NCBI RefSeq assembly: GCF_000247645.1
Contig: NZ_AHWA01000006.1
Location: 434,001 to 498,000 of the forward strand
Direction of reading: 5' to 3'
DNA: 64,000 nucleotides
From: Salinibacterium sp. PAMC 21357
GTDB taxonomy: Bacteria; Actinomycetota; Actinomycetes; Actinomycetales; Microbacteriaceae
The notes below the pieces were generated by a model, which was not told the DNA's origin, searched no databases, and was given only the letters and a program-made list of their open reading frames with translations. The translations under genes and the position numbers were made by a program. Shown piece after piece: positions 1 to 64,000 of the stretch. The stretch's first letter is position 1. The number at the start of each line of letters is the position of its first letter.

Positions 1-12
1 CAGCAGCAAAGG

Positions 13-906
13 ATGTGGTTCTCTCTCGTGACTGAACTCCGCAGAATACTTCTTGATGGATACCCGACGCAGGTAACCCGCCATGGCGATACCCTCGTCG
101 CTGGCGATGGCCGCGAGGTGGGCGTCGACGATGCAATCCATTTGCCACCGACCGGGCCGAGCAAGATCATTGCCGTGCACTTGAACTATGCGAGTCGCAC
201 CGAAGAGTTCATGACGAAGCTGCCGTCGGCTCCGACGTACTTTCAGAAGCCGGTCACTGCCCTCAACGCTCACAAGGGTGATGTTGTGCGCCCCGAAGGC
301 TGCAAGTGGTTGAATTTCGAGGGTGAGATCGTCATCGTTATCGGCCGCACGTGTCGCAACGTGTCGCCCGAACAGGCCAGCGACTACATCGCGGGCTACT
401 CGATCGGTAACGACTACGGTTTGCACGATTTCCGGGACACGGATGCCGGTTCTATGCTGCGTGTCAAGGGCAGCGACACGCTCGCCCCGGTCGGTCCCGG
501 TCTCGTCACAGACTGGGATTTCCGTGGCAAGCAGTTGCGCACCATCGTGAACGGTGAGGTCAAGCAAGACGACAACACCGACAACATGGAGTGGGACATG
601 AACTACCTCGTGGCCGATATCGCGCGCACAATCACGCTGAGCCCCGGCGACATGCTGTTCTCGGGAACGCCTGCGTTCTCGCGTCCGGTTCAGCCTGGTG
701 ACGTCGTTGAGGTCGAAGTTGAAGGCCTGGGCAAGCTCACGAACCGTATCGTTACGGGCCCGACTGCGATCCGCACCGACGTGGGTGCACAGCCGACCCA
801 GAGTGAAGAGGTAATGTCGACGGCAATGGGTGGCGATTGGGAGTTCCGAGGCATTCGAACTCCGTCCAAGGATCTCTACCCGTCGAGAGTTGAGGAAAAA
901 CGATGA
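13..906 (+). CDS. Fumarylacetoacetate hydrolase (FAH) family protein
   Basis: The protein of up to 297 residues belongs to the FAH/HpcE superfamily. These are metal-dependent enzymes that cleave C-C bonds or decarboxylate/isomerise beta-keto acid products of aromatic and related catabolism. Visible family signatures are the segment around residues 98-108 (LNFEGEIVIVIGR), with a probable metal-ligand Glu, and the segment IAGYSIGNDYGLHDF (residues 125-139). SPGDMLFSGTPAF (residues 212-224) is the conserved C-terminal block. The frame is open to the left edge of the window, so the first codon is uncertain: ATG 13 or GTG 28 are possible, or the gene starts outside. It overlaps the ferredoxin start (903) by 4 bp, so the two are translationally coupled and probably belong to one degradative operon. 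The substrate cannot be told from sequence. Confidence 0.85.
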   Translation: MWFSLVTELRRILLDGYPTQVTRHGDTLVAGDGREVGVDDAIHLPPTGPSKIIAVHLNYASRTEEFMTKLPSAPTYFQKPVTALNAHKGDVVRPEGCKWLNFEGEIVIVIGRTCRNVSPEQASDYIAGYSIGNDYGLHDFRDTDAGSMLRVKGSDTLAPVGPGLVTDWDFRGKQLRTIVNGEVKQDDNTDNMEWDMNYLVADIARTITLSPGDMLFSGTPAFSRPVQPGDVVEVEVEGLGKLTNRIVTGPTAIRTDVGAQPTQSEEVMSTAMGGDWEFRGIRTPSKDLYPSRVEEKR

Positions 907-1094
907 TCAAAATCGAAGTCGACATGAACCAGTGCCAGCACTATGGTCAGTGCGTGTTTGAGGCACCCGACAACTTCAAGCTCAACGATGACGACAAACT
1001 TGAGTATGTGGCGGAAGCGCCTGACTCGGAGCGCGACAACATTGAAGCCGCTGTAGATGTGTGCCCGATGCAGGCAATTCGAATCGTCGAATAG
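903..1094 (+). CDS. Small ferredoxin, P450-type [3Fe-4S]/[4Fe-4S]
   Basis: The 63-residue acidic protein has cysteines at 11, 17 and 54, the last followed by Pro. Position 14, where a four-cysteine ferredoxin would have its second ligand, is Tyr (C-x2-Y-x2-C...CP). In actinobacteria, single-cluster ferredoxins with a non-Cys residue here are typical redox partners of cytochrome P450 enzymes and usually carry a 3Fe-4S cluster; assigning that here is inference. The gene overlaps the FAH gene upstream by 4 bp. Its TAG stop shares one base with the GTG start of the downstream reductase, so electron carrier and reductase are co-translated. No oxygenase is in the window; it would have to lie upstream. 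Confidence 0.9.
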   Translation: MIKIEVDMNQCQHYGQCVFEAPDNFKLNDDDKLEYVAEAPDSERDNIEAAVDVCPMQAIRIVE

Positions 1095-2320
1095 TGTCTG
1101 AGGCTAACCCCGCCGCACCGGTCGTTATTGTCGGTGCGGCGATGGGTGGGCTGCGCGCGGCGGAGTCCCTTCGTCGTTCGGGCTACACCGGTGCTATCCG
1201 GGTGGTTGGCGACGAACTTCATGCGCCGTATAACCGTCCGCCGCTGTCAAAAGAGGTGTTGGCCACTGACGTCACTCACGAGGCTGTCGCGTTTCCTTCG
1301 CGTGCCGAGATGGGCGATGTTGAGTGGATGCTGGGGGTGCGGGCATCCGCGGTCGATCTTGATGCTCGAACCCTGACCACTGACGACGGAAACGTGCAGC
1401 AGTGGCGTGCCCTGGTCATTGCAACGGGTCTGCGTGCTCGTCGCTTGGACTTTGCTCCGATCGCTGGCCGCCATGTTGTTCGTTCGCTGGATGACGCGAT
1501 GGCACTGCGTGCTGAGCTCACGCCGGGCGCGCGCGTGGTAGTTGTCGGTTCGGGCTTTTTAGGCTGCGAACTGAGCGCGACCGCTCGCAAGTTGGGCTGT
1601 GCAGTCACGATCGTGACGCCGAGTGCTGAGCCAATGATGCGGCCGCTTGGTGATCTGGTGGCGAAAGAGATGCGGCGCCGTCTCACCGAGGAGGGTGTAG
1701 AGATTTTCTCCGGCGTAAACGTTGCGGCAATCAACGGCGAGGCTTCGGTTGAGTCTGTCGAGCTGAGCGATGGCACCGTTGTGCCCGCCGATGTTGTGAT
1801 CGAGTCTGTTGGTTCTGATTGCAACACCGAATGGCTCGAGAGCACAGACCTCGATCTGAGCGATGGTGTGCTCGCCGACAACGCGATGCGTGCGGTCTCG
1901 ACGTCAGGTCTCGCTCGTGACGATGTCTACGTGGTTGGCGATATTGCGCGCTTCCCGAATCCCATGTTCGATGACGTTCCGCGTCGTATTGAGCACTGGA
2001 ATATCCCGACTGACACGGGTAAACGTGCTGGTGCCGTGCTGGCCGCGCACCTTGCTGATGACGGAACCTTCGCTGAGGTAGTCGCGAAGCCATTCGCTCC
2101 GATGCCGTCGTTCTGGTCAAACCAGTTCGAGATCAAGCTGCAGGCTTATGGACTGTTGGGTTTGGTGTCGGATGACGACATCCGTATCCTCGAGGGAGAC
2201 CTCACCGAGCAGGCTGCCGTTGGCTACTATCGCGACGGTCGCCTTGTCGGCGTTCTTGGAGTTGGCATGAAGGCCGCGCTGCTGCCGTATCGCAAGCAAA
2301 TCGCGGATGGCGGGTCGTAG
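1094..2320 (+). CDS. FAD-dependent ferredoxin reductase
   Basis: The 408-residue protein is of the BenD/rubredoxin-reductase-like class, passing electrons from NAD(P)H via FAD to ferredoxin. An N-terminal FAD-binding beta-alpha-beta motif is seen as VIVGAAMGG (about residues 10-18). A second nucleotide-binding motif VVVVGSGFLGCE lies near residue 150, and the flavin-binding VYVVGDIARF block is near residue 280. The GTG start at 1094 is preferred over the upstream ATG at 1061, because only GTG gives the family's normal N-terminus and it directly overlaps the ferredoxin stop (TAGTG). It likely reduces the adjacent ferredoxin to drive an oxygenase outside the window. Confidence 0.9.
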   Translation: MSEANPAAPVVIVGAAMGGLRAAESLRRSGYTGAIRVVGDELHAPYNRPPLSKEVLATDVTHEAVAFPSRAEMGDVEWMLGVRASAVDLDARTLTTDDGNVQQWRALVIATGLRARRLDFAPIAGRHVVRSLDDAMALRAELTPGARVVVVGSGFLGCELSATARKLGCAVTIVTPSAEPMMRPLGDLVAKEMRRRLTEEGVEIFSGVNVAAINGEASVESVELSDGTVVPADVVIESVGSDCNTEWLESTDLDLSDGVLADNAMRAVSTSGLARDDVYVVGDIARFPNPMFDDVPRRIEHWNIPTDTGKRAGAVLAAHLADDGTFAEVVAKPFAPMPSFWSNQFEIKLQAYGLLGLVSDDDIRILEGDLTEQAAVGYYRDGRLVGVLGVGMKAALLPYRKQIADGGS

Positions 2321-2329
2321 GCTGGGGTT

Positions 2330-3145
2330 ATGACTTCCGCTTCGAGTATCGCTGTTGCCCAGTTTGCTTCCGGTGCCGATCGCGAGCAGAACATTGCCAC
2401 GATCACGGAGCTTGCTGAGCGCGCGGCATCCCGGGGTGCCAGCTTTGTGGTTTTCCCGGAATACTCGTCCTATTTCACCCCGACGATGGGCGACGATTGG
2501 TTGGCGGCAGCGGAGCCTCTCGACGGGCCATTCGTTCAGGCGCTAACGTCATTGGCGCAACGCCTGCGCATTCATGTCGCTGCCGGAATGTTGGAGTCGA
2601 GTGACGAAATCGGTCGCTTCTCAAACACCCTCGTGGCCATTGCGCCAACCGGCGCTGTGGTTGCGACCTACCGCAAACAGCACCTCTACGATGCCTTCGG
2701 TCAGCGCGAATCTGATTGGGTTATCCCCGGCTCGATTGGGGAGCCAGAGACTTTTGCCTGGGAAGGCTTCACCGTCGGGTTGCAAACTTGCTACGACATC
2801 CGTTTTCCTGAGGTGTCTCGCCGTCTGGTGGATGCTGGAGCCAACCTCATTGTTGTGCCGGCCGAGTGGGTGCGTGGCCCGCTGAAGGAGTACCACTGGC
2901 GCACTCTGCTCACGGCACGCGCCATCGAGAACACTGTCTTTCTCGCGGCCGCTGATCACGCTCCGCCGATTGGTGTCGGCAACAGTATGGTCGTAGACCC
3001 CATGGGCGTGGAGCTTGTGACGATTGGCGAAAGCACGGATGTTGCTGTCGCTCACATCGAGCTGGCTCGCCTTGACGAGGTGCGGGCGATCAATCCCGCG
3101 CTCGAGTTGCGGCGCTACGAAGTGCGACCGCGCGACGAGCGCTAA
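2330..3145 (+). CDS. Carbon-nitrogen hydrolase (nitrilase superfamily)
   Basis: The 271-residue single-domain amidase has the Glu-Lys-Cys triad readable as Glu44 (FPEYS), Lys116 (YRKQHLYD) and Cys154 (QTCYDIRFPE). The YDIRFPE context is typical of the omega-amidase/Nit2-like branch, which hydrolyses small dicarboxylic amides such as alpha-ketoglutaramate. The exact substrate is inference. It starts 10 bp after the reductase and is probably the last gene of the same operon. It may process an amide intermediate of the pathway or be a general amide repair enzyme. Confidence 0.88.
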   Translation: MTSASSIAVAQFASGADREQNIATITELAERAASRGASFVVFPEYSSYFTPTMGDDWLAAAEPLDGPFVQALTSLAQRLRIHVAAGMLESSDEIGRFSNTLVAIAPTGAVVATYRKQHLYDAFGQRESDWVIPGSIGEPETFAWEGFTVGLQTCYDIRFPEVSRRLVDAGANLIVVPAEWVRGPLKEYHWRTLLTARAIENTVFLAAADHAPPIGVGNSMVVDPMGVELVTIGESTDVAVAHIELARLDEVRAINPALELRRYEVRPRDER

Positions 3146-3193
3146 CTGCAGAGGAGTGGTGCTGAACTGATTCGCCTGCGACTGGCGTCAGCT

Positions 3194-3541
3194 TTAGGAC
3201 GCTAGCGGTGGGCGAACTCGCTCGCTGGTGCCGCGTGCGAGAGCCGTGCTGGCGTTGCTGTTGTCGGTTCTGCTGCTGTTATCGGCGTGGTGAAGTTCGG
3301 GTTCGCGGATTTCGGCCCACACTGCATCGAGGGAGAGTCCGATTGCATCGGCGATGGCGGCGATGGTGGGGAAGGCAGGGGTCGCGATTCGGCCGGTTTC
3401 GATCTTGCGCAAGGTTTCTGGGGAGATACCCGCCTCGAGTGCTGTGTGCAGCATTGAGCGTTCGCCGCGTCCACGTCGAAGGAGCGCGCCGAGGCGTTTT
3501 CCGCGTTCGACTTCTGTGGGGTTGAGGGGCAGGCGTACCAT
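3194..3541 (-). CDS. XRE-family HTH transcriptional regulator
   Basis: The 115-residue protein has a single helix-turn-helix at residues 14-72. The recognition region reads AGISPETLRKIETGRIATPAF and is followed by AIADAIGLSLDAV. The C-terminal 40 residues are polar and probably disordered (Asn/Ser/Thr rich). It is divergent from the methionine aminopeptidase gene, and a perfect 9-bp inverted repeat lies 10-37 bp upstream of its start. Autoregulation, and control of map, are therefore plausible. No effector domain is present. Confidence 0.85.
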   Translation of the reverse strand: MVRLPLNPTEVERGKRLGALLRRGRGERSMLHTALEAGISPETLRKIETGRIATPAFPTIAAIADAIGLSLDAVWAEIREPELHHADNSSRTDNSNASTALARGTSERVRPPLAS

Positions 3542-3550
3542 GCCATGATC

Positions 3551-3578
3551 CTATACCGGGATAATATGGCCGGTATAG
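3551..3578. promoter_or_regulatory. Candidate operator of the XRE regulator
   Basis: A perfect inverted repeat CTATACCGG (3551-3559) / CCGGTATAG (3570-3578) is separated by 10 bp containing GATAAT, a possible -10 element. It sits in the divergent region between the XRE gene and map. A further CGGTAT half-site occurs at 3591-3596. Symmetry and position suggest autoregulatory binding; the binding protein is inferred. Confidence 0.6.
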
Positions 3579-3635
3579 TTATTGGGATAGCGGTATGCGA
3601 TCGCAGTATGTGACGGCAGTGTGCGAGGGGCGCGA

Positions 3636-4406
3636 ATGATTGAAATATTGAATCCCAGCGAGTTGAGCCAAGCACGAGAGTCGGGTGGTCTGGTCGCGCA
3701 TATTTTGCAGACAGTAAAGAGCCGCGCCATTGTGGGCACGAACCTGTTGGATATCGACCGGTGGGCGCAGTCGATGATTCTCGAGGCGGGGGCGACATCC
3801 TGTTATGTCGACTATGCGCCGTCGTTCGGACGTGGCCCCTTTGGTCACTACATTTGCACCTCGGTCAATGACGCTGTGCTTCATGGTTTACCCCACGATT
3901 ACACGCTCGCTGACGGGGACCTTCTTACCCTTGATCTTGCGGTGATCCTCGGTGGCGTCGCGGCGGACTCGGCGATTAGTTTCGTTGTGGGGGCGACGCA
4001 GCCGGTGGAGAGCCTCGCGATGATCGCGGCCACGCAGCGTGCTTTGAGCGCGGGAATCGCCGCTGCCGGGCCCGGCGCGCGAATCGGCGACATTTCGCAC
4101 GCTATCGGATCGGTGCTGAGCGCTGCCGGGTATCCGATCAATATGGAGTTCGGTGGCCACGGCATCGGTTCTACGATGCACCAAGATCCGCATGTGGCGA
4201 ACGATGGTCGCCCGGGCCGCGGGTACACGTTGCGCCCGGGGCTGTTGCTTGCTCTTGAGCCCTGGGTGATGGCCGATACGTCTGAACTCGTCACGGATGC
4301 GGATGGCTGGACTTTGCGCAGTGCGACCGGTTGCCGCACCGCTCACAGCGAGCACACGATTGCGATTACGGATGACGGCGCTGAAATCCTTACCGTCGTT
4401 CCTTAG
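3636..4406 (+). CDS. map: Type I methionine aminopeptidase
   Basis: The 256-residue pita-bread metallopeptidase removes initiator Met from nascent proteins. All five metal ligands are visible: Asp100 and Asp111 (LTLDLAVILGGVAADSA), His175 (GGHGIGSTMH), Glu208 (LALEPW) and Glu239 (SEHTIAIT). His83 matches the conserved active-site His. ATG 3636 is chosen over ATG 3621 because it has GAGGGGCG just upstream and gives the family N-terminus. The protein lacks the N-terminal zinc/SH3 extension. Pairing with a divergent XRE regulator suggests this is a regulated accessory copy, with another map elsewhere; that is inference. Confidence 0.92.
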   Translation: MIEILNPSELSQARESGGLVAHILQTVKSRAIVGTNLLDIDRWAQSMILEAGATSCYVDYAPSFGRGPFGHYICTSVNDAVLHGLPHDYTLADGDLLTLDLAVILGGVAADSAISFVVGATQPVESLAMIAATQRALSAGIAAAGPGARIGDISHAIGSVLSAAGYPINMEFGGHGIGSTMHQDPHVANDGRPGRGYTLRPGLLLALEPWVMADTSELVTDADGWTLRSATGCRTAHSEHTIAITDDGAEILTVVP

Positions 4407-4457
4407 TGGCGCAGCTTCACTTCCGATAGTTGCGCGGCGGCGGCCGATCGAGCAGAG
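4403..4457 (-). pseudogene. Remnant of an aminotransferase 3' end
   Basis: Read on the minus strand, these bases encode ARSAAAAQLSEVKLRH followed by a stop. The intact aminotransferase at 8912-10114 ends DRAAAQLAGMKLRH and a stop. The DNA similarity is clear over about 50 bp and fades upstream. No start or upstream domain is present, so it looks like a vestigial gene end left by deletion or duplication. Its stop overlaps the map stop codon. Confidence 0.5.
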
Positions 4458-4481
4458 CCACCCCTAGCTTCGCCGTGCAGA

Positions 4482-4512
4482 CGGTGAGACACACCAGCGT
4501 GTCGTCTCACCG
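4482..4512. terminator. Bidirectional terminator hairpin
   Basis: CGGTGAGACACAC (4482-4494), a CAGC loop, then GTGT-C-GTCTCACCG (4499-4512) forms a 13-bp stem with one bulged C. It lies between the convergent map and TIM-barrel genes. There is no strong U-tract on either side. Confidence 0.6.
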
Positions 4513-4521
4513 CCAGCGCAG

Positions 4522-5355
4522 TTACTTCTTGTCGATCTGGATGCTCGTGAAGCGTCGAGTTTGCTCGGCGATGGCTACCTCGGTGGGAAGTCGCTCGATC
4601 GACGAAGCACCGAAGAACCCCTGCACCCCGGTGGTGCGATCAAGAACGTACTTGGCATCATCGGGTTCGGCGATGGGCCCGCCATGGCACAGCACGATGA
4701 TGTCGGGGCTCACCGCGTGCGCAGCGTCGGCGATTGCCTGCACCCGAGTCACGGCTTCGTCGAGAGTCAACGTAGTTTTGGCGCCAATAGTGCCGCTCGA
4801 CGTGAGGCCCATGTGCGCGACAAGTACGTCAGCGCCGGCTTCGGTCATCGCGACCGCTTGTTCTTCGTCAAAGACATAGGGCGTCGTCAGAAGATCACGT
4901 TCGTGGGCGAGACGAATCATCTCAACCTCGAGCGCAAATCCCATGCCCGTTTCTTCGAGGTTCTGGCGGAACACTCCGTCGTAGAGACCCACCGTGGGAA
5001 AGTTTTGCACTCCGGTGAAACCCATACGCTTCAAGTCGTCCAGAAAGACGTCCATTTTTCTGAACGGGTCGGTGCCACACACACCAGCCTGCACTGGAGT
5101 GTTCTCGACGATCGGCAGAACTTCGGCGGCCATTTCAACGACGATGGCATTCGCGTCGCCGTAGGGCAGGAGCCCGGCCAATGAGCCGCGTCCGGCCATC
5201 CGATACCGTCCCGAGTTGTAAATGATGATCAGGTCGATGCCGCCCTTTTCGGCGGCTTTGGCGGAGAGCCCGGTACCAGCGCCGCCCCCGATAATGGCGC
5301 GGCCTTCTGCAGAGGCTGCCCGGAAACGTTCGAGTGCTTCAGCTTTGTCAATCAT
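4522..5355 (-). CDS. Phosphoenolpyruvate hydrolase-like TIM-barrel protein (Tm-1 C-terminal type)
   Basis: The 277-residue protein matches the family annotated as phosphoenolpyruvate hydrolase-like or IGPS-like TIM barrel, equivalent to the C-terminal half of the tomato Tm-1 protein. Glycine-rich strand ends such as IIGGGAGTG (residues 16-24), [11 protein letters not shown] and VLCHGGPI mark phosphate-binding loops. ATG 5355 is preferred, with AGGAG 7 bp upstream; the frame continues further upstream only as a shadow of the previous gene. The start lies inside the end of the UPF0261 gene (8-bp overlap), so the two products are co-translated and probably act together. The biochemical reaction of the bacterial pair is not established. 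Confidence 0.88.
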
Positions 5356-6595
5356 TAACTTTCTCCTGTTGTTGTGTGGTGATAAGGCGGTGGAGTGCAT
5401 GAGCGGCGAGCGCGCCGAAACCCGCGTCGTTGATCGCTTGGTCGACCTCATGAACGGGAACCGTTGACCCCGTTAGTCCCTCCCGCAGCGCCGAAATGAG
5501 AGCGCCCTCAGCGGCGTCATCATCGAAAGGGCCTCCGGCGACGGAGAGTCCCGAAACGCCGCGCAACGGAATAAACACCTCGGTAGGGGCATCCACGTCT
5601 CGAAGCTTTGAGGCGATTGTTTCTCCGATTGTGCGCGCCTCTTCTGGGGTGGTGCGCATGAGCGTAACGGTCGGGTTATGCACGACGAACGTACGATCAG
5701 CGAACTGTGGGGGAACTGTGGCCTTGGGGCCAAAGTTCACCATATCGGTGGCGCCAGTGCTCACAACTTGGGGGATCCCAGCCTTTCCCGCTGCGGTGAG
5801 GCGATCGGGGCCTGCGGTGAGCACTCCACCAACGATCTCGTCAGTGATTTCCGTCGTCGTCAGATCGAGCACCCCGGCCAGGTGACCTGACTCGGCAAGC
5901 TTTTCCATCGACCGTCCGCCGGAGCCCGTGGCATGAAAGACGAGAACTTCATAGCCAAGATCGATCAGCGTGGCGCGGGCTTCGTTGGCGGCAGGGGTAG
6001 TGAGCCCAAACATCGTCATGCCGATGAGTGGCCTGTCATTGCCCTCGGCGGCTTTCAGAACGGCGGCACGGCCTTCAGCCATTCCGGCTGCTGCGCGAGC
6101 GGCATTGCCGAAGATCACGCGGGAGAGCCGATTGAGGCCAGCGACATCAACGACGGAATACATCATTGTTGAGTCGACTTCGCCGACATACGCCGACACA
6201 TCGCCCGCTGCCATTGTCGAGACCAGCACCTTCGGGAAACCGATCGGCAGTGCTTGCATTGCTGCCGCAGCCACCGAGGAGCCGCCAGATCCACCAAGGG
6301 CGAGAATCGCGTCAATGCGGCCAGCCGCCGCTAGCGCGGGTACCACTATCGCGGCACCTTTCGCCATCGTGCTGACCATCGCGCCGCGATCTCGTACCCG
6401 GCGCAATTCTTCTAGGTCTCCGCCGCCGGCGGCGGCAATTTCTTCTGCAGTAACTTCGGGATCAGCAATGCCACCCTCGAACCCGCCGACGTCGATCATG
6501 AGGGTAGAAACGCCCGCATTTTCCACGGCAGCCCTCACAAATTCGTACTCCTCGGCCTTGGTATCAAAAGTGCCTAATATGCCTACAGTTGCCAT
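5348..6595 (-). CDS. UPF0261 / Tm-1-like ATP-binding domain protein
   Basis: The 415-residue protein corresponds to the N-terminal half of plant Tm-1 (UPF0261 family). The start [21 protein letters not shown] is the family hallmark, and [20 protein letters not shown] (from about residue 97) is a conserved Gly/Ser-rich ligand-binding loop. Tomato Tm-1 binds tobamovirus replication protein and its N-terminal part binds ATP; the bacterial function is unknown. The start is supported by AAAGGAG 7 bp upstream. It forms an operon with the TIM-barrel gene and is divergent from a MocR-type regulator likely to control it. Confidence 0.9.
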
Positions 6596-6626
6596 TAAAT
6601 CGCTCCTTTGCGTCTATTGGTCGCCC

Positions 6627-6682
6627 GTACACTCTCGTACCACTCCGCGGCGGTCATTGGGCCATTCGCACACCTTTGGCCC
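6627..6682. promoter_or_regulatory. Candidate MocR binding region
   Basis: The 103-bp divergent region holds a tandem 10-bp direct repeat, GTACACTCTC/GTACCACTCC (6627-6646). It also holds an inverted repeat GGGCCA (6659-6664) / TGGCCC (6677-6682) with a 12-bp spacer. MocR/PdxR-type regulators often bind direct repeats near their own start. Assignment to the adjacent regulator is inference. Confidence 0.4.
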
Positions 6683-6698
6683 TATCGATGATTTCATC

Positions 6699-8144
6699 AT
6701 GACTACAGTTATCAACATCATGGTGGGCAATGCTGCAGAAACTCAGAGTAGAAGGGTCCCTGCCCAAGAACTCGCGCGACTCATCACTGGCTGGGCAAGC
6801 ACCGATGACACCCAGCGGGTCGGGTTGGCCGATTCCCTGGCCGACGCGATTCGAGAAACTATCGTCTCCGGCGCACTCTCCGATGGTGCCAAGCTTCCCG
6901 CCCAACGACCGCTCGCGATCGAGCTAGGAGTGTCGAGAGGCACCGTTGCGGCAGCATTCGACATCCTTGTCGCGCAAGAGTATTGCGTCGCTGCGACCGG
7001 GTCCGGAACGCGTGTTCGTCGGCGCAACCATGGGCACGCGGGATGGACCAGTTATAGTCGCGTCAGCACCACCACCTCGCACACGCCTGCTCTCGACCTG
7101 CGCAGTTCCGCCCTCACGGGCCTCGACCTGGTTGCGGAGGCGTGGGGAGAGTTCGACCGTGATTCTCTCGGCAGCCTCCTGCGCACCGATGGCTATTTCC
7201 CTTCGGGCCTGACCGTTTTGCGGGAAGCAATTGCCACACGACTCAGCGTGGATGGCACTCCGACCGCTCCCGAGCAGATCCTTGTTACTGCTGGCGCGCA
7301 GCAGGCTTTGTGGCTTGTTGCCCACGTTCTCACGGGCCCCGGTGACAAAGTTCTTTTAGAAGATCCCAGCTATCGAGGCGCACTCGAAGCATTTGCGGAT
7401 GCCGGTGCTCGCCTCATCGGCGTGCCAATGGAAAACGGAGCGGTTAACCCTCACGCGCTTGCGGGTTTGATGCGCCATCGTCCTCGGTTGTTGTACTGCC
7501 AGACCGGAATTCACAATCCGACAGGGTCAGGGATGTCGGTCGGCCACCGGCAGGAACTCGCGGCGCAACTGACGTCACTGGGGCTTCTCGCTGTTGAAGA
7601 TTGCTGTTCTGCCGATCTCACTCTGGACGGTCCGACAGCAGCACCGGGGCTTGCCGCTCTGATGGATCCGGATGACATCATCTCGATCGGCACGCTGTCG
7701 AAGCTTTTCTGGGGCGGTCTAAGAATCGGGTGGATTCGCACGGGGGAGCGCATGATTCGGCGCCTCACCACGGCGAAGAAAGCATTAGACCTTTCCTGTC
7801 CTGTTCCAGAACAGTTGCTGGCGACGGCTCTCATTGAGCGGGTCCCCGAAGCGAGGCGCCTGCGTCGAGCCCAGCTTCAGCTGAGTTATTCAGAATTGTC
7901 GGAGTTTCTGACCATCAATTTTCCTCAGTGGCGCTGGGAGCGCCCGCGTGGTGGTTCGGGGCTGTGGATTGATATCGGCTCCGACGCGAACGCTTTTGCG
8001 GCTCGCGCCGCCGCTCACGGGGTGACGTTTACGATCGGGTCTACGTTTTCGCCCCACGACCGCTTCGGCTCTTTCATTCGGCTACCGCTGGGGCGAGATT
8101 CGGGCTCAGTTGAGGCCGCGCTGTCGTTGCTGACGCCGAAATAG
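6699..8144 (+). CDS. MocR-type GntR/aminotransferase fusion regulator
   Basis: The 481-residue protein has a GntR winged helix at about residues 40-110 (LADAIRETIVSGALSDGAKLP..RPLAIELGVSRGTVAAAF) fused to a fold-type I PLP-dependent aminotransferase domain. The PLP lysine lies in SIGTLSKLFWGGLRIGW, and HNPTGSGMS is the conserved PLP/substrate-binding turn. Such regulators bind PLP plus an amino-compound effector. ATG 6699 is chosen; the frame stays open far upstream only as a shadow of the opposite UPF0261 gene, and ATG 6720 is an alternative. The divergent arrangement implies control of the UPF0261/TIM-barrel operon. Confidence 0.88.
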   Translation: MTTVINIMVGNAAETQSRRVPAQELARLITGWASTDDTQRVGLADSLADAIRETIVSGALSDGAKLPAQRPLAIELGVSRGTVAAAFDILVAQEYCVAATGSGTRVRRRNHGHAGWTSYSRVSTTTSHTPALDLRSSALTGLDLVAEAWGEFDRDSLGSLLRTDGYFPSGLTVLREAIATRLSVDGTPTAPEQILVTAGAQQALWLVAHVLTGPGDKVLLEDPSYRGALEAFADAGARLIGVPMENGAVNPHALAGLMRHRPRLLYCQTGIHNPTGSGMSVGHRQELAAQLTSLGLLAVEDCCSADLTLDGPTAAPGLAALMDPDDIISIGTLSKLFWGGLRIGWIRTGERMIRRLTTAKKALDLSCPVPEQLLATALIERVPEARRLRRAQLQLSYSELSEFLTINFPQWRWERPRGGSGLWIDIGSDANAFAARAAAHGVTFTIGSTFSPHDRFGSFIRLPLGRDSGSVEAALSLLTPK

Positions 8145-8258
8145 AGGCTCACCGGTCCATTAGGTGAAGAGTGGCCTATAGCGTGCCGAACTCTCCCAAC
8201 AGACTGGGAACAGATCGAACCCGATCGGTATCCACTGTCCTCAAGGAGATATGCAACG

Positions 8259-8315
8259 ATGCTTTCCTCTCGAACTTCCATTGCCCCGACTCAGGTCGCG
8301 GGGTGCCGCGCATGA
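8259..8315 (+). CDS. Putative 18-residue leader ORF upstream of the DUF1097 gene
   Basis: ATG 8259 is preceded by AAGGAG (8243-8248), the best ribosome-binding site in this area. It opens a short frame MLSSRTSIAPTQVAGCRA. Its TGA (8313-8315) overlaps the ATG of the DUF1097 gene (8312-8314) as ATGA. The downstream ATG has no good Shine-Dalgarno sequence of its own. This supports translational coupling through a leader peptide; no homologue is known to me. Confidence 0.4.
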   Translation: MLSSRTSIAPTQVAGCRA

Positions 8316-8809
8316 AGAACTATCTTGGTGTAGCGCTGACGGTCGGTATTCTTGCTGGTCTTTGGGCGCAGTTCAGTCCCGTGCTCGGCCTTGTGACCTG
8401 GGTCGGTTTTGTGGCGTGGGCGGCCTATTTCGCTTCCGGGGGAACGGCCCGTGGGCTCGGCAGCACGCTAGTAACCACCGCCAGCGGTGCCGCCTATGGT
8501 TGGCTTGTTGTGACGGTTACCCCCGCGATTCCGGCGGCCGGAGCGGTAGCGGTCGGTGTCGGAATCATCGCGGCGCTGATGTGTCTGCAAGCAGGCTGGG
8601 CGGTGCTGGGTTTCATTCCCGGAGCTTTCCTCGGCGCCTCGTCGTTCTTCGGCAACCCTGAAGGAATCTGGTCGACCCTCTTAGCTCTTGTTGTGGGTGC
8701 GTGCCTCGGTTGGCTGTCTGACGTAACGGGCAAACTGGTGCAGAGCAAAATTGGCACGTCGGCAGCGACCGTCGAGCCTGCTACGCCAGTGGAAACAGCA
8801 GCTCGCTAG
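8312..8809 (+). CDS. DUF1097 inner-membrane protein
   Basis: The 165-residue integral membrane protein has about five hydrophobic segments and belongs to the DUF1097 family (E. coli YcdZ-like). The segment MKNYLGVALTVGILAGLWAQ and the Gly-rich FIPGAFLGASSFFG are typical. The last 20 residues are polar. ATG 8312 is selected because it matches the family start; GTG 8303 is an alternative. Function is unknown. Expression is probably coupled to a short leader ORF. Confidence 0.75.
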   Translation: MKNYLGVALTVGILAGLWAQFSPVLGLVTWVGFVAWAAYFASGGTARGLGSTLVTTASGAAYGWLVVTVTPAIPAAGAVAVGVGIIAALMCLQAGWAVLGFIPGAFLGASSFFGNPEGIWSTLLALVVGACLGWLSDVTGKLVQSKIGTSAATVEPATPVETAAR

Positions 8810-8845
8810 GAGCTGGCGCGATCGGCTTCTCGCCGTCGTAACACC

Positions 8846-8889
8846 ACACGCGTCGATCGATCACACACTGGTGATCGATCGACGCGTGT
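8846..8889. terminator. Perfect 19-bp palindromic bidirectional terminator
   Basis: ACACGCGTCGATCGATCAC (8846-8864) and its exact reverse complement (8871-8889) flank the 6-nt loop ACACTG. It is followed by TTTGTCGTTGTG on the plus strand. It lies between the convergent DUF1097 and aminotransferase genes, so it should stop both transcripts. Confidence 0.85.
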
Positions 8890-8911
8890 TTGTCGTTGTG
8901 TTCTGCGCTGG

Positions 8912-10114
8912 CTAGTGGCGCAGTTTCATGCCCGCGAGCTGGGCGGCGGCCCGATCGAGCACATCAGTCTTCTTGCAGTAGGCGAAGCGGATGAGAGTGT
9001 TGTAGTCGCCGTGGTTCTGGGGGTGCACGAAGGCGGTGACAGGGATTCCGACGACACCGGCGAGGTCGGGCAGGGTGCGGCAAAATTCGGCAGCATCCGT
9101 GACTCCGAGGGGTGCGGCATCCGCAATGATGAAGTAGCCAGCTTGGGGAGTGCTGACGTCGAATCCTGCGCTGCGAAGGCCAGCGCTGAGGGTGTCGCGT
9201 TTGCGGGCGAGGCCGTTGGCGAGTCCGGTGAAGTATTCATCGGGAAGGCCTAGACCCACAGCGATTGCTGGTTGGAATGGTGCACCGTTGACATAGGTCA
9301 GGTACTGCTTGACCGCCATAACGGCTTGCAGGATGGGTTGGGGGCCGGTGATCCAGCCAATTTTCCAGCCCGTAGTGTTGAACGTTTTACCGCCGCTGGA
9401 GATGCTGATGGTGCGGTCGAACGCCCCGGGCAGACTCGCGATCGGAATGTGTTCGTGGCCGAAAGTGATGTGTTCGTAGACTTCGTCGGTCACGATGAGC
9501 GCGTCGTACTTATGGGCGAGCTCGACGATAAGTTCGAGGGTTGCCCGGTCGAGAACAGCACCCGTGGGGTTGTGCGGACTATTGAGAATAATCAGACGGG
9601 TGTTTCCGCTGAAGGCAGCGCGGATGTCGTCATGGTCGGGCTGAAAGTCAGGGGAGCGCAGCGGCACGGTCACGTGTGTCGCGCGCGCGTAGTTGATCAT
9701 GGCGCCGTAGGCATCGTAGAACGGCTCGAGAGTGATCACTTCGTCGCCTTCGCTGGTGAGCGCGAGGATCGTAGCGGCGAGGGCTTCGGTGGCTCCGGCG
9801 GTGGCGAGCACTTCGGTATCGGGGTCAATATCGATGCCGTAGAAGCGTTGCTGGTGTTCGGCGATCGCGTTGCGCAGCACCGGGAGCCCGTTGCCAGGAG
9901 GGTACTGGTTGACGCCGTCGCTAATAGCTTTGCGCGCGGCATCCAACACTTCGATAGGGCCGTCTTCATCGGGGAAGCCTTGGCCCAGATTGATGGCGCC
10001 GGTCGCCACGGCAAGCGCAGACATTTCGGCGAAAATTGTTTGGCTCAGCTGCCCATCGGCGCCGAGCAGCATGGCGCCATTGGCGGCGCGTTCCCAAGAT
10101 CCTGTAACAGTCAT
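8912..10114 (-). CDS. Class I/II PLP-dependent aminotransferase
   Basis: The 400-residue fold-type I aminotransferase shows NSPHNPTGA (residues 181-189), DEVYEHITF and the PLP-lysine motif SSGGKTFNTTGWKIGW (about residues 238-253). N-terminal INLGQGFPDEDGP is typical of the kynurenine/methionine aminotransferase and actinobacterial DapC-like subgroup. The amino donor cannot be fixed from sequence. ATG 10114 gives the expected full length. It is monocistronic, with a strong palindromic terminator just downstream. A short copy of its 3' end is found at 4403-4457. Confidence 0.9.
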   Translation of the reverse strand: MTVTGSWERAANGAMLLGADGQLSQTIFAEMSALAVATGAINLGQGFPDEDGPIEVLDAARKAISDGVNQYPPGNGLPVLRNAIAEHQQRFYGIDIDPDTEVLATAGATEALAATILALTSEGDEVITLEPFYDAYGAMINYARATHVTVPLRSPDFQPDHDDIRAAFSGNTRLIILNSPHNPTGAVLDRATLELIVELAHKYDALIVTDEVYEHITFGHEHIPIASLPGAFDRTISISSGGKTFNTTGWKIGWITGPQPILQAVMAVKQYLTYVNGAPFQPAIAVGLGLPDEYFTGLANGLARKRDTLSAGLRSAGFDVSTPQAGYFIIADAAPLGVTDAAEFCRTLPDLAGVVGIPVTAFVHPQNHGDYNTLIRFAYCKKTDVLDRAAAQLAGMKLRH

Positions 10115-10208
10115 CGTTCCGCAAGCCTAACCATTAGTAGCCCGCGATTCGCCTTCTGACTGTGGAAAGTCTGGCGCCCCGATCACGAGAAATGCTTAGC
10201 GTCTTCCT

Positions 10209-10763
10209 ATGCGGCTACCGAACCTTGTACGCGGGTCGGTGGGCATGCTCCTCTTAGCTTCGCTGAGCGGATGCACGCCCACCGACGCTCCGGCCCCACC
10301 CGAGCCGATCTCCACCTTCGTTGCGCCCTACGCCACCGACGAGGAAGCCCTCGCGGCGGCCGAAGTGGCGTATGCGGAGTACGTTCGGGTGTCCTCAGAA
10401 ATACTGAACGAAGGTGGGGTTAATCCTGAGCGACTGGCCGAGGTCGTGACCGGCGAGTTCCTCGAATCGTCGATCGAGGGCTTGAAGGAATTCCACGACG
10501 CAGGCAGGACGCAATCTGGAGCTTCAAAAATCGGAGCCTCGGAATTGCAGAGGTACTCACCGACAGGTGGTCCGCGGGAGATCGTCACAATCTATGTTTG
10601 TCGCAACATTTCAGAAGTTGGCGTATTCGATTCATCCGGTATATCGATCGTCGCTCCTGAACGCGCTGATTCATCAACCATGCAAGTCACCTTTGACTAC
10701 GTAGAGGCGGGCGAAGCGCTGCTCGTGTCAGACCAACTGTTGTGGGGCGACGGCGAGTGCTAA
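10209..10763 (+). CDS. Hypothetical lipoprotein
   Basis: The 184-residue protein has a clear lipoprotein signal: Arg-containing N-terminus, hydrophobic stretch GMLLLASLSGC and a cleavage site before Cys22, followed by a Pro/Thr/Ala linker. The mature domain (about residues 40-184) resembles small actinobacterial lipoproteins annotated as hypothetical, with a mixed alpha/beta composition; I cannot name a family. Its stop overlaps the start of the secreted protein downstream, so the two are coupled and probably act together outside the cell. Confidence 0.75.
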   Translation: MRLPNLVRGSVGMLLLASLSGCTPTDAPAPPEPISTFVAPYATDEEALAAAEVAYAEYVRVSSEILNEGGVNPERLAEVVTGEFLESSIEGLKEFHDAGRTQSGASKIGASELQRYSPTGGPREIVTIYVCRNISEVGVFDSSGISIVAPERADSSTMQVTFDYVEAGEALLVSDQLLWGDGEC

Positions 10764-11596
10764 TAAGAACCAGATTCAGTGCCGCGCTAGCAGCGGGGAT
10801 GCTCGTCGCCCTATCTCCGGTCACCGTCTCCTTTGCGTCGAACTCGAACGACAAGTGCAGCGAAATGGAATACGCGCAAGGTCTCTGCGCAACGGCCGGC
10901 GTCACAGGCGACTCCGTAGAAATCGGAGCAACAACCGAGGTGCCCGGGTCGGGTGGCCCGGGGGTGGGTTCGGGCCCCGGCGACAACGGGGCTAACGCTG
11001 TCGGCGTGGTGAATCGCGCCAAGTCTCCGGTGACCCTGATCTGTGGTGTCGGGCTTCCGAAGGGGTGCAAGGTGGTGGGTAATCCGCCAACCAAGCCCGT
11101 TGACGATACGGGCCCCGTCAGCATCAGCGATATCGCTACATTTCGCCCAGAGCTGCCCACCGCGGGGATGCAACCCAACCAGTGGATGATCGTCGGGCTC
11201 GACACCAATTTCTATGCCAACGCATCGACGCACATCGTCGATGGCACACTCTTCGGGGGCCCAGCCCAAGTTCGATTCACCCCGATCGCCTACAGCTGGG
11301 ACTACGGCGACGGCACATCCGCAGAACTCAGCGCAGCCGGCACCACCTGGGCAAAACAGAAGATTACCGAATTCGATGCCACCCCCACCAGCCACATTTA
11401 CCAATCAGCCGGCAACTACACAATCACCCTCGCCGTCACCTACGCCGCCGAATTCCGGGTAGCCGACAATAGCTGGCAAAACGTCGTCGGAACCCTCACC
11501 ATCATCGCCCCACCACGCACAGCAACCGCCGGCCACGCCAGCACAGTGCTCGTAGACAAAGACTGCAATGTCAACCCCACCGGCATCGGCTGTTAG
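10757..11596 (+). CDS. Secreted PKD-like domain protein
   Basis: The protein of about 279 residues has a Sec signal peptide (RTRFSAALAAGMLVALSPVTVSFA). A Gly/Pro-rich linker (PGSGGPGVGSGPGDNG) follows, then a PKD-like beta-sandwich near residues 170-250. The sandwich is recognised by AYSWDYGDGTS and HIYQSAGNYTITLAVTY. No LPXTG anchor is seen, so the protein is probably released or non-covalently bound. GTG 10757 (GGGGCGA 6 bp upstream) is preferred; GTG 10742 in the same frame is an alternative. It overlaps the lipoprotein stop. A role in surface binding is only a guess. Confidence 0.72.
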   Translation: MLIRTRFSAALAAGMLVALSPVTVSFASNSNDKCSEMEYAQGLCATAGVTGDSVEIGATTEVPGSGGPGVGSGPGDNGANAVGVVNRAKSPVTLICGVGLPKGCKVVGNPPTKPVDDTGPVSISDIATFRPELPTAGMQPNQWMIVGLDTNFYANASTHIVDGTLFGGPAQVRFTPIAYSWDYGDGTSAELSAAGTTWAKQKITEFDATPTSHIYQSAGNYTITLAVTYAAEFRVADNSWQNVVGTLTIIAPPRTATAGHASTVLVDKDCNVNPTGIGC

Positions 11597-11638
11597 AGCA
11601 ACCAGACTCAGCCGTCCGCACACTCGGCCCGAGGCAAC

Positions 11639-12679
11639 TCAGGCGCCAGCGACCGTCGATTCGCGCACAATGAGCTCAATCGGAATCGGCACAAACCGTT
11701 CCGCCGTCTCGCCAGCGATCATCCGCAACAACGTCTGCGCCATCACCGCACCCTTAGCATCCGTATTCAAATCGACCGATGTTAAAGGTGGCTGCGCGCT
11801 CGTCGAAAAGAAATTATTATCGATCGTCGCCACCGCGATATCCCCAGGAATCGTGACACCACGTTCATTCAAAACGCCCACCGCACCATGCGCCATCTGG
11901 GCCGTTGCGGCCACCAGCCCATCAATCGGATCACCCCGATCGAGAATTCGCTCCATAGCGGCAGCACCGCCAGCAGGAGTCAAATCACCCTCCTCGAACG
12001 GACCCTCCTCAATACCAGCGAGCACAAGCGTCGAACGCCACCCTTCCGTGCGGTCAAGACCCGCCGACATGCCCAGCGGTGCGCCGATCATCCCAATCCG
12101 AGTACGACCGCAATCCACCAAATGCTGGGTAGCAAGAACTGCTGAATCAACATTGTCGACATCGACAACAGAAAACGGCCCGTCGTCTGAGCTCAAAGGG
12201 CGAACGCCAAACACCACCGGCAGGGTGCGAGAAAGCGAAACGTAGTCGGCGTCGCGGGTGTAATGCGACAAAATTAGAGCACCATCAACATTGCCGCCCT
12301 CAAGAAACCGGCGAGTTTTCGCTGGATCATCATCCGACTCGATCAGCAACGTCAGCGTGTAATCCGTAGTAGCCATATGCAGTGCCGCCCCCTGAATCAC
12401 CGCCGCAAAATAGGGGTCAGCAAAGAACTTCGATGTCTGCTGGGGGATGACCATCGCAATTGATTGAGTCGTGCGTTTGGCAAGATTGCGCGCCGTGCGA
12501 TTCGGCACATAGTTCAGCTCGCTAATCGCACTAGTGACGGCAGCGATCGCTTCCTCCGTCACCTGCGAGGAACCATTGATAACCCGCGACGCAGTGGAAC
12601 GCGAGACCTTCGCGCGCTGCGCGACCGCCAGCAACGTTGGCGGTGCCACGGCGGGAACATCCGTGTCGTTCGTCATCAT
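11639..12679 (-). CDS. cebR: LacI-family repressor of the cellobiose operon (CebR-like)
   Basis: The 346-residue protein has an N-terminal LacI HTH and hinge (TLLAVAQRAKVSRSTASRVINGSSQVTEEA, about residues 15-44) and a periplasmic-binding-protein-like sugar-sensing domain. The second ATG (12676) is better spaced from GAAAGG than the first. It is the last gene of the binding-protein/permease/beta-glucosidase cluster. Operators matching the actinobacterial CebR consensus lie upstream of that operon at 17614-17627 and 17679-17692. It likely represses the operon and is released by cellobiose or a related beta-glucoside. The symbol is assigned by context and operator match. Confidence 0.85.
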   Translation of the reverse strand: MMTNDTDVPAVAPPTLLAVAQRAKVSRSTASRVINGSSQVTEEAIAAVTSAISELNYVPNRTARNLAKRTTQSIAMVIPQQTSKFFADPYFAAVIQGAALHMATTDYTLTLLIESDDDPAKTRRFLEGGNVDGALILSHYTRDADYVSLSRTLPVVFGVRPLSSDDGPFSVVDVDNVDSAVLATQHLVDCGRTRIGMIGAPLGMSAGLDRTEGWRSTLVLAGIEEGPFEEGDLTPAGGAAAMERILDRGDPIDGLVAATAQMAHGAVGVLNERGVTIPGDIAVATIDNNFFSTSAQPPLTSVDLNTDAKGAVMAQTLLRMIAGETAERFVPIPIELIVRESTVAGA

Positions 12680-12754
12680 TGCCTTTCGTGGGCGGCGGTG
12701 ACGTCAATCGTAGCGTCGAGAACCACGCAGCCCAGTGGCGGCGCACCCTGCAAA

Positions 12755-14170
12755 CTACTGAGGAATACGGTGCTCGGCGATCAGCGACTTCACCCAGAGG
12801 CCGCTGTCCTTCACGATGCGCTCTTGGGTGTCGTAGTTGACATACACAATGCCGAACCGCTTGCTGTAACCGTAGCCCCACTCAAAGTTGTCGAGCAACG
12901 ACCACACCAGATACCCACGCAAGTCCACACCGCGCTCGATCGCTCGGTGCGCAGCGGTGAAATGGCGACGTAAATAGTCGACGCGCTCGGCGTCGTGCAC
13001 CGCGCCATCCACCACAGTGTCTTCAAATGCGGCACCGTTCTCGGTGATGACCAACGGCAATTTGGGGAACTGTTCGCTGAGGGAAACCAGCAACTCCTCG
13101 AGACCATCGGGCGCAATGTTCCACCCCATTGACGTATAGGGGCCCGCTTGTTTCAGAAACTCAACGTGACCGCTGCCAGGCCAGGGCGAACCGCCAACAT
13201 CCTTGTGGCCGTCAGCGTTCTCTTTCGGTGACGCGCCATCCCACATCCGCACCGTGGCCGTCGAATAATAGTTGACGCCCAGAAAGTCGATGTCCTGGTG
13301 GATGATCTGCAGATCGCCCGGCAACACGAAGCTCCAGTCGGTGATCTCCGCAGTGTCGTCCAGCAAATCTGCCGGGTACTCGCCGCGCAACATCGGGCCA
13401 GTGAATGCCCGGTTGGCGAGAGCATCGATCCGACGCTTAGCCTCGGGAGAGGTCGCGTCGTCACCCCGCAGCACATGAAAGTTCAGCGTGACCGAATACT
13501 GAGCGTCGGTTGTCACCGTTTTACGTAGCTCCTGCAACGCCAAGCCGTGGGCCAACTGCAAGTGGTGAACCGACTGCAACGCCGCGAGCGGTTCCGTGCG
13601 ACCGGGAGCATGTGCTCCTGAGCCGTAGCCGAGGTAGGCACTGCACCACGGCTCGTTGAGGGTGGTCCAACAATCCACACGATCGCCCAGATATTCGCCA
13701 ACGATTGCCGCATATTCAGCAAACCGGTATGCCGTCTCCCGAGAAGTCCACCCGCCAAGATCCTCTAACGCTTGCGGAAGATCCCAGTGATACAGGGTGG
13801 CGATGGGGCGGATGCCGCGGGCGATGAGACCATCGACGAGTCGCCCATAGAACTCGAGACCGGCCTGGTTTGCCTCGCCAGAGCCGAGCGGTTGGATGCG
13901 CGGCCACGCGATCGAGAAACGATACGCCTCGAGACCGAGTGAGGCCATGAGATCGAGGTCGCTCTCGAGCCGGTGGTAGTGGTCATCGGCAATCGCGCCG
14001 GTGTCGCCGTTGACGATGTTGCCCGGGGTAGCGCTAAAGGTGTCCCAAATCGAGGGGCCGCGGCCATCCTCGTCGACGGCGCCTTCGATTTGATATGACG
14101 CAGTTGCCGATCCGATCAGGAAGTTGGAGGGGAATTCGAGACCAGAGTCGCGGTACGTGGGGGTGCCCAT
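12755..14170 (-). CDS. bglC: GH1 beta-glucosidase
   Basis: The 471-residue cytosolic glycoside hydrolase family 1 enzyme lacks a signal peptide. The acid/base Glu lies in TLNEPW (Glu173) and the nucleophile Glu in ITENGA (Glu377). Substrate-binding features [14 protein letters not shown] and YHWDLPQAL are intact. ATG 14170 is chosen; TTG 14176 in frame is possible. Placed after the sugar ABC permeases, it should hydrolyse imported cellobiose or cello-oligosaccharides to glucose. Confidence 0.93.
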
Positions 14171-14236
14171 GTTCAAGGAGATCCTTAGATTATTTGGTTG
14201 CGGAAAAGTGTAAGCGACGAGGGAGGATCGTGGCAG

Positions 14237-15136
14237 TTAGCCTTTAACCGCGCCCTGCATAATGCCGGCAATAAGTTGTTTACCGGCGACGATAAAGAGA
14301 ATGAGCAGGGGAACGACAGACAGCACGGCTCCGGTGAGAACCAGCGAGTTGTCTGGCGTTTGGCCACCGCTAGCGCTGAGCGCGGCGAGAGCGGTTTGCA
14401 CGCTGGGGTTTGTGGGGCCCAGCACGAGCAGGGGCCACAAGAAGTCGGTCCAGGCTGCCATGAAGCTGAAGAGGCCGAGCACAGCCATTGCCGGTTTCGC
14501 TGCGGGAATTGCAACGTTCCAGAAGGTGCCCCACATGTTTGCCCCGTCCATCCGGGCCGCCTCGATGAGTTCGTCGGGGATGACGTCGACGAGATATTGG
14601 CGCATGAAGAACACCCCAAAAGCGGTGACCATTCCGGGCACAATGACGGCCTGCAAGGTGCCGATCCAGTGCCATTGCGCCATCAGCATGAAGAGCGGGA
14701 TGATGCCGAGCTGAGTCGGAATCGCCATCGTCGCGATCACTCCCACGAGCAAGCCATTGCGGCCGCGAAAGCGAAGCTTGGCAAACGAATAACCGGCAAG
14801 CGTCGAGAAGAAGACGACGGATGCCGCAATCGCGGTCGAGATGATGATGCTATTGATGAGGGCTTGAAAGAACGGCACGGTCGCAAACACTTCGGAGGCG
14901 TTCGCAAGAAAGTTGCCGCCGGGAACGACTGCCGGGGGCACGAGGTTGGTGTCGGACGACTGGCGGCTGCCGATCACGAACGACCACCACAGAGGGAAGG
15001 CTGAGCCTGCGAAGAAGGCGGCGAGTAGTGCGTAGGTGAACACTCCGGGGCGTTCGTAGGTGGCGCGGCGGCGTGCGCGGCGTTCGGCGAACCGTTCAGG
15101 GGTTGCGGGGCGCAGTCGTTCAGTCAGGGCGCTCAC
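14237..15136 (-). CDS. cebG: Carbohydrate ABC transporter permease (MalG/CebG type)
   Basis: The 299-residue CUT1-family permease has six membrane segments and a cytoplasmic EAA loop (DELIEAARMDGANMWGTFW). GTG 15136 is selected: GGAGG lies 6 bp upstream, it overlaps the previous permease stop by 4 bp (GTGA), and it gives a normal MalG length. The longer frame upstream is a shadow of the preceding gene. It pairs with the MalF-type permease to import a beta-glucoside. The energising ATPase (MsiK type) is not in the window, as usual for actinobacterial cellobiose systems. Confidence 0.92.
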   Translation of the reverse strand: MSALTERLRPATPERFAERRARRRATYERPGVFTYALLAAFFAGSAFPLWWSFVIGSRQSSDTNLVPPAVVPGGNFLANASEVFATVPFFQALINSIIISTAIAASVVFFSTLAGYSFAKLRFRGRNGLLVGVIATMAIPTQLGIIPLFMLMAQWHWIGTLQAVIVPGMVTAFGVFFMRQYLVDVIPDELIEAARMDGANMWGTFWNVAIPAAKPAMAVLGLFSFMAAWTDFLWPLLVLGPTNPSVQTALAALSASGGQTPDNSLVLTGAVLSVVPLLILFIVAGKQLIAGIMQGAVKG

Positions 15137-16167
15137 TTGCGGCCTCCGTTGTAAGTCGTCGTGACGTAGGGCCGTTGTTTGGAGACTTTCACGGGCTTGA
15201 CGTCGTTGGTGCGGATGGCACGGGTGATCGCGTAGTTGATGAGCCCCGCCAGAATGATGATGATGAACAGAATCCATGCGGTAGCCGCAGCCCGACCGAA
15301 GTCTCGGCGCGGGAACGCGAGCTCATAGAGGTAGAGCACGATCGTCTGAAACTGGCGACTTCCCCCGCCGTTGGTGCGTCCGTCGAACAGCTTGGGTTCG
15401 GTGAAGATTTGCAGGCCACCGATAGTGGCGGTGATGACGACGAAGATGAGGGTGGGGCGAATCATAGGAATGGTGATTGACCAGAAGCGGCGAATCTTGT
15501 TGGCACCGTCGAGGGCAGCCGACTCGTAGACATCCCGCGGAATAGCTTGCATGGCTGCGAGCAGGATGAGGGCGTTGTAGCCGGTCCAGCGCCAGTTGAC
15601 CATGCTCGCGATCGCAATGTGTGAAGGAAGCACATCGAATGCCCAGCGAATGGGGTCGAGCCCAAAGAGATCGAGGAGTCCAGCAACGGGGCCGGTGTAC
15701 TGGTTGAAGATCTGCGCGAAGATCACGGCAACGGCGACGGGAGCCACGATGTAGGGCAGCAGGATGCTCATACGCCAGAAAGTTTTGCCGCGCAGAGTCT
15801 GGTCGAGCAGAGCGGCAATGACGGTGGCGAACACGAGCTGGGGGAGTGCCGATAGGAGAAAGATGCTGACCGTATTGCCGAAGGCATTCCAGAAGAAGGG
15901 GTCAGACAGCACCGACTGGTAGTTCGCTAGTCCGACGAAGTCGCCCTGCCCTTTCAGTAGGTGCCAATCGTAGAGCGACACGTTCAACGTGTACACGATC
16001 GGGAAGATACCAATGAGAGCGAAGAGGATGAAGAACGGCGCGATGTAGAGAAACGGCGACACCTTGTAGTCGAAGTTCGACAGCTTCTGCCGGAAGGTGA
16101 GGGCAGAACGGGACTTCGCTGTGTCCCGTTGCGTGGGTGTTGTGCTGGTCGTGCTCGTGCTGGACAT
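15133..16167 (-). CDS. cebF: Carbohydrate ABC transporter permease (MalF/CebF type)
   Basis: The 344-residue CUT1 permease has a Thr/Ser-rich cytosolic N-terminus, six or more membrane segments and the EAA-type loop YESAALDGANKIRRFW. ATG 16167 is chosen. The upstream in-frame ATG 16224 would fall in the loop of a strong intercistronic hairpin and gives an untypical N-terminus. It lies between the solute-binding protein and the MalG-type permease genes. Confidence 0.9.
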   Translation of the reverse strand: MSSTSTTSTTPTQRDTAKSRSALTFRQKLSNFDYKVSPFLYIAPFFILFALIGIFPIVYTLNVSLYDWHLLKGQGDFVGLANYQSVLSDPFFWNAFGNTVSIFLLSALPQLVFATVIAALLDQTLRGKTFWRMSILLPYIVAPVAVAVIFAQIFNQYTGPVAGLLDLFGLDPIRWAFDVLPSHIAIASMVNWRWTGYNALILLAAMQAIPRDVYESAALDGANKIRRFWSITIPMIRPTLIFVVITATIGGLQIFTEPKLFDGRTNGGGSRQFQTIVLYLYELAFPRRDFGRAAATAWILFIIIILAGLINYAITRAIRTNDVKPVKVSKQRPYVTTTYNGGRK

Positions 16168-16202
16168 CGATCGGCCAATCCGCGTGAGGGGCGTGAGGGT
16201 AG

Positions 16203-16244
16203 CGACGGGCGGCCAGGGACGCATGAGTCCTAGGCCGCCCGTCG
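16203..16244 (-). other. Intercistronic hairpin after the binding-protein gene
   Basis: CGACGGGCGGCC (16203-16214) pairs perfectly with GGCCGCCCGTCG (16233-16244). An inner GGAC/GTCC pairing gives a long GC-rich stem. There is no T-tract, so it is more likely an mRNA stabiliser or partial terminator than an operon end. It would favour the binding protein over the permeases. Confidence 0.75.
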
Positions 16245-16270
16245 GTTATTCGGGGCTGAGCGAGCTCGCG

Positions 16271-17560
16271 CTAGCCGACCATCTGATTGAGCAACTCCAT
16301 TGCTTCATCCCAGGCAGTGTCACCATCGGTGATTTCGCCTTGGCCAATGCGGTCAAAGACCGGACCGAAGACGTTGTCCTGGATGTTGGAGTCCTCGGGT
16401 CCCTTCACTTGAGCGATGACACCCTCTGAACGAGCACTGAAGATCTCACCGACGGGGGCGTTGTTGAAGAACGCGTTAGTGGAGTCTGCAACGAGAGCTT
16501 GACCCTCAACAGTGCTCGGGAACGGTCCGGCAACTTCGAATGCCGCTGCCTGCTGTTCGGGTGCAGCGAGCCAGAGCGCGAGAGCTGCTGCCTCTTCTTT
16601 GTGCTCGGATGACTCGGCGACACCGAGGAAGGCGCCGCCCCAGTTGGCTGCTCCGCCGGGGAGTACATCGGCGAAGTCCCAACCGCTGTCGGTGGTGCCT
16701 TCGTCGTAGTAGCCCTGCACAATGCCGAGCATCCAACTCGGGCACATGTAGGTGGCGAAGTCGCCAGCCTTAGCCTGTGGCCCGACATCCCATCCCGGAA
16801 GGCCAGCACCGAGACCGGCAGTCTCGGCGTCGACGATCATGGCGAGTTGGTTCTTGAGAGCGGAGTTGCCCTCGATGTTCAATGTTTCGCCATCGGCTTT
16901 GTAGTAGCCCTCAGCCTGTTGGTTCACGAATGAATTCCAGAAGAATCGGGGGCTGTGGTAGAACGCTTTTCCGCTGGCTTCGACGTATTCATTGCCCACT
17001 TCGAAGAAGCGATCCCAACTGGCATCTTCGCCACCGAAGTACTCGGCAACTTCGCTACGTTCGCTCGGCAGGCCCGCTGTCTCAAAGAGGTCGCCGCGGT
17101 AGCAGATGCCCTGGGGGCCGATGTCGAGACCGGCTCCGATAACGCGGCCGTCGGCGTCCGTTCCCTGCTCGTACTTCCAGTCGAGCCAATCGCTCTTGAC
17201 ATCTTCGATGCCGTAGTCGCGCAGGTCGACGAATGATCCGCTGACTTCCTGAATCGTGCTGAGCCAGCCTTCCTCGATCGCGACGACGTCGCTGAGTCCG
17301 GTGCCGGCGGCGATCTTGGCGTACGCGTCGTCGCGGGCAGCTCCACCGCCCTCGAGGTTGGTGGCCTCGATGACAATGTTCGGGTTTTCTTCCATGTACT
17401 TCTCGTAGTTGGCATCGACACCCATGGTGCCGAACGTCGTTACCGACAGAGTGATCTTTCCGTCGTCGGAGCCGCCACCGGATGCGCTGCATCCGGTGAG
17501 GGCCATCGCAAAGATTGCGGCACCTGCGATCGTGGCTGTTGTTGCGCGTCGTGAATTCAC
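16271..17560 (-). CDS. cebE: Sugar ABC transporter solute-binding lipoprotein (CebE type)
   Basis: The 429-residue family 1 extracellular binding protein has a lipoprotein signal AIFAMALTGC; the lipid-carrying Cys is followed by a Ser/Gly linker. GTG 17560 is preferred because AAAGGAG lies 4 bp upstream; in-frame ATGs further upstream lie in the operator region. It is the first gene of the cellobiose-type operon and is transcribed from the promoter at 17641-17669. By context it binds cellobiose or cello-oligosaccharides. Confidence 0.9.
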   Translation of the reverse strand: MNSRRATTATIAGAAIFAMALTGCSASGGGSDDGKITLSVTTFGTMGVDANYEKYMEENPNIVIEATNLEGGGAARDDAYAKIAAGTGLSDVVAIEEGWLSTIQEVSGSFVDLRDYGIEDVKSDWLDWKYEQGTDADGRVIGAGLDIGPQGICYRGDLFETAGLPSERSEVAEYFGGEDASWDRFFEVGNEYVEASGKAFYHSPRFFWNSFVNQQAEGYYKADGETLNIEGNSALKNQLAMIVDAETAGLGAGLPGWDVGPQAKAGDFATYMCPSWMLGIVQGYYDEGTTDSGWDFADVLPGGAANWGGAFLGVAESSEHKEEAAALALWLAAPEQQAAAFEVAGPFPSTVEGQALVADSTNAFFNNAPVGEIFSARSEGVIAQVKGPEDSNIQDNVFGPVFDRIGQGEITDGDTAWDEAMELLNQMVG

Positions 17561-17613
17561 GGCACTCCTTTGTGGGCGTGTATCAGGGGAGAAGCGCTTA
17601 TCGTCACTCTTCA

Positions 17614-17627
17614 TGGAAGCGCTCCCA
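17614..17627. promoter_or_regulatory. CebR-like operator 1
   Basis: TGGAAGCGCTCCCA differs at one base from the CebR consensus TGGGAGCGCTCCCA known in Streptomyces. The symmetry extends to CATG on both sides (17612-17629). It lies just downstream of the predicted transcription start. A weaker AAGCGCTT core occurs at 17592-17599. Confidence 0.8.
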
Positions 17628-17640
17628 TGGACTTTCGACA

Positions 17641-17669
17641 AGACTAGAGAGGGCCTCATCTCCTGTCAA
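17641..17669 (-). promoter_or_regulatory. Promoter of the cellobiose-type operon
   Basis: On the minus strand TTGACA (17669-17664) and TAGTCT (17646-17641) are separated by 17 bp, a near-consensus sigma-70-type promoter. It is flanked by operator 2 upstream and operator 1 downstream. Confidence 0.8.
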
Positions 17670-17671
17670 GA

Positions 17672-17699
17672 GATTTCATGGAAGCGATCCCATGAAATC
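17672..17699. promoter_or_regulatory. CebR-like operator 2 in an extended palindrome
   Basis: The core TGGAAGCGATCCCA (17679-17692) sits inside 10-bp perfect arms, GATTTCATGG (17672-17681) and CCATGAAATC (17690-17699). It lies directly upstream of the -35 box, with its centre 65 bp from operator 1. Confidence 0.8.
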
Positions 17700-17922
17700 G
17701 AAATTGGGGAACTTTCGAGACTTCCGTACTGTTGAAATCTCGCTCGTGGACCCGACCCGACATCGCGTCACCGAGGCGGGAGTCATCATGACTGCACGGC
17801 CGTAACGGCTCAGCGTCGTAGACGCCGACCAACTCGCGGCGGTCACGCAGCCCTCGTACAGCGTGCCCAAATAGAATGCACAGGTTCGCGATGGAAGCTT
17901 GCATCGCCGAAAGGAGCACAAC

Positions 17923-19410
17923 ATGACTGAGGTCCCCGAAGAACCGACCCCCGCAACAACACCCGGCGAAAACAACACCCCCACAACTCCCAGCAGTGAC
18001 GCAACGCCCGCTAGCGAGGCAACGCCGGCAAGCGAACCGACGGTGACTGAAGCGTCAATGAGCGAACCGACGCTAAGCGAGCCCACTGTGGTCAACGAAG
18101 CGGCTCAGGTGGCGACGATTTCAGCTGCCGCCCCCGGTGCCAGTTTTGGGCCGGCCGCAACTGACGGTTTCGCGGCTCCTGCTCCGAAACCTGAGAAGAA
18201 AAAGTCAGGCATGACGCTCGGCCTCGTCGCCGGATTCGCCATCGTTGCGCTCCTCGGCGGCGCATCCGGAGCAGGCGTAGCGCTGTGGGCAGTGGGCAAC
18301 CAAGCCACTTCGGCGGTTAGCTCAACGACAAGCCCCGCCTCGATCACTGTGAACGATCCGGGAAATGCGACGCTTGTCACCTCAGTCGTTGCGAAAGCGG
18401 CCCCCGCAATCGTCACCATTAACGTGAGCGGCCAGAATGCGGGCGGTAGCGGATCCGGTGTGATCATCAGCGCTGACGGCAACGTCATCACGAACGCCCA
18501 CGTCGTTACTCTTGACGGCCAAGTTGCCGATCCCAAAGTGACTGTCACGACGAGTGATGGCCGTCTGCTCTCGGCAACCGTGGTCGGTTTCGACCCCATT
18601 TCTGACATCGCCGTAATCAATATCGATGATGTCAGTGACATGCCCTTCGTCGAAATCGCCGACTCCAGTGCCCTCAACGTTGGCGATGGAACAGTCGCCA
18701 TCGGTGCTCCTCTCGGCCTTTCTGGCACCGTTACGAGCGGAATCGTCAGTGCGCTGAACCGAAGCATCACGATCGCATCCTCGGCATTGCCTGAAGACCC
18801 AGAAGCAAGTACAGAAGCGCCCGATGACAGCCAATCACCTGACCTCTGGAACTTCGACCTCTTTGGGGAAAACGGTCAAGATAGCGGTCAGAGCTCAGCA
18901 AACCAGGCCTCGGTCGCGCTTTCGGTAATCCAGACGGATGCTGCGATCAACCCGGGCAACTCGGGCGGTGCGCTGCTGAATTCTGACGGTGAGCTCATCG
19001 GAATCAACGTCGCCATCGCGTCATCCGGCGGTAACGCAGGCAGCATCGGAGTTGGGTTCGCAATTCCTTCGAACTTTGCCAGCCGCATTGCTAACGAGAT
19101 TCTCGAGAATGGAACCGCCACCCACGGTCTCCTCGGTGCTGCCGTCGCAGACGTTACTGACGACCCAGCGCAGAGTGAAGCCGAAGTCGTCGGTGCGAGC
19201 ATCGTCGACGTCTCAGCAGGCGGAGCAGCAGCGGATGCTGGGCTCAAGGTTGGCGATATCGTCACGAGCTTCAATGGTCTTCCCATCACCAACAAGACTG
19301 ACCTCACCGCTCAGGTGCGTGCGCACTCGGCCGGCGAGGAAACCACACTCAGCTACGTGCGTAACGGCAAGGCCTCCACGGTCGACGTCACGTTAGGGTC
19401 GCTGAACTAA
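17923..19410 (+). CDS. HtrA/DegP-like trypsin-family serine protease with PDZ domain
   Basis: The 495-residue membrane-anchored protease has a Pro/Thr/Glu-rich cytosolic N-terminus (residues 1-95), one transmembrane segment (about 97-125) and an extracytoplasmic S1C protease domain. The triad is His193 (VITNAHVV), Asp228 (DPISDIAV) and Ser347 (NPGNSGGAL). A C-terminal PDZ domain spans about residues 400-495. ATG 17923 has AAAGGAG 7 bp upstream and is preferred over ATG 17899. It should degrade or chaperone damaged envelope proteins. It is monocistronic with a strong hairpin downstream. Confidence 0.92.
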   Translation: MTEVPEEPTPATTPGENNTPTTPSSDATPASEATPASEPTVTEASMSEPTLSEPTVVNEAAQVATISAAAPGASFGPAATDGFAAPAPKPEKKKSGMTLGLVAGFAIVALLGGASGAGVALWAVGNQATSAVSSTTSPASITVNDPGNATLVTSVVAKAAPAIVTINVSGQNAGGSGSGVIISADGNVITNAHVVTLDGQVADPKVTVTTSDGRLLSATVVGFDPISDIAVINIDDVSDMPFVEIADSSALNVGDGTVAIGAPLGLSGTVTSGIVSALNRSITIASSALPEDPEASTEAPDDSQSPDLWNFDLFGENGQDSGQSSANQASVALSVIQTDAAINPGNSGGALLNSDGELIGINVAIASSGGNAGSIGVGFAIPSNFASRIANEILENGTATHGLLGAAVADVTDDPAQSEAEVVGASIVDVSAGGAAADAGLKVGDIVTSFNGLPITNKTDLTAQVRAHSAGEETTLSYVRNGKASTVDVTLGSLN

Positions 19411-19422
19411 CAACAACCACAC

Positions 19423-19460
19423 TGCGGCGCGCACGGGCATTTCAGCCTGTGCGCGCCGCA
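19423..19460 (+). terminator. Terminator hairpin after the HtrA gene
   Basis: TGCGGCGCGCACGGGC (19423-19438) and GCCTGTGCGCGCCGCA (19445-19460) form a 16-bp stem with one G-T wobble and loop ATTTCA. No U-run follows. Confidence 0.7.
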
Positions 19461-19535
19461 TACGTGTGTAAGCCTCGCAGTTCTCGCCCCACACGATAAG
19501 CTCAACCGACAACCCGGTCCGACGCATTGGAACAC

Positions 19536-20564
19536 ATGGCAGAGAAGGTTCACGCCCTCACGGGTGTCTCGTACGTGATGCCCGTGCTCAACGAGGTTGA
19601 GCACATCGAGGCAGCCGTCGACAGCCTCACAGCGCAAGACTACGAAGGCCCATTCGAAATCGTGCTCGCCCTGGGCCCGAGTGTCGATGGCACCAATGCT
19701 GTCATCGACGAGATGGCACGGCGTGATCCCCGCATCCGTCATATCCCCAACGAGCTTGGCTCGACGCCTGGCGGTTTGAACGCTGCGATACGGGCCTCAA
19801 CCCACCCCATCGTGGTGCGTGTTGACGCGCACTCCGTGCTGCCAACTGACTACACCCGCATCGCTGTCGAAACCCTTGAACGCACCGGCGCCGATAACGT
19901 CGGCGGCATCATGAAAGCCCAAGGGCGCACCCCGTTCGAGCGAGCCGTTGCGCACGCTTACGGATCGCCAGAGGGCCTTGGCGGCACCCAGCACCACACC
20001 GGTGGCAAAGCTGGCCCCGCCGACACCGCTTACCTGGGCGTTTTTCAACGCGACCGACTTGTGGCTGTCGGCCTCTTTGATGAAGACATTAAGCGCGGCC
20101 AAGACTGGGAACTGAACCGCCGGCTCCGGGCCAGCGGTGGCACGGTGTGGTTCACTCCAGAACTTCAAGTCGTTTACCGCCCGCGGTCAAGCCTGCGCAA
20201 GCTGGTCCGACAATTCGTCGCGACCGGAATCTGGCGTGGAGAATTGGCGCGCCGCTTTGGAACAGCAAACTCGCTGCGCTATTTCGTGCCGCCGCTCGCG
20301 GTTCTCGGCACAGTGCTCGGCCTTATGCTTGGCATCGTCGGCAGCGTCACGAGCGCCAGCTGGTTGAGCCTCGCCTACATCGCCCCAGTGATCTACGGCC
20401 TCTTCGTTCTCGCCGCCTCGGGCATTGCGGCAGCAAAAGACGGGCTACGATCAGGTCTCTGGTATCTGATCGTGTTGCCGTGCATCCACTTCGGTTGGGG
20501 CACAGGTTTCATACTGGGATTCCTCAAACTCACCAAAAATATCACTGCGCAAACGGGAAGGTAA
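19536..20564 (+). CDS. Family 2 glycosyltransferase (ExoA-like)
   Basis: The 342-residue membrane-associated GT2 has an N-terminal GT-A domain. It starts SYVMPVLNEVEHIEAAVDSL and has a metal-binding DAH motif in VVRVDAHSVLP plus RGQDWELNRRL as the catalytic ED-like region. C-terminal hydrophobic helices lie at about residues 245-330. It resembles succinoglycan glycosyltransferase ExoA. ATG 19536 is preferred over TTG 19527. It is the first gene of a three-gene run with a CDP-alcohol phosphotransferase and another GT2, suggesting assembly of a phosphate-containing surface glycan. Confidence 0.88.
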   Translation: MAEKVHALTGVSYVMPVLNEVEHIEAAVDSLTAQDYEGPFEIVLALGPSVDGTNAVIDEMARRDPRIRHIPNELGSTPGGLNAAIRASTHPIVVRVDAHSVLPTDYTRIAVETLERTGADNVGGIMKAQGRTPFERAVAHAYGSPEGLGGTQHHTGGKAGPADTAYLGVFQRDRLVAVGLFDEDIKRGQDWELNRRLRASGGTVWFTPELQVVYRPRSSLRKLVRQFVATGIWRGELARRFGTANSLRYFVPPLAVLGTVLGLMLGIVGSVTSASWLSLAYIAPVIYGLFVLAASGIAAAKDGLRSGLWYLIVLPCIHFGWGTGFILGFLKLTKNITAQTGR

Positions 20565-20568
20565 CCGC

Positions 20569-21387
20569 GTGTCTACCCACACACCAGCAGACCCCTCAGC
20601 CCGTCCGCAGAGCATCGCGCAATTGCGTGAAGTAACGCAGCCACCAGAGGTACGACTACGCGCTAACGCCGAACACTGGACGGCGTCGCTCTACCTACGC
20701 GACATTTCCCCTTACGTCACGTGGATGCTGCTGAAGACATCGATCAGCGCCAATGGGGTCACCGGCCTCATGATTCTCACGGGCTGGCTCACTGCCGCAG
20801 CACTCCTCATTCCCGGATTCACGGGCGCTGCGCTCGCCCTTGTTCTCGGCCAAATGCAGATGCTCGTCGACTGCAGCGATGGCGAAGTCGCCCGCTGGCG
20901 CAACACGCGTTCGCCGGCCGGGGTGTTCTTGGACAAGGTGGGGCACTACACAACAGAGGCGCTTATCCCCATCGCTCTCGGCATCCGGGCAGCAGGATGG
21001 CCCCTCGATTTTCCCGCTGATTTTGCCTGGACTACCGCCGGTTTTGCTCTCGCCCTACTCATCGTGCTGAATAAGGCCCTCAACGACATGGTGCACGTTG
21101 CGCGTGCCAATGCTGGTCTCGAGAAACTCAGCGACCGCAAGAGCGAGGCAGAACCGAGCCACAGCACGGTGGCGAAACTGCGTCGCTTCGCTCGTTTTGT
21201 GCCCTTCCACCGCCTATATCACTCGGTCGAACTCACGATGATCGCCTTTGCGACCGCGATCGTTGCGCTCTTTGTGCCCGCGTTGGCCGCTGAGCGCACC
21301 GTGCTTCTCATCTTGATTCCGCTGGCAGCACTCGCGTTGGCCGGTCACTTCGTTGCGATCATGGCTTCCAAGCGCGTTCGCTCATGA
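20569..21387 (+). CDS. CDP-alcohol phosphatidyltransferase family protein, variant motif
   Basis: The 272-residue integral membrane enzyme has the CDP-alcohol transferase signature D101-x2-D104-G-x2-A-R-x8-G-x3-D122-x3. The final residue, normally Asp, is His126 (FLDKVGHY). The family transfers a phospho-alcohol from a CDP-linked donor; the last Asp usually acts as catalytic base, so the change may alter or limit activity. It starts at GTG 20569, 4 bp after the GT2 gene, and its stop overlaps the next GT2 start (ATGA). This supports a shared role in surface polymer synthesis. Confidence 0.85.
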   Translation: MSTHTPADPSARPQSIAQLREVTQPPEVRLRANAEHWTASLYLRDISPYVTWMLLKTSISANGVTGLMILTGWLTAAALLIPGFTGAALALVLGQMQMLVDCSDGEVARWRNTRSPAGVFLDKVGHYTTEALIPIALGIRAAGWPLDFPADFAWTTAGFALALLIVLNKALNDMVHVARANAGLEKLSDRKSEAEPSHSTVAKLRRFARFVPFHRLYHSVELTMIAFATAIVALFVPALAAERTVLLILIPLAALALAGHFVAIMASKRVRS

Positions 21388-22250
21388 TTCATCGCGTCGG
21401 CGTTGTCTCTCTCAGTCAGGGAAAGCGTCCTGCTGACCTGGCCCGCGGTCTCGCTTCGCTTGAGGTGCAGCGCGGGGTCGAGCTCGACATCATCGTTGTC
21501 GGCAACGGCTGGGAGCCCACAGGCCTTCCGGATGGCGTGCGCGGCCTCCACCTGACCGACAACCTCGGCATTCCCGCTGGCCGCAATCGTGGGGTTGAGC
21601 ACGTCGAGGGCGACTGGATCTTCTTTCTCGATGACGATGCCAGCATTCCCTCTCCGACCTTCCTCAGCGATGCGATTGCCAAGTTTGAGACCGACCCTGC
21701 GATTGGCCTTCTGCAGCCCCGCGTGGAGGATGCTGAGGGCAAAGAGAACCCTCGGCGGTGGATTCCGCGCATCCGCAAGGGTGACCCGCGGCATGCCAGT
21801 GACGTCTTCTCGGTCTGGGAGGGCGCGGTGCTCATGCCCCGCCCGCTGTTCGACGAGATTGGCGGCTGGGGAGACCCGTACTTCTATGCTCACGAAGGCA
21901 TAGAGCTGGCGTGGCGCGTGTGGGCTGCCGGCAAACGCACCTGGTATGCCGGAGATCTCGTGGCCAACCACCCGGCTATTGACCCGGCGCGGCACAGCTA
22001 CTATTACCGACTCAACGCGCGCAATCGTATTTGGTTGGCGAAGCGTAATCTGCCGGTACTGCTCGTACCGATCTACGTTGCAAGCTGGACCGCGATACAG
22101 ATTTTGCGTTCGGCTCGCAACCCTGTCGGCATGCGTGCTTGGTGGGGCGGCTGGTTCGCCGGCTGGCGCGAGAACCCGGGGGGCCGTCGCAGCATGAGCT
22201 GGGCGACCGTGGGACGGATGGCGCGTGCCGGTCGACCACCCGTCATCTAG
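21384..22250 (+). CDS. Family 2 glycosyltransferase
   Basis: The 288-residue GT2 has the GT-A fold. DNLGIPAGRNRGVEHVEGDWIFFLDDDA (residues 54-81) contains the DxD-type metal site, and YAHEGIELAWRVWAAG is the acceptor-side motif. The C-terminus is basic with one amphipathic hydrophobic segment (VPIYVASWTAIQIL). It resembles rhamnosyl/galactosyltransferases of the WcaA type. It overlaps the CDP-alcohol transferase by 4 bp. Confidence 0.87.
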   Translation: MIHRVGVVSLSQGKRPADLARGLASLEVQRGVELDIIVVGNGWEPTGLPDGVRGLHLTDNLGIPAGRNRGVEHVEGDWIFFLDDDASIPSPTFLSDAIAKFETDPAIGLLQPRVEDAEGKENPRRWIPRIRKGDPRHASDVFSVWEGAVLMPRPLFDEIGGWGDPYFYAHEGIELAWRVWAAGKRTWYAGDLVANHPAIDPARHSYYYRLNARNRIWLAKRNLPVLLVPIYVASWTAIQILRSARNPVGMRAWWGGWFAGWRENPGGRRSMSWATVGRMARAGRPPVI

Positions 22251-22278
22251 CTTCACTAGAGCGGGTTAACTGACTCAA

Positions 22279-22312
22279 CGGCAGCCTCCACGTTTCCGTG
22301 ATGAGGCCGCCG
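22279..22312. terminator. Imperfect terminator hairpin between convergent genes
   Basis: CGGCAGCCTCCACG (22279-22292) pairs with CGTGATGAGGCCGCCG (22297-22312) apart from one mismatch and a small bulge. It separates the GT2 and helicase genes. Confidence 0.5.
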
Positions 22313-22329
22313 CTGAGGCTATGAGCTAG

Positions 22330-24288
22330 TTAGTATCGCGGCTTGCGAGTGGGGCGATCTTCGTAACGGCTTCCGCTGTCGCGAGTGCCGCTGTCGCGAG
22401 TACCACCGTCGCGGCTTCCACTGTCACGACCAGCGCTCTCTCGCGGGGCAGAATCGCGGTTGTTGTAACCACGCGATTCTTCGCGTTCGCGGTTGGCGCG
22501 GGCGCCGCCCTCGAAGGAACGATCGCGGCTGGGGGACTTGCCGTCAGCGCCGCGTGCTCCGCCGCCATTCGCTTTGCGGTCGGGGCTGATCTCGATCAGC
22601 TTGCCGCTGATGCGGGTATCGCGCAGTCGCTCAAGCACGTCTTTCGACATGTCTGCGGGCAACTCGACGAGCGAGAAGTCGGGACGAATCTGGATGTGGC
22701 CAAAGTCGTCACGGCTGAGCCCGCCCTCGTTGGCGAGGGCTCCCACAATCTGGCGAGGCTCAACGCGCTGGCGCTTGCCAACCTCGATGCGGTAGGCCGT
22801 CATCGGCTTAGTGGAACGGGGGCGTCGCTCGGGGCGATCGCCACGCTCGCCGCCACGATCTCCGCCGCGTTCGGGGCGATCGTTGCGCGAGTTGCGCTCG
22901 TCCCGCTCGCTGAAACGCTGGGCACGTTCTTCCTCGGCCGACAGCAGCAGGGGAGTGTCACCCTGAGCGACAACGGCTAGTGCCGCGGCAACATCAGTCT
23001 CAGGAATATCGTGGTGCTCAACGTAGTGGGCGATGATGTCCCGGAACGCCGAAATGCGCGGCTGCTGGTTGAGCGCCTCAGTGATGGCGTCATCAAAGCG
23101 AGTGAGTCGCGTGGAGTTGACGTCTTCGACCGAGGGCAGCTGCATCTGAGTGAGCGGCTGGCGCGTGGCCTTCTCGATGGCGGTCAGCAGGCGACGCTCG
23201 CGAGGAGTGACAAAGCTGATCGCCGAACCGCTGCGACCGGCACGACCGGTGCGACCGATGCGGTGCACGTACGACTCGGTGTCAACGGGGATGTCGAAGT
23301 TGACGACGTGGCTGATGCGGTCAACGTCGAGTCCACGAGCTGCAACGTCGGTTGCTACGAGGATGTCGAGCTTGCCTGACTTGAGTTGGTTGACGGTGCG
23401 CTCGCGCTGGGCTTGAGCTACGTCACCACTGATGGCTGCTGCCGAGTAACCGCGCGCGCGCAGCTTCTCAGCTAAGTTTTCGGTTTCGCTCTTGGTGCGA
23501 ACGAAGACGATCATTCCTTCGAAGTTTTCGACTTCGAGGATGCGGGTGAGCGCGTCGACCTTCTGCGGGTACGAGACAACGAGGTAACGCTGGCTGGTGT
23601 TTGCCGAGGTGGTGGTCTGCGACTTGACCGTGATCTCTTCGGCATTGTTCAGGTACTTCTTGGAGATGCGGCGAATTTGGGCCGGCATCGTCGCGGAGAA
23701 GAGTGCGACCTGTTTGTCGTCGGGGGTGTCGGCGAGGATCGTCTCGACATCTTCGGCGAAGCCCATCTTGAGCATTTCGTCGGCCTCGTCAAGTACGAGG
23801 TACTTGAGTTCGGAGAGGTCAAGGGTGCCCTTGGCGAGGTGGTCCATGATGCGGCCGGGGGTACCGACAACAACGTGAACGCCACGGCGCAGTGCGGACA
23901 GCTGAACGCCGTAGGCCTGACCACCATAAACGGGGAGTACGTGCACCCCACGCATGTGGGTGGCGTACTTCTCGAAAGCTTCACACACCTGCAACGCGAG
24001 TTCGCGGGTGGGGGAGAGCACGAGAGCCTGAGGCTTGCTCTGGGATACGTCGAGGCGAGACAGGATGGGCAGCGCGAACGCTGCCGTCTTACCTGTTCCG
24101 GTCTGGGCGAGGCCGACTACGTCGCGCCCCTCCAGAAGAGTAGGAATGGTGGCTGCTTGGATAGCCGAAGGCGTCTCATAGCCAATGTCACGGACCGCTT
24201 TCAAAACCGCATCGCTGAGCGCGAGGTCGGAGAAAGTGATCGCGGTCTCGGTGGAGTCAGACGGTGCGGTTGAATCAGAATCGGTCAT
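22330..24288 (-). CDS. DEAD-box RNA helicase (DeaD/CsdA-like)
   Basis: The 652-residue helicase carries the canonical motifs: Q motif before Walker A AQTGTGKT, PTRELA, TPGRIMDHL, DEAD in LVLDEADEMLKMGF, SAT and HRIGRTGRAGR. A DbpA-like RNA-binding domain (about residues 490-580) follows. The tail is repetitive and Arg/Gly/Asp/Ser-rich (SGRDSGSRDGGTRDSGTRDSG), as in cold-adaptation helicases. ATG 24288 gives MTDSDSTAPSDS; the upstream extension is not conserved. It probably acts in ribosome assembly and mRNA decay. Confidence 0.93.
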   Translation of the reverse strand: MTDSDSTAPSDSTETAITFSDLALSDAVLKAVRDIGYETPSAIQAATIPTLLEGRDVVGLAQTGTGKTAAFALPILSRLDVSQSKPQALVLSPTRELALQVCEAFEKYATHMRGVHVLPVYGGQAYGVQLSALRRGVHVVVGTPGRIMDHLAKGTLDLSELKYLVLDEADEMLKMGFAEDVETILADTPDDKQVALFSATMPAQIRRISKKYLNNAEEITVKSQTTTSANTSQRYLVVSYPQKVDALTRILEVENFEGMIVFVRTKSETENLAEKLRARGYSAAAISGDVAQAQRERTVNQLKSGKLDILVATDVAARGLDVDRISHVVNFDIPVDTESYVHRIGRTGRAGRSGSAISFVTPRERRLLTAIEKATRQPLTQMQLPSVEDVNSTRLTRFDDAITEALNQQPRISAFRDIIAHYVEHHDIPETDVAAALAVVAQGDTPLLLSAEEERAQRFSERDERNSRNDRPERGGDRGGERGDRPERRPRSTKPMTAYRIEVGKRQRVEPRQIVGALANEGGLSRDDFGHIQIRPDFSLVELPADMSKDVLERLRDTRISGKLIEISPDRKANGGGARGADGKSPSRDRSFEGGARANREREESRGYNNRDSAPRESAGRDSGSRDGGTRDSGTRDSGSRYEDRPTRKPRY

Positions 24289-24521
24289 TCTATCAATCGT
24301 ACCTTCTAAACCTGCGAAAACCTGCGGATTACCGTAGCCTGCCCCCAGCAACTGCCCAGATGACGTAAACGTTAGGGCGAGTACTATCGAAACTACGGCC
24401 CAATCGCACCCCAGTGCTCCGCTACCGCAGCACTGCGACAGCTCCCCAGCATGAGCATCGGCTCGGTAACGGTGTAGTGAAAAGTGCGTTGCACCGGCCC
24501 TCGACTGATTTGATTGAGACC

Positions 24522-25816
24522 ATGGCTCTACGGAAAGATTTCACGACCGCACGCAAGGTGGTGCGCACAATGTTGCGTTCGCGCCGCAATCGGCGTCGCG
24601 TCGCGAATCTCGTGGGTGAGCATCCGCTGCCGACGCCCGGAGCAGTCAGCATTGTTGTGTACTTCGCTGATACCAAGGTCAACCTTTATCAAATCCGTCA
24701 GTGGTATGCGCCGCTTGCGGAGTTGTCGAAGCGTTTTCCGGTGAGCATCATCGCTCGCTCGCCGAGCACGGTGCTTGCGCTCTGGGATGAAGCTCCGGTG
24801 CCGACGGTGTATTTGCGGCGCGTTTCTGAACTTGAACAGTTTGTTTCTGAGCAACCGCTCAAGATCGTTTTTTACGTCAACCAGAACGCCAAGAATTTTC
24901 AGATGTTCCGTTATGGGCGCATGTGGCACGTTTTCATCAACCATGGTGAGAGCGACAAAATGTACATGACGACAAACCAGTTCAAGGCCTACGATTTCAG
25001 TTTCGTCGCTGGCGCTGCTGCTCTCGATCGTTTGAGCACAAACTGTGGGATTTCGATTTGGAGAAGAAAGCAATCCCGATTGGTCGCCCACAGGCCGACC
25101 ACTTTGCCGGTGAACTGCCTTACACGCCAGATGCCCGCACGGTCATCCTGTATGCGCCGACGTGGGAGGGCGACAGGGAAGCGGCGGCCTATGGCTCGAT
25201 CGCTACCCACGGTGTCGCTCTAGCTAAGGCCGTGCTCGCCAGCGACAAGCACCGTCTCATTTATCGGCCGCACCCACGCAGTGGAGTTGCCGATGATGAA
25301 TACAAGAATGCCAACGTAGCGATCATCGCTGCGATTGCCGAAGCGAACGAAACTGATCCTTCGGTGCAGCACATTTACGATGACGGCAAAGAGCTGGGTT
25401 GGCAGTTGGTGGCGGCGGATGTCGCGATCACTGACGTTTCAGCGATGGTCTATGACCGGCTTGCCACCGGTAAGCCCCTCATCATTGCTCGTCCGGTATC
25501 GCCTCTCGCTGATATCGACGAGGCAGGATATTTAGGAGCTTGTGAGTGGCTATACGCCGATCGGGCTGGCGATATTTTGGCGATTGCCGAACGTGTCCAG
25601 TTCGACGAGTCGGCCCGCGAAAGCTTGGGCTACTGGGCCGAGCGTCATTTTGGCGATACCTCGCCGGGTTCAGCGACGATTCGCTTTCACGACGCCGTTG
25701 AATCGCTGGTCGCGCTGTGGCATCGTCACGCTCAGCTTCACATCGGCGATCGGCAAGCTACCGAAGTTGACCCTTTCGAGGATGATGACGAAGAAGAGTC
25801 ACCCGCAACGGAATAG
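24522..25816 (+). pseudogene. CDP-glycerol glycerophosphotransferase-like gene with frameshift
   Basis: Two overlapping frames together form one protein. The N-terminal part (24522 onward, up to FVAGAAALDRLST) continues in another frame as KLWDFDLEKKAIPIGRPQADHF and runs to 25816. Restoring one A in the run at 25040-25042 joins them into a 431-residue reading frame. The C-terminal half has the TagB/TagF-type features YAPTWEG, IYRPHPRSG and AITDVSAMVYD. This family polymerises or primes glycerol-phosphate teichoic-acid chains. Either the gene is broken or the base is an assembly error. It is convergent with the next gene (6-bp gap). Confidence 0.8.
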
Positions 25817-25821
25817 GTGAA

Positions 25822-26754
25822 CTACGGACTCTCGGGGTTTTCGGTCGCTGTCAGCTCGTCAATATCGACGTGAGCGTCAAGGTCGGCGAAGCTCTCAAGT
25901 TCGACCCAGCCGCGACGTTTACGCAGGGTGGGCAGCTGGGGCCGCAGCTTTCGCTTGCCACCGTCGTGCGGCGCCGCGAGTGCTCGATTGGCTTTGGGGG
26001 CTTTCGGAGCCTTAGGGCCTTTGGGCGCTTTGGGGGCCCTGGGCAGCACAACTACAGGTTCTAGCCATAGCGGCAAAGTGGTGGGTGCCGGGCCGAAACC
26101 TTGGCGCGCGGTACGAATGATTTGACGCCCCAGAAGGTGGTTGCCACCGCCACCAATGACGGCACCGATTCCAAAGGGCACAAGACGGCCCACGATGTTG
26201 GTCCCTTGGGCTGCGGCAAACTTCTTTACAAAGGTGTGTTTGATGCGGTCGGCGAGGGGGCCCATCATGGCAGTCGGCATGCCCTTAGCCAGCGTCTCGC
26301 CCCAATACGCGGAACGAACAACGCCAGAGCCGGTTGCTTGGGCAGCCAACTGTTTTACGAGATCGCTGCCAGCGCTGCCGAGCACCATGGTCATGACGAG
26401 TGCCCGGGCGCGGTCGGGGTCTTCAACGACAATTCCGTGAACTTCGGTAATCGACTGGGCGAAGAGCGCACTTGCTTCGAGAAAGCCCACAGTTTCGACG
26501 CTCGAGAGAGCTAGCGAAGCACCGGTACCCACGGCGGGAATTGCTGCGCTTGCGCCCACCAAGGCGCCACCGGTCGTGACCGCAGCCAGATAGCGGCGTT
26601 CCAGAGTGGCGATAATTTGATCCGGGGTCGCATTCGGTTTTCCCCGACGGATGCTGCGAATGTGCGCCAATACAACGGGTCGCTGCACCGTAAGCACGCG
26701 GTCAATTCCGCGCACAACCATGGGATGTGACGTGCTCAGTTCGCTTGAAGCCAT
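25822..26754 (-). CDS. Hypothetical protein with Ala/Pro/Lys-rich tail
   Basis: The 310-residue protein is of unknown function. The central part (about residues 50-215) is rich in Ala, Gly and hydrophobic residues (GGALVGASAAIPAVGTGASLALSS; GRLVPFGIGAVIGGGGNHLLG), suggesting membrane-associated helices. It distantly recalls EcsC-family proteins, but I cannot confirm this. A repetitive linker APKAPKGPKAPKAPKAN (about residues 238-254) precedes a basic then acidic tail. It lies between surface-polymer genes, but its role is unknown. Confidence 0.7.
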   Translation of the reverse strand: MASSELSTSHPMVVRGIDRVLTVQRPVVLAHIRSIRRGKPNATPDQIIATLERRYLAAVTTGGALVGASAAIPAVGTGASLALSSVETVGFLEASALFAQSITEVHGIVVEDPDRARALVMTMVLGSAGSDLVKQLAAQATGSGVVRSAYWGETLAKGMPTAMMGPLADRIKHTFVKKFAAAQGTNIVGRLVPFGIGAVIGGGGNHLLGRQIIRTARQGFGPAPTTLPLWLEPVVVLPRAPKAPKGPKAPKAPKANRALAAPHDGGKRKLRPQLPTLRKRRGWVELESFADLDAHVDIDELTATENPESP

Positions 26755-26817
26755 ACGTTAAACCGTACCGGAGGTCTCTGACGGTGCCCTCGGAATAGCT
26801 GGGAATGGAGGTGTCGT

Positions 26818-27558
26818 TCAGGAACCGTAATCTTCGTTATAGCGGGCGAGCACATCGTTGATGGGCCCATCGAGCACGAGTTCACCTTTATCGAGGTAGA
26901 GGCCGCGGGAGCAGAAGCGGCGAAGGTCGCGCTCATTGTGCGACACAAAGAACAGTGTTCGGCCACCTTCGAGGAGTTCTTCGATGCGGCGGTAGCACTT
27001 CTCTCGGAAGGCTTTATCACCAACGGCGAGAACCTCATCCACCAAAATGATGGGTTCTTCGAGGCGAGAGATCACGGCGAAGGCGATGCGCACCTTCATG
27101 CCGCTAGAAAGATGCTTGTACGGCGTATCGATGAAACGCTCGATTTCCGCGAAGCTGATGATTTCGTCGAAGCGATCGCTGATCTCGTTCTTGGTCATCC
27201 CGTGCAACCCGGCGGTGAGATACACGTTGTCGCGCACGCTCAAGTCATCAACAAAACCACCAGTGATTTCGATCAGCGGGGCGACGCCCTTGCCGACGTG
27301 CACGCTACCTTCGTCGGCGAGCATCACTTCGGCAACTAGCTTGAGAAGGGTTGATTTGCCCTGGCCGTTGCGACCGACAACACCGATTGCTTCACCGGCG
27401 GTGACATCGAAACTTACGTTGCGCAGCGCCCAAAATTCGTCGGCGCGGGCACGCCGCTTACGCCCAGCAAAGAGATCCTTGAAGCTGCGGCGAGAGCGGC
27501 GGTTGAGTCGAAACCGGATGCCGGCGTCGTCAACCCGAATAACGTAATTGTCGCTCAT
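26818..27558 (-). CDS. Polysaccharide/teichoic acid export ABC ATPase (TagH/Wzt-like)
   Basis: The 246-residue ATPase has Walker A GVVGRNGQGKST, signature LSSGMKVRIAFAV, Walker B PIILVDEVLAVGD and H-loop VSHNERDL, the pattern of the TagH/KpsT/Wzt export family. It lacks the C-terminal substrate-recognition domain of Wzt. Its start directly follows the permease stop at 27558, so the two form a transporter operon. It probably exports an undecaprenyl-linked glycopolymer made with the neighbouring transferases. Confidence 0.92.
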   Translation of the reverse strand: MSDNYVIRVDDAGIRFRLNRRSRRSFKDLFAGRKRRARADEFWALRNVSFDVTAGEAIGVVGRNGQGKSTLLKLVAEVMLADEGSVHVGKGVAPLIEITGGFVDDLSVRDNVYLTAGLHGMTKNEISDRFDEIISFAEIERFIDTPYKHLSSGMKVRIAFAVISRLEEPIILVDEVLAVGDKAFREKCYRRIEELLEGGRTLFFVSHNERDLRRFCSRGLYLDKGELVLDGPINDVLARYNEDYGS

Positions 27559-28358
27559 TAGATCTCCTTCAGCACGGCACGTTCGGTGCGCGTGAAGACG
27601 AGGATTCCGACGGCAACCAGAATGAGACTCATGAGGGCCCCAATAATGACGGCGTACCAGTCGAGTTGTTCCGGAAAGAACGCTGCGCGGTAAAGCGAGA
27701 AAATTCCGGCAAGCGGGTTGAAAGCGGCGAGGCCGTCAAGCCCAAGCTTCGCCAGATCGGGGATGCCGTAAATGATGGGCGAGGCGTAGAAAAGAAAACG
27801 CAGAGCGAGCTTCGTCGCCCGCTCAAGGTCACGGAAGAACACAACGAGGGGCGCCACAATCAGGCCAACGCCCACCGTGAGCACGGCCTGCAGTAGTACG
27901 CCGAGCATGAAGTACACAGCCTCCCAGTGCAGCACAGCGCCAGAGGCGATCGCAAAAAAGGCAAGTACCGGAAGGCTGGCAATGAACTCAATGCCCTTAG
28001 AGAGCACGAGCCTAGCGACCCAGATGGTGCGAGGAATTTTGGTCGAGCGGATGAGCTTTGCCTCACGAAGATACGCGCGGGTGGCATCCGACACAGCGCC
28101 GTTGAACCACATCCATGGCAACAGGGCCGTGAGGAGGAACACGATGTAGGGGTCTTCACCGACAGCTTTGTCGAAGACCTGGGTGAAAACGAACCAGTAA
28201 ATGCCTGCCATCACCAAGGGGTCAAGAACTGACCACACGTAGCCGAGGGCTGAGGTGGAATACCGCACGCGCAGGTCACGCATAGTGAGCAACCAAAGAG
28301 TGCGGCGGTATCGGGTGAGGGGAGACCATGCAGATCTACCCAGTGCTGTGTTCGCCAC
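27558..28358 (-). CDS. Polysaccharide/teichoic acid export ABC permease (TagG/Wzm-like)
   Basis: The 266-residue ABC-2-type permease has about six membrane helices. It opens with the family-typical cytosolic stretch TRYRRTLWLLTMRDLRVRYSTSALGYVWSVLDPL. GTG 28358 (AGGGG close upstream) is chosen; an in-frame GTG at 28397 would add 13 residues not typical of the family. It is co-transcribed with the TagH-like ATPase. Confidence 0.88.
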   Translation of the reverse strand: MANTALGRSAWSPLTRYRRTLWLLTMRDLRVRYSTSALGYVWSVLDPLVMAGIYWFVFTQVFDKAVGEDPYIVFLLTALLPWMWFNGAVSDATRAYLREAKLIRSTKIPRTIWVARLVLSKGIEFIASLPVLAFFAIASGAVLHWEAVYFMLGVLLQAVLTVGVGLIVAPLVVFFRDLERATKLALRFLFYASPIIYGIPDLAKLGLDGLAAFNPLAGIFSLYRAAFFPEQLDWYAVIIGALMSLILVAVGILVFTRTERAVLKEI

Positions 28359-28433
28359 GCCCCTATAGTAAACGGGCGAAATGACAAACACTGTCACTCA
28401 GGCGTCGTTCTCTGAGTGATTCTTCACTTTTCG

Positions 28434-28476
28434 CAGAAACGCCCGCCCTGCACCAAGTGCGGGACGGGCGTTTCTG
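28434..28476 (-). terminator. Terminator of the NTP-transferase gene
   Basis: CAGAAACGCCCG (28434-28445) and CGGGCGTTTCTG (28465-28476) form a perfect 12-bp stem around a 19-nt GC-rich loop, 28 bp after the stop at 28504. A second 7-bp inverted repeat CACTCAG/CTGAGTG (28395-28401/28412-28418) lies closer to the ABC permease start. Confidence 0.75.
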
Positions 28477-28503
28477 TAGGGCTCACTCGAGCCAAAACAG
28501 AAG

Positions 28504-29196
28504 TTAGACGAAGAGGTTCGCGCGCTCGAGGTCTTCAGCAAAGTCGACCTCAATGGCATAAAGGTCGGAGATGTCGATGGGCTCAATCAAGAGGCCGTCT
28601 TCGGCAATAGCGAGCTCGATGCCACGCTCGAAGTAGTCCTGGTCGCCAACCTTCTTCAGGTGGCGCAGCAACGTTGCCTTCGCGTCACGCGAAATGTAGT
28701 TGATGCCTACGGCTTCGCCGAGGCCACCCTTGACCGTCTTGGAGAGCTCCTTGATGAAACCCTCGGCGTCAGTGGTGTACTTGACCTCTTCATCAGAGAC
28801 CTTGGCAGTGTTGACGCTGACGAAGGACTGATCGCGAGCAACCATGGCTGCTGCGCGCTCAAGAACGGTCGGGTCGAAGACGACGTCTCCGTTCATCCAC
28901 AACACTCCGCCGGGCGCAGACGCCTGCAGGGCGCGCATGAGGCTCTTAGAGGTGTTGGTCTGGTCGTACTGCTCGTTATAGACGAAGGATGCTTCAGGGA
29001 AGGCTTCGATGATGTGCTCGAGCTTGTAGCCAACAACGATTGTCACCTTGGCGTTGTTGCTAAAGGCGTGGTGGATGTTGTCGAACTGCTGCTTCATGAT
29101 GGTGCGGCCATCATTGAGCTCGGTGAGTGGCTTCGGAAGCGAGCGGCCCAAACGGCTGCCCATGCCGGCAGCTAAAATAACGACTTGCGTTGTCAT
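28504..29196 (-). CDS. Nucleotidyltransferase (sugar-phosphate/cholinephosphate cytidylyltransferase-like)
   Basis: The 230-residue GT-A-like NTP transferase has the pyrophosphorylase signature LAAGMGSRLGRSLPKPLTEL (residues 8-27), the metal-binding Asp in WMNGDVVFD and a C-terminal Asp in IEVDFAEDL. Size and pattern resemble LicC-type or glycerol/sugar-phosphate cytidylyltransferases. A role in providing the activated precursor for the exported polymer is inferred from context. ATG 29196 has GAGGAG upstream. Confidence 0.85.
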   Translation of the reverse strand: MTTQVVILAAGMGSRLGRSLPKPLTELNDGRTIMKQQFDNIHHAFSNNAKVTIVVGYKLEHIIEAFPEASFVYNEQYDQTNTSKSLMRALQASAPGGVLWMNGDVVFDPTVLERAAAMVARDQSFVSVNTAKVSDEEVKYTTDAEGFIKELSKTVKGGLGEAVGINYISRDAKATLLRHLKKVGDQDYFERGIELAIAEDGLLIEPIDISDLYAIEVDFAEDLERANLFV

Positions 29197-29397
29197 GGTG
29201 GTCTCCTCAGTAGTTCTGGGGCTCGGGAATTAGCGACGTAGTTAACCTGCTGTTTACCCGAGATCGGTAAAATTGACACACCCTTGTGCGATAGTCAGGC
29301 TAACTGTGCCCGCCGAGAACTCCATAGATTTTGACCGGTTGTTGCATATTCGTGATACTCGCTCATGCGCTCAACTTCTGATTGGTAGGTTTGGACA

Positions 29398-31548
29398 GTG
29401 GAAAACGCCCAAACACCCGACGAGGGCAAGAAGACTGTTAAACCGCTGGTAACGAAGCCCGCAGTGAGCACCGATAAGCCAACCGCGGCTGAAGGTTCTC
29501 CAGCAAAATCGACTACAGCCAGGCCAACTGCTTCTGCTACTCGTAAGCCCGCCGCCAAAAAGCCCGCCGCGCCCAAAAAGCTCGCTGCGAAGCCAACGCC
29601 ACCTCGCGCCACCGGGTCGCGCACAACGACATCGAAGTCAACTGCGCCCAACCCTGTGCCGAAGCCGACCACACCGAAGCCGACGGCCCCAAAGCTTGCG
29701 GAGCCAAAGCCTGCGGAGCCGAAATCGACGGTGCGCACTCCCGCGGCGTCGAAATCGACAGCGGCCAAGTCGGCTGTGCCAAAAGCAACTGTGCCGAAAC
29801 CAACTGTGCCGAAGTCGAGCGCGTCGAAGCCGACCGTGCCGACGTCGCCTGAGCAGGCGACATCACCGGCGAATACAACTGAGACGACCGAACCCGAGTC
29901 CATTGAGGCCGAGGCAACCCCATCTACGCCGGCGCTGCCGGTGCGCGGCGTTGCTGACGTCGACGATGCTAGCGCGACTGCGCCAGCGGTCGTCGAGCCA
30001 ACTCTAGAAGCCGAGCCGGACACGGACACGGACTCGGACACGGACGATCGTGACGAGACCGAAGCAGAAGTTGCACTTGACGCGACGGAACCGACTGAGG
30101 CCGCAGTTTCCGAACCGGAGGCAAAGCCGGACGGAGTGTTGGCCGGCCTCGCTCGCTTGCGGGCACTTGCCTCTCAGTTCGCTGTTCCCGTCCCCGCGCC
30201 TGTCATAGCTGAAGAGCTCGAGCCGCCGATGGCCACGGCTGACGCTGACTCCGACTCCACGGACGCTGATTCCGCATCCCTGGAAGACGCTAGCGCCGAC
30301 ACCAACGATGTTTCCGTTGAGGATCTGAACGCATCCATCGATGACGGCGCACCCGCTGAAACTGAGACGCTCGTGGATGCGGATGCGGATGCGGACGCTG
30401 ACGAGCCCGGCGAGGCTAACCCCGTTATCGACGCCGTTGCTGAGCCCGACCTCGCGGACGCGAACGCCGAGTTGCAGACTGACGAAGACAAGAGTGTCGC
30501 ACTCGCGGAAGTAGCCGCATCTGACGAATTGCCTCAAGACGAGGTGAGCCCCGCTCGTGAGCCGACGACTGAGCCACATACGACGACTGCGCCGGACGCA
30601 AAGACTGCGCCGGACGCAAAGACTGTGCCGGACGTCGAGCCAGAGGTCGAGCTCACTCCTGAAGCGACAATTGAGCCTGAGCTGTCCGCTGAACCCGAGC
30701 CGTCCGCTGAGCAGCAGGGTGTAGCGATGCCGGAAGCTGCCGTTGCGGTACGCCCGACACTCACTCACGCACTAGACACGACAGCCGGCGAAATTGTGCT
30801 GAAAGTCCGTGGCCTGTCGAAGGGATTCGGCGATACCGTGGCGGTCAATGACATCGATTTGAATGTGCGTGCGGGTGTCTTCTATGGCATCGTCGGGCCC
30901 AACGGTGCAGGAAAGACAACCACTCTGTCGATGATCACCGGTCTGCTGCGGCCCGATTCGGGAACCGCCAGCGTCAATGGCATTGATGTGTGGGATTCGC
31001 CGGAGATCGCTAAGCGCTCAATTGGTGTTCTACCCGATCGTCTGCGCATCTTTGACCGGCTCACCGGTTCCCAACTGCTCTACTACTCGGGGGTGCTCCG
31101 CGGGCTTAAAGCTGTCGAAGTGCGAAAGCGTTCCGCAGATCTTGCCACCGCGTTCGGTCTCGATGACGTGATGGGTCGTCTCGTGAGCGACTACTCCTCA
31201 GGCATGCTCAAAAAGGTGGCGCTCGCTGCGGCAATGATTCACTCTCCGCGACTGCTCGTGCTCGACGAACCCTTCGAATCGGTCGACCCTGTTTCGGCAG
31301 CAACCGTCACCCGCATCCTCAAGCAATACGTGAATGCTGGCGGAACAGTGCTGCTCTCCAGCCACCGCATGGAACTAGTGCAGCGCGTCTGCAGCCACGT
31401 TGCGGTGATCGTCGAAGGAACACTTCTGGCCGACGGCACGATTGATGAAGTTCGCAACGGAATGTCTCTAGAGGACCGCTTTGTGCAGCTCACCGGCAAG
31501 AACTCCAGTGGGGGAGGGCTCGAGTGGTTGAGCAGTTTCTCCGACTGA
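29398..31548 (+). CDS. ABC transporter ATPase with long low-complexity N-terminal extension
   Basis: The 716-residue protein has an ABC ATPase domain only in its last 250 residues: Walker A GIVGPNGAGKTTT, signature SDYSSGMLKKVALAAAM, Walker B LLVLDEPFESVDP. The first 460 residues are low complexity. Residues 1-150 are Lys/Pro/Ala/Thr repeats (KPTVPKS-type units); residues 150-450 are strongly acidic (DADADADAD, Glu/Pro/Thr-rich). The start is GTG 29398; the whole upstream frame shows coding-like composition and no stop. It overlaps the permease gene downstream by 25 bp. The extension is probably disordered and cytosolic; its function is unknown. Confidence 0.85.
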   Translation: MENAQTPDEGKKTVKPLVTKPAVSTDKPTAAEGSPAKSTTARPTASATRKPAAKKPAAPKKLAAKPTPPRATGSRTTTSKSTAPNPVPKPTTPKPTAPKLAEPKPAEPKSTVRTPAASKSTAAKSAVPKATVPKPTVPKSSASKPTVPTSPEQATSPANTTETTEPESIEAEATPSTPALPVRGVADVDDASATAPAVVEPTLEAEPDTDTDSDTDDRDETEAEVALDATEPTEAAVSEPEAKPDGVLAGLARLRALASQFAVPVPAPVIAEELEPPMATADADSDSTDADSASLEDASADTNDVSVEDLNASIDDGAPAETETLVDADADADADEPGEANPVIDAVAEPDLADANAELQTDEDKSVALAEVAASDELPQDEVSPAREPTTEPHTTTAPDAKTAPDAKTVPDVEPEVELTPEATIEPELSAEPEPSAEQQGVAMPEAAVAVRPTLTHALDTTAGEIVLKVRGLSKGFGDTVAVNDIDLNVRAGVFYGIVGPNGAGKTTTLSMITGLLRPDSGTASVNGIDVWDSPEIAKRSIGVLPDRLRIFDRLTGSQLLYYSGVLRGLKAVEVRKRSADLATAFGLDDVMGRLVSDYSSGMLKKVALAAAMIHSPRLLVLDEPFESVDPVSAATVTRILKQYVNAGGTVLLSSHRMELVQRVCSHVAVIVEGTLLADGTIDEVRNGMSLEDRFVQLTGKNSSGGGLEWLSSFSD

Positions 31549-33095
31549 AACTGACCCTCCTCGCGAACACGTTCCGTCGAGGGCCACTAGTTGCGGCCAG
31601 CATGGCGTTGGTGTTTCTGTATAGCGCCGTACTCTTCGTTATCGCGATCAGCGCCGTCGCCAACCTGCGCGACACCACCGCCGAGATTGCTGGCACCACC
31701 CTGGTCGTTTTCGGCTCAGCGGTGCTGATCGGATTCCTCATCATCCCCCTCGGGTGGAACGCGGATGACGCCCTAGACCCGCGCAGATTCTCTTACCTGC
31801 CGCTGACGCGACTCCGCCTCGCACTGCTGTTGCTGCTTGCTGGCGCGGTCAGCATCCCCACGTTCATGCTCGTTGGCTTGGCTGGCGCCCAGATCTTTGC
31901 CTGGTCGGGGGCTGGAGCATCCGCTTTCGTCGCCCTACTCTCGGGCATTCTCGTGATTGCAACCGCAGTGGTGGGATCGCGATTGGCGAGCCTCATCGCG
32001 GCGCGATTCTTGAGTACCCGCCGCCTTCGTGAAAGTTTTGGCATCGTGGCGGTGACGCTGGTGATCGCATCCCTTCCTGTCGCGGTGCTGCTGGCGCTGT
32101 CTGATTATCAATCGCAAGTGCTTCCTGTGCTGCGGCGAATTGCGGCAGTGCTGGAGTGGACACCGCTGGGGGTCGCCTTTAGCGCGCCTGCGTCCAGCGC
32201 TGCCGGTAATGCTGGCGATGCCGCTGCGAAGCTCGCCATTGCGTTCGGGTTTCTCGTAGTGCTCTCGGCTGCGTGGTATTTCATGCTCGGGTACGTGCTT
32301 TCTCGTCCCGAACGAAGCGCCGTAGAAACCTATCGTTCCGGCTTGGGTTGGTTCAGGGTCATGCCGGCAACTCCGCTTGGTGCGATTGCCGCGCGCAGCC
32401 TCAGTTACTGGGCTCGCGATGCACGTTACTTTGTGGCCCTCGCCGCAATTCCAATTATTCCGATTGGAATGGTCGCCGCCCTTCTTGTTGGCGGAATTGG
32501 TTCCGACGTCATCGCGTGGATCCCTGTACCGGTCATGTGCCTTTTCCTCGGCTGGAGCGCTCACAACGATGTCGCCCATGACAACACCGCCCTCTGGACC
32601 CACGTCTCGGCCCACACCAATGGCGCCGACGATCGCTGGGGACGCATCGTTCCCGGACTGCTCGTGGGAATCCCGCTCGCCATCGTTGGTAGCATCCTCA
32701 CAGTCTTCATCGTCGGTGACGCCCAATCGCTGCCCGGTCTGATCGGGCTCAGCCTGTGCCTGCTGTTTTCTGGTCTTGGCGTGTCTAGCGTGAGCTCGGC
32801 GGCATACCCTTATGCCGCGCCACTGCCGGGCCATGGAGCGTTCATTCAGCCCCAGGCGCTCGTCTCCAACGCTGCGACAGTGCAATCATTCACCTTCGCG
32901 CTCAGCCTGCTCTTTGGCGCCCCGGTGCTCGCTGTCGTGTTCTTCAATCCCTTCGTGGATCTTGAACGACACTGGGCAGCATTGTTCGTCGGGGTTCCTC
33001 TCGGCTTCATCGTGATGGTCATCGGAGTGTATTGGGGCGGTCGCATTATGGTGCGTCGCGGCCCAGAACTGCTCGCGTTGTCATCCCAGAACTAA
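31524..33095 (+). CDS. ABC transporter permease, multi-pass membrane protein
   Basis: The 523-residue integral membrane protein has about 12 hydrophobic segments in two halves with an intervening polar region. It resembles ABC-2 type permeases of actinobacteria that pair with a single ATPase. GTG 31524 has GGAGGG upstream and overlaps the ATPase gene by 25 bp, so the two are translationally coupled. The transported substrate is unknown. Confidence 0.85.
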   Translation: MVEQFLRLKLTLLANTFRRGPLVAASMALVFLYSAVLFVIAISAVANLRDTTAEIAGTTLVVFGSAVLIGFLIIPLGWNADDALDPRRFSYLPLTRLRLALLLLLAGAVSIPTFMLVGLAGAQIFAWSGAGASAFVALLSGILVIATAVVGSRLASLIAARFLSTRRLRESFGIVAVTLVIASLPVAVLLALSDYQSQVLPVLRRIAAVLEWTPLGVAFSAPASSAAGNAGDAAAKLAIAFGFLVVLSAAWYFMLGYVLSRPERSAVETYRSGLGWFRVMPATPLGAIAARSLSYWARDARYFVALAAIPIIPIGMVAALLVGGIGSDVIAWIPVPVMCLFLGWSAHNDVAHDNTALWTHVSAHTNGADDRWGRIVPGLLVGIPLAIVGSILTVFIVGDAQSLPGLIGLSLCLLFSGLGVSSVSSAAYPYAAPLPGHGAFIQPQALVSNAATVQSFTFALSLLFGAPVLAVVFFNPFVDLERHWAALFVGVPLGFIVMVIGVYWGGRIMVRRGPELLALSSQN

Positions 33096-33123
33096 ATCAA
33101 CAACCACGACGTAGAATTGACTC

Positions 33124-33384
33124 ATGGCTGACACCGATCACACCGGCGGCGGGACCGACACGCTCGACCGCGAACTCGAAGAACTGCTCAATCAGGAGCA
33201 AGTAGAAGAGGGCGACCACGAACGCTTCTCGCACTACGCCCCCAAGAACAAAATTATGGAATCGGCGCTCTCGGGCAAACCGATCCGGGCACTGTGCGGA
33301 AAACTGTGGACGCCAGGGCGCGACCCCGAAAAGTTTCCGGTCTGCCCGACCTGCAAAGAGGTCTACGAAAAGATGAAGGGCTAG
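33124..33384 (+). CDS. DUF3039 domain protein
   Basis: The 86-residue protein is a small actinobacterial family with an acidic N-terminus. A C-terminal zinc-ribbon-like region has Cys in ALCGKLW and the pair CPTC near the end. Its length and the HYAPKNKIMESALSGKPIRALCGKLWTP core match DUF3039. Function is unknown; the Cys pattern suggests metal binding. It ends 4 bp into the opposite pncB gene. Confidence 0.88.
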   Translation: MADTDHTGGGTDTLDRELEELLNQEQVEEGDHERFSHYAPKNKIMESALSGKPIRALCGKLWTPGRDPEKFPVCPTCKEVYEKMKG

Positions 33385-34673
33385 CGATACTCGGTCGGCA
33401 ACACGGGTTCGCCCCGTGACAGCCGGAAGGCATTCTGGGGCAGCTCGGCGAGGGCATATTCGCGGTGATCACGCGCGGCGTGAGTTCCGTCATGACCCAG
33501 CCAGCGAGCATCCGCCGTTCCCCCCGTCATGAGATCGACGATCAGATCGCGACCCTCAACCTCGGGACGCCCTTCGGACGCTTGATAGATGAGCTCCGTC
33601 GCGGCAAAGCCGTCTTGGCTGGCCCTTATCGCAGCTTTGTGCCCGCCAACAGTGGCTTTGGCGGTGGACTTCTTGGCCACCGAAACCCATTCGCCGGCAT
33701 CGTTGTGATGAGCAACAAGTTTGTAGACCATGCCAGCGGCAGGATGCCCTGAGCCGGTGACGACCGAAGTGCCGACACCATACGAGTCAACCGGGGCAGC
33801 CCGCAGAGCCGCAATGGCATGCTCGTCGAGATCGTTGGTGACAGTGATGCGTGTAGTGGTGGCTCCCAAAGAGTCCAGTTGGGCGCGCACCGCGGCGACC
33901 TGCACGGCGAGGTCGCCAGAATCGATTCGCACAGCGCCCAGTTTGGTACCGGCTACCTTCACCGCAAGCTCCACAGCGTTCTCAACGTCGTAGGTGTCAA
34001 CAAGAAGCGTCGTCGATGGCCCAAATGCGTCGACCTGCGCCCGAAATGCTTCTTCCTCTGAGTCGTGAAGCAGGGTAAAGGAATGCGCGGCGGTGCCCAT
34101 GGTCGGCACGCCCCAGCTGCGACCGGCCTCCAGGTTGCTGGTTGCGCTGAAGCCCGCGATAAAGGCCGCGCGGGCGGATGCCACGGCGGAGCGTTCGCCG
34201 GTGCGACGTGAACCCATCTCGACGACAGGCCGCGCGTCGGCAGCAGAGACCATACGAGCAGCCGCGGATGCGATAGCGGAGTCATAGTTGAGCACGCTCA
34301 GCGCGAGCGTCTCGAGCAGCACAGCTTCGGCAAAAGTGCCCTCAACAATGAGCACGGGGGAGCCGGGGAAGTAGGCATCACCCTCGCGGTAGCCGGTGAT
34401 ATTTCCCGTGAACCGGTAGTTGGCGAGCCAGTCGATGGTCGTGGGGCACACAATCTTGTTCTGCTTCAAAAACGACAACTCGTCATCACCAAACCGGAAC
34501 TGCTCCACCAGTTCGAGAAGGCGCCCGGTGCCGGCGACAACGCCGTAGCGACGGCTGTCGGGAAGTCGGCGGGCGAACACCTCGAAAACGCAGGGGCGTT
34601 CATGGCGGCCACTGCCGATTGCGGCATCGAGCATGGTCAGTTCGTATTGGTCAGTTAGCAGCGCGGTACTCAC
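33381..34673 (-). CDS. pncB: Nicotinate phosphoribosyltransferase
   Basis: The 430-residue enzyme of the Preiss-Handler NAD salvage pathway joins nicotinate and PRPP to give nicotinate mononucleotide. Characteristic segments are TALLTDQYELTMLDAAIGSG at the N-terminus, VEMGSRRTG (phosphoribosyl binding), GTAAHSFTLLHDSEEEAF with the conserved His, and RIDSGDLAVQV. It starts at GTG 34673. It is monocistronic and convergent with the DUF3039 gene. Confidence 0.93.
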   Translation of the reverse strand: MSTALLTDQYELTMLDAAIGSGRHERPCVFEVFARRLPDSRRYGVVAGTGRLLELVEQFRFGDDELSFLKQNKIVCPTTIDWLANYRFTGNITGYREGDAYFPGSPVLIVEGTFAEAVLLETLALSVLNYDSAIASAAARMVSAADARPVVEMGSRRTGERSAVASARAAFIAGFSATSNLEAGRSWGVPTMGTAAHSFTLLHDSEEEAFRAQVDAFGPSTTLLVDTYDVENAVELAVKVAGTKLGAVRIDSGDLAVQVAAVRAQLDSLGATTTRITVTNDLDEHAIAALRAAPVDSYGVGTSVVTGSGHPAAGMVYKLVAHHNDAGEWVSVAKKSTAKATVGGHKAAIRASQDGFAATELIYQASEGRPEVEGRDLIVDLMTGGTADARWLGHDGTHAARDHREYALAELPQNAFRLSRGEPVLPTEYR

Positions 34674-34745
34674 GTGATCAGCGTACGCGACAGACTCTGA
34701 AGGCTGTCAGGGCCTCGATGGGCATCGACCACTACGATTGAGGGT

Positions 34746-35582
34746 GTGACTGATGCACCCATTGGCGTTTTCGACTCCGGAGTTGGCGGCCTCACCGTAG
34801 CCCGGGCCATCATCGACCAGTTACCCCACGAGTCAATCGTCTACGTTGGTGACACTCTTCACTCGCCCTACGGACCCAAGCCGATTGCGGATGTTCGGCG
34901 CTTTGCCCTCGAAGTAATGGACCGTCTCGTCGACGATGGCGTGAAGCTACTCGTTATTGCCTGCAACACTGCTTCTGCCGCGATGCTGCGGGATGCCCGT
35001 GAGCGGTACACCGAGGCCTACGGTATCGAAGTGGTTGAAGTGATCCAGCCCGCCACGAGGGCGGCAGTGCGTCAGACCCGCAATCGTCGCGTCGGAGTGA
35101 TTGGCACCGCGGGCACGATTAAGTCGCGTGCCTATGAGGATGCTTTTGCTGCAGCATCCGATATCGAACTGTTTACGCAAGCCTGCCCACGGTTCGTAGA
35201 ATTTGTCGAGGCCGGCATCACGACCGGGCCCGAAGTTCTTGCCGTCGCCGAAGAATATTTGGCACCGCTGAAAGCTGCCGATATCGACACGCTTGTGCTC
35301 GGGTGCACCCACTACCCGCACATCTCGGCCGCCATTCAGTATGTGATGGGTCGCGAGGTCACCCTCGTCTCGAGTGCTGAAGAGACCGCCTACGACGTCT
35401 ACAGCACTCTCGTGGCGCACGACCTATTGCGCGACCCCTCCCAACCCGCGAGTCACACCTTTGAAGCGACCGGGCCAGACAAGACCGGCTTCACACGTTT
35501 GGCATCCCGGTTCATGGGGCCCAACATTGTGCGCGTCGAAACGTTTGATACTGGCGTGATTACTCTTCCGCCGTTGCCCTAG
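34746..35582 (+). CDS. murI: Glutamate racemase
   Basis: The 278-residue racemase provides D-glutamate for peptidoglycan. The catalytic Cys pair is visible in IACNTASAA and LGCTHYPHI, and the N-terminal [16 protein letters not shown] is diagnostic. The start is GTG 34746. It is followed by rph and the rdgB-type gene in the order commonly seen in actinobacteria. Confidence 0.96.
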
Positions 35583-35650
35583 GCAACCCCCTCACTCAGC
35601 TGCACCACATACTGCACAACCACAAGCCCGATCTACTGAAAGAGAAGCCC

Positions 35651-36409
35651 ATGACACGTCACGATGGTCGCGAAAACAATGAACTCCGCAAGGTCACGAT
35701 CGAGCGTGGGTGGAGCGACCAGGCTGAAGGTTCAGCGCTGATTTCGTTCGGCAAGACCAAGGTGCTGTGCACGGCATCCTTCACCAATGGTGTTCCGCGC
35801 TGGATGGCAGGCAAGGGCAAGGGCTGGGTTACGGCCGAGTATTCGATGCTTCCCCGCAGCACGAACAGCCGCATGGACCGCGAAGCAGTCAAGGGCAAGG
35901 TTGGCGGGCGCACCCACGAGATTTCGCGTCTCATCGGTCGCAGCCTCCGTGCCGTTGTCGATATGAAGGCTCTCGGCGAGAACACCATCGTGATCGACTG
36001 TGACGTTCTGCAGGCCGACGGCGGAACCCGCACCGCAGCGATCACGGGTGCCTACATTGCACTCGCGGACGCGATCGAGTGGGGTCGCGAAAAGAAGTTC
36101 ATCGGCAAGAACTCGAAGGCTCTCTTTGACTCGCTCGCCGCGGTTAGCGTCGGAATCATTGACGGTGAGCCCATGCTCGACCTCGCGTACGTCGAAGACG
36201 TTCGCGCCGAAACCGACATGAATGTGGTCGTCACCGGCCGCGGTCTCTTTGTTGAAGTTCAGGGCACCGCCGAGGGCGCACCCTTCGACCGTCGCGAACT
36301 CGACTCGCTGCTTGACCTTGCACTGGCCGGCGCCGTTGACCTCACCGCGCTGCAGGTCGCATCCCTCGCTGATGGCACAGCAGGAGCCGTTGCCGCTGCC
36401 GCAAACTAG
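35651..36409 (+). CDS. rph: Ribonuclease PH
   Basis: The 252-residue phosphorolytic 3'-5' exoribonuclease acts in tRNA 3' maturation. Diagnostic segments are [35 protein letters not shown], the phosphate-binding [16 protein letters not shown] and [14 protein letters not shown]. It has AAAGAGAAG upstream of ATG 35651. Its stop lies 5 bp before the ATG of the downstream pyrophosphatase. Confidence 0.97.
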
Positions 36410-36414
36410 TGCCC

Positions 36415-37014
36415 ATGCGCATCGTTCTCGCCACCCACAACGCCCACAAAGTCGCGGAACTGCGCCGGATCCTCGGTCCGGCACTCGACGGCCTCGAACT
36501 CGTCGCCTACGACGGGCCAGAGCCCATTGAAGATGGCGACACTTTTGAAGCGAACGCGCTGATCAAAGCTCGGGCGGCATCCGCCCACACCGGGCTGCCA
36601 GCGCTGGCCGACGATTCCGGCATCTGTGTTGACGCGCTGGGTGGTGCCCCTGGCATCCACTCGGCACGTTATGCCGGCACCCGCAACGATGGTGACAACC
36701 TTGAACTTCTGTTGAAGAATCTTGTCGGTGTGGATGACCGTGGCGCGCAGTTTGCGTGTGCGGCGGCGTTCGTCGTGCCCGCCGCTACTGGCGACGCGCG
36801 CGAATTCGTGGAGCTCGCGCTGTGGCCCGGCAGCGTGGCGAGAGCGCGCAGCGGCACCGAGGGCTTCGGCTACGATCCCATTTTTTGCCCAGACGGGCAA
36901 TCGGGAACCTCCGCTGACCTCAGCTCTGATCAGAAGGATGCGCTCAGCCACCGTGCCCAGGCGTTCGCGGCAATCATGCCGATCGTGCGTGCTCAACTGC
37001 TCGGCGACAGCTAG
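36415..37014 (+). CDS. rdgB: Non-canonical purine NTP pyrophosphatase (RdgB/HAM1)
   Basis: The 199-residue Ham1 family enzyme hydrolyses dITP/XTP to keep the nucleotide pool clean. IVLATHNAHKVAELRRIL at the start, LADDSGICVDALGGAPGIHSARYAG in the centre and GTEGFGYDPIFCPDG are all diagnostic. ATG 36415 is preferred over GTG 36409, which overlaps the rph stop. It is the third gene of the murI-rph-rdgB run. Confidence 0.95.
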   Translation: MRIVLATHNAHKVAELRRILGPALDGLELVAYDGPEPIEDGDTFEANALIKARAASAHTGLPALADDSGICVDALGGAPGIHSARYAGTRNDGDNLELLLKNLVGVDDRGAQFACAAAFVVPAATGDAREFVELALWPGSVARARSGTEGFGYDPIFCPDGQSGTSADLSSDQKDALSHRAQAFAAIMPIVRAQLLGDS

Positions 37015-37085
37015 CCCTCGGCCGATCCGCGGCCCGCATTTGTGGTGCGGTCTCGATATCGGGCGCAACAACGTAGGGTTGAGGC

Positions 37086-37628
37086 GTGTCTGAACATGAT
37101 GATCCCCACGCCGTAGATCTTGAACTCCCCATTGCCGCCCGCATCGCGGCAGCCAGCGAACGACATGGCGAAGCCGTTGTCGTTGAGCGTGCTGTCTCGC
37201 TAATTGCCGGCAACAACGAGGGCAAAGAGTTTCTACTGATCGTCGGTGGCGAGCACGCTCAAGGCATTCTCGACGGCGCCCCCGTTCTTTACTGGCCTGA
37301 GCTGTGGGGAACCCGCGCACTGCTGCACGCGTGGGATGACAGCGCTGCGGATGCCGTGCGCACTGCCCTCAGCAACCAAGCGTGGCGTGTGCGCGAGATG
37401 GCGACGCGTGTTGTTGCCACTCGTCGACTCGACGCTCGCGAACAGCTGGTGGCGCTTCTGACGGATGAAACTCCCCGTGTTCGCGCCTCTGCGGCTCGTG
37501 CCTTGGGCACCGTGGGCACCGCTGATGACGTCGAGGCAATGTCTGCGCTCGTCAAAGACGAAGATATTGAAGTTCGTCGCAGCGCCCAGCAAGCGGTAGA
37601 AGCGCTCCGTAAGCGACTGGCTAAGTAG
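37086..37628 (+). CDS. HEAT-repeat domain protein
   Basis: The 180-residue protein has at least three tandem HEAT-like helical repeats in residues 80-178 (WRVREMATRVVATRRL; PRVRASAARALGTVG; IEVRRSAQQAVEALRK). Such repeats form protein-interaction solenoids. The first 80 residues have no recognised domain. The start is GTG 37086. No function can be assigned. Confidence 0.8.
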   Translation: MSEHDDPHAVDLELPIAARIAAASERHGEAVVVERAVSLIAGNNEGKEFLLIVGGEHAQGILDGAPVLYWPELWGTRALLHAWDDSAADAVRTALSNQAWRVREMATRVVATRRLDAREQLVALLTDETPRVRASAARALGTVGTADDVEAMSALVKDEDIEVRRSAQQAVEALRKRLAK

Positions 37629-37645
37629 CCGTACCCCGAGGGGGC

Positions 37646-38383
37646 TTAGTCGTCGAGGTTCTGGTCGAAGTCTTTAGGGTGCAACGAAAGCTTCTCGGCT
37701 TCGGCGTCGCTGATGGCATTCGCACGACCTGCTTCGCGTGCCTTCTTCGCTTTGTGAGACGAGCGGAAGTAGTGGAACGCTGTCGGTAGCACCGTGAGGG
37801 TGACCGCGGCGAGCAGAATGAAGTCGATGTATTCGACGATGAAGTCCCTGAGCCACGGAATGTTGCCCAACAGGTAACCGCCGAAGGTCAGCCCGGAGCC
37901 CCAGATGAGAGCACCGATCGCGTTATAGAGCGAATACTTGCGATAGTCCATGTGGCCGACGCCGGCCGCAACGGGGGCGAATGTGCGCACGACGGGAACG
38001 AAGCGGGCCAAGATTACGGCAAGGCCGCCGAAGCGGCTAAAGAAGGCGTTGGTACGTTTGACGTTTTCGACGCTGAAAAGTCCGGTTTCTTTTCGTTCGA
38101 ATATTCGCGGGCCCACTTTGTGCCCGATCAGGTATCCGACCTCGCCACCCAAGAATGCGGCGAAGCTAATAGCAAGACAGACCCACCAGATCTCGAATCC
38201 GATCACGCCCGTGAAGGTGAGGATGCCGGTGATCACCAGAAGGGTGTCGCCGGGCAAGAGGAACCCTACGAGCAGGCCGGTCTCGGCGAAGACGATGAAG
38301 GCGACCCCGAGCAGGGCAAACGCCCCAAAGCCGTCGATGAGGTTTTGGGGATCAAGCCATGGAATAAGGGCGGTGCCTACCAA
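37646..38383 (-). CDS. DedA-family membrane protein
   Basis: The 245-residue protein of the DedA/SNARE-associated family is thought to be a lipid scramblase/flippase or proton-coupled transporter. Typical segments are ETGLLVGFLLPGDTLL, GGEVGYLIGHKVG and FARFVPVVRTFAPVAAGVGHMDYRKY with the conserved Arg and Pro residues. The TTG start (38383) has TGGAGAA upstream. The C-terminus is polar (SSHKAKKAREAGRANAIS). Confidence 0.92.
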   Translation of the reverse strand: MVGTALIPWLDPQNLIDGFGAFALLGVAFIVFAETGLLVGFLLPGDTLLVITGILTFTGVIGFEIWWVCLAISFAAFLGGEVGYLIGHKVGPRIFERKETGLFSVENVKRTNAFFSRFGGLAVILARFVPVVRTFAPVAAGVGHMDYRKYSLYNAIGALIWGSGLTFGGYLLGNIPWLRDFIVEYIDFILLAAVTLTVLPTAFHYFRSSHKAKKAREAGRANAISDAEAEKLSLHPKDFDQNLDD

Positions 38384-38514
38384 GGGAGTTCTCCAGAATC
38401 GTCGGCTAGGTGCGCGTAGTCGGCGACGTTAGCTATGTAGACAAAGGGTACCGCGTGTGGTGGGGCCGTCGCTGTGGGGAATACCCCCGCATCCGCATTC
38501 GAGCATCCATGTCC

Positions 38515-38531
38515 ACTATCATTCGGATAGT
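38515..38531. promoter_or_regulatory. Candidate HxlR operator
   Basis: The inverted repeat ACTATC-ATTCG-GATAGT (38515-38531) lies 20 bp upstream of the HxlR start codon, where an autoregulatory site is expected. Confidence 0.55.
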
Positions 38532-38550
38532 AACTATTGAGAGGATCGAC

Positions 38551-38931
38551 ATGGACTTCGTCAACGAACACCAGGGTCACGTCGGAAACGTTTTTTCGGC
38601 AACATGCCCCTGCCGCGATCTCTTGGATGTGGTGGCCAGCAAATGGTCGGCACTCGCGATCGGTGCGCTCTTGGGCGGTCGCATGCGCTTTGGTGAGTTG
38701 CAGCGTCAGCTCGACGGAATCTCGCCAAAAGTGCTCACAAGCACCCTTCGCCGACTCGAGGACTACGGAATCGTTGACCGCGAAGTTTTTGCCGAGGTTC
38801 CGCTCCGGGTGGAATACACGCTGACGAAACTGGGCGAAGAAGCCGGTGTACCCCTCGAAGCATTGCGTGTCTGGGCGGAGTCGCAACTCGAACACGCGCA
38901 GCGCACTGAGGTGGCGCGCGCGCTCGTCTAA
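38551..38931 (+). CDS. HxlR-family transcriptional regulator
   Basis: The 126-residue winged-helix protein has the HxlR hallmark of N-terminal cysteines followed by the DNA-binding region (CPCRDLLDVVASKWSALAIGALLGG), and FGELQRQLDGISPKVLTSTLRRLEDYGIVDR. The Cys residues suggest redox or electrophile sensing. ATG 38551 has GAGAGGA upstream; the longer frame is not family-like. It probably controls the oxidoreductase gene downstream and itself. Confidence 0.9.
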   Translation: MDFVNEHQGHVGNVFSATCPCRDLLDVVASKWSALAIGALLGGRMRFGELQRQLDGISPKVLTSTLRRLEDYGIVDREVFAEVPLRVEYTLTKLGEEAGVPLEALRVWAESQLEHAQRTEVARALV

Positions 38932-39027
38932 GCACTTACCTCGGGGTAACTTGCCTCCCTTGCGGGTCACCACTATGTGCGGTTTAGCGTGAGGGCTACA
39001 CGTTAGCGACCACGCAAAGGACCCCCA

Positions 39028-40077
39028 GTGAACACGTCTCCCTCTTCTCCCTTCAGCATCGGCTCAGTTGCTCCTGCCGTCGTCACTCGTGCTGGAGGGC
39101 CCATTGAGGGCGACCGCAGCTTCGTTGACGAAGAACTAATCGTTGAAGCGCCGACCGGCCACGACATCCTCGTGGAAGTAGCCGCAGTGTCGGTGAATCC
39201 CGTTGATGTCAAGGTGCGCGCCGGTGGTGACTTCGTCGACAAGATCATCGGATGGGATGCCTCCGGTGTTGTCACCGCTGTCGGCCCCGAAGCCACCCTG
39301 TTCCAGCCGGGCGATGAAGTTTGGTACGCCGGAGACATCACTCGATCGGGCAGCTACGCCCGCATGCAGCTCGTAGACGAGCGCATCGTTGGTCGCAAGC
39401 CGTCTCGCCTGAGCCACGCAGAAGCCGCAGCAATGCCGCTCACGACCATCACTGCCTACGAGGCTCTCTTTCACAAGCTCAAGCTCGCGAGTGCGAGCAC
39501 AGGCACCCTGCTCGTTCTTGGCGCCGCTGGGGGAGTGGGGTCGATCCTCATCCAGCTCGCTAAAGAACTCACCGGTGTACGTGTGATCGCCACAGCGTCT
39601 CGCGACGAAACCCGCAAGTGGGTTACCCAGATGGGAGCGGATGCTGTGGTCAGTCACCGTGGCGACCTCGCTGCGAACGTGGCCGAGGTCGCACCCGAGG
39701 GCGTGGACTGGGTTTTCACTTCGCAAACAGGCAAGAACTTGCCCGCAATCGTTGAACTGCTCAAGCCGTTCGGCGAGATCGTTGCCATTGACGATGAGGC
39801 AGGGCTCGACCTGCTCTCGCTCAAGGCCAAGGCGCTCAGCTGGCACTGGGAACTCATGTTCACTCGCTCAGCGCAGCACACCGTCGACATGGTGTTGCAG
39901 CACGAACTGCTGGACGAAGTAGCCGATCTTATGGATGCCGGACGCATCCACACCACGCTCACGCGCACCTTCAGCCCGCTCAATGCAGAACAGCTGCGGG
40001 CAGCGCATGCGCTCGTGGAAACTGGCAGTGCTATCGGCAAGACCGTTGTTACATCCGAGCGGCACTCAGCCAGCTAG
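39028..40077 (+). CDS. Quinone oxidoreductase-like MDR enzyme
   Basis: The 349-residue medium-chain dehydrogenase/reductase resembles the zinc-independent quinone oxidoreductase/ZADH branch. Structural-zinc Cys residues are absent, and the nucleotide-binding motif LVLGAAGGVGSILIQLAK lies at about residues 160-177. It is likely NADPH-dependent. GTG 39028 has AAAGGA upstream. It follows an HxlR regulator, a pairing usual for quinone- or diamide-responsive detoxification genes. Confidence 0.88.
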   Translation: MNTSPSSPFSIGSVAPAVVTRAGGPIEGDRSFVDEELIVEAPTGHDILVEVAAVSVNPVDVKVRAGGDFVDKIIGWDASGVVTAVGPEATLFQPGDEVWYAGDITRSGSYARMQLVDERIVGRKPSRLSHAEAAAMPLTTITAYEALFHKLKLASASTGTLLVLGAAGGVGSILIQLAKELTGVRVIATASRDETRKWVTQMGADAVVSHRGDLAANVAEVAPEGVDWVFTSQTGKNLPAIVELLKPFGEIVAIDDEAGLDLLSLKAKALSWHWELMFTRSAQHTVDMVLQHELLDEVADLMDAGRIHTTLTRTFSPLNAEQLRAAHALVETGSAIGKTVVTSERHSAS

Positions 40078-40098
40078 GCCAGAATCAGGTCCGAAGGG

Positions 40099-40134
40099 GC
40101 CGTACGCCGAGCGAAAGCTTGGCGTACGGCTTTT
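40099..40134 (+). terminator. Intrinsic terminator with GAAA tetraloop
   Basis: GCCGTACGCCGAGC (40099-40112), loop GAAA and GCTTGGCGTACGGC (40117-40130) form a 14-bp stem followed by TTTTC. It is a canonical rho-independent terminator for the oxidoreductase gene. Confidence 0.9.
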
Positions 40135-40204
40135 CTGGCTCGCGCTTCGAACCCTGAGGTTAGTGCTGCGCGTTCTGTCAGATACGAGCCGGGCTGCGAT
40201 GTTG

Positions 40205-40286
40205 TGCGGAAGGCGGGACTTGAACCCGCACGCTCGAAAGCACAGGAACCTAAATCCTGCGTGTATACCAATTTCACCACTCCCGC
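40205..40286 (-). tRNA. tRNA-Leu (anticodon UAG)
   Basis: The minus strand folds into a class II tRNA. The acceptor stem is GCGGGAG/CUUCCGC. The D-arm contains GGTATACAC. The anticodon stem CAGGA/UCCUG holds loop TTTAGGT (anticodon TAG). A long variable arm UGCUUUCGAGCG and T-loop GTTCAAGTCC follow. The discriminator base is A. CCA is not encoded. Confidence 0.93.
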
Positions 40287-40436
40287 TGGCCGGTCAATCT
40301 TAGCGCGAGATTGGGCAACCGCGAATCACCTATGGCGTAGCTTCATTTTTGCTGTGCACGGCCCCGCCGACCCCGCAATCCTCGTGTTTTAGGAGGTGGA
40401 GGGTGTAATTTGAGATGTGTCTTCCCTATGGAGACG

Positions 40437-41495
40437 ATGTCCGCGATCGCGCCTGCCAAGAGCCAAATGAGCCACAGCTTGCGCGCCGCACGAAGCAAGG
40501 AGAGCGACATTACCGTTCACGAGCTCCAATCGAGCCTTTTCACTCTCGACTCGGCTAGCGCCGAAGCGATTCGTACTGCTGCAGAGCGCATTACTGCGCA
40601 CCCAAATGAGAGCCCTGATGACTTCGGTCGCCAGGCTCTTGCTGCAGCCTTCAGCTTGCCTGAAGAGGTCCGTGCAGCTGTTCTGAATTTTGCTGAGGTC
40701 GGCTCTGAAGCCGGAATCATGGTTGTGCGTGGTCTGTATGTCGATGAAGACCTGACAGACACCCCGCTCGACAACAAGAGTGGACTCGGTGCTGGCACCG
40801 TTTTCGCTAAAGAGATGGCAATGCTTGCCCACCTCCTGGGCAGCATGGTTGCTTACGAGGCTGAAGGCAACGGCCACCTCATCCAAGACATGGTTCCGAA
40901 CCCGAAGCTTGCCGTGACTCAGCAGTCGCAAGGCTCGAAGGTTGAGCTTGAAGCTCACACCGAGCAGTGCTTCTCTGACTTCAAGCCCGACTATGTAATC
41001 CTCGGGGCTCTTCGCGGCGATGAGAACGCCAAGACGTATGCTTTCTCGGGTCGCAAGCTGGTGCAGCACATGTCTGCAGACGACGTGGCAAAGCTTCGCC
41101 AGCCGCTGTGGGCAACCACGATCGACGAGTCGTTCCAGCCGTACATCCCTAGCCCGGATGCCGTGCGTGGCCCGTTCCCGATTCTCACCGGTCCCGAAAA
41201 TGACCCGTACATTCTGGTCGACCAAGACCTCATGCACGGCATCACGGCAGAAGCTCAGCGCCTGCTGGGTCGTGTCGTTGAGACGTACATCGAGCACCGC
41301 GACGCCCACGTGTTGCAGGCAGGTGACCTGCTGATGCTCGATAACCTTCGCGCGATGCACGGCCGTTCAATGTATACCCCGCGCTTTGATGGTAAAGACC
41401 GCTTCATTGCTCGTGGTTTCGTTGTGCGTGATCGTCGCAAGCTGTGGCCTCAGCTGCTCGACGACCGTCGCACGCTCGCAGCGGTTTACAGCTAA
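40437..41495 (+). CDS. Fe(II)/2-oxoglutarate oxygenase, clavaminate synthase/VioC/AsnO-like
   Basis: The 352-residue TauD-superfamily enzyme has the facial triad His174-x-Glu176 (EAHTEQCFSDFKPDYV) and distal His308 (LDNLRAMHGRS), with Arg326 as probable 2-oxoglutarate anchor (DRFIARGFVVRD). The H-T-E version, with the following Gln-Cys-Phe and Asp-Tyr, is the pattern of VioC, AsnO and clavaminate synthase, which hydroxylate free amino acids such as Arg or Asn. The start is uncertain: ATG 40437 is chosen, with TTG 40410 (strong AGGAGG upstream) and ATG 40428 as alternatives. It stands alone, with no peptide synthetase nearby, so a free amino acid or osmolyte substrate is likely. Confidence 0.85.
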   Translation: MSAIAPAKSQMSHSLRAARSKESDITVHELQSSLFTLDSASAEAIRTAAERITAHPNESPDDFGRQALAAAFSLPEEVRAAVLNFAEVGSEAGIMVVRGLYVDEDLTDTPLDNKSGLGAGTVFAKEMAMLAHLLGSMVAYEAEGNGHLIQDMVPNPKLAVTQQSQGSKVELEAHTEQCFSDFKPDYVILGALRGDENAKTYAFSGRKLVQHMSADDVAKLRQPLWATTIDESFQPYIPSPDAVRGPFPILTGPENDPYILVDQDLMHGITAEAQRLLGRVVETYIEHRDAHVLQAGDLLMLDNLRAMHGRSMYTPRFDGKDRFIARGFVVRDRRKLWPQLLDDRRTLAAVYS

Positions 41496-41519
41496 AGAGC
41501 TTCCGCCCGTAAGGGTGCG

Positions 41520-42674
41520 TTAGTTCGTCACAACGCGGGTCGACTGCTCCGGCAGTCGGCCCGCGTTTGTGCGTTGCGGAAGTAACAAGAGCCAGACGAT
41601 TGTCACGAGGCAGAGCTGGCCGAGGATGGCCAAAGCGGGGCCGGATGGGGCTGTATCGCCGCCGCCGATTGCGAACGTGTCGGCCAGAGACATCCCCATG
41701 TTGAATCCTGCAAAGCCGTGGAATAGGAGAGTTAGGCCAACAATGGTTAGCCCGCTGGCGGCTAGTGCCCGGGCCGACATCCGACCCCCTAGTTTTGGCG
41801 CGAGACAGATGCCACCGAATGCTAGAGCGGCGAGCGACCAGAAAACTCCCCAGGACCAAATTAGGTAGGGGAACGGCGACTCTCCGGCCGCCGCCATCTG
41901 GGCATAGATGGCGTCGAGGCTGAGCCCTGGCACTGCTGCGAGCGGATTCCACACCACGATATGCAGCGTGCCGATTGCAACGGTGGCGAACGTCAGCAGG
42001 ACTGTTGTGACGGCGACCAGCCATTGGGTGCGGCGGCGAATCGGTACCCGATCGTGCGAAGAGTTACTGCTGGCAGCAATCGTTAGCGCTATGGGGGTCG
42101 CCAATACGGCCACCACGACTACGACTAGCGGCACCAGCATCAGTAGAGCGACCGTGATCACCACAGCGGCCAGTAGCCAGACGGTCACGGATGATGGGCG
42201 CAGTCGAAATGTTCGGCTCGAGCCTCCCTTGTTCTGGCGAGAAGCAGCTACTTGAGTGATGATCGCACGCACTGTGGCCAGCACGCCAACGACGCTGAAA
42301 GTGATCGCAGCCACCTTCAGAATTAGCGCTGCCGCAGCGAGCAGCGCGGCGCCCGGCCCCGAGCTCGACTGGGGCACGTGATAGCCGCCCCAGAGAAAAA
42401 GCCCCGCGCCGAGAATGCCCGCGCTGATGAAAGCGCCAAGCGCCCAGCGCGCTCGGCGCGCGGCAACAGCAGTCAGGGTGATGCCGGTCACCTCGGGGGC
42501 ATCGCGGTCGATTGTGATCGCGATGATGGCAGCTCCCCACACGATGGACGTCGCGGGCAGATCGAGCTCGGCCGCGCCGTCGAGATCTGCTTGCCATTCT
42601 TCGCCGTAGCGAGTTGCCGCGGCGGTGGGAAGGGTGCGGGCAATCGCGGTGATCGCCCACCGGGCGAAGCTCAT
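41520..42674 (-). CDS. Multi-pass membrane protein paired with PadR
   Basis: The 384-residue protein has an N-terminal cytosolic segment (ARTLPTAAATRYGEEWQADL) like the short prefix found in PadR-associated membrane proteins, and about ten hydrophobic helices. No catalytic motif is recognised. Its start overlaps the PadR stop by 4 bp (ATGA). The pair resembles regulator/target modules acting in envelope stress or drug response; that is inference. Confidence 0.75.
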   Translation of the reverse strand: MSFARWAITAIARTLPTAAATRYGEEWQADLDGAAELDLPATSIVWGAAIIAITIDRDAPEVTGITLTAVAARRARWALGAFISAGILGAGLFLWGGYHVPQSSSGPGAALLAAAALILKVAAITFSVVGVLATVRAIITQVAASRQNKGGSSRTFRLRPSSVTVWLLAAVVITVALLMLVPLVVVVVAVLATPIALTIAASSNSSHDRVPIRRRTQWLVAVTTVLLTFATVAIGTLHIVVWNPLAAVPGLSLDAIYAQMAAAGESPFPYLIWSWGVFWSLAALAFGGICLAPKLGGRMSARALAASGLTIVGLTLLFHGFAGFNMGMSLADTFAIGGGDTAPSGPALAILGQLCLVTIVWLLLLPQRTNAGRLPEQSTRVVTN

Positions 42675-43009
42675 ACGGATGCTCCGAGAGTGCGCACGGC
42701 AGAGCCGCCAAGGGCAGTCTTGTCTCGTTGGGTAACGGCGCGCTGCGCGGAGATCAACGCCGGTGCTGCGGCGGCGCCATCCGAAGTGAGTTCATAAAGG
42801 CGACGGCGAGGGCCGGTTCGGGTGGGATCGTCTTCCCACGCTGAGGTAACCCACCCCAGCCGTTCGAGCCGTTCGAGGATTGGGTAAACACTGCCGGCCG
42901 GCCGCTCGGTGCTCTTGACAATTTTGAGCCCCCAGAGCGGTTCGAGGGTGACGGTGAGTGCTTCGATCACGTCGAGGGTGGCTGCGGTTACGCGCGAGAG
43001 AGGCTCCAT
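42671..43009 (-). CDS. PadR-family transcriptional regulator
   Basis: The 112-residue winged-helix protein reads ALTVTLEPLWGLKIVKSTERPAGSVYPILERLERLGWVTS, the PadR DNA-binding region. It lacks the long C-terminal dimerisation helix of larger PadR proteins. ATG 43009 has GGAGG directly upstream. A CTATATAG palindrome lies about 15-20 bp upstream and may be a -10 box or operator. It is co-translated with the membrane protein. Confidence 0.87.
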   Translation of the reverse strand: MEPLSRVTAATLDVIEALTVTLEPLWGLKIVKSTERPAGSVYPILERLERLGWVTSAWEDDPTRTGPRRRLYELTSDGAAAAPALISAQRAVTQRDKTALGGSAVRTLGASV

Positions 43010-43103
43010 GCCTCCAAATCTACCTATATAGAGATAGAAGTCAAGCAATGTTCAGCCGAGCGGGTGAATCGGGTAACGAACCCACCCACTCGGCTAGAAG
43101 CAG

Positions 43104-44057
43104 TTACTTGCTGTGGCGACCGCGCAGTCGGGCAAAGAAGCCACGGGGTGCTGGGGTCGGCGCCGGTGCCCCGATCTCTTCATCGCTGGCGCCAGGAAGC
43201 ACCCGCAAGATGTTCATCAAGCTCAGCGCCGCAAGAAGCGAGTGCGCTGAGGCCGGCGCAGTCTCGGCGATTGCCGAAAGCTCCTTCGCTGAGAGCGGCG
43301 CATGACTCAATATTGAGGTCATCCGCAATTGGTCCTCGTCGTGCGGAAGGCTCGTGATGTTGGGCCAGCGGCGCAAACGGTAGCGTGCGCCATCGGTAAG
43401 CCACGGGGCGGGCGAGTGAGCGTAACCGTTGAGCCCGACCATCCACAACAGAGCGCTCAGATCGAAACCAGCACCCGTCGGCATGATGACTTCGTCACGT
43501 ACATGGCTGCGGATGTTGACGCTCACCGGTGCGGTCGGAAAGTCGGTGATCTCAGCCTTCCACCAGTACGAACGCTCAAACACATCGATGATGAGCATAG
43601 GAAAGCTCGACGATGTGATCGCTAACACGGTCGGTTGGGCGTTGCTCGCGGCGATTTTGATTGCCTCGGCAACCCGTGCCCATTCCGACGCCACGACCGT
43701 GAGGTCAGACTCGTCGTCGGCGCGCTCACGGTACGCGGCCGTTGGGTCGCCAGCGGACGCAGAGTCGACGGCATCCCTGGCCAACGGTGCTTCGAGTTGG
43801 CGAAGCGTGTGAGCCAGGGTCGGTTCGGAAGGAACGGCGCCACTGGTCGCTGCCGATTCGGGTTCGGCAGCGGCGTGAAGTGTGGCGCCGTCCTCCAGCT
43901 CGGTGGGGTCTGCAAAGTCGACAAGTTGGTGAACCAGCGGCGCACGGGCGCCGGAAATCTGGTCGGTCCAGGTGTGGTTGTCCCACCAGCGAAGCTGGGG
44001 GAGGCCAAGCGGGTCGGGGTACCAGCCGGCGGGGATGTGAGTTGTGTAAGTAGTCAT
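43104..44057 (-). CDS. DUF2510 protein with C-terminal helical region
   Basis: The 317-residue protein has an N-terminal DUF2510 motif (AGWYPDPLGLPQLRWWDNHTWTD, residues 9-31) and an Ala/Glu-rich linker. A central alpha/beta region follows (VLAITSSSFPMLIIDVFERSYWWKAEI), then a C-terminal winged-helix-like segment (ILSHAPLSAKELSAIAETAPASAHSLLAALSLMNIL). ATG 44057 has AGGAGG 8 bp upstream. It lies 210 bp downstream of a roadblock gene and a small GTPase gene on the same strand. It may be the effector or DNA-binding partner of that module. Confidence 0.7.
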   Translation of the reverse strand: MTTYTTHIPAGWYPDPLGLPQLRWWDNHTWTDQISGARAPLVHQLVDFADPTELEDGATLHAAAEPESAATSGAVPSEPTLAHTLRQLEAPLARDAVDSASAGDPTAAYRERADDESDLTVVASEWARVAEAIKIAASNAQPTVLAITSSSFPMLIIDVFERSYWWKAEITDFPTAPVSVNIRSHVRDEVIMPTGAGFDLSALLWMVGLNGYAHSPAPWLTDGARYRLRRWPNITSLPHDEDQLRMTSILSHAPLSAKELSAIAETAPASAHSLLAALSLMNILRVLPGASDEEIGAPAPTPAPRGFFARLRGRHSK

Positions 44058-44197
44058 CTTCACGCCTCCTGCGTGAATTGGTGTGCGGTGCCGAGGGTGC
44101 ATCGCGGTGGTGCTTGCGGGTAAAATCCTCGATTCAGCTGGCGATCTGCGGGTTAGACGAGTGATCGTTCGCTGTTCGTGTTTCCTGGTCCTGCTTC

Positions 44198-44224
44198 GGG
44201 TTATGCGGGTTATTCGGGTTTAGC
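44198..44224. repeat. Short tandem 9-bp repeat upstream of the DUF2510 gene
   Basis: GGGTTATGC, GGGTTATTC and GGGTTTAGC follow each other with exact 9-bp period inside the 210-bp gap between the roadblock and DUF2510 genes. They may be a regulator site. Nothing else is visible in that gap. Confidence 0.4.
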
Positions 44225-44267
44225 GTGCTCTGCTGGTTGTTCGGATTACGCCGGTAAAACGGTTGGC

Positions 44268-44669
44268 CTAGTGGGCCGCGAGTAAGACGGTGAGCCTTCG
44301 GGCGGTGCGTCTCGCCGCGGCGAGCGATTTGCCGATGGTCTCTCGATCGGTGAACAAGGCGGCGAGTACCAGCGGGTGGCCTTCAACTCTTACCTGTACA
44401 ACGTGACCCTGTTCGGCCGCGATAATCACAAACTCGTTATCTCCGAGCTGCAGTTCTCGTGCGACGGCGTCGGCGAGGGCCTGCGTGGAACTGGCCATGC
44501 TCGCAAATCGGTTGCCGTCGAGTGCGTTGCCTTCAACGCTGACCACCGGAAAGCCGTCCTCGGTGAGGATGGTGGCGTATCCCAGTGAGGGTGCAAGATC
44601 TTTGAGGCCGCTGAGGGCGAGTTCACCGCGCGCAATGTATTTGCGGTCGAGGTGAGGTGCGATAGTCAT
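44268..44669 (-). CDS. Roadblock/LC7 domain protein
   Basis: The 133-residue roadblock/LC7 protein reads LSGLKDLAPSLGYATILTEDGFPVVSVEG, then a helix and ELQLGDNEFVIIAAEQGHVVQVRVEGHPLVLAALF. Such proteins (MglB, CvnB) are partners or GTPase-activating proteins of small Ras-like GTPases. ATG 44669 has GGAGGAG upstream and overlaps the restored stop of the GTPase gene as ATGA. Function by analogy: regulator of the adjacent GTPase. Confidence 0.9.
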   Translation of the reverse strand: MTIAPHLDRKYIARGELALSGLKDLAPSLGYATILTEDGFPVVSVEGNALDGNRFASMASSTQALADAVARELQLGDNEFVIIAAEQGHVVQVRVEGHPLVLAALFTDRETIGKSLAAARRTARRLTVLLAAH

Positions 44670-45243
44670 CGTCTCCTCCCCGTGCTGAGCGCAGGGTTGG
44701 CGACAACGGCTTGTTTCAGCTCGACGTTCGCCACCACGGTCATGAGCAGTACGTTCATGTCGGCGTTCGAACGAGCATCCACCGTGAAAATCGGGATCAG
44801 CACGTCGGGCATTTCGTCGGCGATTGCGTCGCGTATTCCTCGATGAGCGACTTTGGTACGAGGTCGGCGCGCGTGAGGCCGATGACGATTCCGCCCCGTT
44901 CATAGATGGCGAAGAACTCTTTGACGTACTCAATGGCAATCTCGACGGGGTTTTCGGCGTCCGCATTCACGAGCACGATCACTCCCTCGGCGCGTTCGGC
45001 AAGAATCGTCCACATGAAGTCAAAACGACGCTGACCGGGAATGCCGTACAGGCGAACCTTTTCGGCTTCGTTGACACTGATCTCGCCATAGTCGAGAGCG
45101 ACGGTTGTCGTTGGTTTGTCAGCGGCGTCGCGGTCGCTGTTTGCGGCCTCGGTGCTAACGACGTCGATCTCGCTGAGGGAACGGATGGCAGTGGTCTTTC
45201 CTGCGCCCATTGGTCCGGCAAATAGGATTACGTGTTCTGACAT
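44666..45243 (-). pseudogene. Small Ras-like GTPase (MglA/CvnD type) with frameshift
   Basis: The uninterrupted frame (44797-45243) encodes 148 residues with P-loop GPMGAGKTT, switch DYG and GIPGQRRFDFMW, and G4-like TRAD, then stops. In another frame the expected C-terminus continues as IADEMPDVLIPIFTVDARSNADMN and ends ALSTGRRR with a stop at 44666-44668. Adding one A near 44823-44826 restores a 192-residue GTPase of the family's normal length, ending in an ATGA overlap with the roadblock gene. Either a real inactivating deletion or an assembly error. Confidence 0.8.
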
Positions 45244-45364
45244 TCGATGCCTCCCCCCAGGAGTAGTTCTTCTGCTTCTTTCTCACTGAAGCATGCAAGC
45301 CCCCGTTGCAGGGTAGTAGCCCCCCGTTTGGGTGTCGTTCGAAACTGCCCGCTAAAACACTGGC

Positions 45365-45376
45365 CAGAACGTTCTG
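45365..45376. promoter_or_regulatory. Perfect 12-bp palindrome upstream of the GTPase gene
   Basis: CAGAACGTTCTG is fully self-complementary. It lies 122-133 bp upstream of the GTPase start and 38 bp beyond the end of the EamA gene. It could be an operator; the factor is unknown. Confidence 0.35.
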
Positions 45377-45413
45377 TCTGTCCCCCCAAAACGTGTGGTG
45401 ATTTTGGACCACT

Positions 45414-46292
45414 TTATCGAGGCGTTACCGATTGTTTCCGGCGGCCGGAGGTGATTTGGCCCCCAACGATTGCCGCTAAGGCTAAGGCGAAACCAGCCGT
45501 TTGGGTCGCTCCGAAGGTCTGACCGAGCACGACAGCACCTAGGGCGGCTGCTGCCACTGGTGATACCAGTCCCAACACGGCAATTGACCCGATTGGCAGC
45601 ATGCGGATGCCGCGAAACCAGAGCGCATACGCCACGATTCCACCCCCGATTCCGAGCCACGAATAGCCGAGCAGCGCGGGGAGGTCAATGACAGGAGGAA
45701 CGCCCTCCGCGATGAGCGCTATCGGCAGCAAAAAGAGGCCGCCAGCGGTAAGTAACCAGCCGGCGTATCCCATGGCAGAAACCTGGGGCGGCTTGCCCCA
45801 GCGTTTCGCGAGTACCACGCCAAACGCCATGGAAGCAGTTCCGGCGAGACCGGCGATGAGGCCGACGGTGTCGAGTTGGGCTGTTGATCTGAGCACAATC
45901 AGTGCGACTCCGAGCATCCCCACCAGGCCCCAGCCCAGCAGTGGCCACGAGAGTGGTTGCCGCAGCACGACGACGACGAGCAGCGCCACGATGAGAGGTT
46001 GTGCGGCACCAAGAGTCGCGGCTATGCCTCCAGGAAGGTGGTACGCGGCAACGAAGAGTAGGGGGAAGAATGCGCCGATATTCAGGATGCCGAGCACGGC
46101 GGATTTCCCCCACCACGCTCCTGTTGGCAGCTGGCGGGCGATCGCCAGAGCGATGAGGCCGGCGGGTAGCGCGCGAACTAGCGAAGCGAAGAGCGGATGA
46201 CCGGCGGGTAGCAGTTCGGTGGTCACGATGTAGGTGGTGCCCCACGCTAGGGGTGCTAGGGCGGTCAGTAGGGTGTCGCGCAGCTGGGTCAT
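45414..46292 (-). CDS. EamA/DMT-family transporter
   Basis: The 292-residue drug/metabolite transporter has ten predicted helices in two EamA repeats (LAPLAWGTTYIVTTELLPAGHPLF at the start; YSWLGIGGGIVAYALWFRGIRMLP in repeat 2). Members export amino acids, metabolites or drugs. ATG 46292 has GAGGAAAC upstream. It is divergent from a MarR regulator, with two repeated operator-like elements between them, so regulation by the latter is likely. Confidence 0.9.
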   Translation of the reverse strand: MTQLRDTLLTALAPLAWGTTYIVTTELLPAGHPLFASLVRALPAGLIALAIARQLPTGAWWGKSAVLGILNIGAFFPLLFVAAYHLPGGIAATLGAAQPLIVALLVVVVLRQPLSWPLLGWGLVGMLGVALIVLRSTAQLDTVGLIAGLAGTASMAFGVVLAKRWGKPPQVSAMGYAGWLLTAGGLFLLPIALIAEGVPPVIDLPALLGYSWLGIGGGIVAYALWFRGIRMLPIGSIAVLGLVSPVAAAALGAVVLGQTFGATQTAGFALALAAIVGGQITSGRRKQSVTPR

Positions 46293-46346
46293 GTTTCCTC
46301 GAGTTTTTACGCGCAATACGCGCGCGCAATGTTCACTCCTAAATAG

Positions 46347-46403
46347 TTCAACGTTAAACAATCTATAGTGTTGTAGTGTGAGCGTCAAACAATTGAACGT
46401 TAA
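46347..46403. promoter_or_regulatory. Candidate MarR operators (two direct repeats)
   Basis: TTCAACGTTAA (46347-46357) and TTGAACGTTAA (46393-46403) differ by one base and share the palindromic core AACGTT. They are 46 bp apart and flank the divergent promoter region between the EamA exporter and MarR genes. Confidence 0.6.
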
Positions 46404-46411
46404 GAGGTTTC

Positions 46412-46912
46412 ATGAGTGACAGCGTCGATCGCATCATCGCCCAATGGGGTCACGTGCGACCAGAACTCGATGTCTCCGCCATGGGGATCCTCGGGCGGCT
46501 CTCACGAGTAACGCGACTGCTCGAGCGAGCCCAACTCAATGTCTTCGAAGCTCACGATCTCCACGCGGGAGAGTTCGACATCCTCGCCACGCTCCTGAGA
46601 TCACATGCTGGCGCTCGCGGACTCACCGCAGGCGCGCTTGCCACCAGCTCGATGGTCACCTCAGGCGCCATCACCAATAGGCTTGATCGACTTGTCGCCA
46701 AAGAACTAATCTCGCGCGACATCGACCCCGAAAACCGCCGAACAGTGCGTGTAGCGCTGACCGACGCCGGAACCGAACTCATCAATCGCGCGCTACTGGC
46801 CCATGTCGATAACGAAGAGACGCTGCTCGCGAGCCTCAACAGCACTCAACGGCGCGAACTAGAAGAACTACTGCGTCAGCTGCTGAGCGCTCACGAAACG
46901 ACAGCAGAGTAG
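46412..46912 (+). CDS. MarR-family transcriptional regulator
   Basis: The 166-residue winged-helix regulator reads [74 protein letters not shown], the full MarR DNA-binding region with the Asp-Arg-x2-x-Val wing. It probably represses the divergent EamA exporter and itself. Its 3' end overlaps the convergent xylB gene by 22 bp. Confidence 0.92.
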
Positions 46913-48294
46913 CGGGCGTATTGCTGCCGAATGATCGGCCGAAAGTCGGATGCTGGCTCGGCTGACGTCGCAATGCTCCACTCGGGCCGCGCCTCAGCTA
47001 AGGCCCACCCTGCCTGAGTGGCCGCACCGCGTGCAACGTATTCGCCCGGCTCCGGAACAACCACGGGAACATTAAACACTTGGGATGCGATCGTCGATAC
47101 AGCGGGGTTCTGGGCAGCGCCACCGATGAGCAGGATGCGCGTGGCAGAGACTCCTTGTGCACGGAGGGCATCGAGACCGTCAGCGAGTCCACACAGAAGT
47201 CCCTCGATCGCCGCGCGCGCTAATGAAGGGCGGGTCGTAGAAGCGAGCGTCATGCCGAACAGGGTTGCCGTCGCATCCGGAAGGTTAGGCGTTCGTTCGC
47301 CTTCGAAATAGGGCTGTAGTACAAGACCGCCAGCGCCCGGTTCTGCCTGCAGCGCGAGCACGCCTAGTTCGTCGTGACTGACGCCAAGCAATGCGGCTGT
47401 GCTGTCGAGCACTCGTGCCGCGTTGAGGGTTGCCACGAGGGGAAGAAAGCGTCCGCTGGCGTCGGCAAATCCGGCAACGGTCCCGGTGGGGTCTGGCACT
47501 TGATCGTCGGCGACAGCGAATACGGTTCCACTGGTGCCGATGGATACCACGACATCGCCAGTGCGCGCCCCGAGGCCGAGTGCCGCTGCAGCGTTGTCGC
47601 CCGCGCCGCACGCGACCGTCACGGGGGAGTCATCCAGAGTGCCGACTGTTTCGCCGGGGGCAACGATGCGTGGCAACACCACACCAAGCGCGTCAGCCTT
47701 TCGCCCGAGCGCTGCCGCCAGCAGATCAAGGTCATAGTCATTTGTTACCGAGTTGAAGTACCCCGTGCCGCTGGCGTCAGAGCGATCAGTCGTCAACTCA
47801 TCGAGCTGAGGATTAGCGACTCCAAACCCACGCAAGCGCCACGTCAGCCAGTCATGTGGCAAACACACCGCCGCCACCAACGCAGCATTCTCGGGTTCGT
47901 TGTCGCGCAACCAGCGCAACTTCGTCGACGTAAATGAGGCAACAGGAAGCGAGCCCGTGCGATCGGCAATATCGGGGAACTCTCGCACCAAATCAGTGGC
48001 GGCAGTTGCCGAGCGAGTGTCGTTCCACAGCAAGGCGGGGCGGATGACGCGGCCGGCGGCATCCAGCACGACCATGCCGTGCTGCTGCCCTCCGACCGAA
48101 ATCGCGGAAACGTCGTCGAGGCCGCCAGCGTCTGCAATTGCCGCGGTAAGAGCTGACCACCAAGCTTCGGGGTCCACCTCGGTACCGGCGGGGTGGGCGG
48201 CGCGACCCGAGCGCACGAGCGCCCCGGTCGCGACATCCACAATGAGAACTTTGCAGGACTGTGTCGAGGAGTCGACCCCGGCGACGAGCGTCAT
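46891..48294 (-). CDS. xylB: Xylulokinase
   Basis: The 467-residue FGGY-family carbohydrate kinase phosphorylates D-xylulose to xylulose 5-phosphate. N-terminal [27 protein letters not shown] with the xylulose-type Gln-His, and C-terminal [23 protein letters not shown] are characteristic. It starts immediately after the xylA stop (TAA-ATG), so the two are translated from one message. Confidence 0.95.
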
Positions 48295-49485
48295 TTAGCG
48301 GGCGCCCATAAGGTGCTCGCCAGCAAGCTGCTGAAGGCGAACGAAGCCGAAGCCCTTGCCATTGAAGTAGGCCTCGTGATCGAAGTCTTCGTATGAGGCG
48401 CGGTCGGCCAACAGGTCGTCATAGCTTTCATTCTCGCCGAGAGTGTTCTCAGAGAGTTCGAGGACGCGCGCGGCGACGAGAGCTTCTTGCACCTCAGGGT
48501 CGGCGCGGAAGGCGGCAGCGCGCTCCTTGAGGAGCAGGTAGTTGCGCATGTTGGCGGCAGCGGAATCCCACACTCCAGCTTCGTCTTCGGTGCGGCTCGG
48601 CTTGAAGTCAAAGTGGCGGGGGCCGGTGTAGCTCTGGCCTCCATCGGGCCCACCATTTTCGAGCAGGTCGACGAGCGAGAACGCATTGTGTAGGTCACCG
48701 TGACCAAAGACGAGGTCTTGGTCGTACTTGATTCCACGCTGGCCATTGAGGTCGATGTGGAACAGCTTGCCCTGGTACAGCGCCTGGGCAATGCCCGAGG
48801 TGAAGTTGAGCCCGGCCATCTGTTCGTGACCCGTCTCGGGGTTCACGCCGAACAGCTCGGGGCGTTCGAGGGTTTCGATGAACGCCATGGCGTGACCGAC
48901 GGTCGGCAGCAAAATGTCGCCGCGGGGCTCGTTGGGCTTGGGCTCAATAGCGAAGCGGATGTCGTAGCCCTTTTCGGTGACATAGTCGCCAAACAGGTTG
49001 AGAGATTCGCGGTAGCGCTCGAGTGCTGCGCGCACGTTCTTTGCTGAGTCATACTCGGCGCCTTCACGGCCGCCCCACATGACGAAGGTCTTGGCGCCCA
49101 GCTCTACGCCGAGTTCGAGCTGACGCATTGCTTTGCGCATGGCGAAGCGACGAACGCTGCGGTCGTTCGACGTGAATCCACCATCCTTGAAGACGGGGGC
49201 GCTGAAGAGGTTAGTGGTGACCATCGGCACGATGAGGCCGGTGTCGCTGAGTACTTGCTTCAGGCGGTCGATCTGCTTCTGGCGTTCGGCATCCGTGGAT
49301 CCAAAGGCGAAGAGGTCATCGTCGTGGAACGTAATTCCGTAGGCGCCTAGCTCGGCGAGCTTTTCAACGCCGTGGACGATATCGAGGGGAGCGCGAGTTG
49401 CTCCGCCGAACGGGTCAACACCTTCCCAGCCGATTGTCCAAAGGCCGAAGGAAAATTTGTCGGCGGGGGTGGGTTGTAAAGACAT
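48295..49485 (-). CDS. xylA: Xylose isomerase
   Basis: The 396-residue actinobacterial-type (class I) xylose isomerase is recognised by [26 protein letters not shown] with the catalytic His, [11 protein letters not shown] with metal-binding Glu, [11 protein letters not shown] and [22 protein letters not shown]. It converts D-xylose to D-xylulose in the cytosol. ATG 49485 has GGAGAG 5 bp upstream. It is first in the xylAB operon, divergent from the xylose transporter genes. Confidence 0.97.
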
Positions 49486-49851
49486 GGTGACTCTCCGTTG
49501 GCGGCTATGGCAATAAGTTATTTTTCACAACTTACCCCGCTCTACTGCCTACGTCAATGCGACCTTTCGTGCGAGAGCGGCCGGAAAAAACCCTCGCTGT
49601 CAGCTAATCGTTATGCAATTTTGCGGGAAACTGTTGCGTTCACGCGGTGAACCCATATATGTTCTCAATGTCAACAAAAGGGGTGCCAAGCGCATCCCTC
49701 GCGATACAACGGAGTAACGCACGCACTCGTCGGGCAACCGGCGACAGTGCTACATTCCCTTTCGCGAGGATCACGCTTCTGCCCCTCTGCCGGCAACACG
49801 CGCAGTGCTTCCGGCTTTTGTCCGGCAATCACACTCGAAAGGGACAACACG
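49486..49851. promoter_or_regulatory. Divergent xyl regulatory region
   Basis: This 366-bp gap separates xylA from the transporter operon. It contains an inverted repeat TAAGTT-(9)-AACTTA at 49514-49534, 29 bp upstream of xylA, the best candidate for a ROK-type XylR operator. A second perfect inverted repeat GTTCAC-GCG-GTGAAC lies at 49638-49652. I see no coding signal in it. The ROK protein encoded at the end of the transporter operon is the likely regulator. Confidence 0.6.
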
Positions 49852-50955
49852 ATGTCAATGAAGAAAATAATCGCCGTCGCAGCAGCGACAGTGATGACCA
49901 TCGGGCTCGCCGCCTGCAGCAGCGGCGAATCAGGCAGCGGCGGAGACAGCCTCGGCAGCGTCGGAATTTCGATGCCGACGCGAAGCCTCGAACGCTGGAT
50001 CAATGACGGCGAAGGCCTCAAGGCTCAGCTCGAAGACGCCGGCTACTCAGCCGACCTGCAGTATGCGGATGACAAGGCCGACACTCAGATTAGCCAGATC
50101 CAGAACCAAATCGCTTCGGGCGTCGACGTTATCGTCATCGCCGCGATCGACGGAGAGCTCCTTGCACCGGTGCTCGCCGATGCAGCAGCACAGGACATTA
50201 CCGTCATTGCTTACGACCGTCTGATCAACGGCACCCCCGACGTCGACTACTACGCCACGTTCGACAACTACAAGGTCGGCCAGCTTCAGGGTGAGTTCAT
50301 TGAAGAACAGCTCGGACTCGCTGATGGCGCAGGCCCGTTCAACCTCGAGCCTTTCGCCGGTAGCCCCGATGACAACAACGCCAAGTTCTTCTTCTCCGGC
50401 GCGTGGGATATCTTGCTTCCTTATGTAGAGAACGGCCAGTTGGTCGTTCCCTCGGGCAAGGCTCCTGCCAGTAACGATGACTGGGCCAGCATCGGAATCC
50501 TCGGCTGGAAGTCTGACTCGGCTCAGTCCGAGCTCGACAACCGCCTGGGTTCGTTCTACACCGGTGGCGAGAAGATCGACGTCGTTCTTTCTCCTAACGA
50601 CAGCCTCGCTCAGGGTATTGCCGCATCGCTTCGCAGCGCCGGTTACACCGCAGGCACCGACTGGCCGCTCTTGACCGGTCAGGATGCCGACAAGGCTAGC
50701 GTCGTCAACATCCTCGCTGGCGAACAGTCGATGACCGTCTGGAAGGACACCCGCGAGCTTGGAAACGTCGTCTTCGGCTTCGTCGAGGCAGTTATGAATG
50801 GCGACGAGCCCGAGATCAACGACACCGAAACGTACGACAACGGTGAAAAGGTTGTTCCCGCGTTCCTCATCGCGCCTGAGGTCGTCGTCAAGGATGACGT
50901 GCAGACAAAGCTCATTGATTCTGGCTTTATCAAGGCATCAGACGTAGGGCTCTAA
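49852..50955 (+). CDS. Sugar (xylose) ABC transporter binding lipoprotein
   Basis: The 367-residue family 4 periplasmic-binding-type lipoprotein resembles ChvE/XylF. The signal peptide is MSMKKIIAVAAATVMTIGLAAC, with Cys as lipidation site. The mature protein starts at VGISMPTRSLERWINDG, and the central VIVIAAIDGELLAPVL and VLSPNDSLAQGI are typical. ATG 49852 is supported by GAAAGGGA 7 bp upstream. A strong hairpin follows the stop. By context it binds D-xylose or related pentoses. Confidence 0.92.
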   Translation: MSMKKIIAVAAATVMTIGLAACSSGESGSGGDSLGSVGISMPTRSLERWINDGEGLKAQLEDAGYSADLQYADDKADTQISQIQNQIASGVDVIVIAAIDGELLAPVLADAAAQDITVIAYDRLINGTPDVDYYATFDNYKVGQLQGEFIEEQLGLADGAGPFNLEPFAGSPDDNNAKFFFSGAWDILLPYVENGQLVVPSGKAPASNDDWASIGILGWKSDSAQSELDNRLGSFYTGGEKIDVVLSPNDSLAQGIAASLRSAGYTAGTDWPLLTGQDADKASVVNILAGEQSMTVWKDTRELGNVVFGFVEAVMNGDEPEINDTETYDNGEKVVPAFLIAPEVVVKDDVQTKLIDSGFIKASDVGL

Positions 50956-50989
50956 CCCGCAATTCGTAAGAAGCATTACCATTCGACAA

Positions 50990-51017
50990 TCGGGGGACGG
51001 CAACTGCCGTCCCCCGA
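50990..51017 (+). other. Intercistronic hairpin after the xylose binding-protein gene
   Basis: TCGGGGGACGGC (50990-51001), loop AACT, GCCGTCCCCCGA (51006-51017) form a perfect 12-bp GC-rich stem. There is no T-run. It parallels the hairpin after the cellobiose binding-protein gene. Confidence 0.8.
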
Positions 51018-51041
51018 AAGTCACTGCGAGCGGAGCTAATC

Positions 51042-52571
51042 ATGACTGCGATCCTCAGCATGAACACAATCACTAAAGACTTCAACGGCGGCGTCCGCGC
51101 ACTCGATGGCGTGAGCCTCGAAGTGGAGCGCGGGCAAGTGCACGCAATCTGCGGCGAAAACGGTGCCGGAAAATCCACCCTCATGAAGGTGCTCAGCGGG
51201 GTGTATCCCGCGGGTAGCTATGACGGCAGCATTACCTTTGAGAATCACGAAACCGCCTACCGGTCTATTAACGACTCGGAGCATGACGGCATCGTGATCA
51301 TCCACCAGGAACTCGCCCTCAGCCCGTACCTCTCTATTGCCGAGAACATTTTCTTGGGCAATGAGATTGCCACTCGCGGCGTCGTCGACTGGGCGAAGAC
51401 CAATCGTGAAGCAACGCTGCTTCTCGCGCGGGTTGGGCTCGACGAACAGCCCAGTACTCGCGTACTTGAACTGGGCGTTGGCAAGCAGCAACTGGTCGAG
51501 ATCGCGAAAGCACTCTCAAAAAAGGTCAAGCTCTTGATTTTGGATGAGCCAACCGCCGCCCTCAATGATGAAGACTCCGCCCATCTGCTTGACCTCATCC
51601 GCAGCCTTCGCGGTCAGGGCATCACGTGCATCATCATTTCGCACAAGCTCAAAGAGATCCGTAATATCGCTGACAAAGTCACCATCATTCGTGATGGCAA
51701 GACAATTGAGACATTCGCGATGTCGGAAGAGGATGCCACTGAAGCCAGAATTATTCGGGCGATGGTCGGCCGCGACCTCGACAGTATGTTTCCGCCCCAC
51801 ACCCCCCAGATTGGCGACGAACTCTTTCGGGTCGAAAACTGGACGGTCCATCATCCCGTCGACACGACCAGAAAAGTTGTCGATAATGCGGCGTTCTCAG
51901 TGGCCGCTGGCGAAATTGTTGGCTTCGCCGGGCTAATGGGTGCCGGGCGAACTGAGCTGGCGATGAGCATTTTTGGCCGCTCTTATGGCAGTCACATCAG
52001 TGGAACCGCCTACAAAAATGGCACCGAGATTTCGGTCAAGTCAGTGAGCGAAGCAATCGGCCACGGCATCGCGTATGCCACCGAAGATCGCAAACATTTC
52101 GGGCTCAATCTGATCGGCAGTATCGCCGTGAACATTTCGGCAGCAGCACTGTCAAAGATTTCGCGGTTCGGAATCGTGGACCGCTTTGCCGAAAACAGGG
52201 TCGCCGAGGACTATCGCGGCCAAATGAACATCAAGACTCCGAACGTCTCTGTGCTCTCGGGAAACCTCTCTGGCGGCAACCAACAAAAGGTGGTCTTGAG
52301 CAAATGGATGTTCTCGGGGCCCGACATCCTGATTCTCGATGAGCCAACCCGTGGCATCGATGTGGGTGCCAAATACGAAATTTACGGAATCATCAACGCC
52401 CTTGCCGCTCAAGGCAAAGCGGTCGTCGTGATCTCGTCTGAACTGCCAGAACTGCTCGGACTGTGTGACCGCATTTATGCCATCTCTGAAGGAACCATTA
52501 CCGGCGAAGTTGACCGCGCCGACGCTAACCAAGAACGACTCATGCACTTGATGACCGCGGGAAAGGACTAA
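51042..52571 (+). CDS. Sugar ABC transporter ATPase, double-domain (XylG-like)
   Basis: The 509-residue protein has two fused ABC domains. The first Walker [15 protein letters not shown], signature [15 protein letters not shown] and Walker [12 protein letters not shown] are intact. The second nucleotide-binding loop is degenerate ([10 protein letters not shown]) as usual in the CUT2 family, followed by [14 protein letters not shown] and [15 protein letters not shown]. It powers uptake with the adjacent permease and binding protein. Confidence 0.95.
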
Positions 52572-52575
52572 CCCG

Positions 52576-53775
52576 ATGACTACAACAACCCCCGACCGCA
52601 AACGGCCCAAGATGCGGATCGACCTGCGCCAGTACGGAATTCTTGCCGCGCTCGTCGTAATCGTCGTGCTCTTTCAGGTGCTGACGGATGGCCGGCTCCT
52701 GCTTCCGGGAAACATCAACAACCTCATCCAGCAGAACGCCTACGTGCTGATCCTTGCCGTCGGAATGGTGATTGTGATTATCGCCGGCCACATCGACCTC
52801 TCCGTTGGTTCCGTCGTCGCCATGGTCGGTGCAGTTTCTGCGATCTCGATGACCCAGTGGGGATTGCCCTGGTGGGGAGCCGTAATCGTGGCGCTCGTCT
52901 TGGGCGCCGCAGTTGGTGCTTGGCAGGGTTTCTGGGTGGCGTTCGTCGGAATCCCGGCGTTCATCGTGACGCTCGCCGGCATGCTTCTCTTTCGGGGCCT
53001 CACCCTCGTTTTCCTGACCGGAGGAACGATCAACGCGCTTCCGGCAGAATTCAACGCCATCGGTGGTGGCTGGTTGCCTGAGCTGTTTGGCACCATCGGT
53101 GAGGGGCGCGGCGACCGCGACATCCTCACGATCGTTTTGGGTGTTCTCGCCGCAGCGTTGCTCGTTGGCCAACAATTGCGCAGTCGCGCGAAGCAGCGCA
53201 GCCTCGAACTGCCCGTTGAGGGTGCTGTGTCGTTCTGGGCTAAGAATCTCATTGCTGCCGGCGCGATTATTGCGTTGACTTTCCAGCTCTCGGCATACCG
53301 CGGAACGCCAATCATCCTGATCATTCTTGCGGTGCTCATTCTGCTGTTCACCTTCGTGCTCAATCAGACCGTGTTCGGGCGCCACGTTTATGCAATTGGT
53401 GGCAACCTGTTCGCTGCCCAAATGAGTGGCGTTAAGACGTCGTGGATCAACTTCTTCGTGTTCGTCAACATGGGTGTGCTTGCTGGTCTGGCTGGCGTCG
53501 TCACGACTGCCCGTGCCGGGGGTGCTGTGGCGTCTGCGGGTCAGAACTTTGAGCTTGATGCGATCGCCGCGGTCTTCATTGGTGGCGCCGCAGTGACCGG
53601 CGGCGTCGGTACCGTGATCGGTGCTGTCATCGGCGCGCTGATTATGGGTGTGCTCAACATGGGGCTGTCGATTCTTTCGGTCGATGCCGCTTGGCAACAG
53701 ACGATCAAGGGGTTGGTTTTGCTCCTCGCTGTGGCCTTCGATGTTATGAGCAAGCGTCGCAGCGGACGTCGCTAG
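52576..53775 (+). CDS. Sugar ABC transporter permease (XylH-like)
   Basis: The 399-residue CUT2 permease has about ten helices. MVIVIIAGHIDLSVGSVVAMVGAVSA near residues 60-85 is the conserved loop of the RbsC/XylH family, and GRHVYAIGGNLFAAQMSGV plus AIAAVFIGGAAVTGGVGTVIGAVIGALIMGVLNMG are typical. It starts 4 bp after the ATPase stop. It is followed by the ROK regulator. Confidence 0.95.
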   Translation: MTTTTPDRKRPKMRIDLRQYGILAALVVIVVLFQVLTDGRLLLPGNINNLIQQNAYVLILAVGMVIVIIAGHIDLSVGSVVAMVGAVSAISMTQWGLPWWGAVIVALVLGAAVGAWQGFWVAFVGIPAFIVTLAGMLLFRGLTLVFLTGGTINALPAEFNAIGGGWLPELFGTIGEGRGDRDILTIVLGVLAAALLVGQQLRSRAKQRSLELPVEGAVSFWAKNLIAAGAIIALTFQLSAYRGTPIILIILAVLILLFTFVLNQTVFGRHVYAIGGNLFAAQMSGVKTSWINFFVFVNMGVLAGLAGVVTTARAGGAVASAGQNFELDAIAAVFIGGAAVTGGVGTVIGAVIGALIMGVLNMGLSILSVDAAWQQTIKGLVLLLAVAFDVMSKRRSGRR

Positions 53776-53816
53776 TCTTAGATCACCTAATTGTTGCCAA
53801 CCGAGTGGATTAGCCC

Positions 53817-55028
53817 GTGAACCAAAGCTCTGCGCCGTCGCCCAGTGGCACCGCTGGTCGTGGCGATCGCACCCGGCGTCACAATCTGTCGCGAGTGCTG
53901 ACGCTCTTGCACCGCGGGGCGCAGTTGCGTTCGCAGTTGACGTCGCAGACGGGGCTGAACCGCTCGACCATTGCGGCGCTCGTTGCCGAACTCGCAGAGT
54001 TGGGTCTGGCCTACGAGAGTGACCCTGATCCCACTCGCCAGGTGGGGCGTCCGTCACCGATGGTGAATGCGGATGCTCGCACCGTGGCGATTGCAATCAA
54101 CCCTGAGGTTGACGCCATCACGGTCGGTGTTGTGGGGCTCGATGGCACCCTGCTCAAGCGGGTGCGGTACGAGACGGAGTCTCCGCCGACGGTGGCCGAG
54201 TTTGTGAAGATCTCGAGTGTGATCATCGAGAGCCTTAAGGGCGAGTACGAGACTGCCGGCCGGGTTGTTGGCGTCGGCGTTGCGGTGCCCGGTTTGGTTC
54301 GCGTCGAAGATGGTTTGGTGCGCTGGGCGCCTCACTTGGAGTGGCGAGATGAACCTGTCAGCCAGCTTTTGGCTGCGGCAACGGGCTACCCCGTGTGGAC
54401 CGCAAATGATGCGAGCGTTGGCGCATTCGCCGAGCACATTTATGGTGCTGGTCGAGGAATTTCTGACCTTATCTATCTCAATGGTGGCGCGAGCGGTATC
54501 GGTGGCGGCATCATCAGCGACGGTCGCCCTCTGGTAGGACGTGCGGGCTATGCCGGAGAATTCGGCCACGTGCGCGTGGTCGACAGCGCTTCGGAGAACG
54601 GCACTCGCGAGGAGGGCAGCCTTGAAACTGAGGTGAACCGTGCTGCTCTTCTGCAGACGCTCGGGCTCACCAATGTCGACGCTGAGACTCTGGATGCTGC
54701 GCTGCAAGAGTCAACGGATCCTGCGGTGAGCGCGCTCGTGCGTCGCCAGTTGCTGTCGTTGAGCACGTCGTTGCGCAATGCCGTGAACGTGCTCAACCCT
54801 GAAGTGATTGTGCTCGGTGGGTTCTTGTCGTCGATCTTTGCGGCCGATCCCGAATTCTTGATCGAACGTGTCGCCGCTCAATCGCTTGAGCCGTCATTTG
54901 AGGCTGTGCAGATAGTGCCGGCACAACTGGGTTCTGATCTGTTGATGATTGGCGCTGGCGAGCTGGCCTTTGCGCCGCTGCTCGACGACCCTTCAGCGTA
55001 TTGTGCGGAGCTGGCCGGCTCTCGCTAG
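53817..55028 (+). CDS. ROK-family regulator, probable XylR
   Basis: The 403-residue protein has an N-terminal MarR-like winged helix (SQLTSQTGLNRSTIAALVAELAELGLAYES, about residues 38-67) fused to a ROK sugar-kinase-like domain (VVGVGVAVPGLVRVEDGLVRWAPHLEW). The zinc-binding CxCGxxGCxE motif of typical ROK proteins is not present; its place reads SENGTREEGSLETEV. It therefore probably binds sugar without the structural zinc. It starts at GTG 53817, 41 bp after the permease gene. Its position suggests it controls the xylose genes. Confidence 0.87.
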   Translation: MNQSSAPSPSGTAGRGDRTRRHNLSRVLTLLHRGAQLRSQLTSQTGLNRSTIAALVAELAELGLAYESDPDPTRQVGRPSPMVNADARTVAIAINPEVDAITVGVVGLDGTLLKRVRYETESPPTVAEFVKISSVIIESLKGEYETAGRVVGVGVAVPGLVRVEDGLVRWAPHLEWRDEPVSQLLAAATGYPVWTANDASVGAFAEHIYGAGRGISDLIYLNGGASGIGGGIISDGRPLVGRAGYAGEFGHVRVVDSASENGTREEGSLETEVNRAALLQTLGLTNVDAETLDAALQESTDPAVSALVRRQLLSLSTSLRNAVNVLNPEVIVLGGFLSSIFAADPEFLIERVAAQSLEPSFEAVQIVPAQLGSDLLMIGAGELAFAPLLDDPSAYCAELAGSR

Positions 55029-55056
55029 CGAGGAGCTTGGCGCGGGGTGCTGATTT

Positions 55057-56694
55057 TTAGCCGCTGGCCGCAGCGGTGCGCCGAATGTGCGACCGTGCGT
55101 GTTCGATGGCTGGCTCGAGTTCGGCAAATAGGTGGTTGGGGTGTCGAAGCGAGCTGATCACTCCGAGTCGTTTCAGCACATCCAGATGTTCGGGGCGGAT
55201 GCCCTTGATGATCACGGTCACCCCACGCTTTTCGAGGGCGGTGATGAGTTCGGTCAGGGTGTGAGCACCGGTGGCGTCGATGAGGTGAAGCTGCGACAGC
55301 CGCACGATCACGACTTCGAGGCCTTCGTGTTCGTTGATGCGGTCGATGAGGCGTTCTGCTGCTCCGAAGAAGAGCGAGCCGTCGATGCGAAAGAGGGCGA
55401 TGCGTTCGTCGCCAGCTTCGGGGGAGCCGGGAAGCTCTTCACGGTGCACTCCGCTGGCTTTGCTCATCGCACGAAGGGCGAAGAAGGCGGCGGCAGCAAT
55501 TCCGATGCCGACGGCGATGATGAGGTCGAAGCTCACCGTGATGATGCCGGTGATGACGAATACGGCAGCTTCAGCTTTGCCGGTGTGCAACATCGTTTTG
55601 ATCAGGGTGGGGGAGACCATGCGGGCTGCGGTGGCCATGAGCACACCCGAAAGTGCTGCCAAGGGGATGACCGCAACGACCTGAGCGGCGAGGTACACGA
55701 CGGTCAGCAGCGCGAGGGAATGCACGACTGCCGAGAGGCGAGTGCGACCGCCAGACCGAACGTTCACGGCCGTGCGGGCGATGGCGCCGGTGGCCGGCAT
55801 CCCGCCAAAGAAGCTGGAAGCGACGGATGCCAGCCCCTGGCCCACAAGTTCACGGTCGGCGTTGTAGGGCCCAGTGTCTGACATGCCAGCGGCGACGCGG
55901 GCGGAGAGCAGAGATTCGATTGCCGCGAGGGCGGCGACGGCGAAGGCCGGACCAATCAGCGTGGTGAGGTCGAAGTCGAACGACGGCACGGCGGGGGCCG
56001 GCAGCGAGGCGGGCAGTTCGCCGATGGTGGCCAGCGGAAGGTTCAGCGCCTGGGCAACGATGGTGACGATCGCAATGGCGATGAAGGATGCCGGAAGGCG
56101 TCCGCTGATGCGTGAGAGCAGCAGCATGATGGCAATCACGGCGGCGACAACGGCCAGCGGCAGCACGGCGGCGGGCCACTGGGCGGCAGCGATGAAGGCC
56201 CCAGCCGCGAGCACGGAGTTGGTGGGGTGTTCGGTGCCTTCGGTGCCGAGCGCCGAGGGCACTTGCTGCAGGAAGATGATGATGCCGATGCCGACAGTGA
56301 AGCCTTCGATGACGGGCCAGGGGATGTAGCTGACGGTGCGGCCGAGGCGCAGCACGCCCGCGACGACGACGATGATGCCCGCGAGCAGGGTGACGATCGC
56401 AACAGCTTCGACACCGTGACTGACGACGATGGGAGCAAGCACGACAACCATCGCGCCGGTGGGGCCGGAGACCTGCACATTGGAGCCACCGAAGACTGCC
56501 GCAACGATGCCCGCGACGATGGCGGTGATGAGCCCAGCTTCGGCGCCGACTCCGGAACTAACGCCAAAGGCGAGAGCGAGGGGCAGGGCGACGATGCCGA
56601 CGGTCACGCCGGCGATCAGGTCGCCGCGCCAGCTGGTGCGGAGTAGACGGTAGTCCGTGACGCTGGGCAGGAGCGCCTTCCACGAACGTTTCAT
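55057..56694 (-). CDS. SulP-family anion transporter with STAS domain
   Basis: The 545-residue protein has 10-12 membrane helices. VTVGIVALPLALAFGVSSGVGAEAGLITAIVAG at residues 31-63 is the SulP signature. A C-terminal STAS domain (about residues 435-545) includes IRLSQLHLIDATGAHTLTELITALEKRGVTVIIKG-type elements with the conserved Asp-Ala-Thr-Gly. SulP proteins carry sulfate, bicarbonate or other anions. Its start overlaps the ArsR stop by 4 bp, so it is co-expressed with that regulator. Confidence 0.92.
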   Translation of the reverse strand: MKRSWKALLPSVTDYRLLRTSWRGDLIAGVTVGIVALPLALAFGVSSGVGAEAGLITAIVAGIVAAVFGGSNVQVSGPTGAMVVVLAPIVVSHGVEAVAIVTLLAGIIVVVAGVLRLGRTVSYIPWPVIEGFTVGIGIIIFLQQVPSALGTEGTEHPTNSVLAAGAFIAAAQWPAAVLPLAVVAAVIAIMLLLSRISGRLPASFIAIAIVTIVAQALNLPLATIGELPASLPAPAVPSFDFDLTTLIGPAFAVAALAAIESLLSARVAAGMSDTGPYNADRELVGQGLASVASSFFGGMPATGAIARTAVNVRSGGRTRLSAVVHSLALLTVVYLAAQVVAVIPLAALSGVLMATAARMVSPTLIKTMLHTGKAEAAVFVITGIITVSFDLIIAVGIGIAAAAFFALRAMSKASGVHREELPGSPEAGDERIALFRIDGSLFFGAAERLIDRINEHEGLEVVIVRLSQLHLIDATGAHTLTELITALEKRGVTVIIKGIRPEHLDVLKRLGVISSLRHPNHLFAELEPAIEHARSHIRRTAAASG

Positions 56695-57056
56695 CGGGCA
56701 TCCGGAATCTCAGGCAGGCTGTTCACAAGCTCGCGCTGGCTGTCGGCATCGGTGAGAATCTCGCCGAGCAGCACGCGCGCGACACGGAGGAGTTCAGAAA
56801 TTTGGGGATGAGCGAGGCGGTAGTAGACGACGCTAGCGCGGCGCTCGGAGACGACGAGCCCGTAGCGGCGCAGCACGGCGAGGTGTTGCGAGAGGTGGGA
56901 GGCTTCGAGCCCGGTATCGGCGAGCATCGTGGTGACCGACGCTTCGTCGGTGCTCGATAAGATTTCGAGCACCCGGATGCGGTGCGGATGCGCCAGCCCT
57001 TTGAAGAGATTCGCCTTGATTTCGTAGAGCGGCCTGCGCTCATCGAGAACGGCCAT
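56691..57056 (-). CDS. ArsR-family transcriptional regulator
   Basis: The 121-residue winged helix reads NLFKGLAHPHRIRVLEILSS, then ADTGLEASHLSQHLAVLRRYGLVVSERRASVVYYRL. The classical CxC metal site is absent, so it may sense something other than arsenic. It overlaps the SulP gene. A TGATG-TAAT-CATCA palindrome lies 77 bp upstream as candidate operator. Confidence 0.9.
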   Translation of the reverse strand: MAVLDERRPLYEIKANLFKGLAHPHRIRVLEILSSTDEASVTTMLADTGLEASHLSQHLAVLRRYGLVVSERRASVVYYRLAHPQISELLRVARVLLGEILTDADSQRELVNSLPEIPDAR

Positions 57057-57079
57057 TCGTGTGCTCCTGTTCGGTGCGT

Positions 57080-57146
57080 GCGATGTGGTTGCGATGTGGT
57101 CGCGACAGCAAGTACTCGCCCACTTGCTGAATTGATGTAATCATCA
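57080..57146. promoter_or_regulatory. ArsR upstream repeats and candidate operator
   Basis: There is a tandem 11-bp direct repeat GCGATGTGGTT/GCGATGTGGTC (57080-57101) and an inverted repeat AGCAAGT/ACTTGCT (57107-57113/57122-57128). A palindrome TGATG-TAAT-CATCA (57133-57146) follows. The last is the most ArsR-like. All lie upstream of the minus-strand ArsR gene. Confidence 0.45.
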
Positions 57147-57256
57147 TATCAGGGATCTTGGAGTCAAGAATCTGCCGTTAGCGAGATCATTACCTGCACG
57201 AACACAGGGCCCCCTGTGGACAACAAACCAGCGATCAGACCCCCACTCCTCACAAT

Positions 57257-58494
57257 ATGAGCATGTCTAACGCTCTGACGACCATCGCCGACCAGGTTCG
57301 CCACCGCGTTCGCCGTGACGGCGTTGACCTGTCGCAAGACAGTGAACTCGCGTCGCGCTATGTGCGCGACGAGGTGCGTCGTTACAGCGAGCGTGCTCTA
57401 GGTGGCTCAGTGCCACTGCTGGCTGATGAAGCGCAAGCCGCTCGCGAGGTTGTGGCCGCTCTGACGGGCTACGGCCCGCTCCAACCTTTCTTCGATGACG
57501 ACACCGTCGAAGAGTTGTGGATCAACGGACCCGAGCACGTGTTCGTTGCCCGCAACGGCGTGCCTGAGTTCACGGGCATCCGCCTCACTGATGGTCAGGT
57601 TCGTGATCTGGTGGAGCGGATGCTGCAAACCTCGGGTCGTCGCGTCGACCTAAGTTCTCCGTTCGTTGACGCATCCCTGCCGGATGGTTCGCGCTTGCAC
57701 GTCGTGATTCCGGATGTCACACGGCGCCACTGGGCGGTGAACGTGCGCAAGTTCAGCCGAAGCATCCGCGATCTTAATCGGCTTGTTGAGCTCGGCAGTC
57801 TCACCCAGCATGCGGCCGACTATTTACGGCTCTGCGTGCTCTCGGGCCAAAATATTGTCGTGTCAGGGGCGACTCAGAGCGGCAAGACCACGATGCTCAA
57901 TGCGTTGCTGGCGGCGGCCCGCCCCAATGAACGTGTCGTCACCGTCGAGGAGACCTTCGAGCTGAGCGTTGCCAGTCACGACCATGTCGGAATGCAATGT
58001 CGGCAACCGAGCCTTGAAGGCACCGGTGAGATCAGCCTGCGCCGCCTCATCAAAGAGGCGTTACGGATGCGCCCCGAGCGGTTGGTGGTTGGCGAGGTGC
58101 GCGATGCCGATCGCTCGACCTCCTTATTGCGCTCAACAGTGGGCTGCCGGGCATGTCGAGCATTCACGCCAACAGCGCACGCGAGGCTCTCGTGAAGCTG
58201 TGCACGCTTCCGCTGCTGGCCGGTCGCAATATCGATTCCAGCTTCGTCGTTCCGACGGTCGCCAGTTCGGTGGATGTCGTGGTCCATTGTGAGCTGACCG
58301 CCGACGGTACGAGACGCGTGGTAGAAATCTCGTCGCTCACGGGTGAGGTGAGTGACGGGGTGATCGACAGCAGTCTTCTCTTCCGCATCGTGGAGGGCAC
58401 GCTCACCCACACGGGTGCCGTACCTGCGCGGCTCTCCAAATTTCACGCCGCTGGCATCGACGCGGTCTCGCACCTGCTGAAGGCTGTCGCATGA
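57257..58494 (+). pseudogene. TadA/CpaF-type secretion ATPase with frameshift
   Basis: The N-terminal frame (57257-58195) has the TadA features GYGPLQPFFDDDTVEELWINGP, Walker A GATQSGKTTML and RMRPERLVVGEVRDAD. After this the expected DLLIALNSGLPGMSSIHANSAREALVKLC appears in another frame ending at 58494. Adding one base near 58111-58117 restores a 412-residue ATPase of normal length. It overlaps TadB by 4 bp. It should power assembly of Flp-type pili or another type II-like filament. The break is either real or an assembly artefact. Confidence 0.85.
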
Positions 58495-59357
58495 GTCTGA
58501 TGCTGGGAATCGTGCTCGCAGTCGGTGTCATTTTGATCGCAGCAACCTTCCTGTGGCCGGCCACAGGCGAACGCCGGGAGCGAGGTCGCTCCGCTGTCTC
58601 GCTTCGCGTGAGGGAGAGGCTGGTGCAGGCAGGGCTGCCGACGACGAGCCCGGTGGTTGTCGTGATTGTGTCGCTCGCGTTGAGTTTCGCGGTAGCAGCG
58701 ATCACTTTTGTGCTGACGTCGGTGATCGCCGTTGTGCTCTGCGCCGCCGCGGCAGCCCTCATATTGCCCACACTGGGCATCAGCTGGCGGGCGCGTGTGC
58801 GTCGCCGAGCAACTCGGGTGGTGTGGCCGGATGTTGTCGACCAGTTGGTGTCCGCCGTGCGGTCGGGCCTCGCCCTCCCCGACAGCCTCATGACGCTAGC
58901 CCAGACCGGCCCCGCCGTCACCCGCAGCGCTTTCGCGGCCTTCGCTTCCCGCTATCGGGCGACCGGAAACTTCTCAGTTGCCGTCGATGAACTCAAGGTG
59001 GCGCTCGCCGACCCGGTTGCTGATCGCATCCTCGAAACTTTGCGGATGTCGCGCGAAGTTGGCGGCAGCGAACTCACGAACGTCCTGCGCAGTCTCAGCG
59101 TCTACCTGCGTCAGGAAGCGGCGATTCGTTTGGAAGTCGAAGCCCGGCAATCGTGGGTCATGAATGCGGCCCGACTTGGATTGGCCGCGCCCTGGATCGT
59201 GCTGTTCTTGCTGACCACTCGGCCCGAAGCGGCGCTCGCCTACAACTCTGCCGGTGGTGCTGTACTCATCGTTGTGGGGCTCGTGCTGTCGGCGGTGGCC
59301 TACCGAATGATGGCGGGCATCGGCCGTCTTCCTGAGCAGCCGAGGTGGTTCGCATGA
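58491..59357 (+). CDS. TadB-like type II/Tad secretion platform protein
   Basis: The 288-residue GspF/TadB-family inner-membrane protein has helices at the N-terminus (about 1-20 and 50-90) and at the C-terminus (220-275). Between them is a cytoplasmic domain with VWPDVVDQLVSAVRSGLALPDSLMTLAQTGP and a central DPVADRILETLRMSREVGGSELTNVLRSLSVYL. It overlaps TadA and TadC by ATGA. It forms the membrane platform with TadC. Confidence 0.9.
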   Translation: MSLMLGIVLAVGVILIAATFLWPATGERRERGRSAVSLRVRERLVQAGLPTTSPVVVVIVSLALSFAVAAITFVLTSVIAVVLCAAAAALILPTLGISWRARVRRRATRVVWPDVVDQLVSAVRSGLALPDSLMTLAQTGPAVTRSAFAAFASRYRATGNFSVAVDELKVALADPVADRILETLRMSREVGGSELTNVLRSLSVYLRQEAAIRLEVEARQSWVMNAARLGLAAPWIVLFLLTTRPEAALAYNSAGGAVLIVVGLVLSAVAYRMMAGIGRLPEQPRWFA

Positions 59358-60292
59358 GTGACGCACTCGCGTGGGCGCTTGTCACCGGGATCATAGGCGG
59401 GTTGGGGCTGTGGTCAATTCTGAGCCTCATTCCGCGGCTAAGTCGACCAACGTTGGCGACGCGAGTTGCCCCGTACGTGATCGATGTTTCTGCGGGAGCC
59501 CGCGAACATTTGGTCCCGCGCTCCGTCGGTCCGTTGCCGGTCCTGGGTGTGCTGCTCGTGCCCGTCATGCGCTGGCTGCGAGACACCCTTGCTTCGGTCG
59601 TCGGGGGTAGCGAGCAGATCGTGCGCCGTCTCCGCCAGTCTGGCTCAGAGCTGACGCTAGAGGCTTACCGCTCCCAACAATTGCTCTCGGTTCTGGGGGG
59701 AGCGATGGCCGGAGTCGTCTTCGACATTGCGGTCGCGAATCACAAACAGGTTCCGCTGATTGCGCAAGCGGTGCTCGTGGTCGTTGGCGGTGTCGCGGGA
59801 ATCACCCTGCGCGATTATCTGCTGCAGCGCGCGGCCAAAAACCGCATCCGTCGTCTCACCGCCGAGTTGCCCGTGGTCCTCGAGTTTTTGGCCCTTAGTC
59901 TGTCGGCTGGTGAGGGAATTCTGGATGCCGTGCGTCGCGTCTCGCACGTGGGTGGCGGTGAGCTGTCCCGAGAACTCGCTCGCGTCATCTCCTCGGTCAA
60001 CACCGGGCTGCCGTTTGGGGAGACCTTGGGTGTGCTCGCCCGCGAACTCGAGCTCGCTCCGTTCTCTCGCTGCGTTGACCAAATCCTAGGTGCGCTTGAT
60101 CGCGGCAGCCCCCTGTCGGAGGTGTTGCAGGCTCAAGCTCAGGATGCCCGCGAGGAATCCAAGCGCGAACTGCTCGAAGTCGCCGGCAAGAAAGAGGTCG
60201 CGATGCTCTTTCCGCTCGTGTTCCTCATTCTGCCGATAACGATCGCTTTCGCGATCTACCCGGGTATCTTCGTGTTACAGGTGGGGTTTTAG
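59354..60292 (+). CDS. TadC-like type II/Tad secretion platform protein
   Basis: The 312-residue GspF/TadC-family membrane protein has the conserved RLTAELPVVLEFLALSLSAGEGILDAVRRV and AQAQDAREESKRELLEVAGKKEVAMLFPLVFLILP. ATG 59354 overlaps the TadB stop. No prepilin, TadE/TadF or peptidase gene follows in the window; the next gene is convergent, so the Tad cluster here is limited to ATPase and two platform proteins. Confidence 0.9.
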   Translation: MSDALAWALVTGIIGGLGLWSILSLIPRLSRPTLATRVAPYVIDVSAGAREHLVPRSVGPLPVLGVLLVPVMRWLRDTLASVVGGSEQIVRRLRQSGSELTLEAYRSQQLLSVLGGAMAGVVFDIAVANHKQVPLIAQAVLVVVGGVAGITLRDYLLQRAAKNRIRRLTAELPVVLEFLALSLSAGEGILDAVRRVSHVGGGELSRELARVISSVNTGLPFGETLGVLARELELAPFSRCVDQILGALDRGSPLSEVLQAQAQDAREESKRELLEVAGKKEVAMLFPLVFLILPITIAFAIYPGIFVLQVGF

Positions 60293-60315
60293 GGGTTCGC
60301 CAGTATGTTCGGTCG

Positions 60316-61920
60316 CTAGCGCCGCGCAACTTGCAGCGCGGCCGAAACAGCCCGCGCCTGCTCCAGCGCCGTCGCGACGGGAGTCACCACATCCCGCTCT
60401 ACGACCTCGTCGACCGCGGCGAGAAGACGGCGGCGCGTGCGACGCCGACGATCGCCAGCAGCGACAGCGCTGAGCGCCGCCGCCAACAAACCCAGCACGA
60501 TGCCGACGAGTACCGCCGCAATCAGTAGCAGTGTCGGTATCGCCCATCCAGTGAGTGGGCCTTCCTCCACGGTGGGGAGTGGGAACGCCGGCAGTCCAAA
60601 CGTCGGCAGCAGCGCGGTGCCCACTAACCAGAGGGCGCCGCCCAACCCGGCGATCGTCGCGATCCACTGCACGATGCCGACGAGCACCCACCACCACGAA
60701 CCTTTGGCGGGCAGAGGAGTGCGGGCAATAGCAAGGTCGAGGGTGGCCGGCAGGGTGTCGAGGGCGTGCTCCGCGGTAGTGCGCGCGGCAGCCCGCCACG
60801 GGGCAGAAACTCCGGCCCCGGCGTCGTCAGTGAACGTGCGAACGGCCATCGACATCCGGGCTTGGGCGCCAGCGCTCAAGAGCGGCATGCTCGTCCGGTG
60901 AACATCGGGGTCATCGCCACGACGCTTTGGGCCAAGACCCAAGCGAGTGAGCGGGTCAGCGCGCAAACGACCAATCCATGACACGAGCGGCCACCCGGTG
61001 GCCTGCCCGGAACGCTTGCGATACGAACGAGCAACAGCGGATGCCACGATGTCGACTCCCGCAGCGGTCCCGACCTCATCACGCAGGCGAGCGGTGCCCT
61101 TCGCGCTCAACTTCTGCGGTGAACCCGGATCGTCGATGCGCGCGGCAAGGGTCTGCACGTCAGCGCTGAGTCGCGCATCCCGCACCGCCTTCGACGCCGC
61201 AAGATCGCCAATCGCTTTGCGCAACGCGTCAATACCTTCGCCCGTGCGGGCACTCACCGGCAGCACTCGGGCGCGAGGAATGCCATCACGTTCAACGATC
61301 GCCTGGAGCGACTTCACGACGGCGGCACGGTCATCCGCACTCAGCAGGTCAACCTGATTAAGCACGACGAGAGTCACGGCCGCGTGCTTAGCGTGCGGCG
61401 CGATGAACTGCGCGTGCAACACATCGTCGGCATACTTTTGCGGGTCAACGACCCAGATCAGAGCATCCACTTGCCCGGCGAGACGTTCGGCGACAGTACG
61501 ATTGCTGGCTTCCACGGAATCGACGTCGGGCAGGTCGACGAGCACGAGCTTGCTGGCACGCGCATCGAAGGGTGTCGAGGGTTCGACCCGCTCTCGAATC
61601 TCAAGCCAGTCAAGCAGTTCGCTCGCGCCGGCAGCCTCCCACGTCACCGCGAGAGCCTGCGAGGTGGTGGGACGGCGCACGTGTGCGACAGCGACCTCCT
61701 CGCCTACCAGAGCGTTGACGAGACTCGACTTGCCCGATCCGGTCGCGCCAAAGACGCCGACCACGGTGTGTTCGGGGGAGCGGGAGCGGCGCGCTTCGGT
61801 CTGCGTCAGCAGGGCACGGGCATCGTCGAGTACGTCGGCGGGAATACGTCCGTCGCCCGCCTCAGTGACGGTGCGCAACGCGACAATTCGCTCGTCAAGG
61901 TTCGGCTTGGCGGCGCTCAC
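60316..61920 (-). CDS. Dynamin-like GTPase (second of pair, C-terminal membrane segments)
   Basis: The 534-residue protein has a GTPase domain (G1 GATGSGKSS, G3 DLPDVDSV, G4 NQVD). A helical middle region follows, then two hydrophobic segments at about residues 407-480 (WWWVLVGIVQWIATIAGLGGALWLVG; TLLLIAAVLVGIVLGLLAAALSAV). It resembles the actinobacterial dynamin-like proteins that pair as DynA/DynB in Streptomyces and support septation or membrane integrity. Assignment to those subtypes is inference. It starts at GTG 61920, overlapping the upstream GTPase gene by 4 bp. Confidence 0.88.
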   Translation of the reverse strand: MSAAKPNLDERIVALRTVTEAGDGRIPADVLDDARALLTQTEARRSRSPEHTVVGVFGATGSGKSSLVNALVGEEVAVAHVRRPTTSQALAVTWEAAGASELLDWLEIRERVEPSTPFDARASKLVLVDLPDVDSVEASNRTVAERLAGQVDALIWVVDPQKYADDVLHAQFIAPHAKHAAVTLVVLNQVDLLSADDRAAVVKSLQAIVERDGIPRARVLPVSARTGEGIDALRKAIGDLAASKAVRDARLSADVQTLAARIDDPGSPQKLSAKGTARLRDEVGTAAGVDIVASAVARSYRKRSGQATGWPLVSWIGRLRADPLTRLGLGPKRRGDDPDVHRTSMPLLSAGAQARMSMAVRTFTDDAGAGVSAPWRAAARTTAEHALDTLPATLDLAIARTPLPAKGSWWWVLVGIVQWIATIAGLGGALWLVGTALLPTFGLPAFPLPTVEEGPLTGWAIPTLLLIAAVLVGIVLGLLAAALSAVAAGDRRRRTRRRLLAAVDEVVERDVVTPVATALEQARAVSAALQVARR

Positions 61921-63677
61921 GAGTTGCCCTCCGCGGCACGCGCGACATCCGCGAGCAGCGCCTGCGATTCACGCCGCAGCGAATCGGGAGTCGCACCAAA
62001 ACGCAACGGTTCGAACGCAACGCTCACCCGCGCGAGTTCGGCATCGAACAGAACGCGAACGCGAGTCTGCAGGTCTTCGCGGGCTTCGCTCGCCAGACGA
62101 CGCACAGCATCCTCGCCAAAGATCGTCTCGAGAAGCTTCTGGCCAAGCACCGCCGAACCACCCGCAATCGCAATCTCGCCGCCGGTGAGACCACCGGTCG
62201 AGGCGAACACCACAATCATGAGCGCGACTGTGACCACGTTCAGGCCGAGCGAGAGAACGCGAGCTCGGATGCGCTTATCCCCAGCGTTGTCGTGAATAAG
62301 CTGCATTAGCGCTCCCTGCCACTCGCGAATCATCGCAGTTGTGGCGCGAGGTAACTCGGGGCTTTCGCGGGCAAGATCCGGATGCTCTTGGGCGATCGCC
62401 GCGCCCGCCGGGCTGCGTTCGAGCCCGGCCCACGCTGCCGCGGCAGCGCGCCCGGCTTGGTCGACGATCACGGTCTGCAGCCCGGTTTCGATCTGGGTTT
62501 CGACTTCAACTACAGGGCTGGGGGTGCCGGTGATCCACGCTGTGGCGCGGTCGCGTGCCGCGGAGAACCACGAGTCGACCTTCCGAAAGAAGTCGGAGGT
62601 GCCGACGAAGTCTTGCCAGCGTGCCAACACTTCACCGCGCATGAGCGCACCGTTCTGGGTTGCGGCATCCACGGCCTCGAGTGCGGTCTCGTAGTGCGAC
62701 GCGGCGGTGGCACGAGCGGCGGTGATCCAGTCGAGTTGCTGCTGACGAGCATCCGCAATCACGGCCACCTGGCGGTCGAGTTCGCTAATGGCGCCGCTGA
62801 GAGTGCGGGCTGCGATGCGCGAGCGTTCGGCCCGGTCGCCTGCGATGGAGGAGAGCCACTCGCGCGGCTGTTCGACAGCGCTGGCCGGCAGCATGCCGAG
62901 TTCATCAAGGGGCTGCTCGTCGATGGAGAAAACGGGAGCGTCGCTGAGGCCGCGGTCGTCGAGCATCATCTGGAGGTCGGGCAGGATCTCGTCGAGAGCG
63001 CCGGGCGGCACCCGGTTGAGCACGATGCCGACGGTGATGGATCGAGCGGCAGCGTTTTCGAGAAGGCGCCACGGCACGGCATCCGCATAGCGATTTGCGG
63101 TCGTGACGAACAGCCACAGGTCGGCGGCGGCAAGCAGCTGCGTAGCAAGGGCGCGGTTCTCGTCGGCAACCGAGTCGATATCCGGGGCGTCGATGATCGC
63201 GAGCGAACGGGGAACGCTCTCGTGCTCGAGAAGCATGAGTTCGCCAATTCGTGATTCTTCGGGAGTATCGCCCGCACTCGACGCCGGCGTTCCGGGAGCA
63301 CTGATGCGGCCGCGCACACGCGCGAGCCCCGGCAGGATGCGGTCGCTCGCGAACCATCCCGCATCCACGGGAGCGTGCACCAGTATCGGCTGCCGAGTCG
63401 TGGGGCGAATAACGCCGGCCCGAGTCGTGGCGACGCCGAGCAGCGCATTCACGATCGTTGACTTGCCAGACCCAGTCGACCCACCTACCACCGCAAGCAG
63501 TGGCGCATCAAGGTCAGCCAAACGGGGGCGGATGTAGTCGTCAATCTGACGAACGGCGGCAGCGGCAGCCTCGCGCTGCGTTACAACACCATCGAGATTG
63601 AGCGTCAACCCGGCATCCGCAAGAGAGGCCCGCAGGCGCTCAAGCGAGAGGATCGCGGGCGAACTGTTATCGGTCAC
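61917..63677 (-). CDS. Dynamin-like GTPase (first of pair)
   Basis: The 586-residue dynamin-family GTPase has G1 GGSTGSGKST, G3 DAPDIDSV, G4 NRVP and a long helical stalk. A hydrophobic segment VLSLGLNVVTVALMIVVFAST lies near residue 490, followed by a Gly-rich hairpin GGLTGGEIAIAGGSAVLG. It probably forms hetero-oligomers with the downstream GTPase, as dynamin pairs do. A lipid-remodelling role is known for the family; the specific role here is not shown. Confidence 0.88.
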   Translation of the reverse strand: MTDNSSPAILSLERLRASLADAGLTLNLDGVVTQREAAAAAVRQIDDYIRPRLADLDAPLLAVVGGSTGSGKSTIVNALLGVATTRAGVIRPTTRQPILVHAPVDAGWFASDRILPGLARVRGRISAPGTPASSAGDTPEESRIGELMLLEHESVPRSLAIIDAPDIDSVADENRALATQLLAAADLWLFVTTANRYADAVPWRLLENAAARSITVGIVLNRVPPGALDEILPDLQMMLDDRGLSDAPVFSIDEQPLDELGMLPASAVEQPREWLSSIAGDRAERSRIAARTLSGAISELDRQVAVIADARQQQLDWITAARATAASHYETALEAVDAATQNGALMRGEVLARWQDFVGTSDFFRKVDSWFSAARDRATAWITGTPSPVVEVETQIETGLQTVIVDQAGRAAAAAWAGLERSPAGAAIAQEHPDLARESPELPRATTAMIREWQGALMQLIHDNAGDKRIRARVLSLGLNVVTVALMIVVFASTGGLTGGEIAIAGGSAVLGQKLLETIFGEDAVRRLASEAREDLQTRVRVLFDAELARVSVAFEPLRFGATPDSLRRESQALLADVARAAEGNS

Positions 63678-63822
63678 TGCTTAAGCATGCCGGGTGCCGG
63701 GCCAGTTCGCTAACTTTTGTTGCTGTGCAATAGCGGTGTCGGATCCTTCGCCCGTTCGCGGCTCAGTCCTAGACTGGTCGAGGCCTGCGCCGCCGCAGGC
63801 TTCCCCGACGAGAAGGATGCTT

Positions 63823-64000
63823 GTGTTCCCCACTACATTCCCGGCCCCGATCATTCCTGCCGCCGACTCCGTTCCGGCACTGCGCTGGGGCATCATGGCT
63901 CCCGGTGGGATCGCTGCGACTTTCGCGGAGGCCGTGCTAGCGCACACTGGGCAGAAGCTTGTGGCCGTGGCATCCCGCAGCCTTGACCGCGCCCAAGACT
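63823..64000 (+). CDS. Gfo/Idh/MocA-family oxidoreductase, 5' part
   Basis: The frame runs off the window. The first about 59 residues include LRWGIMAPGGIAATFAEAV, the N-terminal NAD(P)-binding GxGxxA-type motif of Gfo/Idh/MocA dehydrogenases, and VAVASRSLDRAQ. GTG 63823 with AGAAGG 6 bp upstream is preferred over ATG 63817. The substrate (sugar or inositol type) cannot be told from this piece. Confidence 0.82.
   Translation, partial: MFPTTFPAPIIPAADSVPALRWGIMAPGGIAATFAEAVLAHTGQKLVAVASRSLDRAQD

What the first reader, a model, noticed from the sequence alone, without database searches (positions are those of the whole stretch)
40437..41495. Orphan VioC/AsnO-like amino-acid oxygenase
The H-T-E...H triad and surrounding motif match 2-oxoglutarate enzymes that hydroxylate free amino acids for antibiotic biosynthesis. 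No peptide synthetase, ligase or resistance gene is nearby. It is possibly a stand-alone hydroxylase making a hydroxy-amino acid osmolyte or signal. The strongest ribosome-binding site sits before TTG 40410, leaving the start open.
Basis: partly seen in the sequence, partly recalled or inferred. Interest (0 to 1): 0.55.

Follow-up and report, generated by a model that had tools for sequence, protein, structure and literature searches.

The report
Lysine 3-hydroxylase with AUU start
A marine actinobacterium carries a lone gene that most likely makes 3-hydroxylysine, and comparison of related genomes suggests that its protein starts at the very rare codon AUU rather than at a usual start codon, so simple gene finding gets its beginning wrong and its production may be throttled by the translation machinery.

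Summary
It is a clavaminate-synthase-like Fe(II)/2-oxoglutarate oxygenase (Pfam TauD). The closest solved protein is KDO1, an L-lysine 3-hydroxylase (44% identity, 269 bits, against 116 for AsnO and 87 for the best arginine hydroxylase). All ten KDO1 residues that PMC6224419 names for iron, lysine and 2-oxoglutarate are identical; AsnO keeps seven. Best prediction: free L-lysine to 3-hydroxylysine. It occurs in 17 of 27 genomes of the Salinibacterium genus, in all 17 beside tRNA-Leu. The own genome has no NRPS condensation domain.

The unexpected part is the start. ATG 40437 and TTG 40410 are not conserved. DNA upstream of the conserved block carries in-frame stops, frame-breaking indels and no codon periodicity; 6 of 17 loci have no ATG/GTG/TTG to use there. 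All 17 have an SD-like motif six bases before ATT (15) or ATC (2) at window 40509, where codon periodicity begins. infC of the same genomes starts at ATC likewise. This predicts weak, IF3-sensitive translation, as shown by others for infC and Streptomyces sigR. The role of the product is unresolved.

The parts
40509..41495 (+). Proposed coding sequence of the lysine 3-hydroxylase, 328 codons from the ATT start, then the stop
40509..40511 (+). ATT start codon (ATC in L012 and L013)
   Evidence: 17 of 17 loci ATT or ATC
40497..40502 (+). Shine-Dalgarno AAGGAG, six bases before ATT
   Evidence: AAGGAG in 16 of 17, AAAGGGG in L011
40497..40535 (+). Start block with frozen synonymous sites, Shine-Dalgarno to codon 8
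   Evidence: 447 of 447 four-fold pairs identical in codons 1-8
40402..40411 (+). Invariant GGTGTAATTT, possible -10 element (TGTAAT)
   Evidence: 17 of 17; the consensus promoter scan found nothing
40502..40518 (+). Possible 5-pair hairpin with the start codon in its 7-base loop
   Evidence: 98.6% of cells paired but no covariation; no folding excess
40956..40964 (+). H-T-E of the iron triad (KDO1 H178 and E180)
41358..41360 (+). Distal His of the iron triad (KDO1 H314)
40204..40286 (-). Divergent tRNA-Leu (anticodon TAG) next to the gene
   Evidence: 17 of 17 genus loci and L032

Best explanation
The gene encodes a stand-alone Fe(II)/2-oxoglutarate-dependent L-lysine (3S)-hydroxylase of the KDO1 type. 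It would bind free L-lysine with the carboxylate on the conserved Arg and the epsilon-amino group between two Asp, and convert it with O2 and 2-oxoglutarate to 3-hydroxylysine, succinate and CO2. Family, iron site and substrate-site residues are shown by sequence comparison; the reaction is inferred. Translation starts at ATT 40509 (ATC in two relatives) behind a strong Shine-Dalgarno site, not at 40437 or 40410; this is shown by comparative evidence only. By analogy with infC and Streptomyces sigR (inferred), IF3 disfavours this near-cognate codon and keeps enzyme level low. What the cell does with 3-hydroxylysine is not resolved.
For: KDO1 is the best solved match by a wide margin; ten of ten named KDO1 residues identical at 135 of 304 overall, AsnO keeping seven of ten (residues from PMC6224419). 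17 of 17 loci have an SD-like motif six bases before ATT or ATC; 6 of 17 lack any ATG/GTG/TTG between the upstream in-frame stop and ATT. Variable sites by codon position are 7, 5, 4 upstream and 0, 2, 12 in the first 33 codons, on 7 of 17 loci. infC starts with ATC in 17 of 17 matched genomes. No PF00668 in the own genome, no PF04183 in 27 of 27.
Against: No activity, N-terminal peptide, ribosome profile or IF3 test exists here. 11 of 17 loci do have an in-frame canonical codon upstream, among them ATG (L015, L002, L007, window) and GTG (L013, L014). The other relatives looked at, L032, L018 and L111, have ordinary ATG or GTG candidate starts, so the AUU start would be a genus feature. The rph control also shows raised synonymous conservation at its start. 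Identity to KDO1 is moderate, so arginine, ornithine or another basic amino acid is not excluded. AlphaFold2 gave no usable model.
Confidence: 0.7

Rival explanations
1. The gene starts at a canonical codon upstream (ATG 40437, TTG 40410 or the TTG ten codons before ATT), with an N-terminal extension that varies between species; ATT is an internal Ile codon.
For: 11 of 17 loci have such a codon in frame; AGGAGGTGG precedes TTG 40410 in the window.
Against: 6 of 17 have none; upstream variability shows no codon periodicity; spacing differs by 1 and 2 bases between loci of one clade; ATG 40437 is open in 3 of 17 only.
Confidence: 0.12
2. The enzyme hydroxylates a basic amino acid other than lysine (arginine, ornithine) or acts at another carbon.
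For: GntD, clavaminate synthase and VioC models also match, below cut-off; the Asp pair suits any positively charged side chain (PMC6224419).
Against: KDO1 scores 269 bits against 87 for the best arginine hydroxylase, and all ten named KDO1 residues are kept.
Confidence: 0.2
3. The product 3-hydroxylysine goes into the cell wall peptidoglycan or into lysine-containing membrane lipids.
For: Salinibacterium peptidoglycan contains Lys and Orn (passages of PMC7033078 and PMC6962226); hydroxylysine lipids exist in other bacteria (PMC4484230, search listing only).
Against: The composition quoted for S. amurskyense lists no hydroxylysine; 10 of 27 genus genomes lack the gene.
Confidence: 0.08
4. The frozen start block is an RNA element (hairpin or binding site) that regulates translation in its own right, apart from the start codon.
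For: 447 of 447 four-fold pairs identical in codons 1-8, against 0.525 in the rest of the gene; a 5-pair stem can form around ATT.
Against: No compensatory change, fold z-scores near 0, and the rph control also shows raised conservation at its start, 0.716.
Confidence: 0.25

Closest known systems
KDO1, L-lysine 3-hydroxylase of Catenulispora acidiphila (PDB 6f2a)
   Same: Family, iron triad and all ten named ligand residues; 44% identity over 304 residues
   Different: Activity of the window protein untested; proposed AUU/AUC start in this genus
K3H (GenBank ABS05421.1), makes (2S,3S)-3-hydroxylysine (PMC9288024, passages read)
   Same: Same predicted reaction
   Different: Its sequence was not compared here
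AsnO, VioC, clavaminate synthase
   Same: Same family fold and iron triad
   Different: 116, 87 and 104 bits against 269 for KDO1; AsnO keeps 7 of the 10 KDO1 residues
Genes with near-cognate or other rare starts: infC, pcnB, Streptomyces sigR (GTC), S. aureus cvfC1 (AUU) and ccpN (AUA)
   Same: Strong Shine-Dalgarno before a rare start that gene finders miss; for sigR and ccpN conserved across species (passages of PMC5472188, PMC13009471, PMC9410913)
   Different: Here a metabolic oxygenase; IF3 dependence not tested

Membership tests
Clavaminate synthase-like (TauD-fold) oxygenases | TauD profile over the curated cut-off | tested here: met
   43.4 bits, cut-off 27
Clavaminate synthase-like (TauD-fold) oxygenases | His, Glu/Asp, His triad and the two conserved Arg | tested here: met
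   H183, E185, H317, R331, R335 (numbering of the 361-residue frame) aligned to KDO1
KDO1-type L-lysine 3-hydroxylase | Residues that hold lysine and 2-oxoglutarate in KDO1 | tested here: met
   10 of 10 named residues identical; AsnO 7 of 10
KDO1-type L-lysine 3-hydroxylase | Conversion of L-lysine to (3S)-3-hydroxylysine | not testable with these tools
   Needs the purified enzyme
VioC arginine hydroxylase (TIGR03946) | NCBIfam equivalog cut-off | tested here: not met
   120.1 of 418.6 bits
Clavaminate synthase Cs1 (NF043003) | NCBIfam equivalog cut-off | tested here: not met
   146.9 of 450 bits
GntD L-enduracididine hydroxylase (NF041363) | NCBIfam equivalog cut-off | tested here: not met
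   167.3 of 345 bits
Genes with an IF3-controlled rare start codon | Conserved start other than ATG, GTG, TTG behind a strong Shine-Dalgarno | tested here: met
   ATT or ATC in 17 of 17, AAGGAG in 16 of 17; comparative evidence only
Genes with an IF3-controlled rare start codon | Repression by IF3, rise when the codon is made canonical | not testable with these tools
   Needs a reporter assay

The most novel reading that the evidence does not exclude
In the Salinibacterium genus a lysine 3-hydroxylase shares the initiation design of infC: a near-cognate Ile codon as start inside a nucleotide-frozen start block. If so, an amino-acid oxygenase is wired to IF3 level, and 3-hydroxylysine is made mainly when initiation stringency falls.
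Probability: 0.3. Interest if true: 0.6.

Novelty: new variant of a known kind. Interest (0 to 1): 0.42.

Why it matters
Few bacterial genes are known to start at AUU, AUC or AUA; those named in the passages I saw are infC, pcnB, cvfC1 and ccpN. A conserved case in a metabolic enzyme would show that start-codon throttling reaches small-molecule metabolism. It would also correct the N-terminus of a gene that ATG/GTG/TTG-only ORF finding gives as 279 to 361 residues in different species. The enzyme is in addition a candidate biocatalyst for 3-hydroxylysine, a sought building block.

Tried and rejected
Rejected: VioC or AsnO as nearest kin (scores); starts at 40437 and 40410; a downstream start at TTG codon 49 (codon periodicity begins at codon 0; this TTG is CTG in L009 and L010, read); a conserved leader peptide in another frame (ATGAAGTGT is interrupted by a stop as second codon in L003 and is absent from L007; read by eye); an NRPS cluster (no PF00668 in the own genome, while 4 of 14 control genomes ring); NRPS-independent siderophore synthetases (PF04183 in 0 of 27); the start block as a wider regulon motif (among 27 genomes, 18 of them of the genus, exact copies lie only at this locus, in 12 of 12 gene-bearing genomes; all other hits have 2-3 mismatches).

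Led nowhere: AlphaFold2 on a six-sequence alignment gave pLDDT 33.7, so no fold search was run. The promoter and terminator scan found nothing. Rfam gave the tRNA and one sub-threshold match. Neighbours of two clade-2 loci show no partner gene shared with the window apart from a VTT-domain protein.

Papers: one search listed 10 of 50 hits, none with Salinibacterium; one search listed 3 of 3, none relevant by title and abstract. Salinibacterium with hydroxylysine gave one paper, and Salinibacterium with start codon gave one; in the passages seen neither concerns this gene.

Not done: a tree with VioC, AsnO and clavaminate synthase; comparison with the K3H sequence ABS05421.1; a count of ATT/ATC starts over the whole genome. 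Left out of the 17-locus start analysis: L018 (57%) and L019 (31%), matches in other genera.

Full report
What was checked. The frame 40410-41495 encodes an oxygenase with Pfam TauD at 43.4 bits (cut-off 27). Against solved structures the best match is KDO1, an L-lysine 3-hydroxylase (6f2a, E 5.9e-79, 269 bits). Next come AsnO (116), clavaminate synthase 1 (104), clavaminate synthase 3 (101.5), L-arginine beta-hydroxylases and CmnC (87 and lower) and a lysine 4-hydroxylase (53). NCBIfam models for GntD, Cs1 and VioC match far below their cut-offs.

Substrate. PMC6224419 (read: parts 1-3 of 6 of the text) names the residues that hold iron, lysine and 2-oxoglutarate in KDO1: S168, H178, E180, T204, D234, S236, D268, H314, R328, R332. 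On the printed alignment all ten are identical in the window protein, at 135 of 304 (44.4%) overall identity. In the AsnO row of the same output seven of ten are kept; S168, T204 and D234 are N, A and P. I therefore predict free L-lysine and attack at C3. This is inference; no activity was tested.

Distribution. In a search of 60 relatives, 19 matched: the own genome and 16 of 26 others of the genus, plus two in other genera at 57% and 31%. Wider samples: 8 of 398 family genomes at E 1e-60 (two genera), 1 of 396 phylum genomes, its own, and 11 of 396 order genomes at E 1e-50, the own one and ten of one other genus at 57-59%. Named contigs are Salinibacterium species and marine actinobacterium PHSC20C1; their lengths equal those of five genus contigs. 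ARAGORN finds a tRNA-Leu with anticodon TAG beside the gene, pointing away from it, in 17 of 17 genus loci and in L032 (another genus of the family, 70%), but none in L018 or L111 of the distant genus.

Orphan status. Ten window proteins between 37646 and 48294 gave: HxlR, zinc-type dehydrogenase, VTT, PadR, DUF2510, Roadblock, EamA, MarR, FGGY kinase and one without a match. In two clade-2 loci the scanned neighbours differ, a VTT protein in one apart. The own genome has no condensation domain, while 4 of 14 control genomes ring. PF04183 is absent from 27 of 27 genus genomes. No partner for the product was found; an unsearched enzyme elsewhere in the genome is possible.

The start codon. In the 17 aligned loci the spacing from the invariant GGTGTAATTT to ATT is 95, 97 or 98 bases in one clade and 47, 49 or 51 in the other, so the frame upstream is not kept. 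In six loci (L003-L006, L011, L016) an in-frame TAG or TAA stands before ATT with no ATG, GTG or TTG between, and the next canonical codon downstream is 26 (L016) or 49 codons in. The other 11 loci have one or more canonical codons in frame upstream, but at differing places: ATG 40437 has a counterpart in 3 of 17, TTG 40410 in 2 of 17. AAGGAG stands six bases before the codon in 16 of 17 (AAAGGGG in L011); the codon is ATT in 15 and ATC in 2. On the seven loci of equal spacing, variable sites by codon position are 7, 5 and 4 (of 32, 32, 33) upstream, but 0, 2 and 12 (of 33 each) in the first 33 codons from ATT. Coding constraint thus begins at or very near ATT. ORF finding restricted to ATG/GTG/TTG gives 361, 355, 279, 302 and 279 residues for the window, L002, L003, L047 and L049.

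Parallel with infC. In the own genome the infC frame has no canonical start before TTG 43 codons downstream of ATC; its N-terminus reads AAGGAGAACACGC-ATC-AGC-G, and ATC is present in 17 of 17 matched genomes. The two ATC loci of the hydroxylase read AAGGAGAACGAC-ATC-AGC-G. PMC5472188 (passages) states that infC starts with ATT in E. coli and ATC in Streptomyces, that Streptomyces sigR starts with GTC and is repressed by IF3, and that annotation misses such starts. PMC13009471 (passages) reports AUU and AUA starts of cvfC1 and ccpN in S. aureus, at about 10% of AUG expression in poor medium. PMC9410913 (passages) says infC and pcnB are the only two E. coli genes with AUU. IF3 control of the present gene is inferred from these.

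Synonymous freeze. Codons 1-8 of the hydroxylase are identical at 447 of 447 four-fold pairs, against 0.525 for the rest; codons 1-12 (0.826) exceed all 304 later windows. infC gives 544 of 544 against 0.653, but its codons 1-12 (0.777) are reached by 20 of 143 windows. The ATG control rph gives 308 of 430 (0.716) against 0.528, and its codons 1-12 (0.717) also exceed all 209 later windows, so part of the effect is common to gene starts. The pairs come from related genomes and are not independent. A hairpin with AUU in its loop pairs in 98.6% of cells but has no compensatory change and no folding excess (z 0.09 and 0.07). The cause of the freeze is open.

Role. The peptidoglycan of S. amurskyense is quoted as Lys, Orn, Ala, Gly, Glu, without hydroxylysine (legend passage of PMC6962226; table passage of PMC7033078). 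Hydroxylysine lipids are known from other bacteria (PMC4484230, listing only). No evidence here favours osmolyte, signal, wall, lipid or siderophore use. The enzyme is of a known kind; the conserved AUU/AUC start is the new point, and it rests on comparison alone.

Noticed in passing
L055 1495-1497 (infC of the own genome): infC starts at ATC behind AAGGAG, in 17 of 17 genomes compared; ATG/GTG/TTG-only ORF finding starts it 43 codons late.
   Followed up: yes
   Followed up: partly
L032 2499 (minus strand): The 70% orthologue in another genus of the family has an ATG about six bases after a TACCTT that resembles a -10 element, so its mRNA may be leaderless (by eye).
   Followed up: no
41535-41572, minus strand: Sub-threshold Rfam match to Pseudomonas sRNA P31 (24.6 bits, gathering 40), probably chance.
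   Followed up: no
41520-42674, minus strand: A 384-residue protein without a Pfam match, convergent with the hydroxylase; a similar protein follows the gene in L002 and L003 (by eye).
   Followed up: no
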